Of a stretch of DNA of 64,000 nucleotides, positions 1 through 64,000 are shown piece after piece. The DNA is from Cuniculiplasma divulgatum (lineage in GTDB: Archaea; Thermoplasmatota; Thermoplasmata; Thermoplasmatales; Thermoplasmataceae). Numbering within the stretch: the first letter of the stretch is position 1; every line of letters begins with the position of its first letter. The notes under the pieces are model-generated. The model searched no databases, had not been told where the DNA came from, and worked only from the letters and a program-made list of their open reading frames with translations. The translations under genes and the position numbers were made by a program. The DNA lies in contig CP133595.1 of assembly GCA_031200235.1 (NCBI GenBank), positions 1,116,001-1,180,000 on the forward strand, given 5' to 3'.

Positions 1-740
1 TCATCAATTGTTCCAATAGAATCGTAAATGTGGAGTTAATCAGGAAGGATGGAAGAATAGTTGCAAGGCCGGTGAGAGCAATTCCCGACGATCGCTTTCT
101 AAGATACAGGGACTGGGTCGAAACGAACAGAAAATATGTTCATACTAAGAGCAACGGGAGGCTTGGATACGTGCATATACCTGATATGGGGGTCAACGGA
201 TTTAACGAATTTTCAAGACTGTTCAGCAGGGAAGCAAATTACGATGGCCTGATTGTGGACGTACGATTTAACGGGGGAGGTTCTGTATCACAGATCATTC
301 TGGAGAAGCTGATGCGCGCCAGGCTTGGTTTCGATAAACCAAGATACGGTATTCCGCATGCATATCCAGCGGATTCTGTAAACGGGCCAATAGTGGCAAT
401 CACAAATGAGAATGCGGGATCAGATGGTGACATCTTCACCCACGCGTTTAAATTGCTTGGTATAGGTCCAGTTGTGGGCAAACGAACATGGGGTGGCGTC
501 GTGGGAATAAGCCCCCGCAGGAAACTGGTGGATGGCACCATAGTAACCCAGCCTGAATTTGCTCTCTGGTTCAAGGATATAAAATTTGGATTGGAGAATC
601 ATGGCGCAGAACCCACAGACGATGTTGAAAACCCACCTGACGCTTACATGAATGGCAAGGACGAACAGCTTGATTACGCTTTGCAGAAATGCATGAAAAT
701 GCTTGATGGATCAGAACGGCGTGTGGAATTTAAGCCATAG
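1..740 (+). CDS. tri: Tricorn protease, C-terminal part (5'-truncated by window edge)
   Basis: The frame (codons from base 3) is open through the left edge, so this is the tail of a longer gene; the GTG at 30 is not the true start. The visible part covers the end of the PDZ region and the C1/C2 protease domains of peptidase family S41. The motif NENAGSDGDIF (about 409-438) holds the nucleophile Ser and following Asp that correspond to Ser965/Asp966 of Thermoplasma tricorn, and NHGAEPTDDVENPP contains the late conserved Glu. Tricorn is a cytosolic giant protease that cuts proteasome products into short peptides, which the F1/F2/F3 aminopeptidases finish. An F1-type gene lies at 50065-50946. 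Family assignment is firm; the N-terminal beta-propellers and the upstream context cannot be seen. Confidence 0.93.
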   Translation, partial: INCSNRIVNVELIRKDGRIVARPVRAIPDDRFLRYRDWVETNRKYVHTKSNGRLGYVHIPDMGVNGFNEFSRLFSREANYDGLIVDVRFNGGGSVSQIILEKLMRARLGFDKPRYGIPHAYPADSVNGPIVAITNENAGSDGDIFTHAFKLLGIGPVVGKRTWGGVVGISPRRKLVDGTIVTQPEFALWFKDIKFGLENHGAEPTDDVENPPDAYMNGKDEQLDYALQKCMKMLDGSERRVEFKP

Positions 741-767
741 GTCTTTAAGATATTCCACATTTATCTC

Positions 768-1001
768 ATGCACAGTATCTTCAGAGTAAATGGTGTGGTG
801 GTAACCCAGTATATCTTATCATTCTCTGATAAATATTTTCATTGGAACAAAGTGTTGCAAGTAATTGATACTTGTAATTTCAGAAAAGTGCCTTCGACAT
901 TGAAATCAGAATATCCATCTTTAATGAACCCTTTTTCTGTAAATTCACACTTCGATCCTATTAAACAGGATGTGACTCGAGAGTTGAAAATCATCCAATA
1001 A
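768..1001 (+). CDS. Possible small ORF, unknown (doubtful)
   Basis: A 77-codon frame begins with ATG about 20-25 nt after a TATA-like stretch (around 742-749), which would fit a leaderless transcript. The product matches no family I recognise, has no clear domain or membrane segment and is rich in residues common in random translation. It sits alone between tricorn and the ABC locus. The spacer that follows (1002-1242) contains a short ATG frame beginning MPKRQNSLRN, which weakly recalls the N-terminus of IS5-like transposases, so the whole stretch may be decayed DNA. Treat as unproven. Confidence 0.2.
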   Translation: MHSIFRVNGVVVTQYILSFSDKYFHWNKVLQVIDTCNFRKVPSTLKSEYPSLMNPFSVNSHFDPIKQDVTRELKIIQ

Positions 1002-1150
1002 ACTGGCAAACATTGAAGTTTGCTATGGTTTTTAACTGAAGCATCGAGGTATGCCGAAAAGGCAAAATTCTCTTCGTAATGGCCAATAGATCCTTATTTC
1101 AACTCTATAGAACTGGTTATGGATTGTTATTAATCCAGATATTGAACGAT

Positions 1151-1160
1151 AGTTATAAAT
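1151..1160 (+). promoter_or_regulatory. TATA-like promoter element of binding-protein gene
   Basis: The AT-rich box AGTTATAAAT lies about 85 nt before the ATG at 1243. It predicts transcription from about 1180-1185 and a leader of about 60 nt. No strong Shine-Dalgarno precedes the ATG; GGAAAAAGA is the nearest purine stretch. Confidence 0.4.
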
Positions 1161-1242
1161 ATGATAGTTTTCATAAACATTTCATCGATGAAGGTGATAT
1201 GCTATATCAAGTGATGGAAGAAAGTTAGATGGAAAAAGATAT

Positions 1243-4200
1243 ATGAAACTTGGTGCCGTAATGGCCATACTTATTGTATTTGTTATGGTTGGCCTTGCTG
1301 TATCGGAATCAAACGCTGTGGGCAACGGCTCCAATGCAGTATCAGCTGTAGGAAGCTCTGCAATTGCTTCTGCAGGCTCGGTAACACCTTATACATATCC
1401 CACCACGACAATGCAGGAACCTGGCTATACTAATGGAACATATATAATGGCAGCAACTAACAATGTTGAACATTTGAATGTTTATCTTACGACCGATGTT
1501 TATAGCTTCTACCTGCTCGACGAGATATATGATTCGGCAACCAACCTGCTGCCAAATGAAACAATTTCGCCGTGGCTGGCAACTAACTGGTCAGAAACTG
1601 CGGTGACATCAACAAATGCAGCTAGCTTCCTGGGTCTTGTCAATTCCACTACAAAAGCGACGTACGATCCCCTAAATGGAAAACTTGAACCGGTGAAATA
1701 TGTATATACTGTAAATATAAGACAGGGCGTACAGTGGACTGACTGGACACCAGCTAACGCAGGCAGTACATACACATACAGCAATGTAACAACTTTTAAT
1801 GGTCCAAGGGGCAACACACACACAATACACTACAGATTCAGCCCAATGACCATGAAGACACATTATGTCCAGTCTGCAGATTTTATACTTTCGTGGAAAA
1901 TACTGCAATCATCTGAAGATTACAGTGGTTCATTTGCCAACATTGTAAATGTGGTTCCTGTAAGCAACACTACAGTGGATTTCTATCTCTCAAATCAGTC
2001 TGCTACATTCGTGACGTACAGCCTTGAAACACCCATACTTCCATATCATATATGGGTCAATCACGACTATTCAACAGTTCCAGGGGTCTGGAATTACACT
2101 GCATCCCCTCCAAGTTCCACGGGCGGATACAATAACTGGAACGTCAGTTACAACCCCACCACTGGCATGGCTCCACAACTCGTTGGAACCGGTCCATTCA
2201 TGATGAATGGAGGATATGGCATGCCGAGCGGTCAGTGGATATTTGATCAGTACTGGAAACTTTACGTAAATCCCCATTACTTCGTACAGTACACAAAATC
2301 ACTCAGGCAGTGGACTCCAAAATTCTATGAACTTTACGTTCCAGAGTACCTGTCGCTATCATCCGCTGTTATAGCAATGTCTCTCAATCAGGTGTATCAG
2401 ATCGAGGGTGGAGTTACCCCAACATTTATTCCTACAATAGCCACGTTCTCGCACACATACATATTCAAGAAGCCCACCACTGGCTATGGATATATTCAGC
2501 TGAACTCATTTGGCCCCAGATCTGCGGCAAACGCATCGGCTGGAGCCTATCCCGGAATGAGTGGGCCATTCACGCCTGCAAAGATGTATCCTCCGCTGAA
2601 TATAACATCGGTGAGACAGGCTCTTAACTATGCGGTGAACAAGGTCTATCTTAATTCAGTCGTTGACCAAGGGTATGGTATTCCTGGGACTTCAGTTGTT
2701 CCTGATTCAGATAGTGTCTGGCAGAATACCAGCTTACCGTCTTTCTCATACAATCCAGCAAAGGCCATGCAGCTGCTGAACGAGACACCTGGAATGAAAT
2801 ATGTGAATGGTGTGTACGAGTACTATGGAGTTCCATTCACCATGAATATACAGATTACTTCTGCGGCATCTAACCCGCTTGGTGTTGAGGGGGCACTGCT
2901 CATTCAGAAGTGGTGGGATTCTATAGGCGTTCATACAACTGTAACGCAGGAAGCTTTCAGCACAATCGTCTCAAACTTACTGGATTACGGATATAGTGGC
3001 ATAGAGCTCGGGATAAGTGGAATAGAGGGAGATCCAACCGGGGACTTCGTCACATTCTACACACCTGCAGGATATGGTAGCGGGTTCTATCTGGGGCCCT
3101 TCACTCCTATGAATTCAACAACATTCCCAGGCCTAACAACATCCCACAACGGAACTTACTACGACAACCTCATGACATCATTATACAACAAAATGAATAC
3201 AAACACAACTCTGTCTGTAAGAATAGCTGCCGGAAATGAGATTCAGGGAATAGCGGCCTATGAGTCCACAATGATAAATGTTGGATACGGTATAGATCTG
3301 TTCCCAATAGATAATTCAACATTTGTTAATACAACACATGACACTCTAAGCCAAACCGGTTTTGAGTACTGGAATTTCATGTCAGTCCACCTGAGGTCCC
3401 AAGTTGTTGCTGCACCTCCCAGCAAGGCTCCAGAACAGCTGAGTGTTGGAGTAATGACTCCCAAACAGGTTTACACCAATGGAGAATACGGAAACGTTAC
3501 AGTACAGGTCAGGAACCAGTACGGATCACCTGTATCGGGTGCCAATATTACGCTTGGTGTGAATCCTTCCGGAGCACTGCTGAACATAACAAGCCTGAAC
3601 GGTGTTACGAATTCTAACGGCATTTACACACTGGAGTTCAAAGTGCTTGACAACCAGCCTCTGGTATACACATCAGACTACATTGGAGAAATCAACATCT
3701 CTGCTGCTGCGACAATTTCAAGCGCCACACCAGGTTCTGTTGTTCCTGGACTTGGCTATACTTTCATAGACGTCCAGCCTCAGCCGGTCGCCTATAAGGT
3801 AACTGAAATGCCGGCACTCAATGACAGCTATAATGTATTGAAGCCAATGCAGATAGAGGTATACAATCCGCTTACTGGAGACCCAATAAGCAATTACAGC
3901 CTCACGTTGCAGACCATTGCGGGCATTGTCACCATGACAAATGTAACATACAGTAACGCTGCCCTTTCCATGGTATCAGGCAACCCGCTCAACGAACTGT
4001 ACAATTCCATAAACTATGGAACACAGGTATCAAACATATCGTCAACGAGTACTAAACCAGTGAATCTTGCACTGACTCCAAACGGTACATTTGCAGTTAT
4101 CGTAAACAACGAAACCAACAGCATCTCACTGCTCAATCTATCCAGCATGAAAATCTCCAAGACTTTCGCCGTGGGAACTGGTCCTGATTCAGTTTCGGTA

Positions 4201-6201
4201 GCACAGATGACATCGAACACCACCTCTGTCTGGGCCTTTGTTTCGAACTATGGAAGTGCCAATGTAACAGCGGTTAACCTAAGTAGTGGCAAAACTGCTG
4301 GGAACTTTGCAGTAGGTAATAATCCGAGCGACGTCTCCCTGATAATGAACGGAGTAAACGACAGCTTTGCTCTGGTAACTAATGCCGGGTCTAACAACGT
4401 AACAGCGATTAATCTAACCTATTACGTAAATGCATCACACGGACACGGTTCTAACGTAAACATCGCTGTGGGTAGCATGCCTGACTATATTGCCTTCTCC
4501 GGCAATTACGCCCTGGTATCAAACTACGGAAGCAGTAATGTGAGCGTAATAAACATCTCAAAGCTAAGCTCCTCGACTACCAGCAAATCCCAGATTAAGC
4601 TTGGCACACAGAAGGGACCGGATGGTATGGCAGTTGTGGGGGCAGATCTCTATGTGGCAGAATCGGGTAGCAACAACGTATCAGCAATCCAGCTGGTAAA
4701 CCTGTCATACAACAGTTCCCTTGCAGCAGAAGGCTATGTTAACTACAGCTGGATCACAAACGTATCTGTGGGCAAAAATCCACAACAGCTTTCAGTTTCC
4801 GGTGGCTTCCTTTATGCGTCAGACACCGGATCCAACGTGCTGTCTGCAATAGCACTGTCCGATGTTGGAACATACAGCACTATGGATACTGTTGTAACAA
4901 ATATATCAACCGAAGCAGGCCCCATGGGTATGCTTACAGTGGGAACCATGACTCTTGTTGCTGATAGTTCTGGATATATTACAGTGGTAAACGATTCCAG
5001 CTCTGCAATATACCAGAATTATACACTGTGGCAGGTAACTGGCGCCACAGCCAAGAACGGTACTCTAACTGTGATGCTTAAAGTTGGGCCCAGAGCGGAC
5101 TTTAACCTAATGGGACAGAATCTTGAAAGCTATGTATTCCTTGGAAACTATGGAGCTGGTGCGCCGGTATCGGGAGCTGCACCATATATGACTATAGGAC
5201 AGATCACATCGGCCACAAACCCCAACGGATTCGGAACACTTCAGCCAGTGGAGCTTCCACTTGGGATTTCAGTTAGTAGCCCTGCTTACACAATCTCAAT
5301 GACAACATATCCAAACAACATATCGTCCCCGGGAGGAGCAGTCCAGGTGAATGTGACAGTTGTTAACGCGACAGGGGCTCCGGTACCTAACTTTGAACTG
5401 GACCTTATGAGTCAGAATGCACTGGGTGCAAACCGCGGATATTTCAGCGGAGCTGGACCAGTAATCCAGGCCACTGATCAGAACCAACTGTTCGGAAGCC
5501 TGGAACTCCCCGGAATACAGCTTACAACCAACTCTATGGGAATGGCCACAGCCATGTTCAACGCTGGGATGTATTCAGTGGCAATGCAGAATGGCAATTT
5601 CATAGGGTTCACACCGCAGTCTTTCACAGATCCTTACCTGATACCTGCTGACGACTTCGAGATAAGTGCTGTTGGTGTTACAGGCACTGCAGTGACTCAA
5701 ATGTCCATAAACTCCTCCCAGTCTGTGACAAACGTGCCACCATCTCCAATGGCTGCAACCTATTTCCCCGGAATATCGCCGGTTGACGGTGCCGTAATCC
5801 TGAGCAGTGGATCCACCTACACTCTGTACGTGAATTCCACATACAATTCACCTGCAGGTGTATCAGCGGGAAATGTTCCATTCACACTGTCCGCAACATA
5901 CGGAACATTCTCTCAGACATCAAATACAACAAACTCCAATGGAACATACACGGTCAGTTACACTGCGCCGAAGGTTACCACACTAACTGAGGTTACAATA
6001 ACTGTGGTGGCTGATGGAACAACCTATCTGGAGCACGTCTACATACAGCCTGCACCGACGCCACCCAATAATATTCTGTATTATTCGTTGATTGGTGTAT
6101 TTGCTGCACTATTTGTGATCTTCGCAGCACTGTATGTCATGGGAAGAAGGAAAGTCGTTCCACCGCCAACAGGAGGAGAACCACCAAAGACCGGTAACTG
6201 A
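1243..6201 (+). CDS. Giant ABC substrate-binding protein (family 5, Opp/Dpp type) with Ig-like repeats and YVTN beta-propeller
   Basis: A 1652-aa secreted protein anchored at its C-terminus. Residues about 1-25 form a signal/anchor helix. Residues about 60-720 resemble the SBP_bac_5 fold (oligopeptide/dipeptide binding), three times shorter than the whole chain. Then come Ig-like segments (about 745-930), a YVTN-type beta-propeller (about 940-1250) recognised by repeats such as VSNYGSANVTAVNLS and AESGSNNVSAIQL, more Ig-like segments (about 1350-1610), one transmembrane helix (about 1618-1640) and a basic, Pro-rich tail inside. N-x-S/T sequons are abundant, as expected for a glycosylated archaeal surface protein. 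The permease and ATPase genes follow 760 bp downstream. Peptide is the likely ligand from family knowledge; the role of the propeller is unknown. Confidence 0.88.
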   Translation: MKLGAVMAILIVFVMVGLAVSESNAVGNGSNAVSAVGSSAIASAGSVTPYTYPTTTMQEPGYTNGTYIMAATNNVEHLNVYLTTDVYSFYLLDEIYDSATNLLPNETISPWLATNWSETAVTSTNAASFLGLVNSTTKATYDPLNGKLEPVKYVYTVNIRQGVQWTDWTPANAGSTYTYSNVTTFNGPRGNTHTIHYRFSPMTMKTHYVQSADFILSWKILQSSEDYSGSFANIVNVVPVSNTTVDFYLSNQSATFVTYSLETPILPYHIWVNHDYSTVPGVWNYTASPPSSTGGYNNWNVSYNPTTGMAPQLVGTGPFMMNGGYGMPSGQWIFDQYWKLYVNPHYFVQYTKSLRQWTPKFYELYVPEYLSLSSAVIAMSLNQVYQIEGGVTPTFIPTIATFSHTYIFKKPTTGYGYIQLNSFGPRSAANASAGAYPGMSGPFTPAKMYPPLNITSVRQALNYAVNKVYLNSVVDQGYGIPGTSVVPDSDSVWQNTSLPSFSYNPAKAMQLLNETPGMKYVNGVYEYYGVPFTMNIQITSAASNPLGVEGALLIQKWWDSIGVHTTVTQEAFSTIVSNLLDYGYSGIELGISGIEGDPTGDFVTFYTPAGYGSGFYLGPFTPMNSTTFPGLTTSHNGTYYDNLMTSLYNKMNTNTTLSVRIAAGNEIQGIAAYESTMINVGYGIDLFPIDNSTFVNTTHDTLSQTGFEYWNFMSVHLRSQVVAAPPSKAPEQLSVGVMTPKQVYTNGEYGNVTVQVRNQYGSPVSGANITLGVNPSGALLNITSLNGVTNSNGIYTLEFKVLDNQPLVYTSDYIGEINISAAATISSATPGSVVPGLGYTFIDVQPQPVAYKVTEMPALNDSYNVLKPMQIEVYNPLTGDPISNYSLTLQTIAGIVTMTNVTYSNAALSMVSGNPLNELYNSINYGTQVSNISSTSTKPVNLALTPNGTFAVIVNNETNSISLLNLSSMKISKTFAVGTGPDSVSVAQMTSNTTSVWAFVSNYGSANVTAVNLSSGKTAGNFAVGNNPSDVSLIMNGVNDSFALVTNAGSNNVTAINLTYYVNASHGHGSNVNIAVGSMPDYIAFSGNYALVSNYGSSNVSVINISKLSSSTTSKSQIKLGTQKGPDGMAVVGADLYVAESGSNNVSAIQLVNLSYNSSLAAEGYVNYSWITNVSVGKNPQQLSVSGGFLYASDTGSNVLSAIALSDVGTYSTMDTVVTNISTEAGPMGMLTVGTMTLVADSSGYITVVNDSSSAIYQNYTLWQVTGATAKNGTLTVMLKVGPRADFNLMGQNLESYVFLGNYGAGAPVSGAAPYMTIGQITSATNPNGFGTLQPVELPLGISVSSPAYTISMTTYPNNISSPGGAVQVNVTVVNATGAPVPNFELDLMSQNALGANRGYFSGAGPVIQATDQNQLFGSLELPGIQLTTNSMGMATAMFNAGMYSVAMQNGNFIGFTPQSFTDPYLIPADDFEISAVGVTGTAVTQMSINSSQSVTNVPPSPMAATYFPGISPVDGAVILSSGSTYTLYVNSTYNSPAGVSAGNVPFTLSATYGTFSQTSNTTNSNGTYTVSYTAPKVTTLTEVTITVVADGTTYLEHVYIQPAPTPPNNILYYSLIGVFAALFVIFAALYVMGRRKVVPPPTGGEPPKTGN

Positions 6202-6216
6202 TTAACCGGAAATACA

Positions 6217-6245
6217 TTTTTTTTTCATTTTCAAAATTTTATCTA
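6217..6245 (+). terminator. T-rich terminator after binding-protein gene
   Basis: A run of nine T (6217-6225) and a second T-rich stretch follow the stop codon within 45 nt. Archaeal RNA polymerase terminates at such U-rich tracts, so the binding-protein message probably ends here and is made separately from the permease operon. Confidence 0.55.
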
Positions 6246-6651
6246 CATTTTGATCTTTATCAACTGTTTTATAACTTACCTGTGTCTTATATTTGGCACC
6301 AAGATTTACGTCTCATCAGTTCTGATTCTGCGTGGTGCATGAGGTGATATTATGGTCGGGTAAACCAGGAACCGCTCACTACAGCCGACAATTTTGCCGC
6401 AATCATTCTCCTGTGTTGATGCAAACATTCCATTTTATAAGCGCAGAGATCAATTTAGGATTATAACCACCGTAGAGGACGAACAACTTTACCCAGAAGA
6501 ATGAAAAGAGACACGTTGAGAACTTCACAAAGTTTCCTGATTTTATCCGTACTCTCGAAATGGGCTTTTCAAAATGCCCATACTGAGAATCAGAATTGCA
6601 CATATTCCTGAACTCTCGGGATAAGATTCACTGGTAATTTTGTGACTTTTA
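6246..6651. other. Spacer without recognisable gene
   Basis: No convincing coding frame, tRNA or repeat family. It contains one near-palindrome at 6560-6581 (arms ATGGGC and GCCCAT with complementary T4/A4 inside), which could form a small hairpin. Confidence 0.4.
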
Positions 6652-6885
6652 ATGAAAATATGCAGTTCAGTGCAAGCAGAGGTTCTTCCTGGTGAAATCA
6701 AGTCCTATAAGTTGTGGACTGATTCAGCCTGGATAGTGTGGTCAAGAGCAGAGGGAATTGACCACTAACTGGGATATGGAGACGTGTATGCAATCTCATG
6801 GCTCAAGGCAAATCCGTAATTGGAAAATAATGGGATTTCAATTTGGGCCTACTTTCCAGAGAAGTTAAATGATTCCATATCTTAA
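6652..6885 (+). pseudogene. Decayed gene fragment of unknown family
   Basis: One frame reads as protein-like sequence across two in-frame stops: MKICSSVQAEVLPGEIKSYK and onward to TAA (6766-6768), then LGYGDVYAISWLKANP and TAA (6817-6819), then LENNGISIWAYFPEKLND and a final TAA at 6885. The amino-acid composition is that of a real soluble protein, unlike the frames on either side. I do not recognise the family. It lies between the binding-protein gene and the permease operon, and suggests an insertion or gene loss here. Confidence 0.4.
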
Positions 6886-6930
6886 TAGCAAAATTTAACA
6901 CGCCCTCATTCACTGGCGATTTAGTTAGAA

Positions 6931-6938
6931 TTAAATAG
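6931..6938 (+). promoter_or_regulatory. TATA-like box of the first permease operon
   Basis: TTAAATAG ends 24 nt before the ATG at 6962, the spacing expected for a leaderless archaeal transcript. The same octamer recurs before the second permease operon (17269-17277). Confidence 0.5.
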
Positions 6939-6961
6939 AGTATTTCGTTATAACAACAGGC

Positions 6962-7939
6962 ATGAATCCCTATCTCATTGCAAGAAAGATAGTTCAGGAT
7001 GTAATTCTGATAGTTCTGATGGCTGTGGTCATTTTTGTTGTATACAGACTGATGCCTGGCAATCCAGCTCAATTGCTTTTATTTGGTGCCAAGAAGGCGG
7101 GGTTATCATCCCAGAAATTGCTGGCAGTTGAATCGCAGCTTGGCCTTGCTGGAGGTAAATGGAACTTTGCTAATTTCCTCATTTACATGAGGGATATGTT
7201 CACGTTCAACTTTGGATTTGATTATTTCGAACAGCTCTCTGTTTGGGATATTATAAAGCAGGCTTTGCCATATACAATGCTCCTGTTTGGAACTGCAGCA
7301 GTGGTCTCATTCGTTATTGGTATACCGCTTGGAATCGTAACGACCTGGGTCAGGGGCACGAAAAAGGAAAGCACACTTGTTTCAACTTCCAACATACTGA
7401 ATGCCATACCTTTTTTTGTGTTAGCCATAGTACTGATAATATATCTTACTGCAAAATTCCCTGTGTTTCCAGTCAGAGCTGATTTCCCAATTGCATGGAT
7501 CTCCGAGCCCGGTCACTGGGGCGGAGTGCTATATTATATGTTCCTTCCAACCGCGTCCCTTGTAATAATAGAAGCTGCGGGGCATCTTTTAACAACAAGG
7601 GCTGCCATGGTAGGGACACTTGGAGAAGATTTCATAACCACAGCAAAGGCAAAAGGGGTCAGTGAAGGAAGCATTATGTTTCACCATGCAGCCAGGAATG
7701 CCATGATCCCCATAAGTACCCGTATGGCTCTGGAATTTGCATTGCTTATGAGTGGTGCTGTAATTGTTGAGATTATATTTTCATGGCCTGGAATGGGGCA
7801 TCTGCTTTATCAGGCGACGCTTTCACTTGATTACCCGCTCGCTGAGGGCGCTCTGTTTGTCATCTCTCTGGTTACAATTATAACGTACTCATTTGTAGAC
7901 TTCATACACGCCTGGCTTGACCCGAGGATTAAACTGTAG
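6962..7939 (+). CDS. Peptide-type ABC transporter permease, DppB/OppB family
   Basis: A 325-aa integral membrane protein with the standard N-terminal helix (residues about 10-30), a extracytoplasmic loop, and the BPD_transp_1 core. The EAA-like coupling loop is visible as the segment around DFITTAKAKGVSEGSIMFHH (about residues 222-241), which contacts the ATPase. It ends with the usual LDPRIKL tail of this family. Length is normal for DppB. The partner permease follows after 8 nt with GGTGA as its Shine-Dalgarno. It would form the channel of a peptide importer together with the next two genes. Confidence 0.93.
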   Translation: MNPYLIARKIVQDVILIVLMAVVIFVVYRLMPGNPAQLLLFGAKKAGLSSQKLLAVESQLGLAGGKWNFANFLIYMRDMFTFNFGFDYFEQLSVWDIIKQALPYTMLLFGTAAVVSFVIGIPLGIVTTWVRGTKKESTLVSTSNILNAIPFFVLAIVLIIYLTAKFPVFPVRADFPIAWISEPGHWGGVLYYMFLPTASLVIIEAAGHLLTTRAAMVGTLGEDFITTAKAKGVSEGSIMFHHAARNAMIPISTRMALEFALLMSGAVIVEIIFSWPGMGHLLYQATLSLDYPLAEGALFVISLVTIITYSFVDFIHAWLDPRIKL

Positions 7940-7947
7940 GTGAATTT

Positions 7948-10167
7948 ATGGTTGATGACAAGGATAACGGTTCCAGTATCAGAGAGCTCAGAAAGAAGAG
8001 GCTTAATTTCAGGCTATATCAGTTCAAAAAACAATGGAAAATATTCTACCGATCCGCATATGGAAAGGTGGGTTTTTACATAATTCTAATTTTTGCCATA
8101 ATTGCCATTCTGACTCCCTTTCTTGAAGTTCATCGGGATGCGCTTTCTTATGTAGCACCTTCAGTGGACACAACTGCGATGAGTCTCTCAGTAAAATCGG
8201 ATATAGGGATCCCTGCCATGATAAATTCAACCCCTGTTGCTGTTGCAGCCTCAGCAATTTCAGATCTTGGTTCAAACATGGTATACTCGGTAAATTCAAA
8301 TGGCCAGGTCTATGGGACGTCTCTTGGTTCTGCGACATCGTTGCATTCAGGAGCTAATGTGAATTTGTTCAATGCGAGTGTATCTCGCAATAACAGGGTG
8401 CTTGGAATAAGAGTGTTTCCACTTCAGACAATTACACTGGCTGGTGTAGGTGTAAAGGATAACTACATTCTCATAGCAACCGCAGGGGGCAATTTGACCC
8501 TTGCCAGTCTAGATTGGACGGGAGGTTCTCCAGGTGTTGGAAGATTGGTGGCTTCAGGAATCAGCCATGTTGATCTTGGCCTGAATTTAAGTTCAATGCC
8601 GGTTTCCAGTTCATTTCCCGTGGATACATCCGTGTTCCCAAGCATACCATTTTCCGGTGCCGTTTTTGCCATAGGGTCAAACGACACCGGAACATATCTT
8701 GTCAAGATTCAGGATAGCCCATTTTCGGTGATGTGGACGAAAAGCTTGCCGTTTGCCTCCCCGTCCAGCATGGCTTTCATAGGTGCGTTTTACAGCAACA
8801 GCCAGGTTAGACATCAGACGGTTGTAATTTCTGATAAAAATAGCCTATACGGATTCTATGCTTCAAATGGAACAGAAATATGGAAAGCAACTGAGCCATA
8901 TGTTTTCTCGGGGAAATATTCGGTTCCCGCTTCATACCAGCAATCTTACAGTTCTTATGATTCCATCTTTGAAGTTCTTTCTTCAGGTTCTGGATATTAC
9001 GTCGATGGGTTCTATATCTCAAATGGTACAGCTTATCAGGTCTACAGCAGCGATCATCCAATATCCGCTTTATCATCTTCCCTAGGAGAAAGCGGTTTCC
9101 CCTCATCATTACTTGCCATCACTGGAAATACGGCTGTAATACTTAGTTCGCCAGGAAATGTTCGTGGTAATGCATCTATGATAACCACCTATGGCGGTTA
9201 CCTTTATGATCCGGTATACGTACCAAGCTTGAACAGTTACATAATTTCTTCACAGAAGGGGGAGTTATATTCACTGTCAGCAACCCTTGGAAAAAATCCA
9301 TTCAACTGGCTTGGATCAGTTTCGAAATCGCCTGTCAATGTCTCTGCCGCTACTCTTCTGCTTGACGCTAACACTGGGCAGGAAGCCATTGCCATGGTAA
9401 ACGCGACTGGAGCCGTCTTTGTATATTCTGCCAACGGTGTAACTCTAAATCCTATGCCTCCAACCTTGCATACGCCGTCAGGCACTATGTATCTGCTCGG
9501 AACCAACACAGAGGGTAACGATGTATGGAGCCAGTTTATTGCAAGTTTCCAGCCGGACTGGATAGTCGGAATAAGCGTGGGGCTAATAGGAATAGCAATT
9601 GCCCTTGTCCTGGGAATGATAATAGGATATTACAGGGGATTTGTGTCAGTTGCTCTTGACACTGTCACACTTGTAATATATCTGATTCCGGGTTTAGCTT
9701 TGCTTATTGCCCTCACATCTGTTCTGAGCCCTTCCTTCTTCAATATAATCTGGATCTTAAGCTTCCTGAGCTGGCCTTTCACAACATTTACCATTCTTGG
9801 CATAATCAGAAGCATCAAGCAACGTGCCTTTGTTGAAGCCGCCAAAGTGTCAGGGGCTGGAACGATGCAGATACTCAGGAGGCACATGCTGCCTAACGTG
9901 ACACCTCTCCTCATATACCTGACGGCACTCAATGTAAGCGGAGCAGTGGGCGGAATAGCCACTCTGCAGTTTCTCGGCGTTGCGCCTCTGACAATACTCA
10001 CCTGGGGTGCAATGCTCAACCCACTTGAAAACAACTTCTATCTGGCAGCCTCTGCGCCTTGGTGGGTGATCCCCCCAACGGTAGCCCTCACTCTTTTCAT
10101 CATGGCATTCATATTTCTTTCAAGAGGGGTTGACGAAGTGGTAAATCCAAGGATAAGGAGAAGGTAA
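7948..10167 (+). CDS. DppC-type ABC permease with large extracytoplasmic beta-propeller-like insertion
   Basis: At 739 aa it is more than twice the usual DppC length (about 300). A cytosolic N-terminus is followed by TM1 (about residues 38-60). Residues about 62-510 form a Ser/Gly-rich beta domain with PQQ/WD-like repeats, for example GFYASNGTEIWKAT, SVNSNGQVYGTSLG and ISSQKGELYSLSATLG. The normal DppC sequence resumes at LLGTNTEGNDVWSQFIASF (from about residue 515, matching the family's LGTDxxGRDV motif), with five further helices, the coupling loop AFVEAAKVSGAGTMQILRRH and the NPRIRRR tail. The insertion point, between TM1 and TM2, puts the propeller outside the membrane. The neighbouring binding protein also carries a propeller. 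Transport role firm, insert function unknown. Confidence 0.9.
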   Translation: MVDDKDNGSSIRELRKKRLNFRLYQFKKQWKIFYRSAYGKVGFYIILIFAIIAILTPFLEVHRDALSYVAPSVDTTAMSLSVKSDIGIPAMINSTPVAVAASAISDLGSNMVYSVNSNGQVYGTSLGSATSLHSGANVNLFNASVSRNNRVLGIRVFPLQTITLAGVGVKDNYILIATAGGNLTLASLDWTGGSPGVGRLVASGISHVDLGLNLSSMPVSSSFPVDTSVFPSIPFSGAVFAIGSNDTGTYLVKIQDSPFSVMWTKSLPFASPSSMAFIGAFYSNSQVRHQTVVISDKNSLYGFYASNGTEIWKATEPYVFSGKYSVPASYQQSYSSYDSIFEVLSSGSGYYVDGFYISNGTAYQVYSSDHPISALSSSLGESGFPSSLLAITGNTAVILSSPGNVRGNASMITTYGGYLYDPVYVPSLNSYIISSQKGELYSLSATLGKNPFNWLGSVSKSPVNVSAATLLLDANTGQEAIAMVNATGAVFVYSANGVTLNPMPPTLHTPSGTMYLLGTNTEGNDVWSQFIASFQPDWIVGISVGLIGIAIALVLGMIIGYYRGFVSVALDTVTLVIYLIPGLALLIALTSVLSPSFFNIIWILSFLSWPFTTFTILGIIRSIKQRAFVEAAKVSGAGTMQILRRHMLPNVTPLLIYLTALNVSGAVGGIATLQFLGVAPLTILTWGAMLNPLENNFYLAASAPWWVIPPTVALTLFIMAFIFLSRGVDEVVNPRIRRR

Positions 10168-10168
10168 G

Positions 10169-12376
10169 ATGATTGAAATTCAGGAAAATCAGGAAAATAA
10201 AAAAACGGCACAATCTTCGACGCCATTACTGCATATACACAACTTTTCAGTCACTTTTGATACTTATGAGGGCAGACTTAAGGCGCTGGAGAACATTGAC
10301 CTGAACCTTGCCAATGGGGAATCTCTTGGCATAATAGGCGAAAGCGGGTCAGGAAAAACCACTCTTGCCACAGCTATTATGGGACTGATTTCCGACAATG
10401 CCGAGCTGGGGGGGACCATTTACTTTGATGGAAATATGATCATAGATTCTGAACACTTTGGGAAGGCTTACCAGAAACTCAAGAGAAGGGAAAGGAAGAT
10501 CCTGTCAGAAAAACTCATACTAATGCGCTGGAAGGAGATATCCATGGTCTTTCAGGGTTCCATGAATGCCTTCAACCCTGCGTACACAATAGAAAAACAG
10601 ATAGGGGAAGTGTTCAAAATTCATACAAACCTGACGGACAAGGAAATAGAGGAAAGATCCCTTCAGGTAATCGAATCAGCTGGACTCAACAGATCGGCGC
10701 TCAAGGCATATCCACACGAATTAAGTGGAGGAATGAAGCAGCGCGCTGTTATTGCAATGGCGCTGGCACTTTCACCAAAATTAGTAATTGCCGACGAGCC
10801 CACAACCGGGCTGGACGTGATCACCCAGGCGAAGATAATTTCGGAGCTCAAAAGTCTGCGGGGAACCTCAATAAATTCCATGATCGTAATCTCCCACGAT
10901 GTGGGGGTGGTGTCACAGCTATCGGACAGGGTTGTAGTGCTCTATTCGGGACGCATAATGGAGATTGGCCCAACGTGGGAAGTTTACAGGCGTTCCCTGA
11001 ATCCTTATACCCGGGCTCTTCTGAGCAGCTATCCATCCATTGATAGCACAAAATCTCATATAGACGGTATTCCCGGGGCATTGCCGGATCCACTAACGGA
11101 AAGGGAGGGTTGTTATTTTGCACCCCGATGCAAATATGCAGACAGCATATGTTACAGCACCGTACCTAAGCTTGAAGAGATATCCCCCGGCAGATTTAGC
11201 AGATGTCATTTTGCCAATAAATTCCTTGATGGTGAAATGGTTGAAGAGATCAAACCACATGCCTCAGAAAAGAAGAATCGCAGTGTTGAAACGGAAGTTC
11301 TTAAGACAGATGAACTTACAGAATATTTCAGCTTACGAACAAAAACATACGGGCAGCTCTATGGCAAGGAAGAGGCCACAAGAATAGTCAGGGCAGTTGA
11401 TCACATCGATATGGACATCAAGAAGGGTGAGATTTTTGGCGTTGTTGGGGAAAGCGGGTCAGGAAAAACCACGCTTGGTCGTGTAATTCTTAAATTACTG
11501 GACGCGACCTCTGGTAAAGTTCTGTTCTATGCCAATAAAAACATGGAAAACTCAGTGTCAGAGAATTTCGTGGAAATAGATGTTACTGCAAGTCATCAGA
11601 GATCGCCACAGATGAAGCTTTTCAGAAGGGAAACCCAACTCATATTTCAGGATCCGTATGATTCCATAGATCCCAAGCAGACCGTATTCAACATAGTCCA
11701 GGAGCCAATAATTGCGCACAGGATAACCAGCGATCCAATAAAGATAACAGAAATGGTTAACATGGCGCTGGAGATCGTGAGGCTGAATCCACCTGAGAGT
11801 TATTCTGAGAGATATCCACACGAGCTTTCTGGTGGAGAAAGGCAGCGAGTGGCAGCTGCAAGGGCACTGGTTCTGCGGCCTGAATTTCTTGTGGCAGACG
11901 AGCCCATATCCATGCTGGATGTTTCTCTCAGGGCGGGGTTCATGAATCTGCTCCTTGAACTGAGGAATCAGTTCGGGATAACAGTTATGTTCATAACCCA
12001 TGACCTGGCTTCTGCAAGGTATCTCTGCGACAGGATTATGGTTATGTACCTCGGAGTTAGCGTTGAAAGCGGCGATTCAGAGCAGGTAATGAGGAATCCG
12101 CTCCATCCGTACACGAAAGCCCTTATTAAGGCGGTTCCTAAGCCCAATCCGAACTGGGACCCCTCAAAAATAGAAATAAAAGGAGAGATTGGGAATGCCA
12201 TAGATGTGCCAAAGGGATGCAGATTTTACAGGAGGTGCCCATATGCCAGAGATATATGCAAAAATACCCCACCCCCAAGAAAGGAGCCTGAATCCGGCCA
12301 CTGGTATGTCTGCCACTTCACCCAGGATGAGCTCAGCAGCTACAGGAGCTTCAACAAAGCGGATAATGAGGAATGA
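10169..12376 (+). CDS. Fused peptide ABC transporter ATPase (DppD-DppF in one chain)
   Basis: A 735-aa protein with two complete nucleotide-binding domains. The first has Walker A GESGSGKTT, signature LSGGMKQR, Walker B VIADEPTTGLD and the C-terminal oligo_HPN region with Cys residues (GCYFAPRCKYADSIC). The second repeats this with GESGSGKTT, Q-loop IFQDPYDSIDP, LSGGERQR, VADEPISMLD and GCRFYRRCPYARDIC. It starts 1 nt after the permease stop. Normally two polypeptides (DppD, DppF) form this heterodimer, as in the second locus (19404-22420); here they are joined in the order D-F. It powers peptide import from the cytosolic face. The two Walker A codings share a 23-nt identical run (10340-10362 and 11450-11472). 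Confidence 0.93.
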   Translation: MIEIQENQENKKTAQSSTPLLHIHNFSVTFDTYEGRLKALENIDLNLANGESLGIIGESGSGKTTLATAIMGLISDNAELGGTIYFDGNMIIDSEHFGKAYQKLKRRERKILSEKLILMRWKEISMVFQGSMNAFNPAYTIEKQIGEVFKIHTNLTDKEIEERSLQVIESAGLNRSALKAYPHELSGGMKQRAVIAMALALSPKLVIADEPTTGLDVITQAKIISELKSLRGTSINSMIVISHDVGVVSQLSDRVVVLYSGRIMEIGPTWEVYRRSLNPYTRALLSSYPSIDSTKSHIDGIPGALPDPLTEREGCYFAPRCKYADSICYSTVPKLEEISPGRFSRCHFANKFLDGEMVEEIKPHASEKKNRSVETEVLKTDELTEYFSLRTKTYGQLYGKEEATRIVRAVDHIDMDIKKGEIFGVVGESGSGKTTLGRVILKLLDATSGKVLFYANKNMENSVSENFVEIDVTASHQRSPQMKLFRRETQLIFQDPYDSIDPKQTVFNIVQEPIIAHRITSDPIKITEMVNMALEIVRLNPPESYSERYPHELSGGERQRVAAARALVLRPEFLVADEPISMLDVSLRAGFMNLLLELRNQFGITVMFITHDLASARYLCDRIMVMYLGVSVESGDSEQVMRNPLHPYTKALIKAVPKPNPNWDPSKIEIKGEIGNAIDVPKGCRFYRRCPYARDICKNTPPPRKEPESGHWYVCHFTQDELSSYRSFNKADNEE

Positions 12377-12787
12377 TTGGATGATATGAAGGCATATGCT
12401 TCCGGGGAAAAAAATGAGGAAATCAGGAAAGCATTGATACAGGCCAGGTGGAAGTATATCAAGCCTCCATTGCTGGCCTTATTCCTTCTGGTTTTTCTGC
12501 CACTTTCATCTGTTTTCTTTTACGGTTTCATACCGTATCTGACATACATGCCTGATGTAATATTTATTGCAGCAATTGTTGTGATATTTTTCGGTGCCTG
12601 GTTCGACTTTGGGGCATCCTCATACCTCAAAGACCTCAAAGATTTTTATCACAAGACCCCAAATGATGCAGACATGGTGTATATACAGAAGCAGCAGCTC
12701 ATCCTGACAGGGCTCTACATTCTCGTAGGAATGCTCTATATTTCTGTCTCTATATTATTGTATTTTATACTGATTCATGTGTTCTAA
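12377..12787 (+). CDS. Small membrane protein at end of first Opp operon, unknown
   Basis: The frame opens with TTG directly after the ATPase stop; the ATG at 12386 is an alternative start. The product (136 or 133 aa) has a charged N-terminus and about four hydrophobic segments (residues about 32-55, 58-78, 110-135). It matches no family I know. Its position abutting the ATPase gene, repeated by an analogous gene at 22386 in the second locus, suggests an accessory role in the transporter or its insertion. That role is inferred from context only. Confidence 0.75.
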   Translation: MDDMKAYASGEKNEEIRKALIQARWKYIKPPLLALFLLVFLPLSSVFFYGFIPYLTYMPDVIFIAAIVVIFFGAWFDFGASSYLKDLKDFYHKTPNDADMVYIQKQQLILTGLYILVGMLYISVSILLYFILIHVF

Positions 12788-12960
12788 ACAGTATCAAGTG
12801 TGATATCCACATCCAGAGAATAGGAAATACGGCAGTTTGTGCTGACATTATTTCAGTTCAATATCATGTTACTCTGTTATAAATTGACAGATACCTATCC
12901 ACCCGATCCACATATTGAATTGTGAAATTCACAGTGATATGAATATCTTCTCAAAACAAC

Positions 12961-13007
12961 TTTTATATACATATATTTAGATCATCTCAAACTCTCTAAA
13001 GGAGGTA
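12961..13007 (+). promoter_or_regulatory. Promoter and strong Shine-Dalgarno of second binding-protein gene
   Basis: TTTTATATAC at 12961-12970 is a good archaeal TATA box, and AGGAGGTA at 13000-13007 is a near-perfect Shine-Dalgarno, 4-5 nt before the ATG at 13012. This is the strongest translation signal in the window and implies a highly expressed, leadered message of about 25 nt. Confidence 0.65.
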
Positions 13008-13011
13008 AAAA

Positions 13012-16000
13012 ATGGAAAATCAAAGTGGAAACGATGAACCAAAAGCCCCTCAAGCTCCAGTGGCTCCACCACGGAGGCCGGCGGGTAATGGCAAATGGTA
13101 TGTCATTATAGCTGTCCTCATAGTGGTGATAGCTGCACTTGGAGTTTTGGGCTTCTATCACCCAGTTACAGTAGGCTCTACGTCTACTGCGTCAGTAGTG
13201 ACCAACAGTGCAACTCTGGGGTCACCATTTAACCTGAGCTTAACAGTTAACGGCAAGTTCAGCAGTATTGACATATACTGGGGCGATGGGCATGAAACTG
13301 TAATGCCATGGAGCGGTAGCGATAAGGTATCTCTGGCGCATACGTACAATAATCCTGGAACATATCTGATATATTATGTGGTTAATTTCCCGTCAGGTGC
13401 AACCTACAACAACAGCAACAACCTTATTCCCGTAGTGACGAACTATCAGTCTTCATCAACAATCAACCCTAACTCGGCAGTTGGTCAGGTTTATCTTTTA
13501 AACAACACGGATAATGGCCTGTTTGATTACCATAATGGGACTCTCACACTGAAGCCTGGCGTCAACCTTTCAGCACAGATTGGTTTTTACCAGAGCCCGC
13601 AGTCTGGAGAAGTTTTCGCACAGTCTGCTAACCTGTACTACATGGATGCCTTCAACCAGTCTTACACACTGCCATACTACTTCAACACCACACAGGACAG
13701 GTATATTGTTAACCCGGCAAACACAACGTGGAACATAACAAATCTGTCCCAGGGATTCTACCAGCTTGAAGTCACAACTCAGGCGGGCCAAGTATATTCT
13801 CAGACTTACACAGTTCCAACAACCGTTACAAATACATCAGTTGTGAAAACCAGTGGGGTAAAGACATACAATAGTACATATCTTGTTAAAATCGCGGGTG
13901 CTCCAGTTTTGAACACTTCCATTGAACTTGGCTACAATACCGGTACGTGGGTAACAAACTACGCTAACACAAATGTGACCTATGAGGCTCTTGCAAACGT
14001 ATCATATACTGAACCACACAGCACGCCCGCTGTTGTACTGAACATGTATGACAATATGACGTATGTGGCAGGTGACAACCTGACGTTCAATCACGACACA
14101 AACTTAAGCTTCATGTCAAATACCACAGCTCTGTACCATAACGCCAGCTCGGGAAAGACAAAATCCATGGTCTTCAACGGCTCAAGCTACACCACAAGCT
14201 ACTTTGTTCCAAGTGGATCTTATCTGAACTTCACAAAGACAGCTGAAGTGGAAGTTCTTAACGAAACTAATGTAACGTACAATCACAACAGCTACATGTG
14301 GTATAATATGGGAGATATGCTTCAATATGTGAGCCAATACAGCAATACAACATACAACATGAACACCACACTTTCATATACCAACCCCAGCACCACGGTC
14401 AATTACACTAAAGAAAACGTGAACGTAACCGTTATTACCTTCCATTCCGGAACAACAACAGTTACTGTCCCTACTGGAACTGTTGACACGGCCCTTGGGG
14501 TTTACTCAACAGAGTACTACATAGACATACCGGTGTTCTCGCAGCCCACAGTTAATGTCCCAATATTCGGATTCGCTCCATATGCTCCAGTAGTATCTGG
14601 CGCTGGAACATACACGGCAGTTGAACTTGAAACTGGTGGTTACAAATCACTGGACCCGGCAATAGAATACGATACTGTGTCCTATGAAGTACTCCTGAAC
14701 ACACTTCAGACACTTGTGATGTACAAGGGAAACAATTCTTCAGCATTTGAACCAATGCTGGCCAGTCATCTTCCTAATACGGTAGCTGGTGGAGTGAACC
14801 TACATTACCACAACTACACCATGAAGACTCCATGGGGAACACACTACACAGTGCATGAAGTTCCATACCAGAATTACACATTCAACATCAGGAGCAATGC
14901 ATCCTGGCAGAATGGTAAACCCGTCACAGCTTGGGATGTTATGTACTCAATAACGAGGACTCTTCTATTCGATGCTGGAACACCCGGTACTCCAGGCTGG
15001 ATACAGGCACAGTACTTGCTCCCGGGCAATTACTACACATCCAATACTTTCTACAACATTACAACGAACATCACAGTGAACAACGCTACGAACAACATAA
15101 CTTTCCACTTCCAGAAGGCAATGTCTCCAACGCTGGTTTATGAAATACTGGGTCAGGTATCAGGAGCGGCAATTGCAAGTGCATCTTGGCTGATTGCCAA
15201 TGGTGCAGGCATAACGTGGTCACCAGCAGGCTTCCAGGCATACAAGGCCCATGGCAACTCCGGTGATTACAACACCTATGTGCAGAATAACGTCTTGGCG
15301 GATGGTCCGTTTGAGATACAGTATATAGTGCCGTCCCAGGAAGTTGTGTTTGAGAAAAACCCTGCTTTCAAATCTCCAGGGCCATGGTATCCAGCAGCAC
15401 GCCTAAGCCACGTAGTGATTCAGTGGGTGCCTGAAGAAACAACAGCCTATCTGGACCTGAAATCAGGGATCGCACAGAGTTCCACAATACCCAGTTCTTC
15501 CTGGAACCAGGTACAGGCACTTGAAAATTCCGGAATCGCCAAAGTATACAGCTTCCCAACTCTATCAATATTCTGGTATAACTTCAACGCTCAGGTCAAC
15601 GTGAGCATGGCTCAGAAAGTAGTGTATTCCGGCACAAACATGCCGTCAGCACTGTTTGTGAGCCACAACGTCAGAAAGGCATTCGCGTATGCATATAACT
15701 ACCCGTATTACTTCGGTCAGCAGGTTGGCAACAGCATATACCATACGACCTTTGCAGTGCCATATGCAGGAATGCTTCCGGCTGGAATGGCCTTTGCTCC
15801 TACACTGACTTCTAACAACAATACACTGGTAACCCAGTATAACGGCAACGTATCAGTGCCTGTTTTCAACATGACATTGGCTAAAGAAGCTTGGAACAAC
15901 TTCACTAAATCTGCAGACTTTAGTGCACTGGGTCTTACGAATGTCTCAGGAGTAATTGAGTATAATGGCCATCCACTGGTCATTCCGATTGTCATAGATA

Positions 16001-16545
16001 CAGCTGACCCCACTGACCTTGCAGGCGCAACAACATGGGCATCTAACCTAATGAAAGTAATACCTGGGTCCACGTTCGTTGTCACGCCTCTTGCTTTCCC
16101 AACAATACTTGGATATCAGGTACAGGGGGCAAACCCGATGCCAGTGTATTTCCTGGGCTGGGCTCCAGACTACCCATACCCAACGGATTATCTGGCTCCA
16201 ATGGGTCTGCCTACGAACACTTCCCTGTACCCTGGCGCCAATGAGTTCACACCGTACTGGTTCGCAAAGAGTGGAGTTCCAAGTGGAGTGCAGCAGGCAG
16301 CAGTAATGAAGCAGATGATATCCGAATACAACAATGGTTCAGCAGCAACTAGCTCACAGCAGGCAAGCTTCTGGTTCAATGCTATGAACAATCACATCGT
16401 GAACCAGACATGGTACGTGTATCTGTATCAGGAGAACGAGTTCTGGATACACACATCATCGATACCTAACAGCATGTATGCTGCTAACGAATCCAATATA
16501 ATGACTGGCGGCGGCGGAGACCAGATGTATAACTTCTATCAATAA
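13012..16545 (+). CDS. Large ABC substrate-binding protein (family 5) with N-terminal anchor and PKD domain
   Basis: An 1177-aa protein. A Pro/Ala-rich cytosolic start is followed by one membrane helix (residues about 27-48). A PKD-like domain (about 60-130) carries IYWGDGHE and HTYNNPGTYLIYYVV. A long Thr/Asn-rich beta region (about 140-520) has many N-x-S/T sequons. The SBP_bac_5 domain begins near residue 525 (GGYKSLDPAIEYDTVSYEVL) and runs to the C-terminus without a second anchor. The first locus has the opposite arrangement, with its anchor at the C-terminus. The likely ligand is a peptide or similar oligomer. The dedicated permease and ATPase genes start about 750 bp downstream. Confidence 0.88.
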   Translation: MENQSGNDEPKAPQAPVAPPRRPAGNGKWYVIIAVLIVVIAALGVLGFYHPVTVGSTSTASVVTNSATLGSPFNLSLTVNGKFSSIDIYWGDGHETVMPWSGSDKVSLAHTYNNPGTYLIYYVVNFPSGATYNNSNNLIPVVTNYQSSSTINPNSAVGQVYLLNNTDNGLFDYHNGTLTLKPGVNLSAQIGFYQSPQSGEVFAQSANLYYMDAFNQSYTLPYYFNTTQDRYIVNPANTTWNITNLSQGFYQLEVTTQAGQVYSQTYTVPTTVTNTSVVKTSGVKTYNSTYLVKIAGAPVLNTSIELGYNTGTWVTNYANTNVTYEALANVSYTEPHSTPAVVLNMYDNMTYVAGDNLTFNHDTNLSFMSNTTALYHNASSGKTKSMVFNGSSYTTSYFVPSGSYLNFTKTAEVEVLNETNVTYNHNSYMWYNMGDMLQYVSQYSNTTYNMNTTLSYTNPSTTVNYTKENVNVTVITFHSGTTTVTVPTGTVDTALGVYSTEYYIDIPVFSQPTVNVPIFGFAPYAPVVSGAGTYTAVELETGGYKSLDPAIEYDTVSYEVLLNTLQTLVMYKGNNSSAFEPMLASHLPNTVAGGVNLHYHNYTMKTPWGTHYTVHEVPYQNYTFNIRSNASWQNGKPVTAWDVMYSITRTLLFDAGTPGTPGWIQAQYLLPGNYYTSNTFYNITTNITVNNATNNITFHFQKAMSPTLVYEILGQVSGAAIASASWLIANGAGITWSPAGFQAYKAHGNSGDYNTYVQNNVLADGPFEIQYIVPSQEVVFEKNPAFKSPGPWYPAARLSHVVIQWVPEETTAYLDLKSGIAQSSTIPSSSWNQVQALENSGIAKVYSFPTLSIFWYNFNAQVNVSMAQKVVYSGTNMPSALFVSHNVRKAFAYAYNYPYYFGQQVGNSIYHTTFAVPYAGMLPAGMAFAPTLTSNNNTLVTQYNGNVSVPVFNMTLAKEAWNNFTKSADFSALGLTNVSGVIEYNGHPLVIPIVIDTADPTDLAGATTWASNLMKVIPGSTFVVTPLAFPTILGYQVQGANPMPVYFLGWAPDYPYPTDYLAPMGLPTNTSLYPGANEFTPYWFAKSGVPSGVQQAAVMKQMISEYNNGSAATSSQQASFWFNAMNNHIVNQTWYVYLYQENEFWIHTSSIPNSMYAANESNIMTGGGGDQMYNFYQ

Positions 16546-16560
16546 GGGTCATAAACTCAA

Positions 16561-16600
16561 TTTTATTTATTTTACTAATTTTTATTTTTTCTTTTTTCTC
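16561..16600 (+). terminator. T-rich terminator after second binding-protein gene
   Basis: Forty bases that are almost entirely T and A, with T4-T6 runs, begin 16 nt after the stop codon. This is a typical archaeal U-tract terminator and separates this gene from the permease operon. Confidence 0.6.
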
Positions 16601-16819
16601 GTTAGAATTGAGAATTTTATGTTCTTACTATGATGCACATTTATATTGATTCTATTCGCCGAGGTATAAAGATAATAGGAGAAGCTTACTAATCCTAACT
16701 CCCCCACGTTTCATTACAGAGATATCTTGTCTGTAACCTAACCAATTTTATCATGCCATTTAGTCCTCTCAACTCCAAAGAGCACTCTACTTAGGAAATG
16801 CTTATCCGCAAGGACAGAA

Positions 16820-17233
16820 ATGAACTTTCTCCTTGTTGATAGTATCTCAGTTTTGCGTGGGTTCTACAACAATCGTGGGAACGCATCATGAGTGATATTT
16901 CATGAAGAGGAAACGGCACCTCTTCGAAGGACCAAAAAGGCATGAACATTATTTCCGAAAATACCTGCATTGTGAGATTATATTCGTGATAGCATTACTT
17001 GACAGATACCAAAGGAACAAGGCGTGGGCCAATTTGCTGTGTCTCGGTATTCTGATAAATATCAACGAGGAAGATGGCCAAGACCCCGGTTGGATTGTCC
17101 CGCCAAGAATACAGCTAATCCAGTATCGGGGATAGAAGACCTAAAAGTCCCCGAGATAAGCAAGTGAAAATCAAGGCCAGAGAAGAAGTACATTGCAAAA
17201 TTCATGGGTGTTCTCTTCTTCTCCATGAGGTAG
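16820..17233 (+). pseudogene. Frameshifted coding remnant, unknown family
   Basis: Three protein-like pieces follow each other in different frames. A 23-codon ATG frame (16820-16891, MNFLLVDSISVLRGFYNNRG...) comes first. Next is a 77-codon frame (16902-17135) with segments such as HEHYFRKYLHCEIIFVIALL and DPGWIVPPRIQLIQYRG. A shifted continuation reads IEDLKVPEISK, stop, then KSRPEKKYIAKFMGVLFFS to a stop at 17233. The pieces read as one broken gene. It may be a mobile-element or accessory gene remnant, but I do not recognise it. It occupies the same place in this locus as the fragment at 6652-6885 does in the first. The 16601-16819 stretch before it shows nothing recognisable. Confidence 0.4.
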
Positions 17234-17268
17234 GATACTGTTCAGGAAGAATGCATCATATTTCCTCT

Positions 17269-17277
17269 TTTAAATAG
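17269..17277 (+). promoter_or_regulatory. TATA-like box of second permease operon
   Basis: TTTAAATAG, almost the same box as at 6931-6938. Its position predicts a transcript start near 17300, downstream of the ATG at 17294, which favours the internal ATG at 17333 for the permease. Confidence 0.45.
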
Positions 17278-17332
17278 CGGAAAGAACATTATCATGGAAA
17301 GAGTGAAATATCACGTTCTGATAAGGCACACG

Positions 17333-18409
17333 ATGGAGTTACGTTACTTCATAATCAGACGACTCTTGGTCATGATTCCCACTCTTATAGGCTTGCTTGT
17401 GATCGTTTTCGCATTGCTGAGTGGGATACCAAAGTCGGTTCTCGCGGCACCATATCTGAATCCTCATTCTTCAGTTCCAAAGGCTCAGCAGCTTCAGAAT
17501 ATATATGCTCTGCTTGGGCTCAATCAACCACCACCCATACATTTCTTTATATATGTAAAGGATGTTTTCACAGGTAACCTCGGCATTATGAATCTTGCCG
17601 GGTATCCTTCTAACGTGCTAAGTGCCATAGAACTGGCTTTCCCCAACACCGTTCAGCTTGCACTGTTTGCAACCCTGCTTTCAATTGTTATTGCAATTCC
17701 TCTCGGTACATATATTGGGGCAAGACCAAACTCACTGAGCGATCAAGCCGGAAGAATTTTCTCACTCAGTGGCTACTCAATGCCTGCATTCTGGCTGGGG
17801 ATATTATTGATTTACGCTTTAGGGAGCGGTGTAATCACTGGTAACCCTCTGGGAGTACTACCATATTCTGGCTCATTCAATCCTACAGCAATACCATCTC
17901 CGAACCCGACGTGGTTTCACGGTGAATTCACTTCTCCCACTCATCTTTTCATTTTTGATGCCCTTCTAAATGGTGCATGGGGGTTGGCTTGGGATGGATT
18001 CAAGCATGTAATCCTCCCAGTTATAACACTTACCTACACTATCCTCGCAGGGGTCCTAAGGTTCATACGTGCTGGAATGGTAGATTCTTCCTATCAGGAA
18101 TATGTCAAGACTGCACGCGCAAAGGGGGTGCCAGAGAAGATTGTGATAAAGAGGCACATAAGAAGAAATGCTTTGATCCCATCTATTACAGTAATGGGTC
18201 TCCTGTTCTCCAGTCTTCTTGGCGGGGTTGTGATAATTGAAGATCTTTTCGCATACCCAGGAATAGGTATGCTAGCGGTCAATGCAGCGGAAACCTATCA
18301 GGTTTACGGTGTTCTGGGAACAACGTTTTTCTTTGGAATAATACTTATAGTTGCCAACCTGATCGTTGATGTGGTGTATGCTTTCGTAGATCCCAGGATA
18401 AGATATTGA
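17333..18409 (+). CDS. Peptide-type ABC transporter permease, DppB/OppB family (second locus)
   Basis: The frame is open from an ATG at 17294 (371 aa). I prefer the ATG at 17333 (358 aa), because MELRYFIIRRLLVMIPTLIG is the typical DppB N-terminus and because of the TATA position. The BPD_transp_1 core contains the coupling loop SSYQEYVKTARAKGVPEKIV (about residue 250) and ends in VDPRIRY. Six helices are expected. The loop after TM1 is longer than in bacterial homologues, as is common in archaea. The DppC partner follows after 8 nt, with GAGGTGA as its Shine-Dalgarno. Confidence 0.92.
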   Translation: MELRYFIIRRLLVMIPTLIGLLVIVFALLSGIPKSVLAAPYLNPHSSVPKAQQLQNIYALLGLNQPPPIHFFIYVKDVFTGNLGIMNLAGYPSNVLSAIELAFPNTVQLALFATLLSIVIAIPLGTYIGARPNSLSDQAGRIFSLSGYSMPAFWLGILLIYALGSGVITGNPLGVLPYSGSFNPTAIPSPNPTWFHGEFTSPTHLFIFDALLNGAWGLAWDGFKHVILPVITLTYTILAGVLRFIRAGMVDSSYQEYVKTARAKGVPEKIVIKRHIRRNALIPSITVMGLLFSSLLGGVVIIEDLFAYPGIGMLAVNAAETYQVYGVLGTTFFFGIILIVANLIVDVVYAFVDPRIRY

Positions 18410-18417
18410 GGTGAATT

Positions 18418-19401
18418 ATGGCAGACATTACTGAGATTAAGAATGCGGGAAGAATTCAGGCAACCCGTAAACGTCACCCGAGAATTGAAAGCTTCAAGAG
18501 TACTTTCAATCTGTTTCTTAAAAATAAGCTGGCTCTGGCAGGCTTCATAATAACCATGACGTATGGGATAATAGCCATACTTGACTGGGCTCATCCCTCC
18601 TGGCTGGGAATTGCCAACATTAATAATGCTGCCAATTTCACACCAGGGGGTGCGAGCGCATTGAGCTTGGCCCCTCCAACCGCCCCTACCCTGAGCCACG
18701 GTTGGTGGTATTGGTTAGGGACAACAGAATACCAGATCCCCATATTGCCCGTTATGCTGGCGGCATTGAAGTTTGACATTGCCTACTCTGTCCTTATAGT
18801 AGTAACCGGGATGTTGATTGGTGTTGTCGTAGGTACAATATCAGGTTACCTTGGAGGTGCCGTTGATGAAACCGTGATGAGGATAACTGACATATTCTTC
18901 AGTGTGCCCTCGCTTATCCTTGTAATTGCCATAACTTTTGTCTTGGGTGAATCGCTGTTCTTTGTAGTTATAGCTCTTATTATAATTTGGTGGCCCATAT
19001 ATGCGCGTCTTACAAGAGGTCTCACCCTTTCTGTTCGAAGTATGAAATATATTGAAGCAGCGACAGCTTCAGGTTCATCAAAGATAAGGACAATATTCTC
19101 ACATATAATACCGAATGTACTTTCACCAACGTTTGTGCAATTCTCCCTAGATCTGGGTAGCATAGTGTTAATATTTGCGTCCTTCGATTACATAGGTCTG
19201 AACAAGGGAAACCCTCTTCTGCCCGAGCTTGGACAGATGATAAACTGGGGACAGACGTTCTTTACATACACCACGCCAAGTGGGATGATAATGTGGTGGC
19301 CTGTGGTTATTCCTGGAGTCTTTCTCCTGATATTCACAGTTGCTGTTAATCTAATGGGTGATGGACTTAGAGATGTTCTGGATCCAAGGTTGAGGAGATA
19401 A
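18418..19401 (+). CDS. Peptide-type ABC transporter permease, DppC/OppC family (second locus)
   Basis: At 327 aa it has the ordinary size for DppC. It shows TM1 (about residues 38-58), a short loop with WYWLGTTEYQIPILP in the place of the family's LGTDxxGRDV motif, five further helices, a coupling loop (SMKYIEAATASGSSKIRTIF) and the LDPRLRR tail. It lacks the beta-propeller insertion found in its counterpart at 7948-10167, which makes that insertion a derived feature. It lies between DppB (8-nt gap) and DppD (2-nt gap) in one operon. Confidence 0.93.
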   Translation: MADITEIKNAGRIQATRKRHPRIESFKSTFNLFLKNKLALAGFIITMTYGIIAILDWAHPSWLGIANINNAANFTPGGASALSLAPPTAPTLSHGWWYWLGTTEYQIPILPVMLAALKFDIAYSVLIVVTGMLIGVVVGTISGYLGGAVDETVMRITDIFFSVPSLILVIAITFVLGESLFFVVIALIIIWWPIYARLTRGLTLSVRSMKYIEAATASGSSKIRTIFSHIIPNVLSPTFVQFSLDLGSIVLIFASFDYIGLNKGNPLLPELGQMINWGQTFFTYTTPSGMIMWWPVVIPGVFLLIFTVAVNLMGDGLRDVLDPRLRR

Positions 19402-19403
19402 AG

Positions 19404-20981
19404 ATGGAGTCCGTGCAGGAAAAAGCATTAAAGAATGAGCCGAACACTAAGGATTATTTCGTTGAAGTGAGGAATCTCAAAACACAATTTTTCACGTCCA
19501 AGGGCATCGTAAAGGCCCTGGATGGTGTCACACTTGGGATCCGGAGAGGAGAAATATTCGGGCTCGTAGGCGAAAGCGGTTGTGGGAAGAGTGTTACTGC
19601 AAGTTCCATAATGGATCTCATACCTGACCCACCAGGGAAAATAATGGCGGGTAGTGTATTCATTGATGGCTTTAACATATTATCTGATCTTCGCAAACTC
19701 TCGAAAGTCACCATAAAAAGTGAGACAAACGTCAAAATTAAAAGGAATAAGCGATTGATTAAACGACATAATTTCATTCTATCGCAGATAAGAGGGAAAA
19801 CCGTATCTATGATATTTCAGGAACCGTCGCTTTCACTTAATCCGGTTCTCAGCGTAGGAAGTCAGATTGAAGAGGCGGTTCTGCTTCACTCAAGAATTGA
19901 AATTGCAAACGCAATACTCAGGAGGTCTCAGATCTCGGAAGAAGACATAAAGAAATTTCTGGAATCATCCTCAACTATTTCCGATCCTTACAAGAAAAGG
20001 GGGGCTGTCAGGGTCTGGTGCAGGAACTACGGGGTAGCTGAACTTGATGAGAGGATCTATGAAGCAGTTCTCTCCAACAATGATACTACCGTGATTTCTA
20101 AGGAGATACTCTCCCTGATCAATGAAAGCAACCAGAAAGTGGATCTTGTAGCAATAGGTCAGGCGAGAGATTATTACAAATACGAGGAAGATCTGTTCAA
20201 GCTTAACCGGGATCTTCTACAGGCAGAATCTGAGAACAATAGGGAGAAAGTCGACACCGTGCAGGCTAAGATCCAGGACCTTAAGAAGTCGGTGGGATCT
20301 GAATTCTTCAGTTACAAGTTCCTGAGGCGATTTCTCAAAAGAAAATATGAAAGGCCATTTCAATTGGCTGCCAGAAACAGAGCAATTGAAATGCTTGAAA
20401 TGGTCAATATCCCGGAGCCGGAAAGGACACTGGACTCATTCCCGCACGAACTGAGCGGAGGTATGCAACAGAGAGCAATGATAGCCATGTCTCTGGCCAC
20501 AAACCCAAAAATGCTTATTGCGGATGAGCCCACAACTGCTCTTGATGTAACAACTCAAGCGCAGATACTTGATCTTATAAAAGATTTGAAAAATGTCACA
20601 GGATCATCCATTCTGTTCATCACCCACGATCTTGCAGTAATAGCTGAGATGTGCGATCGTGTTGGTGTGATGTACGGCGGCAACCTCGTAGAAGAAGCTT
20701 CAGTGAATGATATATTCTTCAATCCAAAGCATCCTTATACAACAGGCCTTCTTTCATCTATCCCGAGGGAATTCGGAAAGGAAAGGCGAAACATGAAGCT
20801 GAGCACCATACCAGGAAGCGTACCGAATCTGATTACACCACCTTCCGGCTGCAGGTTCCATCCAAGATGCAAATTTGCAATGGATGTCTGCAAAGAGAAA
20901 AAACCAAAGCTAGTGGAATTAGAGGCCGGCCATAAGGTAGCTTGCTTCCTTTATTCAAGTGAAGTGGAGGAGAATGCATGA
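19404..20981 (+). CDS. Peptide ABC transporter ATPase, DppD type, with helical insertion
   Basis: A 525-aa ATPase, about 180 aa longer than usual. Walker A GESGCGKS (about residue 55), Q-loop MIFQEPSLSLNP (about 133-144), signature ELSGGMQQR (about 347-355), Walker B LIADEPTTALD and the H-loop THD are intact. About 210 residues separate Q-loop and signature, where 50-60 is usual; the extra part is charged and likely helical or coiled-coil. It lies on the helical subdomain that contacts the permease. The C-terminal oligo_HPN region has the Cys set GCRFHPRCKFAMDVC and VACF. It overlaps the next gene by 4 nt (ATGA), so the two subunits are probably co-translated. Confidence 0.92.
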   Translation: MESVQEKALKNEPNTKDYFVEVRNLKTQFFTSKGIVKALDGVTLGIRRGEIFGLVGESGCGKSVTASSIMDLIPDPPGKIMAGSVFIDGFNILSDLRKLSKVTIKSETNVKIKRNKRLIKRHNFILSQIRGKTVSMIFQEPSLSLNPVLSVGSQIEEAVLLHSRIEIANAILRRSQISEEDIKKFLESSSTISDPYKKRGAVRVWCRNYGVAELDERIYEAVLSNNDTTVISKEILSLINESNQKVDLVAIGQARDYYKYEEDLFKLNRDLLQAESENNREKVDTVQAKIQDLKKSVGSEFFSYKFLRRFLKRKYERPFQLAARNRAIEMLEMVNIPEPERTLDSFPHELSGGMQQRAMIAMSLATNPKMLIADEPTTALDVTTQAQILDLIKDLKNVTGSSILFITHDLAVIAEMCDRVGVMYGGNLVEEASVNDIFFNPKHPYTTGLLSSIPREFGKERRNMKLSTIPGSVPNLITPPSGCRFHPRCKFAMDVCKEKKPKLVELEAGHKVACFLYSSEVEENA

Positions 20982-22420
20982 GCGACGGAAATGGCACTTT
21001 ATTGTACGTATCACATCTCAAGAAATACTTTGACATCAACAACGGGCTCAAGAAAACAGGAACGGTCAAGGCAGTCGACGACGTCACATTCAGTCTGAAA
21101 AGCGGAGAAACCCTTGGAGTTGTTGGTGAAACAGGATGCGGAAAAACAACTCTGGGCAGGACAATACTCCATCTTACAAAGCCCACAGATGGCGACGTTT
21201 ACTTTGATCTTCCTCAGGAAATCATGGAGGACGTAATCCGAACCGAGCAAAAGTTCCACGATCTTCATCTTAAAAAGAACAGGAGCCCTTCTGAACAGGA
21301 AGAATATACAGAACTGAAACAGAAGGTTGACAAGTATCGCTCTCGCTATTCTTTAACAAAGAAGAGCCAGAGGGAACTCAAGGATTACAGGAAAAAGATG
21401 CAGCCTGTGTTTCAGGACCCTTTCAGTTCGCTTGATCCCAGAAAGTTGATCAAGGATGTAATAGCTGAACCCATGAAATTGCTCACCAAATACTCTGACG
21501 AGGAGATACTCGAAAAGGAAAAGGCGCTGATCGAGGAAATTGGTTTAAGTGAGGATCACCTTTATCGTTTCCCCCACGAGTTCAGCGGTGGACAGAGGCA
21601 GAGGATAGGGATACTCAGGGCAATAAGTATTGAACCCATAATGCTCGTTCTTGATGAACCTACTTCGGCCCTTGACGTTTCTGTACAGGCTCAGATTCTC
21701 AATATCCTTAGGGATATACAGCAGAAGAGAGGTCTTTCTTACATATTCATTTCGCACCATCTTCATGTCATAAGGATGATGTCAGACAAAGTGGCAGTGA
21801 TGTACCTTGGTCAGATAGTTGAGATTGCAGATACTGAGGAACTGTTCTCGGAAATGCTGCACCCTTACACAAAGGCGCTTTTATCTGCAATTCCATTGCC
21901 AGATCCAACACTTAAAAGGGAACGTACAATCCTGGAAGGAGATATCCCAAGTCCTGCCAATCCACCTGCGGGATGCTATTTTCATACACGGTGTCCTTCG
22001 GCGATGAAGACGTGCGGCTGGACGCCAAGGGACATGGGCGAATCAATGAGGAGAATGTTCGACCAGTACCGGAACCCTGAAGTACTGAACTTTCCACCCA
22101 TTGATAATATCGAACTTGATGAAGATAATCGAAAAATCACGGTGTTCTTCACTACTGCCCTGAATCCCTCGCATCTGGAAAGCATTAAGGATCTTATTGA
22201 CAAGGAAAGCAATCTGAAGAACGGCATCCGTTTCAAGGCCATCAACAGTGTAGAACTTGGAAGCGATCAGAGTTCGGTTGTAATCACAATGATAGAACCT
22301 TCTATACCCAGGTTGAAGGAGATAAAGCCAGACCATTTTGTATCGTGCCTTCTGTATGACGAACCCGGTGCCCTGGAGGAGGCTGATGAGGGAGCAACCC
22401 AGAGTATATTACAAAGATAA
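20978..22420 (+). CDS. Peptide ABC transporter ATPase, DppF type, with two insertions
   Basis: A 480-aa partner ATPase with Walker A GETGCGKTT, Q-loop VFQDPFSSLDP, signature FSGGQRQR, Walker B LVLDEPTSALD and H-loop ISHH. A charged helical stretch of about 60 residues lies between Walker A and the Q-loop. The C-terminal Cys motif is split: GCYFHTRCPSAMKTC is followed by about 100 extra residues with a beta-alpha-beta look (DNIELDEDNRKITVFFTT) before the closing HFVSCLLYD. GGAGG precedes the start, inside the dppD gene. Together with the preceding gene it forms the ATPase heterodimer. Confidence 0.92.
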   Translation: MSDGNGTLLYVSHLKKYFDINNGLKKTGTVKAVDDVTFSLKSGETLGVVGETGCGKTTLGRTILHLTKPTDGDVYFDLPQEIMEDVIRTEQKFHDLHLKKNRSPSEQEEYTELKQKVDKYRSRYSLTKKSQRELKDYRKKMQPVFQDPFSSLDPRKLIKDVIAEPMKLLTKYSDEEILEKEKALIEEIGLSEDHLYRFPHEFSGGQRQRIGILRAISIEPIMLVLDEPTSALDVSVQAQILNILRDIQQKRGLSYIFISHHLHVIRMMSDKVAVMYLGQIVEIADTEELFSEMLHPYTKALLSAIPLPDPTLKRERTILEGDIPSPANPPAGCYFHTRCPSAMKTCGWTPRDMGESMRRMFDQYRNPEVLNFPPIDNIELDEDNRKITVFFTTALNPSHLESIKDLIDKESNLKNGIRFKAINSVELGSDQSSVVITMIEPSIPRLKEIKPDHFVSCLLYDEPGALEEADEGATQSILQR

Positions 22421-22733
22421 GCAGGAGTACAAGGACGTCTCCTCTAAGGATCTCACCAGGTCTCAGCTGCTTCGTTATATTTTTGATGATTTCTTCAGAG
22501 TCTCTTATATCGTCCTGATGCTTTTTATAGATGCAATAATCATAGCACAGTTTTTTTACTTCATTCCAGGTTTCCAGAATGATCTGACCCTGATTTCCGC
22601 TGTGTACCATGGCAGTAATCTGCTTGAGTACTATACGGTGATTATGATATTGTTTGTGGAAAGTGTATGTATTTACTATCAGGCAATTCTTTTCAGAAAA
22701 ATATGGCCAAGGAAACCATTGAATGATGAATGA
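22386..22733 (+). CDS. Small membrane protein at end of second Opp operon, unknown
   Basis: The frame is open from 22338, but the ATG at 22386 has GGAGG 7 nt upstream and gives a clean 115-aa product beginning MREQPRVYYKDK. It overlaps the end of dppF by 35 nt. The product has a charged N-terminus and two hydrophobic segments (YIVLMLFIDAIIIAQFFYFI and YYTVIMILFVESVCIYY), then a basic end. No known family. It occupies the same operon position as the gene at 12377-12787, so it may be a small partner of the transporter. Confidence 0.7.
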   Translation: MREQPRVYYKDKQEYKDVSSKDLTRSQLLRYIFDDFFRVSYIVLMLFIDAIIIAQFFYFIPGFQNDLTLISAVYHGSNLLEYYTVIMILFVESVCIYYQAILFRKIWPRKPLNDE

Positions 22734-22815
22734 TATGCCGGGATAGCAGTGAAACTCTGGGAACTATATTCCCTGACTCAATGAGGGAGATAGGGAAATA
22801 TCAGAAATGTCTGAT

Positions 22816-23757
22816 TCAGGATGGTGCAGCAGGGGCTTTCTGTGTAAATGGAAGAACTGTTTTCCTTGTTTTCACGTGGTTGAACCACCATATCTTTGAT
22901 ACCAGCTTGGCATCCTCGAATGGACTCGGTATTGAGGGTTCCCTGAAGCACTGCGTGAAACAGTCATTGCAGTCATTGTCAAAGACTTCCCACTGTGGTT
23001 TCTTGTTCAGCACTGTTTCCATATGAGTGAAACACGGGTGTACCTTCCCCTTGTAATCGGTGTAATACGTGGTCTGTCCTGCCTTGCAGGCAGATACAGG
23101 CTTCTTGTCAACGTAGTCCACAGCCTCCTTGTAGTAGGACCTGGTGTTGCCAAACACATGCTGATCATAGTTCTCATATGCATATGAGAAAGCCTCACGA
23201 ATCATCTCGTTGGAGACGTGGAAATCCTGGAAGTAATATGATTCCTGATCAGGGAAGCACATTGACAGGGGTACTCCAAGCTCATTGTTGGCGTATTCCA
23301 CCATGTCCTTGACCTTGAAATAGTTGAAATTGGTCACAAGTGCATTGGCAGTGAGGATCTTTACCTGGCCCTTTGCCTCCTTGATGACCTTGGTGACTGT
23401 ATCAAAGATCTTCAGCCCCCTGTATTCGTTGTGTTCTTCAGGTATGTTGGAGTCAAGGGATATTGTTATACCGTCCAGATAGGGGTAAAGCTTCCTCAGA
23501 ACATACGGATTGGTACCGTTGCTGGCGATATGGGTTATGAACTTGTTTTCCTTGAGCTTCTGGATTATGCTCAGTATTGACTTATTGAGGGTCGGCTCCC
23601 CTCCGGTGAGTGATACAATCTTGATCTTGTTCTTCTTCATCTCCTCGATATGCTTGTCAATCAGGTCCTCAGGAAAGAAAATCTGGCCCTGCCAGGCATT
23701 GCAGCTTTTGCAGCGGAGGTTGCAGAAGTAGTCAATGTTCCATATCATCGTCTTCAT
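22816..23757 (-). CDS. Radical SAM protein with SPASM-like C-terminus
   Basis: A 313-aa protein. Cys12, Cys16 and Cys19 (CNLRCKSC) form the radical SAM CxxxCxxC motif; TGGEPTLN is the SAM-binding GGEP motif near residues 51-58. The C-terminal half has a SPASM/twitch-like Cys set: CKAG, then HPCFTH, then DCNDCFTQC, which would hold an auxiliary iron-sulfur cluster. Such proteins modify peptides, heme or lipids; the substrate cannot be read from the sequence. It is the last gene of a reverse-strand operon with a GNAT acetyltransferase (52 nt upstream) and a winged-helix regulator. Confidence 0.85.
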   Translation of the reverse strand: MKTMIWNIDYFCNLRCKSCNAWQGQIFFPEDLIDKHIEEMKKNKIKIVSLTGGEPTLNKSILSIIQKLKENKFITHIASNGTNPYVLRKLYPYLDGITISLDSNIPEEHNEYRGLKIFDTVTKVIKEAKGQVKILTANALVTNFNYFKVKDMVEYANNELGVPLSMCFPDQESYYFQDFHVSNEMIREAFSYAYENYDQHVFGNTRSYYKEAVDYVDKKPVSACKAGQTTYYTDYKGKVHPCFTHMETVLNKKPQWEVFDNDCNDCFTQCFREPSIPSPFEDAKLVSKIWWFNHVKTRKTVLPFTQKAPAAPS

Positions 23758-23809
23758 AATGAAAACTCTAATCAGAATGGGGATTTATTACTTTTGCTAG
23801 GTTCAACAG

Positions 23810-24352
23810 CTAATTTTCCACCCAGTACGTCATCAGGACATCGTCAACATATTCGCCGTCAATAATGAACTGCTCCTTGCGTGTCCCCTCGTGCTGGAAT
23901 CCAAGTTTTTCATAAAGGGAAATTGCGTTCTTGTTGCTTGAAAAGACCTCCAGGTTGAGCTTCCTTATTCCATTTTCCCTGCACCATTCAATGCCCTGGT
24001 TTATGAGCCTTGTGCCAAGGCCCGATCTCCTGTGGCCGGCTTTTATTGCAATTCCGAGGTTTGCAGTGTGCCTGTTCTTCCTGTACATTCCTCTCTGTAT
24101 TGTGAGCACTCCAACAATTTCAGTGCCCTTCTCGCAGACAAGGGTAAGGTCATCAGGACTCCTTATCCTCTCCTGCTCTCCCCTCTCGGTGAGCAGATAG
24201 TATTCACTGACAAGATATATCCTCTCGTCCATGACGCTCTGCATGCAGTTAATGACTCCTCTGGCATCCTTGGGATCAGCTTTCCTGATAACATAGCCCG
24301 ATCCGGCTCTCTGAGTCTCAGCCTTTTCCTTCCAGAGCATGGACTTTCCCAT
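23810..24352 (-). CDS. GNAT-family N-acetyltransferase (RimI-like)
   Basis: The frame opens with TTG at 24373; ATG at 24352 is the better start (180 aa) and ATG at 24340 is also possible. The GNAT fold is clear: beta4 with LGIAIKAGHRRSGLGTRLI carries the acetyl-CoA loop (Q/RxxGxG/A form RRSGLG), followed by KLNLEVFSSNKNAISLYEKL and GFQHEGTRKEQF, typical of RimI/RimJ-type enzymes. It would acetylate an amino group of a protein or small molecule using acetyl-CoA. It lies between a wHTH gene (35 nt upstream) and a radical SAM gene. Confidence 0.88.
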   Translation of the reverse strand: MGKSMLWKEKAETQRAGSGYVIRKADPKDARGVINCMQSVMDERIYLVSEYYLLTERGEQERIRSPDDLTLVCEKGTEIVGVLTIQRGMYRKNRHTANLGIAIKAGHRRSGLGTRLINQGIEWCRENGIRKLNLEVFSSNKNAISLYEKLGFQHEGTRKEQFIIDGEYVDDVLMTYWVEN

Positions 24353-24387
24353 TAACAGAAATGGAACAGCCAAATAATCTTTTGCTG

Positions 24388-24714
24388 TTACTTCTTAAGC
24401 AGCGAAGTCTTCAGGTTATGAAAGATTTCCTGCATCTCCTCGGACAGGGCCTGGGCTTCAGCTATAATCTTGTCCTTGCTTTCCAGGAACTCGGGTGTGA
24501 GAATTGCCCCCTCCCTTGACGGTAGTATGAGCCCCTCCTTCTCAAGCACTCTCAATGAATATCTGATCTTGTGCTCCGGTATTCCTGTCTCATGCGATAT
24601 CTTGATAATACCGACGGGTTGCTCATTCATAAGAGTCTGCACAATAGCAATGTGTCGTTTCACCGTTTCCAGATCATTCTTGATTTCCCCGAAAAGGGTC
24701 GTGGATGAATCCAT
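24388..24714 (-). CDS. Winged helix-turn-helix transcriptional regulator
   Basis: A 108-aa protein. Residues about 33-70 form a winged HTH: VGIIKISHETGIPEHKIRYS is the helix-turn-helix and LRVLEKEGLILPSREGAILT the wing. The helical C-terminus (about 75-108) could dimerise. A TATA-like box at 24733-24743 places the transcript start at the ATG, so the gene is likely leaderless. As first gene of the wHTH-GNAT-radical SAM operon it may regulate that operon; no effector domain is visible. Confidence 0.8.
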   Translation of the reverse strand: MDSSTTLFGEIKNDLETVKRHIAIVQTLMNEQPVGIIKISHETGIPEHKIRYSLRVLEKEGLILPSREGAILTPEFLESKDKIIAEAQALSEEMQEIFHNLKTSLLKK

Positions 24715-24732
24715 GACACTGTATGTCTAATC

Positions 24733-24743
24733 ATAATAAATAG
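24733..24743 (-). promoter_or_regulatory. TATA-like box of the wHTH-GNAT-radical SAM operon
   Basis: Read on the reverse strand, CTATTTATTAT lies about 20-28 nt before the ATG at 24714, consistent with a leaderless start. Confidence 0.45.
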
Positions 24744-24839
24744 TTATGAATCAGCGCTGTCAATTTCAATGAACCCATGTTTGATACATGAACCAGTTTC
24801 CATTAAGGCTTCAATCTGTCCAGGATACTGAGGTTAACA

Positions 24840-25064
24840 TCATGGATAGATTTCTTTTCCACTGTAAACAATTCGTATATCTTCATCTTCAGTATTCAAC
24901 AGTTTTCTTATTCTCAGGTCCCTCTCCTTTATGTATTCTCTGAATCTTGCGGGATCAGGGGAATGGGCCATTATGCCCATTGCATTGCGCCTCAGTGCTA
25001 TCTGGAGCCTGACATCGAACTGGAGCCTGCTGTCCATGCCATCAATTTCTATGATCTTGACCAA
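24840..25064 (-). CDS. Small conserved-looking protein, unknown
   Basis: A 74-aa product from a TTG start, rich in charged residues (MVKIIEIDGMDSRLQFDVRL at the start, FREYIKERDLRIRKLLNTED in the middle), with alternating strand and helix character. A strong TATA-like box (25085-25097) lies at leaderless distance from the TTG, which supports a real gene. The opposing + frame (24963-25157) looks much less protein-like. Family not recognised. Divergent from rtcB. Confidence 0.5.
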   Translation of the reverse strand: MVKIIEIDGMDSRLQFDVRLQIALRRNAMGIMAHSPDPARFREYIKERDLRIRKLLNTEDEDIRIVYSGKEIYP

Positions 25065-25084
25065 TCAGGTAGAGATGTTGTCGA

Positions 25085-25097
25085 GAATATTAATATT
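25085..25097. promoter_or_regulatory. Palindromic TATA-like element between small gene and rtcB
   Basis: The run AATATTAATATT is self-complementary and lies about 21-33 nt before the TTG at 25064 on the reverse strand. For rtcB on the forward strand a separate AT-rich box near 25152-25163 is better placed. Confidence 0.4.
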
Positions 25098-25178
25098 GAT
25101 GTGATGGACCAATTCTGCATGATTCCGACAGCTCACAAACACAAAACTGCAAAATAGTAAATCCAGAGATGGGATTAT

Positions 25179-26621
25179 GTGTCAATGCCAGAAATCCAGC
25201 TGAAAGAGATCAGACCATTCACATATGAAATTCCTGCCAGTACGGATGAGAGGATGAACGTTCCCGGAGTTGTTTTCGCATCGGAAAAGATGATGCAGAC
25301 ACTTAGGTCAGATCAATCCCTGTCCCAGGTTGTGAATGTAGCAATGCTGCCAGGTATCGTGAGAGCTTCATACGCTATGCCTGATATCCACTGGGGATAC
25401 GGTTTTCCCATTGGGGGTGTTGCTGCCTTCGACTGGCGGGAGGGAATAGTTTCCCCAGGTGGAGTGGGTTACGACATTAACTGTGGTGTCTCGCTTCTGC
25501 AGACCAATCTCTCAGCAGACACTGTAATTCCAAAGATACACCAGATAACAGACGAGATATTCCGGAATGTGCCCTCAGGGATCGGCAGCTCAACGGCCAG
25601 ATATACTGACAGAGATCTGGAGGAAATCCTCGCCGGTGGCCTGAAGTGGGCCAGGGATCACGGAGTTGCAACAGAAGATGATATTGCACACACTGAGGAT
25701 GGTGGATCCATAGATGGTGCCAGTTCCAACTCTGTGAGCAGAGAAGCAAGGGCAAGGGGTATCAAGCAGATTGGCACCCTTGGTGCGGGAAACCATTTTC
25801 TTGAGATCCAGAGGGTTGACAGGATAATTGATCCAGATGGAAGCTCGAAGTTTGGAATAAGGGAGAAAGATCAGGTCACAGTGATGATCCATACAGGTTC
25901 CCGTGGGCTCGGTCATCAGGTTGCAACGGATTTCATTGGCGAACTTAATGGGTCATCCCCGGACATTCTAAGGCATCCGGTGGACAGGCAGCTAAATTCG
26001 GCAAGGATCGGAACTTCTCTGGCAGACCGTTACATTGCCTCAATGGGGGCAGCTGCAAATTTCGGTTTCGTGAACCGGCAGGTCATAATCTCAAGAGTCA
26101 GGGAGGCGTTCCGGAAGTTTTTGCCGGATTCGGAACTGAAATTGGTTTACAGCCTTGCGCACAATATTGCGAAGATAGAAAGGCACATGGTGGATGGAGA
26201 GGAACGGAAACTGCTTGTGCACAGGAAAGGTGCCACACGGGCCTTTGGCCCGGGCAACAGCAACCTCACAGGGATATTCCGGAAAACAGGGCATCCGGTG
26301 CTGGTTCCTGGAGACATGGGAAGTGCATCATACCTCCTGGTGGGAACAGCTGGAAATGAAAACATTTCATTCAGCTCAAGCTGCCATGGAGCCGGGAGAC
26401 TTCTCAGCAGGACAAAATCCCTGAAGGAGTTCAACAGTTCAGATGTCATTTCAAAGCTTGAAAAGAGGGGTATATATCTGAAGGCTCAGAGCAGACAGGT
26501 TGTATCTGAGGAGGCTCCTGGAAGTTACAAGAACATAGATGATGTGATATATTCCGTTGAGGGGGCCGGTCTCACAAGAACTCTTGCAAGGATGACGCCA
26601 CTTGGAGTTGTGAAAGGATGA
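25179..26621 (+). CDS. rtcB: tRNA-splicing/RNA-repair ligase RtcB
   Basis: A 480-aa protein of normal RtcB length, no intein. The start is GTG at 25179, or ATG at 25185. All family motifs are present: PDIHWGYGFPIGG, GGVGYDINCGV (metal-binding Cys), GAGNHFLEIQ, HTGSRGLGHQ, SLAHNIAKIE, HRKGATRAFGPG, VPGDMGSASY and SSCHGAGR with the His that is guanylylated. It joins 2',3'-cyclic phosphate or 3'-phosphate ends to 5'-OH RNA with GTP and Mn2+, chiefly tRNA halves in archaea. The archease partner is not nearby. It overlaps the downstream amidohydrolase gene by 4 nt. Confidence 0.96.
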   Translation: MSMPEIQLKEIRPFTYEIPASTDERMNVPGVVFASEKMMQTLRSDQSLSQVVNVAMLPGIVRASYAMPDIHWGYGFPIGGVAAFDWREGIVSPGGVGYDINCGVSLLQTNLSADTVIPKIHQITDEIFRNVPSGIGSSTARYTDRDLEEILAGGLKWARDHGVATEDDIAHTEDGGSIDGASSNSVSREARARGIKQIGTLGAGNHFLEIQRVDRIIDPDGSSKFGIREKDQVTVMIHTGSRGLGHQVATDFIGELNGSSPDILRHPVDRQLNSARIGTSLADRYIASMGAAANFGFVNRQVIISRVREAFRKFLPDSELKLVYSLAHNIAKIERHMVDGEERKLLVHRKGATRAFGPGNSNLTGIFRKTGHPVLVPGDMGSASYLLVGTAGNENISFSSSCHGAGRLLSRTKSLKEFNSSDVISKLEKRGIYLKAQSRQVVSEEAPGSYKNIDDVIYSVEGAGLTRTLARMTPLGVVKG

Positions 26622-27640
26622 GAAAATTCGTTGGTGAAATATCGGGCAATATCTTTATTGATGGAGCCATGAGGCAGGGCACTCTTGAAATCAGGGACGG
26701 AATAAAATTCACGGAGGGTGGGCAGAGAAATACAGGCAAGGTGGGAACAATTATACCATCCTTCATAAATGCACATACACACATAGGGGATTCATTCATA
26801 ACCGAGGTCCCGCCCGGAGATATACCCGGGATTGTTGGTCCCGGAGGCTTCAAGTACAGGATGCTTTCATCCGCCACAGATGAAGTCATCATTGAAGGAA
26901 TGGAAAGATCAATGAAAATAATGCAGGATACCGGTACTTCTGCATTCATTGATTTCAGGGAATCTGACATTCATGGCCTTCAGCTGCTTGAACGCGCAGC
27001 AAAACATGATGTGATGCCTGTTCCTCTTGGCAGGCCTGATTCAACAGGATCAGATTTGGGGAAGATTATTGACCGATGCCAGGGTTTTGCGCCCAGTGCA
27101 CTGAACGATGATGACTTTTTCCAGCTGATGTCAATGAAGCAGTTGAGCAGGGAGAAAGGGAAGCTGTTCGGGATACATTTCAGTGAAAATCTGCCGGAGA
27201 ACATTGATGCCCTCATGAGGCTTTCACCTGATTTCATAGTGCACTCAATCGCGTGTTCGGATGAGGAACTGGATAGCATAGCCAGTGCAAATATTCCCGT
27301 GGTGATTACGCCCAGATCGAACATATTCTATGGCAAGAGGCCCAATTATGCAAGATTCCTCAGTCATGGTGTGCGGCTGATGCTTGGGACCGACAATGGA
27401 ATGGTGGCCGCGCCGGACATGTTCAGGGAGACGTGTTTCCTCTATACTTACCAGAGGGGGATTGGAATTATAAGTCCGGAGGAAATAATCAGAATGTCAA
27501 CTGAAGTTCCATACGAGTTCCTGGTAAGCCATGGCATTCACCCTGCAAGAGCATACATTTTTTTCCCGGAGGTTGAGCTTTCTCCATATGAGATCGTTAC
27601 AAAGGGCAGTTATTTCAGGCATGAAACCATATTTGTCTGA
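26618..27640 (+). CDS. Amidohydrolase-family metal-dependent deaminase/hydrolase
   Basis: A 340-aa protein of the cytosine-deaminase/chlorohydrolase branch. It has the HxH metal motif in NAHTHIGDSF (about residues 51-54), the third metal His in FGIHFSEN, the active-site His in VHSIACSDEEL and the catalytic Asp in LGTDNGMVAAPDMF. At 340 aa it is shorter than most SAH or guanine deaminases (400 or more). Likely substrates are purine-type or other heterocyclic amines, but this cannot be fixed from sequence. It starts inside the rtcB stop (ATGA), so the two are co-translated. Confidence 0.85.
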   Translation: MRKFVGEISGNIFIDGAMRQGTLEIRDGIKFTEGGQRNTGKVGTIIPSFINAHTHIGDSFITEVPPGDIPGIVGPGGFKYRMLSSATDEVIIEGMERSMKIMQDTGTSAFIDFRESDIHGLQLLERAAKHDVMPVPLGRPDSTGSDLGKIIDRCQGFAPSALNDDDFFQLMSMKQLSREKGKLFGIHFSENLPENIDALMRLSPDFIVHSIACSDEELDSIASANIPVVITPRSNIFYGKRPNYARFLSHGVRLMLGTDNGMVAAPDMFRETCFLYTYQRGIGIISPEEIIRMSTEVPYEFLVSHGIHPARAYIFFPEVELSPYEIVTKGSYFRHETIFV

Positions 27641-27660
27641 CGGTTTTCCCATGCACGATA

Positions 27661-27704
27661 ATATTTATAAGACTCAGTTCCCTTAGCCATTTCACGCGAG
27701 GAAG
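27661..27704 (+). promoter_or_regulatory. Promoter and Shine-Dalgarno of surface-protein gene
   Basis: TATA-like ATATTTATAA at 27661-27670 and GAGGAAG at 27698-27704, 6 nt before a TTG at 27711. No ATG is suitably placed, so the Shine-Dalgarno decides for the TTG start. Confidence 0.55.
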
Positions 27705-27710
27705 ATACTG

Positions 27711-30656
27711 TTGCAGAAGACAGCAATTATAGCAGCAATCGTTACATTGATGATGGTGGGGAGCGCGCTTGCTCTCATAGGGAATAGCTCAGCTACTGGA
27801 TTCCAGACAGGTACGGTATCGTATCAGGAAGGATACTATCATGGCACTGAATTCCTGGGTGCCGGCTCACAGTCAATAAATGTGACCACGCTGTCAGGCG
27901 TCCCTGTAACGACGCTATCCGGCACTGCTAGCAAGGCAACACTTCCTCTTGGACAGTACTATTTCATAGTGTCCCCGAAAGCGGTACTTGCCGGAAGCAA
28001 TTATGTCATTGCAAACGGTACCAGGCAGCTTGTCAATGTGACAACAGGCACAACAAGCATAAAGCTGGTTGATCAGGCGTACCTGACTTCACAGGAGACT
28101 TTCAATTTCCCAGGAATAGTGTCCGGAACAAGCGCCACTGTTAAGTTTGTCACTCCACAGGGCTTTGTGTTCCAGACAAACACAACAAGCAAAAATGCAA
28201 CAGCCATGGTACCGAACCCAGGAAATTTTGTTGTTGACGCAACATACGGTGGAACGGTTTTCACGTTCCCGCAGGTATATGCTAAATCTGGTGTTACACT
28301 GGCATTCAATAGGCACCTGCAGGCATCAGGATTTGTCTACAATGCCACAACTGGAAACAGCATAAGTTCATTCAATGTAATCCTGATAAACTCCACTGCA
28401 AAGACCTATCAGAACATTGCATTCAGCAACGGTTATTTTGCACTGTCAAATCTTACAAATAACACAGGTGCTTACAAATATAATTATATGGTTGTGGATG
28501 CTCCGGGCTATGCTGGAGCTCAATACCCTCTTCCAATAACAAGCAGTCAGCCACTGACCGTGAATCTCACTCCAGGATCATCAAACGTTTATTCCAACTA
28601 CACCCTGGGAACAAATCCGCAATACCTTAACCTTTCACTGAAGTACGTTATTTCCAATGCAACCGCCCTGCCTTTCTTCGGAAACTCTTCAATAGGGTCA
28701 CTCTACTGGCAGCATATTTTTGACTCAAACGCAATAACTACTGCCTCACTCCAGTCCTATGTTCAGAACGTAACTCCAAGCGTATCAAATTACACGATAA
28801 CCATTGACGGCTACAACTACTACAGAACAAGCGTGGGAAAGGCTACGGTATCATCATTGCCTGCCAACACCACTACATTCAACGTTACTGTTAGGTATAT
28901 GAACTCAACCATCAAGGCAACCGATCTGACATCAGGCTTCACGGTTAACCTGTATGCAATTGGCACACAGTATACCATGGGGTCCCTGAGGTACAGTTAC
29001 CAGTTTGCTTACAATCTTCCAACGGTAGCGCTTGCTTCACCAACAAGCGTTGTGACTTCATTCAAGAGCCCCATAAATATAACGCCACAGGCATCCAACG
29101 GTTACCTTAACCTGAAGTTCAGCCCATCGGTAAAGCCCACAGTGGTGGCTTCTGAGATCTCACTGTACTGGAATGGAATGGTATCCAGTAACTACATTGT
29201 TAACAGCTCACTCAACAATACCATATTCGTGGTTCCGGCGGGGGTTCCTGTTTACTATAACGTTTCATCGGCCTATTACAACCCTGTGACGGGAGAACAT
29301 GATTACCAGAGCGCAACTTTCAGATGGTACAATGGAACAAAGCTCATGAATACAAGTTATAATGCAAGCCTGGACCAGTTCAACACATCCGGAATATACA
29401 AGATAATGCTGAATTACACCAGCGGTTCGGGTGCATCCAACACCACGAATTTCAGTGTCATAGCCATCACAACCTCACAGGTGCCATCAATAAGCCTGAA
29501 TGTGACATCCTCAGGAAAGGTTAACTTCGCTGCTAAAGGTATTTCAAAGGCCAGCATGTACGTACCGCAGTCCAAGAGCGTGCAGTTCAGCGGATATGGC
29601 TCCTACCTTAACGAAACCGGCTACAGCGTCCCGCTCACCTTCACCTGGTATTTTGCTCCAATTGGCAGTTATACAGGTTACAAGACACTTGGACAGAACA
29701 TAACCCAGACATTCAATACCCCATCCAGTACACAGCTTAACAGCCTTGGTGGACCGGTGACCGGCTATCTTAACGTTACAAGTGTTGCAGGAACATACAC
29801 AAACATATCTCTGTCAGTAACAGTGAATGATACCACAGCCCCGTCTCCTGTAATGACTCTTTACAACGCTACCGGTGTGTCCGAGACCAACCCAGTTGCG
29901 GGGCAGGTAACGACTTTCTCAGCTAATTCCTCTTCAGACCCTTACTACAAGGAAACAAGCCTGAGCTACAACTGGAGTGTTGAGTATGCAAACGGAACCA
30001 AGGTTGCTCCAGGCAGCAGCACATACGCAGTTGTTGGCGGGAATATGACAGATTCACCTTACGTGAAGATACAGTTCAACACAGTCAGCGGTTTCACAAT
30101 GTCACTCAATGCCACAAACCCGTCTGGCGTTAATGGAACATCAAGCAGGGCACTCATAATGACAATTGCCACCCCAATGATCATAGTGCAGAGTGCATAT
30201 CTTTCAACAACACCTGACCAGGGATCAACAGTCACTGCCCACGTGAATGTGAGCAACAACGGAACCGTAAATGCAGGATCATACACAATAAGCCTGTACG
30301 TAAATGGGAAGCTTGTAACCAGCCATTCATACACTAACCTTCCAGTAGGGACAACAAAATCTGTTGACTTCAACTTCTCCTCACCGGCTTCAGGCAGTGT
30401 AACTTTCGTATTCAAGGCGACAAACAGCAGTGAGCCATCGTTCTTTGCAAACACAAGCGCCTATACATTCACGCACAGCGTTAATCCGCCAGCTTACAAA
30501 ACGCCACTTATCATAGTTGGCGTTATCGTTGTGATCATATTCATATCATTCGCATACTACAGGCTCACGTCTGGAGGGTCTAAAAAGACAAAGACAACCC
30601 AGCCGGCCACCCAGCCCAAACAGCAGCCGGCAAAGAAGGACGAGAAGAAGAAATAA
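27711..30656 (+). CDS. Large secreted, C-terminally anchored surface protein with CARDB/PKD-like domains
   Basis: A 981-aa protein. Residues 1-25 form a signal peptide (QKTAIIAAIVTLMMVGSALA). The body is beta-rich with very many N-x-S/T sequons, including a carboxypeptidase-regulatory-like part early on and Ig/PKD-like segments after residue 550. A CARDB-like domain (about 826-915; VTAHVNVSNNGTVNAGSYTI) is followed by one transmembrane helix (about 928-950) and a Lys/Gln-rich cytosolic tail. The gross design equals that of the binding protein at 1243 but without a solute-binding domain. It is probably a glycosylated cell-surface protein; function unknown. Monocistronic by its promoter and the hairpin after it. 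Confidence 0.82.
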   Translation: MQKTAIIAAIVTLMMVGSALALIGNSSATGFQTGTVSYQEGYYHGTEFLGAGSQSINVTTLSGVPVTTLSGTASKATLPLGQYYFIVSPKAVLAGSNYVIANGTRQLVNVTTGTTSIKLVDQAYLTSQETFNFPGIVSGTSATVKFVTPQGFVFQTNTTSKNATAMVPNPGNFVVDATYGGTVFTFPQVYAKSGVTLAFNRHLQASGFVYNATTGNSISSFNVILINSTAKTYQNIAFSNGYFALSNLTNNTGAYKYNYMVVDAPGYAGAQYPLPITSSQPLTVNLTPGSSNVYSNYTLGTNPQYLNLSLKYVISNATALPFFGNSSIGSLYWQHIFDSNAITTASLQSYVQNVTPSVSNYTITIDGYNYYRTSVGKATVSSLPANTTTFNVTVRYMNSTIKATDLTSGFTVNLYAIGTQYTMGSLRYSYQFAYNLPTVALASPTSVVTSFKSPINITPQASNGYLNLKFSPSVKPTVVASEISLYWNGMVSSNYIVNSSLNNTIFVVPAGVPVYYNVSSAYYNPVTGEHDYQSATFRWYNGTKLMNTSYNASLDQFNTSGIYKIMLNYTSGSGASNTTNFSVIAITTSQVPSISLNVTSSGKVNFAAKGISKASMYVPQSKSVQFSGYGSYLNETGYSVPLTFTWYFAPIGSYTGYKTLGQNITQTFNTPSSTQLNSLGGPVTGYLNVTSVAGTYTNISLSVTVNDTTAPSPVMTLYNATGVSETNPVAGQVTTFSANSSSDPYYKETSLSYNWSVEYANGTKVAPGSSTYAVVGGNMTDSPYVKIQFNTVSGFTMSLNATNPSGVNGTSSRALIMTIATPMIIVQSAYLSTTPDQGSTVTAHVNVSNNGTVNAGSYTISLYVNGKLVTSHSYTNLPVGTTKSVDFNFSSPASGSVTFVFKATNSSEPSFFANTSAYTFTHSVNPPAYKTPLIIVGVIVVIIFISFAYYRLTSGGSKKTKTTQPATQPKQQPAKKDEKKK

Positions 30657-30662
30657 TTTTTA

Positions 30663-30681
30663 GAAGAGATCACATCTCTTC
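30663..30681. terminator. Hairpin between convergent surface-protein and argS genes
   Basis: Perfect 8-bp inverted repeat GAAGAGAT / ATCTCTTC with a 3-nt loop, spanning the argS stop codon and lying just after the surface-protein stop, which is itself followed by a T5 run. It could end transcription from both sides. Confidence 0.4.
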
Positions 30682-32328
30682 AAGAACATTTATACCAACC
30701 AGAAATGCAGCATCTTTTACTATATTTTTGAAGTTCCTGACAATTGCAAGTCTTCTTCCGCGATCTGATGAATCAGCAGTAAGCACGGGGCAATTTGTAT
30801 AAAAATCGTTGAAGGTTCTGGTGAGTTCAAGCAGGTAATTGGCAATGGTCTCAGGCTTAAGGCCCAATACCGCGTCATGGAGGACATAGGCGTATTCATA
30901 CATCTTCTTGACCAGAGGCGCTTCCATGTCACCGTAACTCCCTTCTGGGCTGATATCTGCATTCCCAGCCTTGCGCAGGATGCTCGCCGCCCTGGCATAT
31001 GAATACATTATAAACGGTGCAGAATCCCCTTCCAGGCTAAGAGCTTCGGACCATTTGAAGACCATCTGCTTGTTTGCATTCAGCTTGACTATGTGAAACC
31101 TTATGGCAGACGTGGCAACAGCCTGAGCTATCCCGGAGAGTTCGGATTCCGGCAGTTCACCGCGTTTGTTCCTCACGATATTCAGTGATTCCTCAATGGC
31201 CCTGTCCAGCAGTTCATCTGCAGTCACAATGTTCCCTCCCCGGGTGGTCATCTTGCCTGATTCAAGTGAAACGTATGAGTAAAACACGAAATCCAGTTTA
31301 CCATCCCTGTGAAGGAGGTCCTTCATCACGTATTTGATATGACCAGCGTGCTCCTTGTGGTTTTCCCCAAGGACATCGATGATCCAGTCGAAATTATCCA
31401 TCTTGTACTGGTGGTAGGCAATATCTCTGGAAAAGTATAGAGAGGTGCCGTCATTTCTCGTCAGGAACATTTTCCTTCCTCCACTTGATACGTATTTCGC
31501 GCCTCCCTCATCCTCAAGTTCATCTTCAAGGCTTTCCAGCACCCTGTTCACATCGCCGTTCCTGATGAGATCGGATTCCCAGGTGTAATCGTCTATCTTT
31601 ATGCCCAGCCTTTCAAGGGTGCCATTTATGCTGCCAAGTATCACTGAGCAGATTGTCCTTATTCCGTCCATAACCTCGGGTTTTCCAGCCTCATACTGCC
31701 TTATGGTTTCGTCCACTTCTTTCTCCAGCTCAGGATTTGCCTCCACCTCCCTGTGCATTCTCTGGTATGCCTTCAGAAGATTCTCCGTTGTCAGGTTTCC
31801 ATTCTGGCCAAATTTCCTGTAACCAACATAGAGTGACGCAACCTGCCTTCCTGAGTCGTTGACAAAATACTGTGTGGTTACCCTGTACCCGTACCTTGAA
31901 AGGATCCTGAACAGTGAATCTCCGATTATGGAGTTCCGGATTCTGCCGATGTGTATGGGCCCTGTGGGGTTGGTGCTGGTGTGTTCCACAGAAACACGTT
32001 CAGGATCCTGGAAGACATCAGGAAACCGATCTGTGCCATATATTTCGCTGGAGATTGCTTCCATCAGCTTCGTTGGATTCAGGGTGAAATTTATGTAGCC
32101 ACCGGATGATGTTATGGCAGCAATGTAATCCTCTCCTGAGAGTGCAACTGTGATCCTTGACGCAACGTCCTCAATCTTAATATCTCCCTTCCTGAGAAGC
32201 GAGAATGCTCTCAAAGCGAGGTCTGCATGCCCCGTTCGGTCAGGTGCAATGTCGTTGTCCCTCACTTCAGGATAGAGCGACCTTATACTTTCAGTAAGTT
32301 TCTTCCTGTAATCTTCAAAAAGCAGCAT
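30670..32328 (-). CDS. argS: Arginine--tRNA ligase
   Basis: A 552-aa class I synthetase of normal length. An N-terminal Arg_S additional domain (about 1-90) is followed by the HIGH motif HIGR (126-129, within NPTGPIHIGRIRNS), the Rossmann core, a KMSK-type loop ESGKMTTRGGN, and a DALR anticodon-binding domain near the C-terminus (APFIMYSYARAASILRKAG). It charges tRNA-Arg in the cytosol. A single ArgS is essential, so the gene is surely functional. It is followed 62 nt upstream by another reverse-strand gene end. Confidence 0.96.
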   Translation of the reverse strand: MLLFEDYRKKLTESIRSLYPEVRDNDIAPDRTGHADLALRAFSLLRKGDIKIEDVASRITVALSGEDYIAAITSSGGYINFTLNPTKLMEAISSEIYGTDRFPDVFQDPERVSVEHTSTNPTGPIHIGRIRNSIIGDSLFRILSRYGYRVTTQYFVNDSGRQVASLYVGYRKFGQNGNLTTENLLKAYQRMHREVEANPELEKEVDETIRQYEAGKPEVMDGIRTICSVILGSINGTLERLGIKIDDYTWESDLIRNGDVNRVLESLEDELEDEGGAKYVSSGGRKMFLTRNDGTSLYFSRDIAYHQYKMDNFDWIIDVLGENHKEHAGHIKYVMKDLLHRDGKLDFVFYSYVSLESGKMTTRGGNIVTADELLDRAIEESLNIVRNKRGELPESELSGIAQAVATSAIRFHIVKLNANKQMVFKWSEALSLEGDSAPFIMYSYARAASILRKAGNADISPEGSYGDMEAPLVKKMYEYAYVLHDAVLGLKPETIANYLLELTRTFNDFYTNCPVLTADSSDRGRRLAIVRNFKNIVKDAAFLVGINVLEEM

Positions 32329-32390
32329 GTTCGTCCATATGAATTACTTGTAAATATATTCATCATGGTGCCCGGTGAGGCAAGCCGTAT

Positions 32391-33464
32391 TTACTGAGAT
32401 GGTACGAATTCATAAAGCTCGGTGTATGACCTCAGGAGGGAGAAGAGGCGATCCTTGCCTATCTCAATCCTCTGGCTCTTTCCCGGTTCATCTGGCACAA
32501 GGAGATCAATGGTGCTGCGTTCACCCGGGAATCTTTCACCAAGTTTCTTGACTATGGTCTCAATGCCGGCATCCTTCAGTGAAGACCTCTTTATCCCAAA
32601 TCTGTCAAGAACGGAATTTAGAGTATCACGCTGGTTCTTCACCGATATTCCGGACCTCTCGGCAAGGAAGAATTCAATCAGCATCCCTGTTGACATGTAC
32701 TGGCCGTAGGTAACCTTGTTCCTGTGTATTTCACCAAGAACTGATCCGATGGTCTTCCCAAATTCCGTGGCGATGTTTCTCTTTCCCACCTGAGTGGACA
32801 TCTGCTCTGCCCTTATTCGCATCCCCTTTCCTATGATCTTGCAGACGCCTTCGGATTCCCTGAAGGAACGAACATCCTCGGCAGTCATTATCATGCTTAT
32901 TATGGAGTGATCTGCCACCACGCCGTATCTGGCCATTTCCACAAATCCGTCCCTGATCTCGTCACTGGTCTGTGATCTTACATAATGGGAATCAACGATG
33001 ATTTCTGATGGCGTAGACCTGCTGCATATGACATCCTCGTGATTTGAGAAATTGATGCCTGCAAGGCCGGAAACAGAATTGCCTATCTGTGCAAGCAGTG
33101 TTGTGGGAACGGGGATGTAATCCATGCCTCCCCTGTAGGTTGATACAACAAATCCTGCAAGGTCTAGGACTTCGCCGCAGCCAAGAGCTATGACAAGGGA
33201 ATCGCTGGAAACGTTCCTGTCTATGAGCACCTTTACTATCTTCTGGTAATTGCGCACATTTTTGAGGTTATCCCCCTCGTTGAGAGTGATCTTGGTCAGA
33301 TCTCCCCTTATGGAATCCAGGTCAGGAATATAATGGGAGAATTTTTCCATGGCGGAGCTTCCTGATATGAATACAACACTGTCGTACTTTCCGGCAGTAT
33401 CTAGGATGTGATCTGTGGTGCCGTTCCCAAGCACCACCGGAACATCTCTCCCATTGATGGGCAA
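32391..33464 (-). CDS. 3-Dehydroquinate-synthase-like protein lacking canonical active-site residues
   Basis: A 357-aa protein, TTG start, plainly of the dehydroquinate synthase fold: GCGEVLDLAGFVVSTYRGG and YIPVPTTLLAQIGNSV match the NAD-binding and substrate regions. Key residues differ from AroB. Of the three Zn ligands only Glu176 remains (EMARYG for EVIKYG); the two His are Lys237 (FGKTIG for FGHTFG) and Tyr253 (VTYGQ for LHGEA). The substrate Lys are Leu134 (SGLAG for GGKTG) and Arg179. It therefore probably does not make dehydroquinate by the known mechanism, and may be a pseudoenzyme or have a new reaction. It is divergent from the GDE-type glycosidase gene. Confidence 0.82.
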   Translation of the reverse strand: MPINGRDVPVVLGNGTTDHILDTAGKYDSVVFISGSSAMEKFSHYIPDLDSIRGDLTKITLNEGDNLKNVRNYQKIVKVLIDRNVSSDSLVIALGCGEVLDLAGFVVSTYRGGMDYIPVPTTLLAQIGNSVSGLAGINFSNHEDVICSRSTPSEIIVDSHYVRSQTSDEIRDGFVEMARYGVVADHSIISMIMTAEDVRSFRESEGVCKIIGKGMRIRAEQMSTQVGKRNIATEFGKTIGSVLGEIHRNKVTYGQYMSTGMLIEFFLAERSGISVKNQRDTLNSVLDRFGIKRSSLKDAGIETIVKKLGERFPGERSTIDLLVPDEPGKSQRIEIGKDRLFSLLRSYTELYEFVPSQ

Positions 33465-33480
33465 TGTTATTCTTTCAGGA

Positions 33481-35547
33481 GTGGATGTAATTCAAGTCAC
33501 CAGTATTGAATGTATTTACCTGAATATAAAGCATTCCCATGAATCCTCCGGGATATCCAATGGAATAATTATTAAGTCAGAAAAAAGCTACTGTTTTGTG
33601 GATACGGGAGAAAGCATAGCCTCACGCCAGATAGAAGTGCTGATGGATCAGTGCAGGAATCTTGACGAATCGTCCAACACCACCCATATGGAATACTGGG
33701 TTAAGGTTCCTGAGGACCGGCTCGATGGCTTCAACTATTCCATGATCAAGGGAAAGAAATCCCATTTCATTTCATGCATAAACGGCGAGGTCCTTCCAAC
33801 GGATTTCAGAAGGACCCGTAACGGTTTCTGGAGCGACGGGAAAGGCCATATCTCGGAGTTCCGGGTTTTCATGGACTGCATTTCAGCTGCTGACTTGCTG
33901 AGGAAATATGTCAGAGGACTGGGGTATATTTACCGTGAATACGAGAGCATGGAACGCCTGGATTATGTGCTTGCAGACAGGGGGCTGCTTTCCATTTGGT
34001 ACCGTGCTGATGGGCTCCATTCCATTGAAGTAAAGCTGAAAGTGGATCACAGAAATGCTTGGCCAGCCGTGGATGAAGATAGGGATATGCATATTTCAGG
34101 GAATGAGAAGCAATTTTCAGTAATCAGCACCAGCGGCACAACCTTTTTCAGCGTTAAGTCGGATGGCAGTGTTTCCTGCAATTTAACTGACGGTTATCTC
34201 ATCATAGTTGTTAAGAATTTTACTCTGCTGCACCTCACCATATCATCTGATGATGTGCCGGAAGGCGGGAACGATCTTGATCAGACTGTCAGTTATCATC
34301 TGGGAATTAAGGATTCACTCATGATTGAAACTGGCAATAAAAAATTGGATAAGGTATTTCTCTGGACAAAGCATGATCTGCTGGAGTTCTATACCGAAAC
34401 AGGTGTAGGATCAGGATGGTTTGCAGGTTTTCCCGTATTTTCATGGTTCTTTGGACGGGATGGATTGTGGATGGGGCTGGCAGCGAACATGTGCGGGCTT
34501 GGTGAAATTACGAGAAAGCACATGCAGACACTGCTGAATCATTCCAGGAACGGCCAGATTCCCCACGAGATTGCCCTCAATTCTGGGAATCAGGAATATG
34601 AGGTTTCCAGAACCAGCACGGACACCCGTTTCATGTCAATTGACAGCAACCTGCTGTGGATCCTATGTAACCGATCGCTGAATCACTGGGGCTATGGTCC
34701 ATTTCCAGATTCAGTTGAAGATAAGGTGCTTGGTTTCTCCATGTCCTGTGACAAAGATGGAGATATGCTCATTGAGAATGATTTCAAAAAGAGTCTCATA
34801 GGATGGCCGGAGACATGGGCATCGCAGAGGGATGGAAAGTGCGTTGATATCAATGCGCTCTGGATTGCCGTGCTTGAATCACTTGGCAGCAGGTTAAATG
34901 GCGGGTACTTTCAGACAGCCATTGACAGATATCTGGAGGAGTTCTTCGAAGGACCGGAATTCACAGATTCCATAGATTCTACTTCAGCACACGCGGTTAA
35001 AAGCGCAATGCTGCTGGTGCCTGCAATGTTCCTTGATGACAGGAGGGTGAAGGACCAATTTTCAAAACTGCTTGGGAGCGACATGATAACGCCATGGGGA
35101 GTGCGATCCATGTCTGCTGAAGATAAGAAGTATGATGGTGGATACCACACCGGCATCGTATGGCCATTAATGACAGGATGGTTTTCAATTGCTGCTTACA
35201 GGCAGGGATTCTTTGACCAGGGATATGACCAGATCAAGACTTTCATTGAAAACGCATTTCATTCAGCAGATCCGGGAAGAATAAACGAAGCATATTCATC
35301 AGACCAGCCCACGCCAACAGGCCAGTTTGCGCAGGGATGGTCCTCATCCATGTTCATCATGTCTTTGCTGGGAGGAATGGCGGGAATGCCTGTCTGGGGT
35401 GATAGCACTAAAGACATCAAATCCGTGTTTCATCCTCATCTGCCAGAGGAAATGAAAGAAATTACACTGAGGCATTTTAACTGGTACGGGGAAAAATTTA
35501 CAGTGGTCTTGAGCAACCAGAAGATAACCATAGAAAGGGAGGGATAA
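33481..35547 (+). CDS. GDE-type (amylo-alpha-1,6-glucosidase-like) glycoside hydrolase
   Basis: The frame is open from 33415, but its first codons run antisense through the neighbouring gene; the GTG at 33481 is a plausible start (688 aa) although no Shine-Dalgarno decides it. The N-terminal 290 residues form a beta-rich domain. Residues from about 310 onward form the (alpha/alpha)6 barrel of the glycogen-debranching GDE_C superfamily: FPVFSWFFGRDGLWMGLA, QIPHEIALNSG and YHTGIVWPLMTGWFSIA are hallmark segments. It likely removes alpha-linked glucose from glycogen-like or oligosaccharide substrates in the cytosol. The MalEFGK-type transporter and GH15 enzyme nearby fit this. Confidence 0.83.
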   Translation: MDVIQVTSIECIYLNIKHSHESSGISNGIIIKSEKSYCFVDTGESIASRQIEVLMDQCRNLDESSNTTHMEYWVKVPEDRLDGFNYSMIKGKKSHFISCINGEVLPTDFRRTRNGFWSDGKGHISEFRVFMDCISAADLLRKYVRGLGYIYREYESMERLDYVLADRGLLSIWYRADGLHSIEVKLKVDHRNAWPAVDEDRDMHISGNEKQFSVISTSGTTFFSVKSDGSVSCNLTDGYLIIVVKNFTLLHLTISSDDVPEGGNDLDQTVSYHLGIKDSLMIETGNKKLDKVFLWTKHDLLEFYTETGVGSGWFAGFPVFSWFFGRDGLWMGLAANMCGLGEITRKHMQTLLNHSRNGQIPHEIALNSGNQEYEVSRTSTDTRFMSIDSNLLWILCNRSLNHWGYGPFPDSVEDKVLGFSMSCDKDGDMLIENDFKKSLIGWPETWASQRDGKCVDINALWIAVLESLGSRLNGGYFQTAIDRYLEEFFEGPEFTDSIDSTSAHAVKSAMLLVPAMFLDDRRVKDQFSKLLGSDMITPWGVRSMSAEDKKYDGGYHTGIVWPLMTGWFSIAAYRQGFFDQGYDQIKTFIENAFHSADPGRINEAYSSDQPTPTGQFAQGWSSSMFIMSLLGGMAGMPVWGDSTKDIKSVFHPHLPEEMKEITLRHFNWYGEKFTVVLSNQKITIEREG

Positions 35548-36185
35548 TTTTCCACTCCATGTTTATCTCAAAGCTCGGATACTTCTCAAGGTAGCGGTGT
35601 TTAATTTCTCTGTTATTTTTTATCAAGATGATGTTTCATTAAACTGTGCTTTAAGCTTATGCCCAGGATGCTTGATAAGAAGTCGCTTGAGCTGTGTCCG
35701 GCAAGGATAAGAAGATAACGGTGTAAACAAGATCATCCTGGATCTGAATTCTCTTTTATTCAGGTGGCAATACTTGGCAGGCTTATTTGCCTGTGATTCC
35801 GGAGTGTAGCTTGAATTGACTGATTTATAGTCAGACTCTCTAAATTCCAGAGGTCCAAGCAAGAAGCTATTCTACGTATATTATTGCTTATGCGGGCGTA
35901 CTGGCTCAATTCTGGTCGTCGAGGCCGGATTGAGAAAGCGGCTCAGTTTGAGAGTATGAGTAAATCACAAGATCTGGGTAAACCACAGTAATGAATTAAT
36001 TTCTCCGAAGATATCTGGCACAAAAATGAACGAAATCGAGACACTGCAATTGGAAACAGATTTGAAAATATAGTTATAGGCAATAACCAGCAAAAACTGG
36101 CACACTGTCTGGTATAATTACATATATCGTTAAATGTTGAGATACGAGATGATGGAGATCAAGAAAAATGATGTGAAATTCTCAA
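35548..36185. other. Long spacer with possible coding remnant
   Basis: No intact gene. One forward frame stays open for 56 codons (about 35822-35991) and reads like protein (RLSKFQRSKQEAILRILLLM, then RAYWLNSGRRGRIEKAAQFE); an ATG at 35890 would give a 33-aa peptide. Upstream pieces in the same direction (MPRMLDKKSLELCPARIRR near 35660-35716) are separated by stops, so this is probably a decayed gene. The reverse 79-codon frame here looks random. Nothing else is seen. Confidence 0.35.
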
Positions 36186-37145
36186 TCAAACATAACCTGT
36201 GGGAGACTGAGGGATATCTTCAAATTCCTTGAAACGAGTCACGGAAAAATTAAGTCGAGTTCCTATAGAAAGCAACTCTGGGCTTTTAAGTACTATATGT
36301 TCACCCTTTTCCGTTCTGCCAAAAACGTAGTAAATATCCCCAAAACTCTCAGATGAATCAACGATGATCGAATAAGGCCCTGACCCTACATTTGCCCATT
36401 CCGGTCTGAAACCCTTGCCATTAACAAAATTCATAGGGAAGTCTCCAACAAAGTCACCAACCCAGGCAGTAGCTGGGTCTTCGTAAAGTTCTTTATAGGG
36501 GGCTATCTGCTGAAACTGTCCCTGATTCAGAACAGCAACCCTGTCGCCAAGTGCCTCAGCTTCCTTCTGATCGTGTGTTACGAAGACAAAAGTTTGTTTT
36601 AGGTCCTGCTGTAGGCGCTTAAGTTCTGATCTAGCAGAGAATCTCACTCTGGCATCAAGATTGCTAAGGGGCTCATCGAGAAGGAACATCGCCGGGTCTC
36701 TGACCATTGCCCTAGCAAGTGCAACTCGCTGCTGCTGACCACCACTGATCTGATTGACCCTTTTGCCAAGAATCTCTGAGATGTTTAGCTTTTCAGCAAC
36801 TTCCCTAACTTTCTGTGTTATGTTACCAGAATGGTGCATTTTCAGTGGGAATGCAATGTTATTGAACACGTTCATATTGGGATAGAGAGCGTAGTTCTGA
36901 AACACCATTGCAAGATTTCTCCTGTTGGGTGGCATTGCAGTAACATCCTTTCCGTCAATTAATACCTGGCCGCTGGTAGGTTGTTCAATGCCTACTATAA
37001 GTTTTAAAAGAGTCGATTTGCCAGTCCCTGACGGTCCTAAGATCACAAAAAATTCACCCTCTTCTACAAGCAGTGAGAGGTTCTTTATGACTGTAGTCTT
37101 CCCATAGGTCTTTGAGACATTCCTTAATTCGAGTTTTGCGGTCAT
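36186..37145 (-). CDS. Sugar ABC transporter ATP-binding protein, MalK/UgpC type
   Basis: The frame opens at 37196 inside the upstream gene; ATG at 37145 gives the usual N-terminus MTAKLELRNVSKTYGKTTVI (319 aa). Walker A GPSGTGKST, Q-loop VFQNYALYP, signature ISGGQQQR, Walker B FLLDEPLSNLD and H-loop THD are all intact. The C-terminal regulatory MOBE/TOBE part (from about residue 235) is shorter than in bacterial MalK. It energises the permeases encoded directly upstream (37183-38863). Last gene of the operon. Confidence 0.93.
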   Translation of the reverse strand: MTAKLELRNVSKTYGKTTVIKNLSLLVEEGEFFVILGPSGTGKSTLLKLIVGIEQPTSGQVLIDGKDVTAMPPNRRNLAMVFQNYALYPNMNVFNNIAFPLKMHHSGNITQKVREVAEKLNISEILGKRVNQISGGQQQRVALARAMVRDPAMFLLDEPLSNLDARVRFSARSELKRLQQDLKQTFVFVTHDQKEAEALGDRVAVLNQGQFQQIAPYKELYEDPATAWVGDFVGDFPMNFVNGKGFRPEWANVGSGPYSIIVDSSESFGDIYYVFGRTEKGEHIVLKSPELLSIGTRLNFSVTRFKEFEDIPQSPTGYV

Positions 37146-37182
37146 TTTTTTTTCACATTCCTGTATATTTTTATATGGGTAA

Positions 37183-38022
37183 TTAGCCGGTGACACCGGA
37201 AGTTAAGTAGTTTCCCTTTATGAATTTAGAAAGCACCAGAGTGATTACTATGACGGGTATGGTAACAAGGAGGGCGAAAGCGGATGCAAACAGGATATTG
37301 CCCCTGGCCGTGCTGTCGATATATATAAGTATAGGTAAAGTAGGATGTACCGGGGAGAGAATAACGGCGAACGTAAACTCATCCCAGGACATCATCCAGG
37401 AGAGCAGAAAAGCCGCAAAGATGCCTGGTTTCGCAAGGGGTAAAATCACTGTGTACAGACTCTGCATAAAACCCGCCCCATCAACTCTGGCCTGCAATTC
37501 CAGCTGTTTTGGCAGGGACTGGAGAGTACCAGTGATCATGAATATGGTCATAGGTAGGACAACAAGCTCCTGCGCCAGTGCAAGTCCCAGTGCGGAATCA
37601 TAAAGTCCCAATTTCAGGAAACTCACACTTATTGGTATGGCAATGGTTAGAGACGGTATCATGGTGGAAAAGAATAAAACAGAGATTATAAGTGCACTCA
37701 TTCTGTTTGACATCTTACTCAGACCGTAGGATGCATGGAATCCTAGAACAACAGCAAGAGCTCCAACAATCGTGGCAGTAATAAGACTCTTAATAAATGC
37801 TGCTTCCAGAATGCTGCTGTAACCCGAGAACGCACCTATTAAATTCGATAAAGTGAACTGCGATGGCAGCAGCGGAGGGTAATATGCAGCCACAGTCTGT
37901 GAAGGGACTGCAAACGCTATAATAATCAAAACATACATTGGTATGAGAGTTACTGTGGCGAAAATAATTGCGATAATGAAATAGAATTTCCTGTTTCTAG
38001 GATTGTTATATTCGCTTACCAA
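37183..38022 (-). CDS. Sugar ABC transporter permease, MalG type
   Basis: A 279-aa permease with six expected helices. The EAA loop is seen as LELQARVDGAGFMQSLYTVILP (about residues 176-197), the typical carbohydrate-permease form EAAxxDGA. The start ATG lies 1 nt after the stop of the preceding permease gene. It pairs with the MalF-type protein to make the channel. Confidence 0.93.
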   Translation of the reverse strand: MVSEYNNPRNRKFYFIIAIIFATVTLIPMYVLIIIAFAVPSQTVAAYYPPLLPSQFTLSNLIGAFSGYSSILEAAFIKSLITATIVGALAVVLGFHASYGLSKMSNRMSALIISVLFFSTMIPSLTIAIPISVSFLKLGLYDSALGLALAQELVVLPMTIFMITGTLQSLPKQLELQARVDGAGFMQSLYTVILPLAKPGIFAAFLLSWMMSWDEFTFAVILSPVHPTLPILIYIDSTARGNILFASAFALLVTIPVIVITLVLSKFIKGNYLTSGVTG

Positions 38023-38023
38023 T

Positions 38024-38863
38024 TCAGCTCACCTTTGCAGATCTGCTTCTGTAAAACATTACAAAAAACGCAAAAATAAGGACAAAAGCCAGGAGTATTG
38101 TTGCAGAAGCATAGGAAGGGTGAGGATTTACAATGTCAAACAGCGAATAGGTCATGGTTGTAAGCAATGGATGCGGAAACAGGCCATCCTGAGCAATAGC
38201 AAAGATATTGAATTCGCTGATCCCGCGTATCATGAGTGCGATGGCAATAAAAGGTGCAAGATTCGGCAAAGTAATACGGAAAAATCTCTGGAATGTACCA
38301 GCTCCGTCCACCATTGCCTGGCTGTATAAATCCGGAGGAATGGTTGTCATTCCTGCCAGTAAAATAAGAGAGACAATGGGCGTGTTTTTCCAGGAATCAG
38401 CAAGAACTGTTATCAAAAGCGATGTTCCAAAGCTCCCTGTCCAGTCAATTGCGTGTCCGCCAAGCAGTTTTAACATGGTATTGGCATAACCTCCGTAACT
38501 GGAGAAAATATCATGAAAAATGACAGCCGTAACAATTGTTGCGACTCCAAATGGCAAGAAAAGGATTGCAGAAAATGCTTCTCTTCCTTTGAAAGGCTTT
38601 GACAGCAGGCTTGCGACAACAAAACCAATGGAAAACTGGAGGCCCAAGGCCGATGCCGTTACTATAAAAGTATTAACAATTGGTGAAAGGCCGAATGTAC
38701 CAATCACAAACTGGTAATTATAAATGGTGTTATGCGCCCTCAGGGTGGAAAAACTTCCATAGACTGATTGCAAAGCCGGGATAAATGCAAGGATCAAAAC
38801 GTATAACACAGCCGGCAAGATCAATAGAAGCGCAATCCATTCATCATTCCTCAACTTCACCAA
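38024..38863 (-). CDS. Sugar ABC transporter permease, MalF type
   Basis: A 279-aa permease starting at TTG 38863 or GTG 38860; AGGTGA lies just upstream as Shine-Dalgarno. The EAA loop is PPDLYSQAMVDGAGTFQRFF (about residues 175-195). Like other archaeal and ABC-1 family sugar permeases it lacks the large MalF periplasmic loop of enteric bacteria. It is separated from the binding-protein gene by 46 nt that include an A-rich (T-rich in the message sense) tract. Confidence 0.93.
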   Translation of the reverse strand: MVKLRNDEWIALLLILPAVLYVLILAFIPALQSVYGSFSTLRAHNTIYNYQFVIGTFGLSPIVNTFIVTASALGLQFSIGFVVASLLSKPFKGREAFSAILFLPFGVATIVTAVIFHDIFSSYGGYANTMLKLLGGHAIDWTGSFGTSLLITVLADSWKNTPIVSLILLAGMTTIPPDLYSQAMVDGAGTFQRFFRITLPNLAPFIAIALMIRGISEFNIFAIAQDGLFPHPLLTTMTYSLFDIVNPHPSYASATILLAFVLIFAFFVMFYRSRSAKVS

Positions 38864-38875
38864 AGATTATCACCT

Positions 38876-38890
38876 AATAAAATAAAAAAA
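38876..38890 (-). terminator. Possible partial terminator between binding-protein and permease genes
   Basis: On the reverse strand this reads CTTTTTTTATTTTAT, just after the binding-protein stop. A U-tract here could end a fraction of transcripts, giving more binding protein than permease, as is common for ABC importers. Confidence 0.4.
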
Positions 38891-38909
38891 GTTTGGTATT
38901 TTTGTGGGG

Positions 38910-40310
38910 CTAAACCGATATGGGTGCGTAGTTTGCCGGATTATTGTATAAAGTTGCATTTGCCTGCCCATAGTTTTCTCTGATGTATGTATACATAGTG
39001 GAATGTACGGCGCTCAGTGCGGCGGTAATATTTGCTACTGTGTTGCCCTGATGATCGACAATCAATGGATTAAAGGCTTTTTCATCCAAGACGGTCTGCC
39101 ATTCAGTTATCCATGGCGTTGGATTCCTGAGGAATATGCCTGTCTGTATGGCCTGTGATTCTGCAAGGAACACTGGAGATTCGGCAGCAGGAAGGTCAAC
39201 ATATGCAGCTAGGTTTATTGCTGGCCAGGACATTGCAATCATATATTCTCTCTGTGCCTGCGCTCCAAGCAGGAAAGTTATAAATGATTCCAATTGTGGG
39301 ACATCCGTTGCGCCTTTCGGGATGTAGAGAACGTCTCCACCAAGCAAGTGGTTGCCGTTGACTGATCCGTTGGGTCCAGCATACACGCCCAACGTCTGGT
39401 TTGTCATCTTGTAACCAGTGGTTGTGTTCGTAAGCTGGTTGTATATGTATGGCCACTGATAGTCAAGTATTGAATAGTTGCCCACTGCAAGACCATGGTA
39501 ACTGCCCCAGTAACCGGTTGTGTAACTTGGTGCGAAATAGTCTGAAAGGTTGTAAAGCATCTCAAAGGCATGGATGTCTCCTGTATCATTGGCATACAAT
39601 GGGTTCCCACCATACTGCACCATCATCTGGTATAGCTCTGTTGCTGTGGAAGATCCTCCCCGTGGCGGATTAGTACTTCCACCCTGTATCATCAATGCAT
39701 CTTTTCCCGTTTTTGACTTTATATTATGTAGGTCATTCAGTAGGGCAGTATAATTCGACGGTGGTGTTGAGATTCCAGCTTGTGAAAAAGCCGTCTTATT
39801 GTAAAACACCAGTGGTATGTTGGCCCTGAATGGGAAGAAATATACTCCACCAAATACCTGTTTCTCGTAGTTTATCATGCTCTTTGCAGCAGGTATGATT
39901 GTAGTAGGAAGCATATTTGATGATACATTAGTGAGATTCATCATAATATTCCCAGAACTGCTGTAAATTAGCTGTCCTATTTCCAGATTATCCTGTCCAA
40001 CAACCACTGGTCCAACCTTCCCAGATTGTTCTAGGGCAAGAATGTCCTTTGATGTGTCACCGCTTCCAACGTTAACCAGTGTAACGGTGGTTCCAGGATG
40101 CTGGGCATCGAACTGTGGTATTAGTGTGTCATTAACAAAGTTCGCTTCAGAGGTGGCTAGGCTTTCGTAAAAAACTATGTGCACCGTTGAGGTTTTTGCT
40201 GTGGTAGAATGGAACGGTACATAACCGCCAGCAAATCCAAGTATAAAAACTACAACCAATGCAGCAATTATACCCCACGGCTTCTTCTTATATTCAATGT
40301 CATCTGCCAT
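38910..40310 (-). CDS. Sugar ABC transporter substrate-binding protein, family 1 (MalE/TMBP-like)
   Basis: A 466-aa protein. A short basic N-terminus (DDIEYKKKPWG) precedes one membrane helix (about 12-32), so it is held by an N-terminal anchor. The SBP_bac_1 fold follows, with VHIVFYESLATSEANFVNDT at the start and GGVYFFPFRANIPLVFYNK in the first lobe, the latter typical of sugar-binding members; GGDVLYIPKGATD lies in the second lobe. Likely ligand: maltodextrin, trehalose or another alpha-glucoside, judged from the GH15 and GDE neighbours. First gene of a four-gene operon; the TATA box is at 40325-40336. Confidence 0.9.
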   Translation of the reverse strand: MADDIEYKKKPWGIIAALVVVFILGFAGGYVPFHSTTAKTSTVHIVFYESLATSEANFVNDTLIPQFDAQHPGTTVTLVNVGSGDTSKDILALEQSGKVGPVVVGQDNLEIGQLIYSSSGNIMMNLTNVSSNMLPTTIIPAAKSMINYEKQVFGGVYFFPFRANIPLVFYNKTAFSQAGISTPPSNYTALLNDLHNIKSKTGKDALMIQGGSTNPPRGGSSTATELYQMMVQYGGNPLYANDTGDIHAFEMLYNLSDYFAPSYTTGYWGSYHGLAVGNYSILDYQWPYIYNQLTNTTTGYKMTNQTLGVYAGPNGSVNGNHLLGGDVLYIPKGATDVPQLESFITFLLGAQAQREYMIAMSWPAINLAAYVDLPAAESPVFLAESQAIQTGIFLRNPTPWITEWQTVLDEKAFNPLIVDHQGNTVANITAALSAVHSTMYTYIRENYGQANATLYNNPANYAPISV

Positions 40311-40324
40311 TTTGCTTCAAACCC

Positions 40325-40336
40325 CTATTTATATTA
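40325..40336 (-). promoter_or_regulatory. TATA box of the MalEFGK-type operon
   Basis: On the reverse strand TAATATAAATAG, centred about 21 nt before the ATG at 40310, which predicts an almost leaderless transcript. Confidence 0.55.
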
Positions 40337-40434
40337 TTTTACTTAAACATTTCTTTGACAATATAGTGTTCTGCTCAAAATGATACGCACATGTTCAGTT
40401 CTGTACCTAGAGATCATTCAAAGTTGTCTTTAAA

Positions 40435-40644
40435 TCAACCAGGAAGTCTTATCCCAGATCCGTAGTTTATATTATCCCCGAAGATTTGGGTTATATGCAA
40501 TTCAATTCCAGAGCAATTATCGGAAAGAACTGTTGTCAGATACTCTTGGAAAAAATCAAAATTTAGGCATTCTTTCAACGAACCATTTAATTCACAGTCG
40601 ATCGATGAGGTGCGTCTCGCAGGCACAATACTTCGCAAAACCAT
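40435..40644 (-). CDS. Possible small ORF, unknown (doubtful)
   Basis: A 69-codon frame whose ATG lies about 27 nt after a TATA-like CATAAAAG (40671-40678, reverse strand), a leaderless arrangement. The product (VLRSIVPARRTSSIDCELNG at the start, DNCSGIELHITQIFGDNI later) matches nothing I recognise. It could be a remnant of a regulator of the adjoining sugar operon, but there is no HTH to support that. The rest of the 40311-40760 spacer holds only promoters. Confidence 0.25.
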   Translation of the reverse strand: MVLRSIVPARRTSSIDCELNGSLKECLNFDFFQEYLTTVLSDNCSGIELHITQIFGDNINYGSGIRLPG

Positions 40645-40760
40645 TCACATAGCGCTGTTCACCGCTTTTATGGAGACTTTGATTGATACTCATGAAGAAC
40701 ATGCCGTCCCCTCACTGAGAATTTATTAATAACTGCCACGTATACTGATGGCAATCTCAA

Positions 40761-42617
40761 ATGGCATTTCAAGGAGCAAGAAAATACAGAGATCTTGGCA
40801 GGAACGGTTACCTCAGAATTTCAAGCCATGGAATGATCGCCAGCAACAGAACCGCTGCCCTTGTGGGCCTGAACGGAACAATCGACTGGGCATGCCTTCC
40901 AAATTTTGATTCACCTCCAGTTTTTGATTCAATACTTGACAAGAACAAGGGTGGTTATTTTTCAATCAAGCCCCATGATACAGAGAATCTTGAGGTCATA
41001 CAGTCATACAAGGAACTCACCAATGTCCTCATCACTGAATTCATCAGGGACGGCAAGATCATACTGCGCCTTACGGACTTCATTCCAACTTCTGACTATT
41101 CAACAATCAGCTTTCCGGAAATACACAGGATGGTTGAGACCACTTCCGAGGATGTGGAAGTTGATATTGCCTTCAAGGCCACCATAAATTACGGGAAACA
41201 TACACCGGTCATAGAGCAGAGGAAGAACGGCTTCATATTCAGGTACAGGGACACAAAGGTTGGGATAGTCAGCGAGATCCCTCTTTCCCGTGATGGCGAC
41301 AGGGTCATAGGTTCCCAGAAAATACCCAGGAGGACTTCAAGATGGCTTGTTGCGCTCTACGGCATTTCACATCTGGACGTTATATCTGACTACAAGTCTT
41401 ACCAGAGGATGGAGGATACCATTGACTACTGGCAGAAATGGAGCAACTCCACCACATACAGGGGGCTCTACAACAACGATGTAAACAGATCTGCCCTGAC
41501 CCTGAAAGGTCTCTTTTTTGAACCAACCGGCCTCATGGTGGCAGCACCCACCACCAGCCTTCCGGAGTGCATCGGAAGCGAGAGGAACTGGGATTACCGC
41601 TTTGCCTGGATAAGGGACACAGCCTATGTCATTGAGGCACTTTCACTCATAGGCTACAAGAGGGAGGCAACCAAGTTTCTCTATGATATGATGGATAAGA
41701 TTGAGCATGATGGTCGAATCCGCACAATATACCCAATAAACAGCAGTTCAAGCCTGGAGGAGATGGAGCTTGATTACGAGGGCTACATGGGATCAAGGCC
41801 TGTCCGCGTTGGCAACAAGGCATCCGATCAGCTCCAGATAGATCAGATGGGATCCATTGTAAATGCAATCTGTGCACTGAGCGATGCTGGCGGCGTAATA
41901 AACTCATATCTCTGGAACTTTGTGGGCGAAACACTGGATCATCTCTCAAAATTATGGAAATCTCCCGATTCAAGCATCTGGGAATTCAGGACAGAACCAA
42001 GGCATTACGTATATTCCAAGGTTGTTTCGTGGTCTGCATTCAACAATGCCATCGCCATGGGCAAATACCAGGGCTTTTCAGGCCCATACAGGAAGTGGAG
42101 GGCCATTGCCGATGAGATAAAGGAGGACATTATTGCCAATGGCTTCAGCGAGGAGCAGAACAGCTTTGTGCAGTATTATGGAAGCAGTGAGACCGATGCC
42201 TCGCTGCTCCGTATGCCGCTCCTGGGCTTCCTTCCTGCTGATGATCCAAGGATCGTTGGCACCGTGGCAAAGATTGAGAAGGATCTCAGGGTCACTGATC
42301 ACCTCTTTCGCAGGTACCGCGAGGATGACGGGCTCAAGGGAGAGGACAACGCCTTCCTCCTTCTCTCATTCTGGTACGTGAACGTCCTGATCCAGATGGA
42401 CAGGATTGATGAGGCCAAGGTCGTGTTCGAATCCATACTTGACAGGGGAAACCACCTTGGTCTTTTTTCTGAGGAGATAGATTTCCAGACCGGGGATCAG
42501 CTGGGGAATTTCCCGCAGGCCATCACACACCTCGGCGTCATAAATGTTGCCCTGCACCTGAATGAGGCATTCAAGGCAAGAGCCTCATTTTCAAGGAAGC
42601 GCCAGGTAGTGAAATAG
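40761..42617 (+). CDS. GH15 glucoamylase-family protein (trehalase or glucoamylase)
   Basis: A 618-aa protein. The N-terminal beta-sandwich begins with YLRISSHGMIASNRTAALVG and LNGTIDWACLPNFDSPPVFD, the standard start of archaeal and bacterial GH15 proteins. The (alpha/alpha)6 catalytic barrel has SERNWDYRFAWIRDTAYV and, near the end, the acidic motif GLKGEDNAFLLLSFWYV, which carries a catalytic Glu. GH15 enzymes of Thermoplasma species have been characterised as trehalases, so trehalose is as likely as maltodextrin. Cytosolic (no signal peptide). TATA-like AATTTATTAAT lies near 40720. The MalEFGK-type importer is adjacent and divergent. Confidence 0.9.
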   Translation: MAFQGARKYRDLGRNGYLRISSHGMIASNRTAALVGLNGTIDWACLPNFDSPPVFDSILDKNKGGYFSIKPHDTENLEVIQSYKELTNVLITEFIRDGKIILRLTDFIPTSDYSTISFPEIHRMVETTSEDVEVDIAFKATINYGKHTPVIEQRKNGFIFRYRDTKVGIVSEIPLSRDGDRVIGSQKIPRRTSRWLVALYGISHLDVISDYKSYQRMEDTIDYWQKWSNSTTYRGLYNNDVNRSALTLKGLFFEPTGLMVAAPTTSLPECIGSERNWDYRFAWIRDTAYVIEALSLIGYKREATKFLYDMMDKIEHDGRIRTIYPINSSSSLEEMELDYEGYMGSRPVRVGNKASDQLQIDQMGSIVNAICALSDAGGVINSYLWNFVGETLDHLSKLWKSPDSSIWEFRTEPRHYVYSKVVSWSAFNNAIAMGKYQGFSGPYRKWRAIADEIKEDIIANGFSEEQNSFVQYYGSSETDASLLRMPLLGFLPADDPRIVGTVAKIEKDLRVTDHLFRRYREDDGLKGEDNAFLLLSFWYVNVLIQMDRIDEAKVVFESILDRGNHLGLFSEEIDFQTGDQLGNFPQAITHLGVINVALHLNEAFKARASFSRKRQVVK

Positions 42618-42660
42618 CGGTTTTCCACTCATTTTCTCATTTTGCACGGACACATAATCT

Positions 42661-42670
42661 GATTAATATA
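42661..42670 (+). promoter_or_regulatory. TATA-like box of PolB2 operon
   Basis: GATTAATATA lies about 22-31 nt before the ATG at 42692, consistent with a leaderless transcript covering the three genes that follow. Confidence 0.5.
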
Positions 42671-42691
42671 CCTGTGTATCTAGAGTAAGGC

Positions 42692-43105
42692 ATGCATGCC
42701 CCTCTCAGGATATTTTCAACGAAATCGTTCCAGGCAGGAAATGTCAGGTCTTTCATGAAGGAGTTTGAATCAGATGTGATTCATCTGCTCATCACGGACG
42801 GCATCATGTCGGATTTCAGGCATGAATTTACCCGTGATGAACTTGGCATCATAATGGTGCAGCGCATACTGACAATATTCCAGCTCCAGAAAATACTCAT
42901 GGATTCAGATGATAAGCCGCATTACCTGGCGCTTGCTTCCGGTGTTGTCTCGTCATGGCCCGGGTCAATTGTGGCCAGCATCTATGACATAGTCCGGATA
43001 ATGACGTACTACCATGGCTGCCCTGTTTACATGAACATAATCGGCGATCCGGGAATAATGTCAAGGTATCTGGGCAACAGGACCATTAATGGGGGGATGA
43101 TCTGA
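42692..43105 (+). CDS. Unknown protein, first gene of PolB2 operon
   Basis: A 137-aa protein beginning MHAPLRIFSTKSFQAGNVRS, with segments that look alpha/beta (DDKPHYLALASGVVSSWPGS, IYDIVRIMTYYHGCPVYMNI). I recognise no domain and no nucleotide-binding motif. A small protein is typically encoded immediately upstream of polB2 in Sulfolobales too, which suggests a partner of the polymerase. It is separated from the next gene by a single base, so the three genes are translated from one message. Confidence 0.75.
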   Translation: MHAPLRIFSTKSFQAGNVRSFMKEFESDVIHLLITDGIMSDFRHEFTRDELGIIMVQRILTIFQLQKILMDSDDKPHYLALASGVVSSWPGSIVASIYDIVRIMTYYHGCPVYMNIIGDPGIMSRYLGNRTINGGMI

Positions 43106-43106
43106 A

Positions 43107-43337
43107 ATGGGAAGGAGCGTTCCAACAGCTCGCCAGGTGATGGAGGATCTGGCAGGAGACCTGGAAAGGATGGCTTCCATAATGCCGCAGTCACAGGCAG
43201 CCATAATGCATGATCTTGTCATGATGGGGCGTAAGCATTCTGCGGAGATATCGTACTCCGGTGTGGATCCATATACGGGTTTTCTGATTTCCATCATCAT
43301 TGATCTCTATTCAAGGATTATGGAGGATGGGCAGTGA
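43107..43337 (+). CDS. Small helical protein, second gene of PolB2 operon
   Basis: A 76-aa, mostly helical protein (MGRSVPTARQVMEDLAGDLE, then MASIMPQSQAAIMHDLVMMG). The ATG starts 1 nt after the first gene and its stop is directly followed by the polB2 ATG at 43338. Methionine-rich and without a recognised domain. Its tight placement argues for a stoichiometric partner or processivity/regulatory subunit of the polymerase; this is inference from gene order only. Confidence 0.75.
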   Translation: MGRSVPTARQVMEDLAGDLERMASIMPQSQAAIMHDLVMMGRKHSAEISYSGVDPYTGFLISIIIDLYSRIMEDGQ

Positions 43338-45353
43338 ATGCACGGAACAATCGTAAACGCCACCGGCTCCGATATCATAAGGGTCTGGTACCTGGATCAT
43401 GGAAAGATAAGCTACAGGGAACACAGCAACAGGAGCTGGATATTCGTGTCCGGAGACATGTATGATCTGGCATTCCTTGCCAGGCAGCTTGATGAATCAG
43501 GCATATACGGATACAGCATGGACACCATGAGGGATGTGCATGGCAGGATTGAAGGCATCAGGATACCCGTATGGCCTTCCGGAATGAGGGATCTCAATGC
43601 TATAATAAACGGCATAGGCATGGAGAGGAAGTTCTCCATATACAACGGTGACATTGATCCGGTGCTGCGCTTCATGGCCGAGAGGAATCTGGGATTCTTC
43701 ACTCTTGAAGACCCCATGGACCAGGACCCGGAGATTCCTGTTTCCACCATAGTGGGCAGGTCCATGCTTGGAGTGCCATATGATATTGAAATAAACGGCA
43801 CGCATTTTCCCAGGATAGATTCGGACGCCATATACGAGGCTCACCGGGCAATAACCCAGGGCACAATAATTGTGTACAGTAACAGGGACGGCTTCTTCAG
43901 GAAGATCCTTCAGATGATTCTCCACCAGGGTTACGGGCTCCCCAGAGTGACCACATCCAGCGGCTCCACATTTGAATCCTACGGGCAGACCCACTACAGC
44001 AATCCGCGGGTTTCAATTGACGGGAAGATATGCATAGAATCTGATTCATTTGCATATTCCGAGACCGGGATTCATGGACTAATTGAGATATCCCGCACAT
44101 CCGGCCTTCCCATCGTGACTGCATCAAGAGTCACCACCGGTACCGCTGTTTCATCAATGGAGGAAGCATATGCATTGAGGAGCGGTGTTCTGATCCCGGT
44201 CAGGAAGGATGATCATGAGGAGGCAAAAAGCGCCGGTACACTGCTGAACACAGACAGCGGCGGGCTGGTACTGCAGCCTGATCCTGGCATTTACACCGAT
44301 GTGCATGAGATTGATTTCTCATCCATGTACCCCAGCATAATGGTCAGGTACAACCTCTCCCCGGAAACCCTCCAGAAGAATGGGGACATAAGGATTCATG
44401 GCACTCCCTATTCCGCATCGGGAACTGACCGGGGTTTCCTAGCATCCGCCCTTGAGGGTCTCCTGAAAAGGCGGCTGTTTTACAAATCGGTGAAGGCCGG
44501 ATCAGGGCTTTACGGCATGAGGGATGCCGCCCTCAAATGGATGCTCTTGACATCATTCGGGTACACCGGATACAAGAACGCCAAGTTCGGGAAGATAGAG
44601 ATACATGAATCAATAACAGCCATGGGGAGATGGGCGCTGGCCATGGCCATGAACATAGCACGGGCCAATGGTTTCACGCCAATACATGGAATAGTGGATT
44701 CACTCTGGATATCAGGCTCCGGCGATGTGAGGAAAGTGCTATGGGAGATTCAGGACAGGACAGGCATAGGCATAGTGGAGGATGGCCACTACAGATGGAT
44801 TGTATTCATGCCGGCGAATTCCGGGCTTGGGGCGCTGAACAGATACATTGGCCTTCGAATGGACGGGACCGTAAAGGTCCGCGGGCTGTACGTCAGGAGG
44901 CGCGATGCCGCACCGGTATGCGTAAACTTCCAGTGGGAAGCCATAGAGATTCTCAGGAGCTGCATGGCTCCTGAAGATATATGGGCAAAACGCAGCGAGA
45001 TCAGGGATCTTGAGGCACGTTATATGAAATCACTCAGGTACCTTCCTCTGGAGGATTTCCGGATACCGCTGCATGTCACAAGAAATCCTGAGGAATATGC
45101 AGTTCACAATATACAGGGAATGGCAATTAAGGAGGCCATGGGCAGGGGATACAGGATCATGCCCGGCAGCAGGGTTGGGGTTGTTGTTGTGGATCACCAC
45201 CACGGCATTGTGGACCTGGATGGCACACATGATGGGATTGACCTGAAGTTCTACGAAAGGCAGCTATCCATGGCATTCAGGCAGATTGACTTTATTGTGA
45301 GGTCATGCTCACCCCGGAAGAAGCAGGCAGATCTCTTCAGTTTCTCCGTATGA
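43338..45353 (+). CDS. Family B DNA polymerase, PolB2-type, without exonuclease motifs
   Basis: A 671-aa protein, shorter than replicative PolB (about 780). Motif [21 protein letters not shown] (about 324-343) keeps its Asp. Motif B is [20 protein letters not shown] (about 399-418), the PolB2 form. Motif C is HGIVDSLWI (about 450-458): the usual DTD is IVD, so one of the two acidic residues is lost. No ExoI DxE motif is visible in the N-terminal half, so proofreading is absent. PolB2 was first regarded as inactivated, and later implicated in DNA-damage tolerance in Sulfolobales. Its 3' end overlaps the convergent orc1/cdc6 gene by 17 nt. Confidence 0.88.
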
Positions 45354-46449
45354 GCGCCTCAACCTTCTCCTCCAGAACAGAAACGGGTATGTCGTTTATG
45401 CCTATGAGCTTGGCAACACCCTGCCTGTCTCCGCGTCCCACAACCCTGCCTTCCACGATGCCCAGGTTCTCAAGCCTCTTTACCGACCTGTATATTGCAG
45501 TGTTCTCCCTGATGGTAACCCCGAACTGTTCAGAGACAATCCTGACGTCCTCAAGAACGCACGACATGGAAGTGCTGGGATCATCCCGGAGACAGTGGCA
45601 TATGGAGAGCAGGACAGCAAGGTCAAGGGGATCAAGTTCGCTGAGCTTGCTCTCCGTCACATACGGGTTGATCATGGACTGTGCTGCCCTGACATCCTCT
45701 ATGGAAACTGATGTGCCGTCACGGTACTCGCAGATGTAAATGGACTTCTGGAGGAGCTCTATGGCCACCCTTGCGCTCCCGAATGGTTCTGCCACATGCC
45801 CTATGTGTCTGAGCATCTCCTCATTTATGGAACCGGGAACCATTGCTATCCTGGCCCTCTCCTCTATGATCCGCACCAGTTCATCCTCGGAGTACCTGTT
45901 GAAAAGAATGCTTGAGAACACGCCCAGGGACTTCCTGTCCCTCTCGGTCATGTAAATGGACGGATCCTCCATTGACACAAGGATTGTGGACACCGGGGTG
46001 GAGTATATCTCTCCTGCCCTGAGGAGATTGTATAGCCCGTCCCTTTCAAATTTTATGAGGTTTGTGGCTTCATCTATGACCAGGACAATCTTCCTGCCCT
46101 TCTTCTGAGACACCAGGTTGAATCCCCTGAAGATGTCTGAGTAGGACATATTCCTGGAACCCACAAGCTTGCCCATGTTGTAAAGGGCATCAATGAGCAG
46201 CATCTTCAGACTGGAGAACGAGAGGGCATTCTCATAAACAATTATGAAGCCTTTCTCCTCCCTGGCAAGGTACTTCATTGTGGAGGTTTTTCCCGTGCCG
46301 GAATCGCCGAACGCCACCAGGTTGTTGCTTATGCCGGCCCTGAGGGGCTCAAGCATGGTTTTCCTGATGGTCTCTATCTGCACATCTCTGAATCTGAGTT
46401 TCTGGGGGACATATGAAAAATCAAGTGCATCGGGATTCCTGACTATCAA
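45337..46449 (-). CDS. Orc1/Cdc6-type AAA+ ATPase
   Basis: A 370-aa replication initiator-like protein. Walker A GDSGTGKTS (48-57), Walker B IVLVIDEATN (121-130), sensor region STILVSMEDPSIYMTERDRK, the lid with the initiator-specific helix, and a C-terminal winged helix (about 285-365: TAIYRSVKRLENLGIVEGRV). Length and domain order equal archaeal Orc1/Cdc6. Such proteins bind origin repeats and load MCM. It lies 41 nt downstream of a radical SAM gene and is probably co-transcribed with it. Whether it is the main initiator or a paralogue cannot be told. Confidence 0.88.
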   Translation of the reverse strand: MIVRNPDALDFSYVPQKLRFRDVQIETIRKTMLEPLRAGISNNLVAFGDSGTGKTSTMKYLAREEKGFIIVYENALSFSSLKMLLIDALYNMGKLVGSRNMSYSDIFRGFNLVSQKKGRKIVLVIDEATNLIKFERDGLYNLLRAGEIYSTPVSTILVSMEDPSIYMTERDRKSLGVFSSILFNRYSEDELVRIIEERARIAMVPGSINEEMLRHIGHVAEPFGSARVAIELLQKSIYICEYRDGTSVSIEDVRAAQSMINPYVTESKLSELDPLDLAVLLSICHCLRDDPSTSMSCVLEDVRIVSEQFGVTIRENTAIYRSVKRLENLGIVEGRVVGRGDRQGVAKLIGINDIPVSVLEEKVEALIRRN

Positions 46450-46490
46450 CAGGATGTAAACTGAAATGGGTTAAAATAAGTTTAGAGGGA

Positions 46491-48170
46491 TCAGGCGCCG
46501 CTCATGGCGGCAAGTGAGTGGAACTCATCCCTCTGGTCCAGTCCCCACCTCTTGACCTTATCTATATCAACGCCTTTCTTCCTGGCAACGGATTCCACGT
46601 ACTTCATCATCAGGAGGCCTCCTCCGGATATGAGTGATCCTGTGCCAAGCCTTGCAATTATATTTCCATGGGCATCCCTGAAGCCGTCCCTTGAGGCCAT
46701 CTTTGCAAGGTGCCTGTAGGATGCGTAGTACACTGCAAGCTGATCAGCTGTGAGAACGTCCGTGTTCAGTTCCCTTGATTTTATCCTTCCCAGCGGAACA
46801 TTTACCAGAGGAGTCACCGTGAACTCGAATGGCCTTCCCTGTGCATAGGAGTTGCTGAGCCTGTTGACCATGGAAATGGTATCCCACATATCCTCAACCG
46901 TCTCGCCCTCCTGCCCCACCTGTATTGTGAAAGCAGGCCTCCAGTAATTCCTTGTCTCCACATACACTCCCTGCCAGACAATTTCCTGCCAGCTGCCGTC
47001 GGGGCCAATCTTCAGCGGAAGTGTCTTGTTGGGCATATGCCTTTTTGCAAGCTCATCGCTGCCGGTCTCAACACCCGTCTGGATTCCTATCCAGTTCCTT
47101 GGGCCCGTTTTCAGTATCTTTGAAAGCTTTTCCATCATTTCAGGGTAGCCTGCAGGTATGGATATCCTCCCGTGGGTTGGGTTGGAGGTCTTTATGCCTG
47201 GAACGCCTATGGCTGCGGAAAACAGCTCGGAAAGCGCCTCCTCGTTGGGAGCGAACATGTTGCCGTGCTTGTATCCGAATATCTCGTCGGAGTGAAGCCA
47301 TGCGTTATCCAGCCCGCCTCTCTGGTTCACCTTTATCTCGTTTACAATCCTCTCAACGGAATTGTACCTGAGGGGGCGGAGCGTAACCTCACAGAAGTCG
47401 CATCCAACACCGCATCCCCTCATTACCTCAACCATGCCTTTCATTGAGGGGTTTACTATTTCAGGTATGTCTTCAAGCCTTGGATAGGCTGATTTCGTCA
47501 ATCCTCTTGCAAGGAACAGGTCATCATTCTTCACAACCTTCTTGAAGCCGTCGTCGTATGTCATGTAACCCCTGTGGAAGAGTGTGCTATCTATGCTGTC
47601 CTCGGCAATCTGCTCGAAGAGCGTTTCAGCAATATCATCAATTTCGCCCTGGACTATATAGTCAAAGTTGTATTTCTCTATCTCATCCCTCAGGATTGTA
47701 AATTCCCATACTCCAGGTCCTCCCACAACAAGCTTTGCTTTCTTGCCTGCCCTGGCGGCATTTATACGGGCTATGAGGGAATCCCACTCCTTGCGGACCC
47801 ATGCCATCATCTCGCCGCCAAACAATGCGTAATATGACATTGTCGTTGGGCCTATGCCCAGCGGGTCCATGGTGGACACTCCGATGACCTTCGTGTCATC
47901 CGTTATGAATCTGTCCAGATAGTCTTCATGCGCCACAGCAATATCCTTCTTGGGAAACTTCCTGAGGAGTGCAGCCTCAATCTTTCTCAGGGCGTATGGC
48001 GCAAAAACAGCTTCACCATTGGGGTGGGCCGGCGGGGCTGGCCCCTTGAGAAACCTGTATACGGGCCCCGGGATAGCCTGCCCAGGAGCACATGGCAGAA
48101 AATCCAGCAGGGGAAAATTCCTGTATTCGTAACTCAATGTGGAATCTGATACCAGAACAAATTTGGTCAT
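46491..48170 (-). CDS. B12-binding-domain radical SAM protein (possible tetraether-lipid Grs/Tes-like enzyme)
   Basis: A 559-aa protein. The N-terminal third resembles a B12-binding fold (KVIGVSTMDPLGIGPTTMSY, then KLVVGGPGVWEF and FDYIVQGEIDD). Cys253, Cys257 and Cys260 (RGCGVGCDFCE) form the radical SAM motif, followed by a TIM-barrel-like core. Size, domain order and presence in a thermoacidophilic archaeon fit the radical SAM proteins that make or cyclise tetraether lipids (Tes, GrsA/GrsB), but other B12-radical SAM functions are possible. It has a good Shine-Dalgarno (AGGAG) inside a predicted hairpin (48180-48194) and lies upstream of orc1/cdc6 in one operon. Confidence 0.8.
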   Translation of the reverse strand: MTKFVLVSDSTLSYEYRNFPLLDFLPCAPGQAIPGPVYRFLKGPAPPAHPNGEAVFAPYALRKIEAALLRKFPKKDIAVAHEDYLDRFITDDTKVIGVSTMDPLGIGPTTMSYYALFGGEMMAWVRKEWDSLIARINAARAGKKAKLVVGGPGVWEFTILRDEIEKYNFDYIVQGEIDDIAETLFEQIAEDSIDSTLFHRGYMTYDDGFKKVVKNDDLFLARGLTKSAYPRLEDIPEIVNPSMKGMVEVMRGCGVGCDFCEVTLRPLRYNSVERIVNEIKVNQRGGLDNAWLHSDEIFGYKHGNMFAPNEEALSELFSAAIGVPGIKTSNPTHGRISIPAGYPEMMEKLSKILKTGPRNWIGIQTGVETGSDELAKRHMPNKTLPLKIGPDGSWQEIVWQGVYVETRNYWRPAFTIQVGQEGETVEDMWDTISMVNRLSNSYAQGRPFEFTVTPLVNVPLGRIKSRELNTDVLTADQLAVYYASYRHLAKMASRDGFRDAHGNIIARLGTGSLISGGGLLMMKYVESVARKKGVDIDKVKRWGLDQRDEFHSLAAMSGA

Positions 48171-48179
48171 TTTCTATTA

Positions 48180-48194
48180 CTCCTTATTGAGGAG
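48180..48194 (-). promoter_or_regulatory. Hairpin sequestering the Shine-Dalgarno of the radical SAM/orc1 operon
   Basis: In the message, CTCCT-CAATA-AGGAG forms a perfect 5-bp stem with a 5-nt loop; the right arm AGGAG is the Shine-Dalgarno, 9 nt before the ATG at 48170. Folding would hide the ribosome site. Confidence 0.45.
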
Positions 48195-48225
48195 CTAAAT
48201 GTACTTTATTGATAAATATTTTGCC

Positions 48226-48258
48226 AAAATTTTCGGGAAAATTTTAGGGATTTCCCGA
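48226..48258. repeat. Two overlapping inverted repeats upstream of the operon promoter
   Basis: AAAATTTTC-GG-GAAAATTTT (48226-48245) is a perfect 9-bp inverted repeat with a 2-nt spacer. TCGGGAAA (48233-48240) pairs with TTTCCCGA (48251-48258), 8 bp, 10-nt spacer, sharing bases with the first. They lie directly upstream of the reverse-strand TATA, where archaeal activators or repressors bind. Confidence 0.55.
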
Positions 48259-48554
48259 GAAAAATTACTTTCCCCAATAAACAAATTTTGCAAGAAAGTA
48301 TAAATATAACCTGGCTGTCTGACGGCCTCAACACTGTAAAATTGGTATTTCTTTCATTCCTTACAGATATCAGAAAATTCCTGAGCCAGTGAAATCAACA
48401 TTTCCGAATATATTGATTCCGTGATACATGTCAGGAATGCAACCCCGCTGGACACGCATTGGAGCTGTCAGCAAACAAGAGAAAACACCGTGAAAATACG
48501 AGCTCATGAATATCGTCTGACAAAAATTTATAGTTGATATTGCGCTCTGGAAGA

Positions 48555-50000
48555 ATGGAAACCACAGGCACTGGAACCGGGGAACGGATTCTTGAAAGGC
48601 TTGATAACGGAAAAACATCAAGATTTTTCTGGCTTCTGACCGTTCTTTCAACAATAGGAGGATTTCTTTTTGGCTATGATACCTCAAACATAGGCATTGT
48701 GGAGGGCTTTCTCCCCTCAAGCTACGTGACGGTGAATCCCTTCATCAAGGGATACCTGTTCTCAGGGGTGTCCCTTGGTGCCGCAGTGGGTGCGCTCCTT
48801 GCGGCAGGACTTATTGACAGATACGGCAGGAAGTACATGCTCATATTCGATGCCTTTCTATACAGCCTTGGGGCGATCCTGTCCGCTGTAACAGTAGACC
48901 TCTTCATGCTGCTGGTCTCAAGAACGCTCATAGGAATTGCAGTTGGTGCGGACTCGGCCATTGCAACCGCCTACATTGCGGAATGGGCACCAAAGAGGAG
49001 AAGAGGCAGTTTCGGCATACTGCAGCAGTGGATGATCACTGTGGGTATCCTGGGAGCATATCTCATTGGGCTTGCGGTTCTTTACGGCCTGCCCTCACAG
49101 GCATTCAACCTTGACTGGAGGATAATGCTGGGAGTGGCTGCAGTGCCGTCAATCATCGGTCTGGGATTCAGGTTTGTGATGCCGGAATCCCCGAGGTGGC
49201 TTGTTCTCAAGGGTAAATATGAGAAAGCCGTTGAGTCTCTGAAGAGGCTTGGGGTGGACACAAATGAGGAGGAGCTGAAGAGGGAGTATCCCCTGTCATC
49301 TGCAGGGAGAAAGCGGATGACGCCCGGGGTGAAGAGGGCATTCATCATAGTGGGGCTGTTCATGATGTTCCAGCAGATTACAGGAATAAACATACCATTC
49401 TACTATGGTCCGCTGATCATCAGCAGCCTGCATCTTGTGGGTTCCACTGCAAGCGGCAGCGTAATGAGCGAGGAATTTGCCGTTGAGGCAGCTTCAATAT
49501 TTGCCGTCATAAACGTGGCGGCCACGTATATTGGATTCAAGTTAATTGACAGGGCAGGCAGAAGAACCCTGGCCATAACCGGATACACAGGAATGGCAGT
49601 GTTCGGATTCCTGGGCGCTGCCCTGAAGTATGCCAACAGCGACATCGGAATGCTGGTTGCCATGTCCCTCTTCATAGTATTCTTTGCCTTCGGCGTTGGT
49701 GGAACCGGCTGGATCATACAGGGCGAATACTTCCCCACAGAATACCGTGGCACCATGGCCTCGCTCATAGCCTTCATAGACTGGATGGCCAACTTTGCCA
49801 TAGTTGAGATATTTCCCTTCATGGACAGCACAATACACATAGCAGGGTCCCTTGTGGTATTCGGTGTGCTCTCTGTTGCTGCGGCTGCCGTCTTCTACAT
49901 GATAATGCCTGTCACAAAGGGAAAATCGGTCGAGGAAATAACGGAGATGTTTGACCAGATGGCATCTCATGGCAGCAAGAATGCAGGATCACCAAAATGA
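48555..50000 (+). CDS. MFS sugar-porter family transporter
   Basis: The frame opens at TTG 48534; ATG 48555 is preferred, since a TATA-like box (about 48525-48535) places the transcript start there (481 aa). Twelve helices. Sugar-porter signatures are present: DRYGRKYMLIF (loop 2-3 motif), MPESPRWLVLKGKYEKA at the end of the N-half, QQITGINIPFYYGP in helix 7 and DRAGRRTLA in the C-half. It likely imports a hexose or a related sugar by proton symport. An inverted repeat straddles its stop codon. Confidence 0.9.
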   Translation: METTGTGTGERILERLDNGKTSRFFWLLTVLSTIGGFLFGYDTSNIGIVEGFLPSSYVTVNPFIKGYLFSGVSLGAAVGALLAAGLIDRYGRKYMLIFDAFLYSLGAILSAVTVDLFMLLVSRTLIGIAVGADSAIATAYIAEWAPKRRRGSFGILQQWMITVGILGAYLIGLAVLYGLPSQAFNLDWRIMLGVAAVPSIIGLGFRFVMPESPRWLVLKGKYEKAVESLKRLGVDTNEEELKREYPLSSAGRKRMTPGVKRAFIIVGLFMMFQQITGINIPFYYGPLIISSLHLVGSTASGSVMSEEFAVEAASIFAVINVAATYIGFKLIDRAGRRTLAITGYTGMAVFGFLGAALKYANSDIGMLVAMSLFIVFFAFGVGGTGWIIQGEYFPTEYRGTMASLIAFIDWMANFAIVEIFPFMDSTIHIAGSLVVFGVLSVAAAAVFYMIMPVTKGKSVEEITEMFDQMASHGSKNAGSPK

Positions 50001-50028
50001 TACGCGGGCATGTCCTGACGTATCATTT
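49995..50028. repeat. 10-bp inverted repeat between porter gene and F1 peptidase gene
   Basis: AAATGATACG (49995-50004) and CGTATCATTT (50019-50028) are perfect complements with a 14-nt spacer, followed by T-rich sequence. It spans the porter stop codon and touches the TATA box of the next gene (50025-50034), so it may be a terminator hairpin, an operator, or both. Confidence 0.55.
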
Positions 50029-50061
50029 ATATTTTCAGTACCTTTCAGTTACATGGTGTAG

Positions 50062-50946
<885 letters not shown>

Positions 50947-51025
50947 CTTTCCTGGATTTTTCAGCAGCATGGTACCAGTTCCCGGATGTGAGCGAATTCA
51001 TGCCAAATTTTTTCATAATTTATAA

Positions 51026-51222
51026 ATGTCTGGGGAGCATTGGATCCTGGAAGAAGCCAGTGAAATCTTTGGGAAATGGATGGGTGAAATATTCCGTCAG
51101 TACTTCACACGGTGGTATGAGGGTTTTGAATGACGCGACGGCAGTTCCAATTATCAGAGCTCATGGACGACTTCCCACAGCTGTTCCTCCGAATCAGGGC
51201 GGGGAATGAAAGACCGCTCTAA
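51026..51222 (+). other. Two overlapping micro-ORFs or a broken gene (doubtful)
   Basis: A 35-codon frame (51026-51133; begins MSGEHWILEEASEIFGKWMG) overlaps by ATGA a 30-codon frame (51130-51222; MTRRQFQLSELMDDFPQLFL). Both look protein-like, and the second ends 2 nt before the next gene. They could be tiny genes or one small frameshifted gene. The only TATA-like box (51017-51026) overlaps the first ATG, which argues against that start. Confidence 0.25.
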
Positions 51223-51224
51223 GG

Positions 51225-51836
51225 ATGGATCATAAAATATTAATCTTAACACATATTAAGTCAGAGATAACATTGCTGGAAGCCCTCATATATACAAATG
51301 CAACTCAGGCAAATCAACCCGGATTGCCATCTACAGGCTCCATGGAAACACTGGTCATTTTTCTGGCAATCATCGCAATCATAGTGGCAAGGAGGATCGC
51401 CCGCGGAATATACGGGAGGCGCTACAGCACAGGAAGGGTTCTCTTTCTTCCTGTATTCTATGTGCTGTTAACTCTGGTATTCGTAATATTCCTTAACCTC
51501 GGGGACACAGATATATATTACACCCTTCTCCTGATCCCTGCCGGTGCGGTCGTTGGACTGAGAATAGGCGGCGGAATTTCATTCTTCATGAAGAACGGGG
51601 AAGTATACTACAGGCGTTCTCCAGCCATCCTTATAATCTGGCTGGCTTCCTATGTGTCCCGGATACTGCTGGAAGTTCTCTATCCCACCAACCGTACCAT
51701 CGCATTTGCGGTTGACGTGGTACTGGCACTGACTGCCGGGCTCATAATAGGCGAGGCTGTGCATCTTATCCAGGGCCGCAGGAGCTTCAACCCGGCACCT
51801 GAAAAGGAAGAAGACAGGTTTGTCATCAACCAGTGA
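51225..51836 (+). CDS. Multi-spanning membrane protein (CcdC/DUF1453-like)
   Basis: A 203-aa protein with about five hydrophobic helices after a polar start. The pattern around VARRIARGIYGRRYSTGRVL, LRIGGGISFFMKNGEVYYRR and IIWLASYVSRILLEVLYP resembles the CcdC/DUF1453 family of small membrane proteins of unclear function. The start is uncertain: ATG 51225, TTG 51273 (better placed after the TATA-like AAATATTAAT at 51234-51243) or ATG 51342 are possible. The downstream azlC gene begins 27 nt after its stop. Confidence 0.65.
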   Translation: MDHKILILTHIKSEITLLEALIYTNATQANQPGLPSTGSMETLVIFLAIIAIIVARRIARGIYGRRYSTGRVLFLPVFYVLLTLVFVIFLNLGDTDIYYTLLLIPAGAVVGLRIGGGISFFMKNGEVYYRRSPAILIIWLASYVSRILLEVLYPTNRTIAFAVDVVLALTAGLIIGEAVHLIQGRRSFNPAPEKEEDRFVINQ

Positions 51837-51863
51837 CGGGGAAACAGGAGAAGTGTTCCTTCC

Positions 51864-52529
51864 TTGAAATGGGATTTAAGGGGCGGTCTGACAGCCATAT
51901 CTGCAGGTTATGTCCCTTCCGGCATTGCGTTTGGCGCCATAGCAACAGCACTTCATGTGCCTGTCTGGGCCACAATATCGCTTTCTGCACTTGTTTATTC
52001 CGGTGCAGTCCAGTCCGCCTTCGTTGGTTTCTGGAGCATCGGCATAGATCCTGGCACGCTTCTCCTGACAGCTTTCCTGCTCAATCTCCGCCATACATTT
52101 TACGGCCCGCATGTGGGGGGCATCAGGAATGACATAACGCTGAAGGATATGATGTCAATCGCGCCCCTCCTGACCGATGAGGTTTACGCCCTCTCCGTGC
52201 AGGATCCACCACTGCCGAAGCGCTCAGTGAGGATTCTGAGCCTCTATGCCTACGTGAACTGGATAGGTTCCACAGCGGTTGGTTCCATTCTGGTGAATTT
52301 CCTGCCGCCAGGAGTTGAAGCCGCAATAGCCATCGCACTTCCTGCACTTTTTCTGGCGCTGCTCCTGCCAAAGATATCCGACCGATCGACAGCTGTGACT
52401 GCCGCCGCATCCATTGCAGTTTCTGTTGCGGCAAGAGCGCTGCACCTGCCTTCATACTTCATAATAGTTCCAATCCTGGTGGGAGTTGCATCTGGTATGG
52501 CCATTGTGATGAGCAGGAGGCCAGCATGA
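51864..52529 (+). CDS. azlC: AzlC-family branched-chain amino acid exporter, large subunit
   Basis: A 221-aa protein from a TTG start with about seven helices. AzlC hallmarks: GYVPSGIAFGAIATALHVP at the start, LVYSGAVQSAFVGFW, and LNLRHTFYGPHVG (LNxRHxxY motif). AzlC/AzlD pairs export branched-chain amino acids (and azaleucine) in bacteria. The azlD partner overlaps by 4 nt. In an organism that lives on peptides, such an exporter could relieve amino-acid overload; this is inference. Confidence 0.88.
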   Translation: MKWDLRGGLTAISAGYVPSGIAFGAIATALHVPVWATISLSALVYSGAVQSAFVGFWSIGIDPGTLLLTAFLLNLRHTFYGPHVGGIRNDITLKDMMSIAPLLTDEVYALSVQDPPLPKRSVRILSLYAYVNWIGSTAVGSILVNFLPPGVEAAIAIALPALFLALLLPKISDRSTAVTAAASIAVSVAARALHLPSYFIIVPILVGVASGMAIVMSRRPA

Positions 52530-52813
52530 TCCTCATACTGTTGATCGCTGTCCTTGCCATTCTCAGTCTCTCACAGAGGCTGGTGCCGTGGCTTGTCATT
52601 TCCAGGTTCAGCGGGGGCAGGCACATGGAGCAGATATTCAACCTTTTTGCAGTCTCGGCCTTCTCTGCCCTTGCAGTTTACAACATAACGGAATTCACTG
52701 CCGGATCGCTGGTGTCGCTGGTCGTCGCAGCCATGGTGGCACTGCGCACCAGGAATCTGGGATATGCGGTGCTTGCGGCCATAGCGGTTTCACTTGTGGC
52801 CCTGTATATATGA
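52526..52813 (+). CDS. azlD: AzlD-family branched-chain amino acid exporter, small subunit
   Basis: A 95-aa protein with about three or four helices, beginning MILILLIAVLAILSLSQRLV. The motif RLVPWLVISRFSGG matches the R-x-hP conserved region of AzlD, and VAAMVALRTRNLGYAVLAAI the last helices. The ATG overlaps the azlC stop (ATGA), the usual AzlCD arrangement. Confidence 0.85.
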   Translation: MILILLIAVLAILSLSQRLVPWLVISRFSGGRHMEQIFNLFAVSAFSALAVYNITEFTAGSLVSLVVAAMVALRTRNLGYAVLAAIAVSLVALYI

Positions 52814-52837
52814 AGGTAGCTATGTTCAGGGCGTGAT

Positions 52838-52854
52838 TCCGGATGGAATCCGGA
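52838..52854. terminator. Hairpin between convergent azlD and the 319-aa gene
   Basis: TCCGGAT-GGA-ATCCGGA is a perfect 7-bp GC-rich inverted repeat with a 3-nt loop in the 50-nt space between two converging genes; a candidate bidirectional terminator, although no clear U-tract follows. Confidence 0.4.
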
Positions 52855-52863
52855 CACAGGTGA

Positions 52864-53823
52864 TTATGGGGATTCCAGGGCCTCAACATCCCTGACATAG
52901 TGTATGTCTATATCCCATTCCTGGAACTGCTTGATTGCCTCCCTCATTGTCTCAAAAAAGTCCGGCAGAACGATCTGGGGGACTATGGTGGAAAAGGAGA
53001 ATGTTTTCCCGTTAAGTTTCTGAGGCATTCCCAGGGTTATTGTGAAATTCTCCGAGGCCTGCTTCACAAAGAACTGGATAAGTGGATTTGTGAATGATGT
53101 CTCGTATATATGATCCTTTTTTGATATTTCGGTAACGAAGTTGTTCCTGTCGGTCAGAAGGGAGTGCTTGTCATAATATACGGCTCTTATCTCATCCTCC
53201 AGAAGATACTTCAACTCCCGTGTCCACGACACCCCCAGATTGACAATGACCGGATCATTCGTTATGTTCATGAAGGATGGTGGAACTGATGATGTTATCT
53301 CAACGTACTTCAGGGGCGTGACATCGGAAAGCTCCTTGAACACGTCTATGGCTCCGGTGCTGGGGCCTATGTACTGAACTGCATACCTGCTGAAATCCAT
53401 GAAATTCTGCCTGAGCGCCTTTGTTACGTTCTGCTCGTCGTTCTCGTGGAACCTGAAATATATGTAGCAGTATCCATCATGGACGATGACTCCGTCCACC
53501 ACCAGAGACGGGACAGCATTCAGGGCTATGAAACCGGAAAGAAATTTTGTTCCAGTAAGGTCTACCTTGGCCATTATGGCATCCCTGGTCCTCTTCACAT
53601 CATATTTCGATATCTCCTTGAGATCGCTTTCATCCAGGCCGGGGCTGTTTTCCATGTTCACCAGGGCATAACCGCCATCTTTGGTGATCCTGATCCTGAC
53701 GATCATGGGCAGATTGTACTTCATTGAGAAATCCGTGATTGGCAGGTCAACTGAAAAAGAGAATACCACCTGGCGGTTCAGCATTCCGTTTATCTCATCA
53801 ATTATCATAGGGAGAATAAGCAT
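52864..53823 (-). CDS. Unknown 319-aa protein
   Basis: A soluble-looking protein starting MLILPMIIDEINGMLNRQVV. It alternates beta strands and helices in what looks like two similar alpha/beta halves (LVNMENSPGLDESDLKEISK; AIDVFKELSDVTPLKYVEIT; DFFETMREAIKQFQEWDIDI), with no metal-, nucleotide- or DNA-binding motif I can name. Codon use fits its neighbours, so it is a real gene. It is convergent with azlD and followed upstream by an alpha/beta hydrolase gene 77 nt away. Confidence 0.72.
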   Translation of the reverse strand: MLILPMIIDEINGMLNRQVVFSFSVDLPITDFSMKYNLPMIVRIRITKDGGYALVNMENSPGLDESDLKEISKYDVKRTRDAIMAKVDLTGTKFLSGFIALNAVPSLVVDGVIVHDGYCYIYFRFHENDEQNVTKALRQNFMDFSRYAVQYIGPSTGAIDVFKELSDVTPLKYVEITSSVPPSFMNITNDPVIVNLGVSWTRELKYLLEDEIRAVYYDKHSLLTDRNNFVTEISKKDHIYETSFTNPLIQFFVKQASENFTITLGMPQKLNGKTFSFSTIVPQIVLPDFFETMREAIKQFQEWDIDIHYVRDVEALESP

Positions 53824-53900
53824 CAGGATGTTAAAAAATTATTCATATGGTCTTAAAATTTCCCATGGCTGATGGGAAGCCACAATTCAAAACGGTGGCT

Positions 53901-54524
53901 TCAGTGGGATCGAAGGAAATCAGAAACTATTGAGAAAAACCGAATGGGCTGGTCTATGTATACAGGGTGTGGTGCATCCTGCACAATCTCCAGCCTTGAT
54001 CCCTTTATGATGGAGGAGTACTGCTGCCCAAGGGAAGGCATCACCACATTGTCATTGGAACCCCATATAAATAGAACAGGCTTCGTGATTCCAGCCATCC
54101 TGTCCTTCTGATCTTCCACCCATGCAGGTGCAACGGCTATGATGCCATCAACCATATCCGGGATGTCCAGGGCTGCCATGACCACCATGCCACCGCCCAT
54201 GGAGGCGCCAAGCAAATATGCATTCTTCAGACCAATGTGCCCCATGTAGTCTCTGACAAATTCTGTGCCCCTGGATATGTCACCTCTCTTTATGGTATAC
54301 CTGTCCTGGGGGTCGGAGTTCCCAAATCCAGGATAGTCCGGTGCATAGACATTGAATCCAAGATCGCCAAGATGCTGGAAAGCACCCACATCTTTCCAGT
54401 TCCTGGAGGTGAATGACCACCCGTGGAGAAGGATTATGTTCTTTCGTGCCCCTGTGTCAAGTTTTCTGTGAAAAAGCGTGCCGTTGTTGAACTGCATGTA
54501 TTCCTGTTTTATTTCATCTGACAT
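53901..54524 (-). CDS. Alpha/beta hydrolase
   Basis: A 207-aa single-domain alpha/beta hydrolase. HGWSFTSRNW is the oxyanion region, GASMGGG near residue 107 holds the Ser nucleophile, WGSNDNVV the Asp and APHPVYIDQP the His. No lid domain is present, so it is small like the ABHD14/CIB-type hydrolases. Substrate unknown (ester or amide). The ATG lies about 25 nt after a TATA-like ACTTTTAATC on the reverse strand, giving a leaderless message. Confidence 0.88.
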   Translation of the reverse strand: MSDEIKQEYMQFNNGTLFHRKLDTGARKNIILLHGWSFTSRNWKDVGAFQHLGDLGFNVYAPDYPGFGNSDPQDRYTIKRGDISRGTEFVRDYMGHIGLKNAYLLGASMGGGMVVMAALDIPDMVDGIIAVAPAWVEDQKDRMAGITKPVLFIWGSNDNVVMPSLGQQYSSIIKGSRLEIVQDAPHPVYIDQPIRFFSIVSDFLRSH

Positions 54525-54601
54525 GAATGAATATCACAATTACAGATTAAAAGTTGATGACACCGTACATGCTGGTGCCACATCATGAATGAAGGTGCCA
54601 A

Positions 54602-56245
54602 TCAGTGGTGCGTGATCATGTATTTCAGGTTCATCCTGTTCCCCGAGAAAACAGCAGGCAGGATCTCCTTGAGTTCCCTGGAGACCACTGGCCGGAACTC
54701 CATTTTGCCCAGTATGTCCCGGTCCAGATCAGCGCCGGGTGCAATCTCATCCAGCCTGAGTCCGTTCTCTGTCAGGGTGAACACTGCCCTCTCGGTGAAA
54801 TACCTGACCTCCTTTGTGAATTTCATGGCTTGCTTCCCGCTGAAAAAGATCTTGTATACCCTGTTGACAAACTTCAGGACATCGCCATCCGACCTGATGT
54901 TCAGCTTTCCATTTTCAACAGCGATGTCGCTCTTTCCGGCGGTGAAAGTGCCTGCGAAGTAAACCCGCGGCGTACCCTCGGCTATGACGGGGAATCCTCC
55001 AGGGCCCGTGAGTTTTCCAGGTATGTATGAAGGATTCACGTTTCCATTCTGATCCACCTGGAGGAATCCAAGAGAGGCTGTGTCTATGATCCCTCCTTCA
55101 TAATTGGAGAACATGTCAGGTATGGTGGAAAGGGCAAATGCCCCCATGGAGATTCCAAAGTCCGGTCCCGTTAAGGCAACACCGCCCCATGGACCGGATT
55201 CCACCACGCTCACAACATCCCTGGAAAGACCTTCTTCAGAGATGATTCCGGAAAGCAAAGCCGGAACACCCACTCCTAGGTTGATCAGTATTGGGGAACC
55301 CTTGCTGTTGAGCAACTGTATGAGTTCAAGCGCAACCCTTCTGGCGATGATCCTGTGCAGCTGCGGCGATTTGCTGGCACCCATGTCCCCCAGCAGCCGG
55401 TCGGTATTTCCGGGGCTGACCCTGAAGCAGGCCCTTGGATCATATTCGAATGAACTTGCCTGCCAGTGGTATTGAGGTGGGGATGTCACAACGTAATCCA
55501 CCAGGGGATATGGGACCTCAACCTGCCTGGGTGAAAATGCCCCATCGGCCACAACCCGCTTGACCTGGGCAACAACCTTTCCAGGATTTGGCATGGCTTT
55601 GCTGGCCTGCGCTATGCTCATGACAGTTCCCCTTATGGGCTCATCCTCCATGCTGAGGTTTCCAAGCCGGTCCGAGGACGTGACCCTGATGAAGGAAACA
55701 TTGGGCTTCGGTGCCCTGTATATGAGGAATTCCTCCCCGAAGAGATCAATCTTTGTTGAATAGCACATCCTGTTCCTTGCGGCGGATTCATTCAGGGTGC
55801 CGGAATCCTGGTCCGGATCCAGGAATGTGTCTATGCCGATCTTGGTGAGCAGGCCCGGCCTGCCGGATGCAACCTCTCTGAACCAGTAAGCGGTGATACC
55901 TATTGGCCATCCATACACCTGGAATCTGTCCTCCAGGGTCATTTTCTGGAGATATGGGGAGAACCCCATGAAGGGAACAAGCATCCCTTTGATGAAACCG
56001 CAGTCACCTGATTCCGACATGTCCTTCAGAACGAGATCCAGGGCTCTCCCGGGAGAAGCCGGCAGCGCATCTGTCTCCAGGAACAAGGATTTCGGATGCC
56101 CAGTGGCCTGGTACTTTTTGTAAAGCTCCAGGATGAGGAACTCCGGTGTTGTTGCAAGGTTGAATCCGGAAACGGCAAGGACGCTGTCATCATGAATCTC
56201 GTCCAGATATGCAGTATCCCCTTCAGGCGATATTGATGGCCTCAT
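54602..56245 (-). CDS. Acyl-CoA:carboxylate CoA-transferase (family I, YdiF/propionate type)
   Basis: A 547-aa protein with the alpha and beta CoA-transferase domains fused in one chain. The catalytic Glu is near residue 349 in SVVESGPWGG, the family I motif, followed by GPDFGISMG; the oxyanion/CoA glycine loop is INLGVGVPALLSG. It moves CoA between acyl groups (for example acetate, propionate, acetoacetate) through a glutamyl-CoA intermediate. This fits amino-acid or fatty-acid catabolism in a peptide-eating cell. GCGGGATATAA precedes the ATG. Some N-terminal motifs are divergent, so the exact substrate is open. Confidence 0.9.
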   Translation of the reverse strand: MRPSISPEGDTAYLDEIHDDSVLAVSGFNLATTPEFLILELYKKYQATGHPKSLFLETDALPASPGRALDLVLKDMSESGDCGFIKGMLVPFMGFSPYLQKMTLEDRFQVYGWPIGITAYWFREVASGRPGLLTKIGIDTFLDPDQDSGTLNESAARNRMCYSTKIDLFGEEFLIYRAPKPNVSFIRVTSSDRLGNLSMEDEPIRGTVMSIAQASKAMPNPGKVVAQVKRVVADGAFSPRQVEVPYPLVDYVVTSPPQYHWQASSFEYDPRACFRVSPGNTDRLLGDMGASKSPQLHRIIARRVALELIQLLNSKGSPILINLGVGVPALLSGIISEEGLSRDVVSVVESGPWGGVALTGPDFGISMGAFALSTIPDMFSNYEGGIIDTASLGFLQVDQNGNVNPSYIPGKLTGPGGFPVIAEGTPRVYFAGTFTAGKSDIAVENGKLNIRSDGDVLKFVNRVYKIFFSGKQAMKFTKEVRYFTERAVFTLTENGLRLDEIAPGADLDRDILGKMEFRPVVSRELKEILPAVFSGNRMNLKYMITHH

Positions 56246-56322
56246 TTATATCCCGCTTTCATCGGCAGGTTGAATAAAAACAGTATGCCTGAACCGTTAA
56301 GGCACAGGCTTATTGGCTGGAA

Positions 56323-56889
56323 CTACACCTTGGATCTATAGATAAGGTTGCTCAGGTGCTCAAGAATCTTGACAGCATCCTCCTGCCTGGCCGTCAGTAT
56401 GATCTCCGTGTCAAACCGGTATATCTTCTCGATGTTCACCTTCTGCAGCATGAGGTATTCCACCACAAAGAGCGTAAGTCCAGGACTTCTGGATGCATCC
56501 TCCGGAAGTTCTATCTTTATGAGGGCAAGATCGCCGTCATCCATCCCTCCCATGAGGCACTTGAATCCCTGGGGTGTCCTTACCGCAACAATGGCTTTGC
56601 TATCTATATCTTCAGGCCTTGGCACAAGCTTCTCCTTGTACTTGTAATCCAGTGAGAGCTTGGAATTCCTCAGGAGATCTATCTGCTTGCCCCACGTTGT
56701 TTCAGGCTTTATCTGGGTGAGGCTCTTCACAAGGGTGTTGATCTTCACATCTTTTTCCGTCATGCTCTCCACAGTTGGCTGGATCTTCCTGGCAAGATTT
56801 GCATAGTTAACAAGGCCGCTTTTTATCATGGTTGCGTAGAGCGGATTTTCCTTCACCACAAGTTTCACGGCATCATTGATCTTTGTCAT
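56323..56889 (-). CDS. ACT-domain-like protein, unknown
   Basis: A 188-aa protein. The helical N-terminal half (ENPLYATMIKSGLVNYANLA and onward) resembles a small winged-helix or linker region; the C-terminal part (LTLFVVEYLMLQKVNIEKIY, then RFDTEIILTARQEDAVKILE) has the beta-alpha-beta-beta-alpha-beta run of an ACT domain, as in aspartate kinases and their relatives. It may sense an amino acid or other ligand. It is upstream of the CoA-transferase gene on the same strand (77-nt gap), so a regulatory link is possible but unproven. Confidence 0.65.
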   Translation of the reverse strand: MTKINDAVKLVVKENPLYATMIKSGLVNYANLARKIQPTVESMTEKDVKINTLVKSLTQIKPETTWGKQIDLLRNSKLSLDYKYKEKLVPRPEDIDSKAIVAVRTPQGFKCLMGGMDDGDLALIKIELPEDASRSPGLTLFVVEYLMLQKVNIEKIYRFDTEIILTARQEDAVKILEHLSNLIYRSKV

Positions 56890-57068
56890 GGATATGTTAT
56901 TCCTTGCCGACTTATGAATATAGCTCCTGATATATCATGGATTCCGTGGCATTGCTCACAACATGGCATTATCTTAATCATTAATTCTTAACAATAGAAT
57001 TTCTGTGAGGACATTTTCATGAAGGAAAAAGTGAAAATACCGGCTATGGCAAAGCTTTAGCCGGGAGA

Positions 57069-57944
57069 ATGCTCACCCCATGGTTGAAGGAACTCAAGTT
57101 TCTTTTGCCTTACGTTGTGTTTACCGCTTTTTCGTATTTCTTTGCCAAGGATGGGCTCGTATTTGCATCGCCCTTTGTTTTCATGGGACTGAGATATCTC
57201 ATAGCCGGGGCAATGCTGCTTTCAATTTCAAGGAGAATTATACTGACAAAGAGCCTTCTCTTCCTTTCCGCCGTAACGGTGACAAGCACAGTGTTCTGGG
57301 CATACGGCCTGCTTTACGTGTCCCCATCGGAATCAGCAGTCCTCAGTTATTCAATGCCGCTCTTCTCCCTCCCCATAGCTTTTCTCCTGGTATCGGAGAA
57401 GCCATCAAGAATGGAAATACTTGGAATCGTCATAGGTTTCGCCGGAGTTCTCATATACGGTATACCGCTTCTTTCGGGCTTTACCCTGGTCGGAATGGTA
57501 CTGACAGTCATCAACGCATTTTTCTGGGGCACCTTCACCGTATTTTACAGGAAGCTCAAGGACCAGGACCCTGTGGCGGTGAATGCAACACAGTTCATTG
57601 TGGGCGCAGGAATAATGCTTGCACTGAGCCCCCTGGATTTCCATCTCAGGATCACCACAGGATTTCTCATTGATCTCGCCTGGATGGGGACACTTGGCGG
57701 TGCCCTTCAGTTCCTCTTATGGAATTACATGATACGCATAAGCAAGGTGAACCGCATAACCGTCCTTGCATTCAGCGTACCCATATTCACAGTGGTGCTG
57801 GAAGCATTCATGACCTCCAGGATTCCCAGCATATTCTCCATTGCAGGTGTCGTGGTTATGTTCACAGGGATTTTCCTTTCAAGGATCAGGGGCGGGATAT
57901 CCGTTGTTGTGCCGGAGGGAAATGCAGGGAATGGATTATCCTGA
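57069..57944 (+). CDS. EamA/DMT-family transporter
   Basis: A 291-aa protein with ten predicted helices made of two EamA repeats. Typical segments: MGLRYLIAGAMLLSISRRII in the first repeat, VSPSESAVLSYSMPLFSLP, and in the second repeat ATQFIVGAGIMLALSPLDFH and FLLWNYMIRISKVNRITVLA. Members export or import amino acids, nucleosides and other metabolites; the substrate cannot be inferred. The 179-nt region before it (56890-57068) shows only AT-rich promoter-like sequence. Confidence 0.9.
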   Translation: MLTPWLKELKFLLPYVVFTAFSYFFAKDGLVFASPFVFMGLRYLIAGAMLLSISRRIILTKSLLFLSAVTVTSTVFWAYGLLYVSPSESAVLSYSMPLFSLPIAFLLVSEKPSRMEILGIVIGFAGVLIYGIPLLSGFTLVGMVLTVINAFFWGTFTVFYRKLKDQDPVAVNATQFIVGAGIMLALSPLDFHLRITTGFLIDLAWMGTLGGALQFLLWNYMIRISKVNRITVLAFSVPIFTVVLEAFMTSRIPSIFSIAGVVVMFTGIFLSRIRGGISVVVPEGNAGNGLS

Positions 57945-57989
57945 TACCTTCATAGTGAACATAAAAAGGAACTGTTAATGTGCGGACAG

Positions 57990-58006
57990 GCCATGCATGC
58001 CATGGC
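57990..58006 (+). repeat. Inverted repeat in the leader of the MFS gene
   Basis: GCCATG-CATGC-CATGGC, a perfect 6-bp inverted repeat with a 5-nt spacer, lies between a TATA-like CATAAAAAG (57959-57967) and the TTG start at 58014. It could form a hairpin at the 5' end of the message. Confidence 0.35.
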
Positions 58007-58013
58007 GATGTGA

Positions 58014-59423
58014 TTGAATGATTCAGTCTCAAGGAGGCTTGTGCTTACCACAACCTCCATTTCTGCATTCGTGACCCCATTCCTATCAAGTGCCATCGCA
58101 TTTGCGGTCCCACGGATTGGTGTCTCATTCCACCTGGACTTTGTGCAGGTGGCCCTGATACCCATGGTTTACCTCATTCCCCTGGCCTCCTTCATGATAT
58201 TCTTTGGAAGAATCTCCGACGATGTGGGGAGAGTGAGGATCTTCCGTGCCGGTCTCATAATATTTGCCGTAGCCTCCATTGCTGCCTCATTCTCTTCATC
58301 ATATTCGTTCCTCATTGCCATGGTATTCCTGGCAGGACTTGGCTCAGCAGTCTTAAGCACAAACTCAACCGCCATCGTGAGTTATGTGTATTCCCGCGGC
58401 GGCCGCGGCTTCGCGCTGGGCATCAATGCAATGTCAGTGTACCTGGGACTGACCTTTGCCCCGTTTCTGGGAGGTATACTTATAGAGTTCACCGGGTGGA
58501 GATCTGTATTCCTGTTCTCTGGCCCCGTGGGCCTTGCAGCCCTGGCACTGTCAGCCGTAAGCATGAGGAATATTGAGATAAGGAGGCGTACAACGGCATC
58601 AGGGATCATGGGCCCGGCCTTTCTTGCTGGAGCAATACTTTCACTGACTGCATATGTAGCGCTTGGGGATGTGACCGGTTTCCTGAGGTCAGCTTACATT
58701 CTGCCCATTGCAGCGGTTTTCCTGATGCTGTTCATAAGGTACGGGACACATGGGGCAGGTGAGGCAGTCCCCATGGAAATGTTGCGGGGAAACAGGACAT
58801 TTGCCGCATCAAATCTCACTGCGCTGCTCAATTACCTCAGCACGTTCTCCATAGTGTTCATTTTCTCAATATGCCTGCAGGTTATACTTCACGTGAGCCC
58901 CTTCATGTCCGGCATACTGATACTCCCTGAGCCGGTGTTCATGGTTGCACTGTCACCGGTGGCAGGAAGGCTCTCAGACAGGTTCGAGTCAAGATCAATT
59001 GCTTCGTTGGGAATGCTCATAATAGGCCTCTCATTCCTGGGACTCTATTTCATGCATCCACTCACCAGGGCAAATATACTTGTCCTTCTGGGAATAATCG
59101 GCATAGGATTCGGGTTGTTCTCGGCACCAAACACCAATTCCGTAATGGGTTCAGTATCACGCGACAACTCCGGGACCGCATCGGGATTCCTTGGAACCAT
59201 GAGATTCACGGGCCAGCTGTTCAGCATTGTTCTTGCAACAGTGATAATATCCGCCTACATACCCAGGCCCCTGACGATGGGGATGTTTTCCGGAACTGTT
59301 GTGGCGATAACTCCCCAGTACTTCAACAGCTTCTCAGAGGGATTCCGCACGGTGATGTTCATCTCGGCCATACTCAGCCTTGTTGGTGCCGTCACATCCC
59401 TCCTGAAGAACAGAGGGCAGTGA
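58014..59423 (+). CDS. MFS transporter, drug/metabolite efflux type
   Basis: A 469-aa protein from a TTG start, with 12-14 helices. It resembles the DHA2/EmrB branch: ISAFVTPFLSSAIAFAVPRI in helix 1, GRISDDVGRVRIFRAGLIIF as the loop 2-3 motif, and YLGLTFAPFLGGILIEFTGW in helix 5 (motif C region). The proton-coupled export of toxic compounds or metabolites is the usual role. It ends 58 nt before the moeA gene. Confidence 0.88.
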   Translation: MNDSVSRRLVLTTTSISAFVTPFLSSAIAFAVPRIGVSFHLDFVQVALIPMVYLIPLASFMIFFGRISDDVGRVRIFRAGLIIFAVASIAASFSSSYSFLIAMVFLAGLGSAVLSTNSTAIVSYVYSRGGRGFALGINAMSVYLGLTFAPFLGGILIEFTGWRSVFLFSGPVGLAALALSAVSMRNIEIRRRTTASGIMGPAFLAGAILSLTAYVALGDVTGFLRSAYILPIAAVFLMLFIRYGTHGAGEAVPMEMLRGNRTFAASNLTALLNYLSTFSIVFIFSICLQVILHVSPFMSGILILPEPVFMVALSPVAGRLSDRFESRSIASLGMLIIGLSFLGLYFMHPLTRANILVLLGIIGIGFGLFSAPNTNSVMGSVSRDNSGTASGFLGTMRFTGQLFSIVLATVIISAYIPRPLTMGMFSGTVVAITPQYFNSFSEGFRTVMFISAILSLVGAVTSLLKNRGQ

Positions 59424-59481
59424 ATCGATAGAGATTAATACTGTACAAAAATTCAATTCTATGGGAGGCAACCGGAGGAAG

Positions 59482-60696
59482 ATGCAGGGTTTTGGTAGCC
59501 TCATGGCATTTTCCACGGCGTTGGAGCGTCTGGCTGGGAGAAAATGGGACAGGATCGCCACTGAAATGATCCCGGTACGTGAATCAGCAGGGAGAATCTC
59601 AGCATCAGATGTTTATGCACGCGAGAACTCACTGTCATTCAGCAGGAGCGCCGTGGACGGTTATGCCGTTGTATCATCAGATGTATCCGGCGCTTCGGAA
59701 TACAATTTCATAACCCTTGAAGTGAAGGGGGAGATTGAGGCTGGGCGAACCGATCCAGCATCCATGGATCACGGCCAGGCATATGAGATATACACAGGAG
59801 GGGAGATGCCTGAAGGCTCAGATGCAGTGGTTATGGCAGAATATGCGGAAAGGTCCGGAAATTCCCTCAGGGTGTTCCGGTCCGTGAGGAAGTACGAGAA
59901 CGTGTCGCGTGCCGGTGAGGACATTACCAGCGGCCAGAAGATTGTGGGCAGCGGGGAGATCATCAGGGCACAGCACATGGCTGCATGCATTGCCGTGGGG
60001 ATAGAAAAGCTGGAGGTCTTTGCAATCATGGAAATGGGCATAATATCAACGGGAAATGAGATCATGCCGGGGATGGGTGTCAGAAACACCACCCAGCCGC
60101 TGCTCCTGTCTTATTTTTCATCTGCATACATGCGTACAGGCGATCTTGGCGTGGTGCCCGATGATCCGGATAAAATCAGGTCCGCCATAGATGAAAGCAT
60201 AGGCAGGCACCACATCCTGGCAGTGACCGGCGGCACAAGCCTGGGTTCCCGGGACCTTGTGGCAGATGTGCTTGACGGGATGGGTGAAATGATATTCGGT
60301 GGAGTAATGATCAGGCCCGGCCGCACCATATCGCTGTATGATGTTGGCGGGAAGCCAGTATTCTCAGTGTCGGGCCTGCCCGTTGCCGCACTGATCTCCC
60401 TGGAGGCCTTCCTGGGCCCGTTCCTGGCAGTGCAGACCGGACTGAAGCGCACCAGGGTCGTGGTCAGGGCTGCCATGACCGAAAGAGTCGCCAACAGGGA
60501 TGGCATGAGATCATACCTGCGTGTCAGGGTCAGGAACACGGAGAATGGGCTTGTTGCTGACCCGTTGCGGATTACAGGGTCAGGCATACTGTCGTCTCTG
60601 CTCCTTTCAAACGGCATCACCGTGATTCCGGAAAACAGGGAGGGACTGGAGGAAGGAGAGATGGTGGACATAACACTCACTGGAGATGTTTACTGA
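59482..60696 (+). CDS. moeA: Molybdopterin molybdenumtransferase MoeA (first paralogue)
   Basis: The frame opens at ATG 59461. ATG 59482 has GGAGGA 4-5 nt upstream and is preferred (404 aa); ATG 59503 is also possible. MoeA domains in order: N-terminal domain with SRSAVDGYAV and EIYTGGEMPEGSDAVVM, the MogA-like domain with ISTGNEI, TGGTSLGSRDLV and IRPGRT, and the C-terminal domain. In place of the usual PGNPVAA it has SGLPVAALI. It inserts molybdate or tungstate into adenylylated molybdopterin. It overlaps the second moeA by 1 nt (TGATG). Confidence 0.93.
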   Translation: MQGFGSLMAFSTALERLAGRKWDRIATEMIPVRESAGRISASDVYARENSLSFSRSAVDGYAVVSSDVSGASEYNFITLEVKGEIEAGRTDPASMDHGQAYEIYTGGEMPEGSDAVVMAEYAERSGNSLRVFRSVRKYENVSRAGEDITSGQKIVGSGEIIRAQHMAACIAVGIEKLEVFAIMEMGIISTGNEIMPGMGVRNTTQPLLLSYFSSAYMRTGDLGVVPDDPDKIRSAIDESIGRHHILAVTGGTSLGSRDLVADVLDGMGEMIFGGVMIRPGRTISLYDVGGKPVFSVSGLPVAALISLEAFLGPFLAVQTGLKRTRVVVRAAMTERVANRDGMRSYLRVRVRNTENGLVADPLRITGSGILSSLLLSNGITVIPENREGLEEGEMVDITLTGDVY

Positions 60697-62588
60697 TGGC
60701 ACTTATATTTCACAAACTTGTTGGAATGGAAGAGGCAAAAAGGCTTGCTGCGGAGAGTATTGGCAGCATAACAGGATCAGAGAGGATCGATGCGGTGGAC
60801 GCCCAGGGCAGGGTGCTGGATTCGGACATATTCTCAGGCATTGATTCCCCTCCCTTTGACAGGTCAGAGGTGGACGGGTTCGCCGTCAGGTCGCAGGACG
60901 TGGAGGGAGCTGAACAGGATACGCCTGTGATGCTGAGGATAGCAGGTTCAGCATCCATAGGGGAGCCTGCCCTTGAAATGCATGCGCCCGGCACATGCAT
61001 AAGAATCGCCACGGGTGCCGTGGTTCCAGTTGGGGCGGATTCTGTCATCATGGTGGAGTACACCCGCCAGAAGGGAGAGACCCTGGAGGTATTCAGGTCT
61101 GTGGAACCGGGCGAGAACATCTCGCAGGCCGGATCTGACCTCTCCAGGGGTGAACTCATCCTCAGGGCCGGCACCACAGTGGGATCAAGGGAGATTGCCG
61201 TGCTGCACTCAGTTGGAATCAGTTCTGTCACCGTCAGGAGGAAAATGCGGATTGCCGTACTCTCCACGGGGAATGAACTGCTGGAGCCAGGCAGCCATCT
61301 GATTCCGGGACGGCTGTATGAATCCAACGGCGCTGCGGTGCAGTCCATACTCAGACAGTATCCGGTATTCCAGGCCACATACCACGGTATCGTTAAGGAT
61401 GACAGGGAAGCAATTCGAAAGACAGTAGCCGAGCTCTCTGCAGAAAATGATGCCGTCATAACAAGCGGAAGCACATCGGCCGGGGAAGGCGACATGGTGT
61501 ACGACGTTCTTGCGGAGTTCAGGCCGGGCATTGTTTTCCACGGCGTTGAGGTCAAGCCGGGGAAGCCCACGCTTCTCTCCATGATGGGAAATACACCGGT
61601 CATAGGCCTCCCCGGTTTTCCGGTGTCTGCCATCATGGTATTTGACACAGTATTCCTCCCTGCGCTCCTGGGGGCATGCGGCATTGGGAGGAAAACACGA
61701 CAGGTTTCCGCCACCGTGCCCGTCCGGGTGCACCTGGCGCAGGGAAAAACCAATCTTGTGCCTGTGAGCCTGATCCAGAGGGAATCCATGGTGGCTTATC
61801 CTCTCCTGGGCGATTCCGGGTCTGTTTCCCGGGTAATGAGATCAGACGGCTACATTTCTGCATACGGCAATCGGCCGTACATTGAAGCTGGAGAGATGAC
61901 CCAGGTGTCACTATATTCAGACGATGTGCAGATTCCTGATCTCACATTCATTGGAAGTCATGACATTGCCATTGAATCAATATTCCGGAAAATCTCAATG
62001 AATGTAAAGGTCATCAACATCGGCTCCACGGGAGGTGTGGAGGCAATAAGGAGAGGGGAAGCTGACCTTGCAGGAGTACACATACTGAATCCGGCAAGCA
62101 TGAAGTACAATGATTTCTCCTCGGATGACGATCTAATGAAGAAGGCGGAGCTTGTGAAGGGATACACAAGGGAACAGGGAATACTTGTCAGGCCTGGGAA
62201 TCCTCATGGAATAAGGTCACTGGCGGACATAGCCTCCCATGGCCTGTCATTTGTCAACAGGAACCATGGTTCCGGGACAAGGATTCTCATAGACAGCATG
62301 CTTTCGTCATCAGGCATAAGCGGGAAGGATATCAGGGGGTTCACCTATGAGGTAAAAACACACTATGCGGTTGCCAATGCCATTTGGAGCGGCAGGGCAG
62401 ATGCAGGTGTGGCAATAAGGCAGGCTGCTGTAATGTACGGGCTGGACTTCATACCTCTTGGAAAGGAGGAATATGATTTCCTCATTCTCAGGGAGAGCCG
62501 GGACAGGCTTTCGAAATTTCTTGAGGTCCTTGAGAGCAGATGGTTCACTGAAGTTCTTGGCAGGGATTTTTCGGGATATTCCCGGTGA
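60696..62588 (+). CDS. MoeA fused to a periplasmic-binding-protein-like domain (second paralogue)
   Basis: A 630-aa protein. Residues about 1-405 are a second MoeA (FDRSEVDGFAVRSQD, IATGAVVPVGADSVIMVEYT, LSTGNELLEPG, TSGSTSAGEGDMVYD, KPGKPTL, GLPGFPVSAIMVFD). Residues about 410-630 form a PBP-like domain related to molybdate-binding proteins (LTFIGSHDIAIESIFRKISM, GSTGGVEAIRRGEADLAGVH, NRNHGSGTRILIDSMLSSSG). This MoeA-PBP fusion is known in archaea and may bind or sense the oxyanion or the cofactor. Two adjacent MoeA paralogues often occur where both W and Mo, or bis-pterin cofactors, are handled. Confidence 0.93.
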   Translation: MALIFHKLVGMEEAKRLAAESIGSITGSERIDAVDAQGRVLDSDIFSGIDSPPFDRSEVDGFAVRSQDVEGAEQDTPVMLRIAGSASIGEPALEMHAPGTCIRIATGAVVPVGADSVIMVEYTRQKGETLEVFRSVEPGENISQAGSDLSRGELILRAGTTVGSREIAVLHSVGISSVTVRRKMRIAVLSTGNELLEPGSHLIPGRLYESNGAAVQSILRQYPVFQATYHGIVKDDREAIRKTVAELSAENDAVITSGSTSAGEGDMVYDVLAEFRPGIVFHGVEVKPGKPTLLSMMGNTPVIGLPGFPVSAIMVFDTVFLPALLGACGIGRKTRQVSATVPVRVHLAQGKTNLVPVSLIQRESMVAYPLLGDSGSVSRVMRSDGYISAYGNRPYIEAGEMTQVSLYSDDVQIPDLTFIGSHDIAIESIFRKISMNVKVINIGSTGGVEAIRRGEADLAGVHILNPASMKYNDFSSDDDLMKKAELVKGYTREQGILVRPGNPHGIRSLADIASHGLSFVNRNHGSGTRILIDSMLSSSGISGKDIRGFTYEVKTHYAVANAIWSGRADAGVAIRQAAVMYGLDFIPLGKEEYDFLILRESRDRLSKFLEVLESRWFTEVLGRDFSGYSR

Positions 62589-62590
62589 TG

Positions 62591-63373
62591 TCACTGGTTG
62601 TGTGATTCCCTGAAAATCCGCTCCATGGGTTCCATCATGGCTTCCACAATCTCCTGCACCGTGCCATGCATCTCAGGAATTGAGAGGCTGTATCCCGGCA
62701 GTGTCTCCCTGGATCTGTTCAGTATCCTCCCGTATATGCTGAGGCCCATCTTCCTGAATTCCTCCTGGATCTCATCTGCCTGGATCAGGCTCAGGGCATC
62801 TGCCGTTGAAACCAGGAAGAATCTGGTCTTTTCCATGTGATTCCACACATCCTGTGCAAGCTTCTGCCACTCCTTCAGTATTGCGCCGATCCTGTCGCCT
62901 CTGATTCGGTCCCTTGCGGAGATGAGGAACTTCAGGTCACGCCCCAGGTGGTTGTAGAAATCCCTTTCCAGTGAGAGGAGGTGCATGGTGGAGGACGATG
63001 CCGGCGTGTCCCAGACAACATAGTCATACCTGCCGGAATCATGGAGATCAACGATGCGTGATATCATGAACTCTTCCCCCACACCGGGGCTGCTGGCAAT
63101 GTGATCAAGTATCTCAGGTCCCACATCGGCAAATTCCGATATGATGGCGTAAGCCTGGTCTCCATACCTGGATTTCCACTCCGCAGCAATGTCGGACTCA
63201 GATATCTCCATGACTGTTATGTTGTGGAAGTCCCTGGTGAATATGTGCCTCAGTGACGGCATATAATCCGTTGAAACCAGCAGGGTTTTCCCATGACCTG
63301 ACAGTACCCTTGCGTAAGCGGCTGAAATCGTGGATTTCCCCACGCCCCCCTTCCCAACGAAAGCCTCAATCAT
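62591..63373 (-). CDS. Get3/ArsA-like P-loop ATPase
   Basis: A 260-aa SIMIBI-class ATPase. The deviant Walker A GKGGVGKST (7-15) with its signature Lys, the switch I region STDYMPSL (canonical STDPAHSL), switch II VWDTPASSSTMHLLSLERDF and an A-loop-like segment are present. It is shorter than Get3/ArsA (300 or more) and lacks an obvious methionine-rich client-binding helix or the CxxC zinc pair. Roles of relatives are insertion of tail-anchored proteins or metal/oxyanion handling; here the neighbours are Mo/W cofactor genes. Convergent with the moeA fusion gene (2-nt gap), divergent from moaD. Confidence 0.82.
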   Translation of the reverse strand: MIEAFVGKGGVGKSTISAAYARVLSGHGKTLLVSTDYMPSLRHIFTRDFHNITVMEISESDIAAEWKSRYGDQAYAIISEFADVGPEILDHIASSPGVGEEFMISRIVDLHDSGRYDYVVWDTPASSSTMHLLSLERDFYNHLGRDLKFLISARDRIRGDRIGAILKEWQKLAQDVWNHMEKTRFFLVSTADALSLIQADEIQEEFRKMGLSIYGRILNRSRETLPGYSLSIPEMHGTVQEIVEAMMEPMERIFRESHNQ

Positions 63374-63462
63374 GCCACTGAATTCAATTGCAGCATATAC
63401 GCAATAGCTTTCGGTTCACTGCAGGCAATAAGAAATGGATAGACACATGGCGTCAGAAAAGC

Positions 63463-63471
63463 GTAAATATG
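63463..63471 (+). promoter_or_regulatory. TATA-like box of moaD
   Basis: GTAAATATG lies 23-31 nt before the ATG at 63494, consistent with a leaderless transcript. A reverse-strand TATA-like GCGTATATGC near 63400 serves the divergent ATPase gene. Confidence 0.45.
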
Positions 63472-63493
63472 ATATCCCGATGTTTTCAGGGCA

Positions 63494-63769
63494 ATGATTA
63501 CGGTAAAATATTATGCCAATCTCAGGCAGATTACAGGCATGAAGGAAGATTCCATGGATTATGAGGAGGCAACGGTGGGCGAGGTTGTGGATTCCCTCTG
63601 CCATCGCTATGGTGAGCCATTCAGGAAGCTGATGCTTGAGGACGGAAAACTCAGGGGAAATGTCATAATACTCATAAACGGCGTCAACGTAATTTTCGGA
63701 AAGGGACTTCAGGAAGTCATAAAGAGCGGGGATTCAGTGGACATATTCCCGCCCGTGGCCGGAGGGTGA
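63494..63769 (+). CDS. moaD: Molybdopterin synthase small subunit MoaD / ubiquitin-like sulfur carrier
   Basis: A 91-aa beta-grasp protein (MITVKYYANLRQITGMKEDS at the start, IILINGVNVIFGKGLQEVIK in the middle) ending in VDIFPPVAGG, whose C-terminal Gly-Gly is adenylylated and thiocarboxylated to deliver sulfur to precursor Z. SAMP-type protein modification is another known archaeal role of such proteins. It is adjacent to the convergent AOR gene and near two moeA genes, which supports the molybdopterin role. Confidence 0.92.
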   Translation: MITVKYYANLRQITGMKEDSMDYEEATVGEVVDSLCHRYGEPFRKLMLEDGKLRGNVIILINGVNVIFGKGLQEVIKSGDSVDIFPPVAGG

Positions 63770-64000
63770 CTACAGTGAGTAGTATTCCAGGCCCAGCCTC
63801 TTTATTGTCTCCCTTGTGGGTATTCCCTTCTCATCCCAGCCCCTGACCCTGTAGTAGTCCTTCAGGAGGTAATCCATTGGGAACGTGTTTCCCTTGTTGG
63901 GACCCTTTTCAAGGGCCTGCTTCAGGAACCTTTCCGGAAGCCTGTCTTCTTCGGGCTTTATGCCAGCTTTCAGGTTGAAGAGCCTCTCGAGGTTCCAGGT
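63770..64000 (-). CDS. aor: Aldehyde:ferredoxin oxidoreductase, C-terminus (cut by window edge)
   Basis: Reverse-strand frame with its stop at 63770-63772 and open to the right edge. The 76 visible residues include TWNLERLFNLKAGIKPEEDR, RLPERFLKQAL, DYLLKDYYRVRGWDEKG and IPTRETIKRLGLEYYSL, the typical end of AOR-family enzymes (WNxERLFNLRxG, YYxxRGWDxxGIPTxxxLxxLGL). These enzymes use a tungsten (or molybdenum) bis-pterin and a 4Fe-4S cluster to oxidise aldehydes to acids with ferredoxin. This fits the neighbouring MoeA and MoaD genes and 2-oxoacid/amino-acid catabolism. The subfamily cannot be decided from the tail. Confidence 0.88.
   Translation of the reverse strand, partial: TWNLERLFNLKAGIKPEEDRLPERFLKQALEKGPNKGNTFPMDYLLKDYYRVRGWDEKGIPTRETIKRLGLEYYSL

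Follow-up and report, generated by a model that had tools for sequence, protein, structure and literature searches.

A probable PolB2 mutasome operon with a strongly reduced iRadA in Cuniculiplasma divulgatum

The iRadA-PPB2-PolB2 operon has been known since a report of 2014 (PMC4104785), and a PolB2-iRadA-(PPB2)3 heteropentamer was modelled as a mutasome in 2025 for other species (PMC11791011). A three-protein complex of this kind, which the initial annotation of the present locus had put forward as a new idea, is anticipated by both reports. In the PolB2 mutasome of the Sulfolobales, represented by the S. islandicus Dpo2 operon, we find the same three families, the MGR arm on PPB2, a non-canonical motif C, the loss of proofreading and an orc1/cdc6 neighbourhood (PMC11791011, PMC4104785). 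Dpo2 of S. islandicus has no exonuclease, extends mismatches distributively and inserts poorly opposite lesions (PMC8764526). The locus described here differs from that system: iRadA has only 137 aa, the PolB2 tail bears a PCNA-type motif, a Y-family polymerase was not detected in the genome, the Orc gene is immediately convergent, and the promoter repeat is a different and longer one. Bacterial PolB2 operons have the same iRadA-PPB2-PolB2 gene order (PMC11791011), but there the neighbour is lexA and the motifs are for the beta clamp, where here we see Orc and a PCNA-type motif. The E. coli Pol V mutasome (UmuC-UmuD'2-RecA) is alike in joining a polymerase to a RecA-family partner and a small accessory protein that is oligomeric, an analogy taken from PMC11791011. 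It is unlike in that its polymerase belongs to the Y family, is not homologous to PolB2, and works with an active RecA.

The window, by which we mean the whole stretch of 64,000 nucleotides that was analysed, contains three consecutive ORFs on the forward strand. The iRadA gene (42692–43105, 137 aa) is followed after 1 nt by the PPB2 gene (43107–43337, 76 aa), and the PolB2 gene (43338–45353, 671 aa) follows with a gap of 0 nt. A TATA-like box, TTAATATA, lies on the same strand at 42663–42670. It is about 25 nt upstream of the first ATG, a spacing which suggests that the transcript may be leaderless. These ORF coordinates bear out the layout given in the initial annotation, namely three genes (137, 76 and 671 aa) separated by 1 and 0 nt behind one TATA box. 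Directly upstream of the operon there is a 618-aa ORF (40761–42617), also present upstream in several relatives, which may be a glycoside hydrolase family 15 enzyme.

The survey covered 61 genomes of the order, and the polB2 locus was examined in 45 of them, the window not being counted. In 45/45 relatives, the three genes are adjacent, co-oriented and in the order iRadA-PPB2-PolB2. This count includes one locus whose iRadA is detected only by the Methanomassiliicoccales model (L044), one that is broken by Ns (L052) and one that is frameshifted in its assembly (L045). The dN/dS values of 0.05–0.25 indicate purifying selection on all three genes. Conservation of order and purifying selection together place the arrangement of the trio beyond chance, and the constant presence of the two small genes beside polB2 supports the earlier suggestion of a mutasome-like complex with two small accessory proteins. 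In one genome (G007), iRadA and PPB2 are fused in frame (L067:4375-5025). A possible internal GTG start (VGRT) lies within the fusion, from which both the fusion and a free PPB2 could arise. In another group of Thermoplasmatales loci (family f4, L040-L043), PolB2 clusters with those of Archaeoglobi and Methanomicrobia and not with other Thermoplasmatales, and this grouping suggests that the operon was transferred horizontally.

The 137-aa protein has no significant Pfam or NCBIfam match, the nearest hint being RadA (TIGR02236) at E 0.15. Direct assignment by these databases was dropped for both small proteins, neither of which gave a significant match. Its identity rests instead on intermediates, fold and context. 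The AlphaFold model (pLDDT 83.7, pTM 0.82) has the RecA/RadA core fold. A Foldseek search with the model returns BcsE first, followed by Dmc1 (E 9.4e-4), RadA (2zud, 1.1e-3), Rad51 surrogate, UvsX and RecA; since BcsE, also RecA-like, takes the first rank, the modelled fold alone is no proof of RadA origin. Comparing the short iRadA family directly with RadA by HHalign gave 0.5%, which is not significant, and a transitive route was used instead. The Thermoplasmatales iRadAs match the longer Methanomassiliicoccales iRadAs at 59–82%, and the latter match RadA at 97% (E 8e-11), with reversed-alignment controls along the chain at 0.05–0.25%. The f4 comparison group excluded L136, a duplicate of f4. 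By its RecA-like model and this chain to RadA, then, the protein, which had been described as uncharacterised, is assigned to the iRadA family and is judged to be a strongly reduced iRadA, probably a catalytically dead RadA/Rad51 homolog.

The part that remains carries a signature. RILTIFQ (R58–Q64; 42863–42883, forward strand) has its R and Q invariant in 34 sequences, and the pattern R-x-[FL]-T-x-[YH]-Q is common to iRadAs including the long ones, with F at the Y/H position in the window protein. It is the counterpart of ARAYNSHHQ in RadA. Neither a GxxxxGK[TS] motif nor the Walker-B Asp is present in the 137-aa sequence. Of the RecA core, the short iRadAs retain no more than the first part, and in the window protein the ATPase site, the N-terminal oligomerisation domain and the C-terminal recombinase half are gone, while the beta3-alpha segment appears to be kept. 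In the Rad51 filament, the segment matching this retained part is one element of the pocket in which the neighbouring subunit sits. PolB2 has been proposed to dock in the iRadA pocket (PMC11791011). By analogy, R58–Q64 is probably part of the PolB2-docking pocket, and we infer that the shrinkage of the protein has spared the docking surface. Its role would then probably be docking, and not ATP binding or a DNA filament.

The 76-aa protein had likewise been called uncharacterised. It begins MGRS; all 27 aligned sequences share M1, G2 and R3, and R9 is nearly invariant among them. An N-terminal MGR[T/S] arm together with a conserved Arg9 is the hallmark of PPB2, formerly arCOG07300 (PMC11791011), and on these sequence features the protein is PPB2, the small helical partner of PolB2. 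An HMM for PPB2 trained on Thermoplasmatales finds a match beside polB2 in 15 of 22 distant loci outside the training set. The two small proteins thus answer to both of the published PolB2 partners, iRadA and PPB2 (PMC4104785, PMC11791011).

The identification of PolB2 itself, made earlier from motif B and from IVD in place of DTD in motif C, holds. NCBIfam NF004416 matches residues 11–668 with 571 bits against a cut-off of 516. Motif A ends at D326, motif B comprises residues 406–418, and motif C is I-V-D at residues 452–454 (44691–44699, forward strand), so that the first catalytic Asp is gone. D326, motif B and both V453 and D454 of motif C are invariant in the PolB2 alignment. The absence of an exonuclease, also claimed from the outset, stands only in part. 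At the sequence level, Pfam finds no exonuclease domain, its sole match being DNA_pol_B (PF00136, 7.8e-20, residues 282–443). The region is not wholly absent, however, in that the AlphaFold model (pLDDT 88.3) aligns with the Pyrococcus, KOD and 9N PolBs over almost their whole length. From this near-full-length alignment, we consider that the N-terminal region was kept and the proofreading motifs were lost, and the N-terminal half is probably an exonuclease-like fold stripped of those motifs and not a missing domain.

The C-terminal tail of PolB2 (QADLFSFSV) is predicted to be disordered, with pLDDT below 50 at residues 662–671, and it contains the PIP-like motif QADLFSF (45324–45344, forward strand). 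In the same genome, PolB3 ends in KKQTSLFEF and FEN1 ends in SQKNLDSFF, and endings of these types are typical PCNA-binding tails. Going by this resemblance, the PolB2 tail is very probably of the PCNA-binding type as well. Its motif is without the second aromatic residue, and many family members have only diverged tails. We counted tail motifs over 91 non-redundant loci with the strict pattern Q-x-x-[ILMV]-x-x-[FYW]. The PolB2 tail has it in 11 of 50 cases in family f1 (shuffled mean 0.86) and in 12 of 12 in family f3 (shuffled mean 0.51). The iRadA tail has it in 4 of 4 cases in f4, in 6 of 13 among Archaeoglobi and Methanomicrobia, and in 1 of 6 of a Methanomassiliicoccales-type group; none of the 91 loci has it on both tails. 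On the PolB2 tree, the cases on the PolB2 tail all fall in one supported clade (f1 with f3) and those on the iRadA tail all fall outside it. The tree excludes L151, a further PolB2-tail match at whose locus no iRadA was found. An either-or rule for the clamp motif has been reported generally (PMC11791011). What is added here, relative to that paper taken without its supplements, is the placement of the motif at the level of lineages and the shrinkage of iRadA. The genomes that have both PolB2 and a Y-family polymerase (G013, G021 and G029, of the Ferroplasma lineage) have the shortest iRadAs, about 116–129 aa, and a PolB2 tail without a PIP-like motif.

A search for Y-family polymerases (PF00817) gave no match in the genome of the window, which is a single contig and 97.5% complete, and control searches were positive in Haloferax, Sulfolobus and Methanosarcina. 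Four genomes of the order have PF00817 above the cut-off, most of the order being without a match. G022, which belongs to these four and is 99% complete, is without PolB2. As far as sequence models can recognise them, PolB2 is the sole lesion-bypass polymerase of the window's genome. Family f5 (L197, L198 and L199), which has neither the PolB2 operon nor a Y-family polymerase, encodes another family B polymerase of 581–607 aa in a neighbourhood shared among the three loci. The notion that it is a diverged PolB2 was rejected, there being no adjoining iRadA or PPB2.

Upstream of the operon lies a direct repeat, CTCATTTTCTCATTTT (42628–42643, forward strand), 64 nt before the iRadA start, which is a candidate damage-response element. 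Aligned with those of relatives, the promoter shows an invariant CTCATTTTCTCATTT, and in 29 of 30 family f1 loci the two-box direct repeat nnCATTTnCTCATTTT stands 61–66 nt ahead of the start codon. The repeat scores 21.5 bits, against at most 8.5 for shuffled controls. The exact 15-mer of the repeat has two copies in the 2.0-Mb genome and 27 occurrences in the 61 genomes, while the backwards pattern has none. Ten of the 27 sites are at polB2 operons and 17 are elsewhere; eight of these 17 precede a small ORF at the same spacing (control 6.8%). Three of the eight small ORFs are AbrB-like, and the one that was scanned matches PF04014 at 1.8e-4, which is below the cut-off of that model. We know of no earlier report of this conserved repeat, a statement made without a dedicated literature search. 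On its conservation and position, it may be the damage switch of the operon.

Several further observations attach to the repeat. AbrB/MazE-like small genes stand behind it at the same spacing in L218, L223 and L224 (G028, G019 and G035), and in L226 and L230 it precedes a different small family, which has the motif LTRxEASDLI. The other exact copy in the window's genome (G000:C1:129089-129104; L205:1501-1516) precedes a 58-aa ORF of unassigned family by 62 nt, and the neighbouring gene may be a serine recombinase. Eight viral-contig matches to the repeat with a spaced ATG are about the number estimated by chance, and we make no claim of a viral link. Sigma-70 and terminator scans were set aside as uninformative for an archaeon.

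An Orc1/Cdc6 paralog (45337–46449, reverse strand; matches to TIGR02928 and Cdc6_lid) is convergent with polB2 and overlaps its 3' end by 17 nt, which makes it a candidate regulator. A divergent Orc1/Cdc6 paralog adjoins polB2 convergently in family loci. At E 1e-30, every one of the 32 PolB2-bearing family genomes has the paralog and none of the 5 without PolB2 does, four of these five being incomplete. In Sulfolobus, the ANTTTC element (DDRE) of damage-response promoters is a binding site for Orc1-2 (PMC9738581, PMC6934391). The likeness to that system lies in an Orc1/Cdc6 paralog and a short promoter element (PMC9738581), and the ATTTTC within the window's repeat fits ANTTTC. The differences are that the conserved element here is a two-box direct repeat longer than the hexamer, that the hexamer is missing in some family members, and that Orc binding is putative. 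Family f3 keeps a variant promoter repeat without a close copy of the window's Orc, which weakens the assignment to Orc. Given the longer element, the incomplete retention of the hexamer and the case of f3, control of the operon by Orc, and with it induction by damage, is only plausible. The repeat was also looked for upstream of the window's own orc gene, as a sign of autoregulation, and was not found there.

Taken together, we put the probability at roughly 86% that the operon encodes a PolB2 mutasome, in which PolB2, iRadA and PPB2 form one lesion-bypass polymerase that is held on PCNA and raised by damage. The pseudo-recombinase iRadA, PPB2 and PolB2 would assemble into a polymerase acting mainly in primer extension. 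PolB2 probably docks on the beta3-alpha segment of iRadA, which corresponds to the Rad51 segment that takes up the neighbouring subunit. PPB2 is probably a trimer with an MGR arm that wedges, close to the DNA, between iRadA and PolB2. The C-terminal tail of PolB2 probably holds the complex on PCNA, and DNA damage probably raises transcription via the upstream direct repeat, with the adjacent Orc1/Cdc6 paralog as the leading candidate regulator.

Other accounts have to be set against a PolB2 mutasome. One would make the 137-aa protein an unrelated alpha/beta protein that was recruited to the operon and has no descent from RadA. Its insignificant direct matches to RadA, by TIGR02236 and by HHalign alike, and the place of BcsE at the top of its fold list fit such a recruit. 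However, the top fold matches after BcsE include Dmc1, RadA, a Rad51 surrogate and RecA, and long iRadAs that are clearly RadA-like occupy the same operon position and carry the same signature, so we regard independent recruitment as improbable. It seems just as improbable that the complex serves, with the adjacent Orc1/Cdc6, to control how replication starts or how origins are recognised, in place of lesion bypass, a possibility raised in PMC4104785 and in keeping with the tight linkage and co-occurrence of the Orc1/Cdc6 paralog and PolB2. The orthologous Dpo2 is damage-inducible and required for induced mutagenesis in S. islandicus, according to work cited in PMC11791011 and PMC8764526. Furthermore, f3 and f4 genomes hold the trio without a close copy of the window's Orc, and a separate Orc1 in the window's genome scores higher than the paralog (397.8 vs 156.6 bits). 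More improbable still is a catalytically dead PolB2 in an operon that is a structural or decaying remnant. A motif C without its first Asp, and the loss of the exonuclease motifs and of the iRadA Walker motifs, could be read as decay, but purifying selection acts on the whole trio, motif B and the residues D326 and D454 do not vary, and IID-type Dpo2 shows biochemical activity (PMC8764526).

A wider proposal builds on the PolB2 mutasome, and we hold it tentatively, as somewhat doubtful. In the Thermoplasmatales family of the window, the repeat nnCATTTnCTCATTTT would be a damage box read by the adjacent, non-initiator Orc1/Cdc6 paralog. It would control the sole bypass polymerase and a few small genes, AbrB-like and others, as a small SOS-like regulon outside the Sulfolobales. 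With the shrinking of iRadA, the clamp tether would have passed from that protein to PolB2.

The kind of operon is already known; what is distinctive here is the small iRadA, the clamp motif borne by PolB2, the lack of a recognisable Y-family polymerase and the promoter repeat. With no such polymerase recognised, and with Sulfolobus PolB2 described as an extender, PolB2 here must insert opposite lesions itself or team with a replicative polymerase. An apparent curiosity becomes a clean comparative system, a PolB2 mutasome without a recognisable Y-family polymerase. The shrunken iRadA reveals which portion of a dead recombinase is retained, and the placement of the clamp motif and the promoter repeat are short, testable handles on recruitment and switching in euryarchaea.
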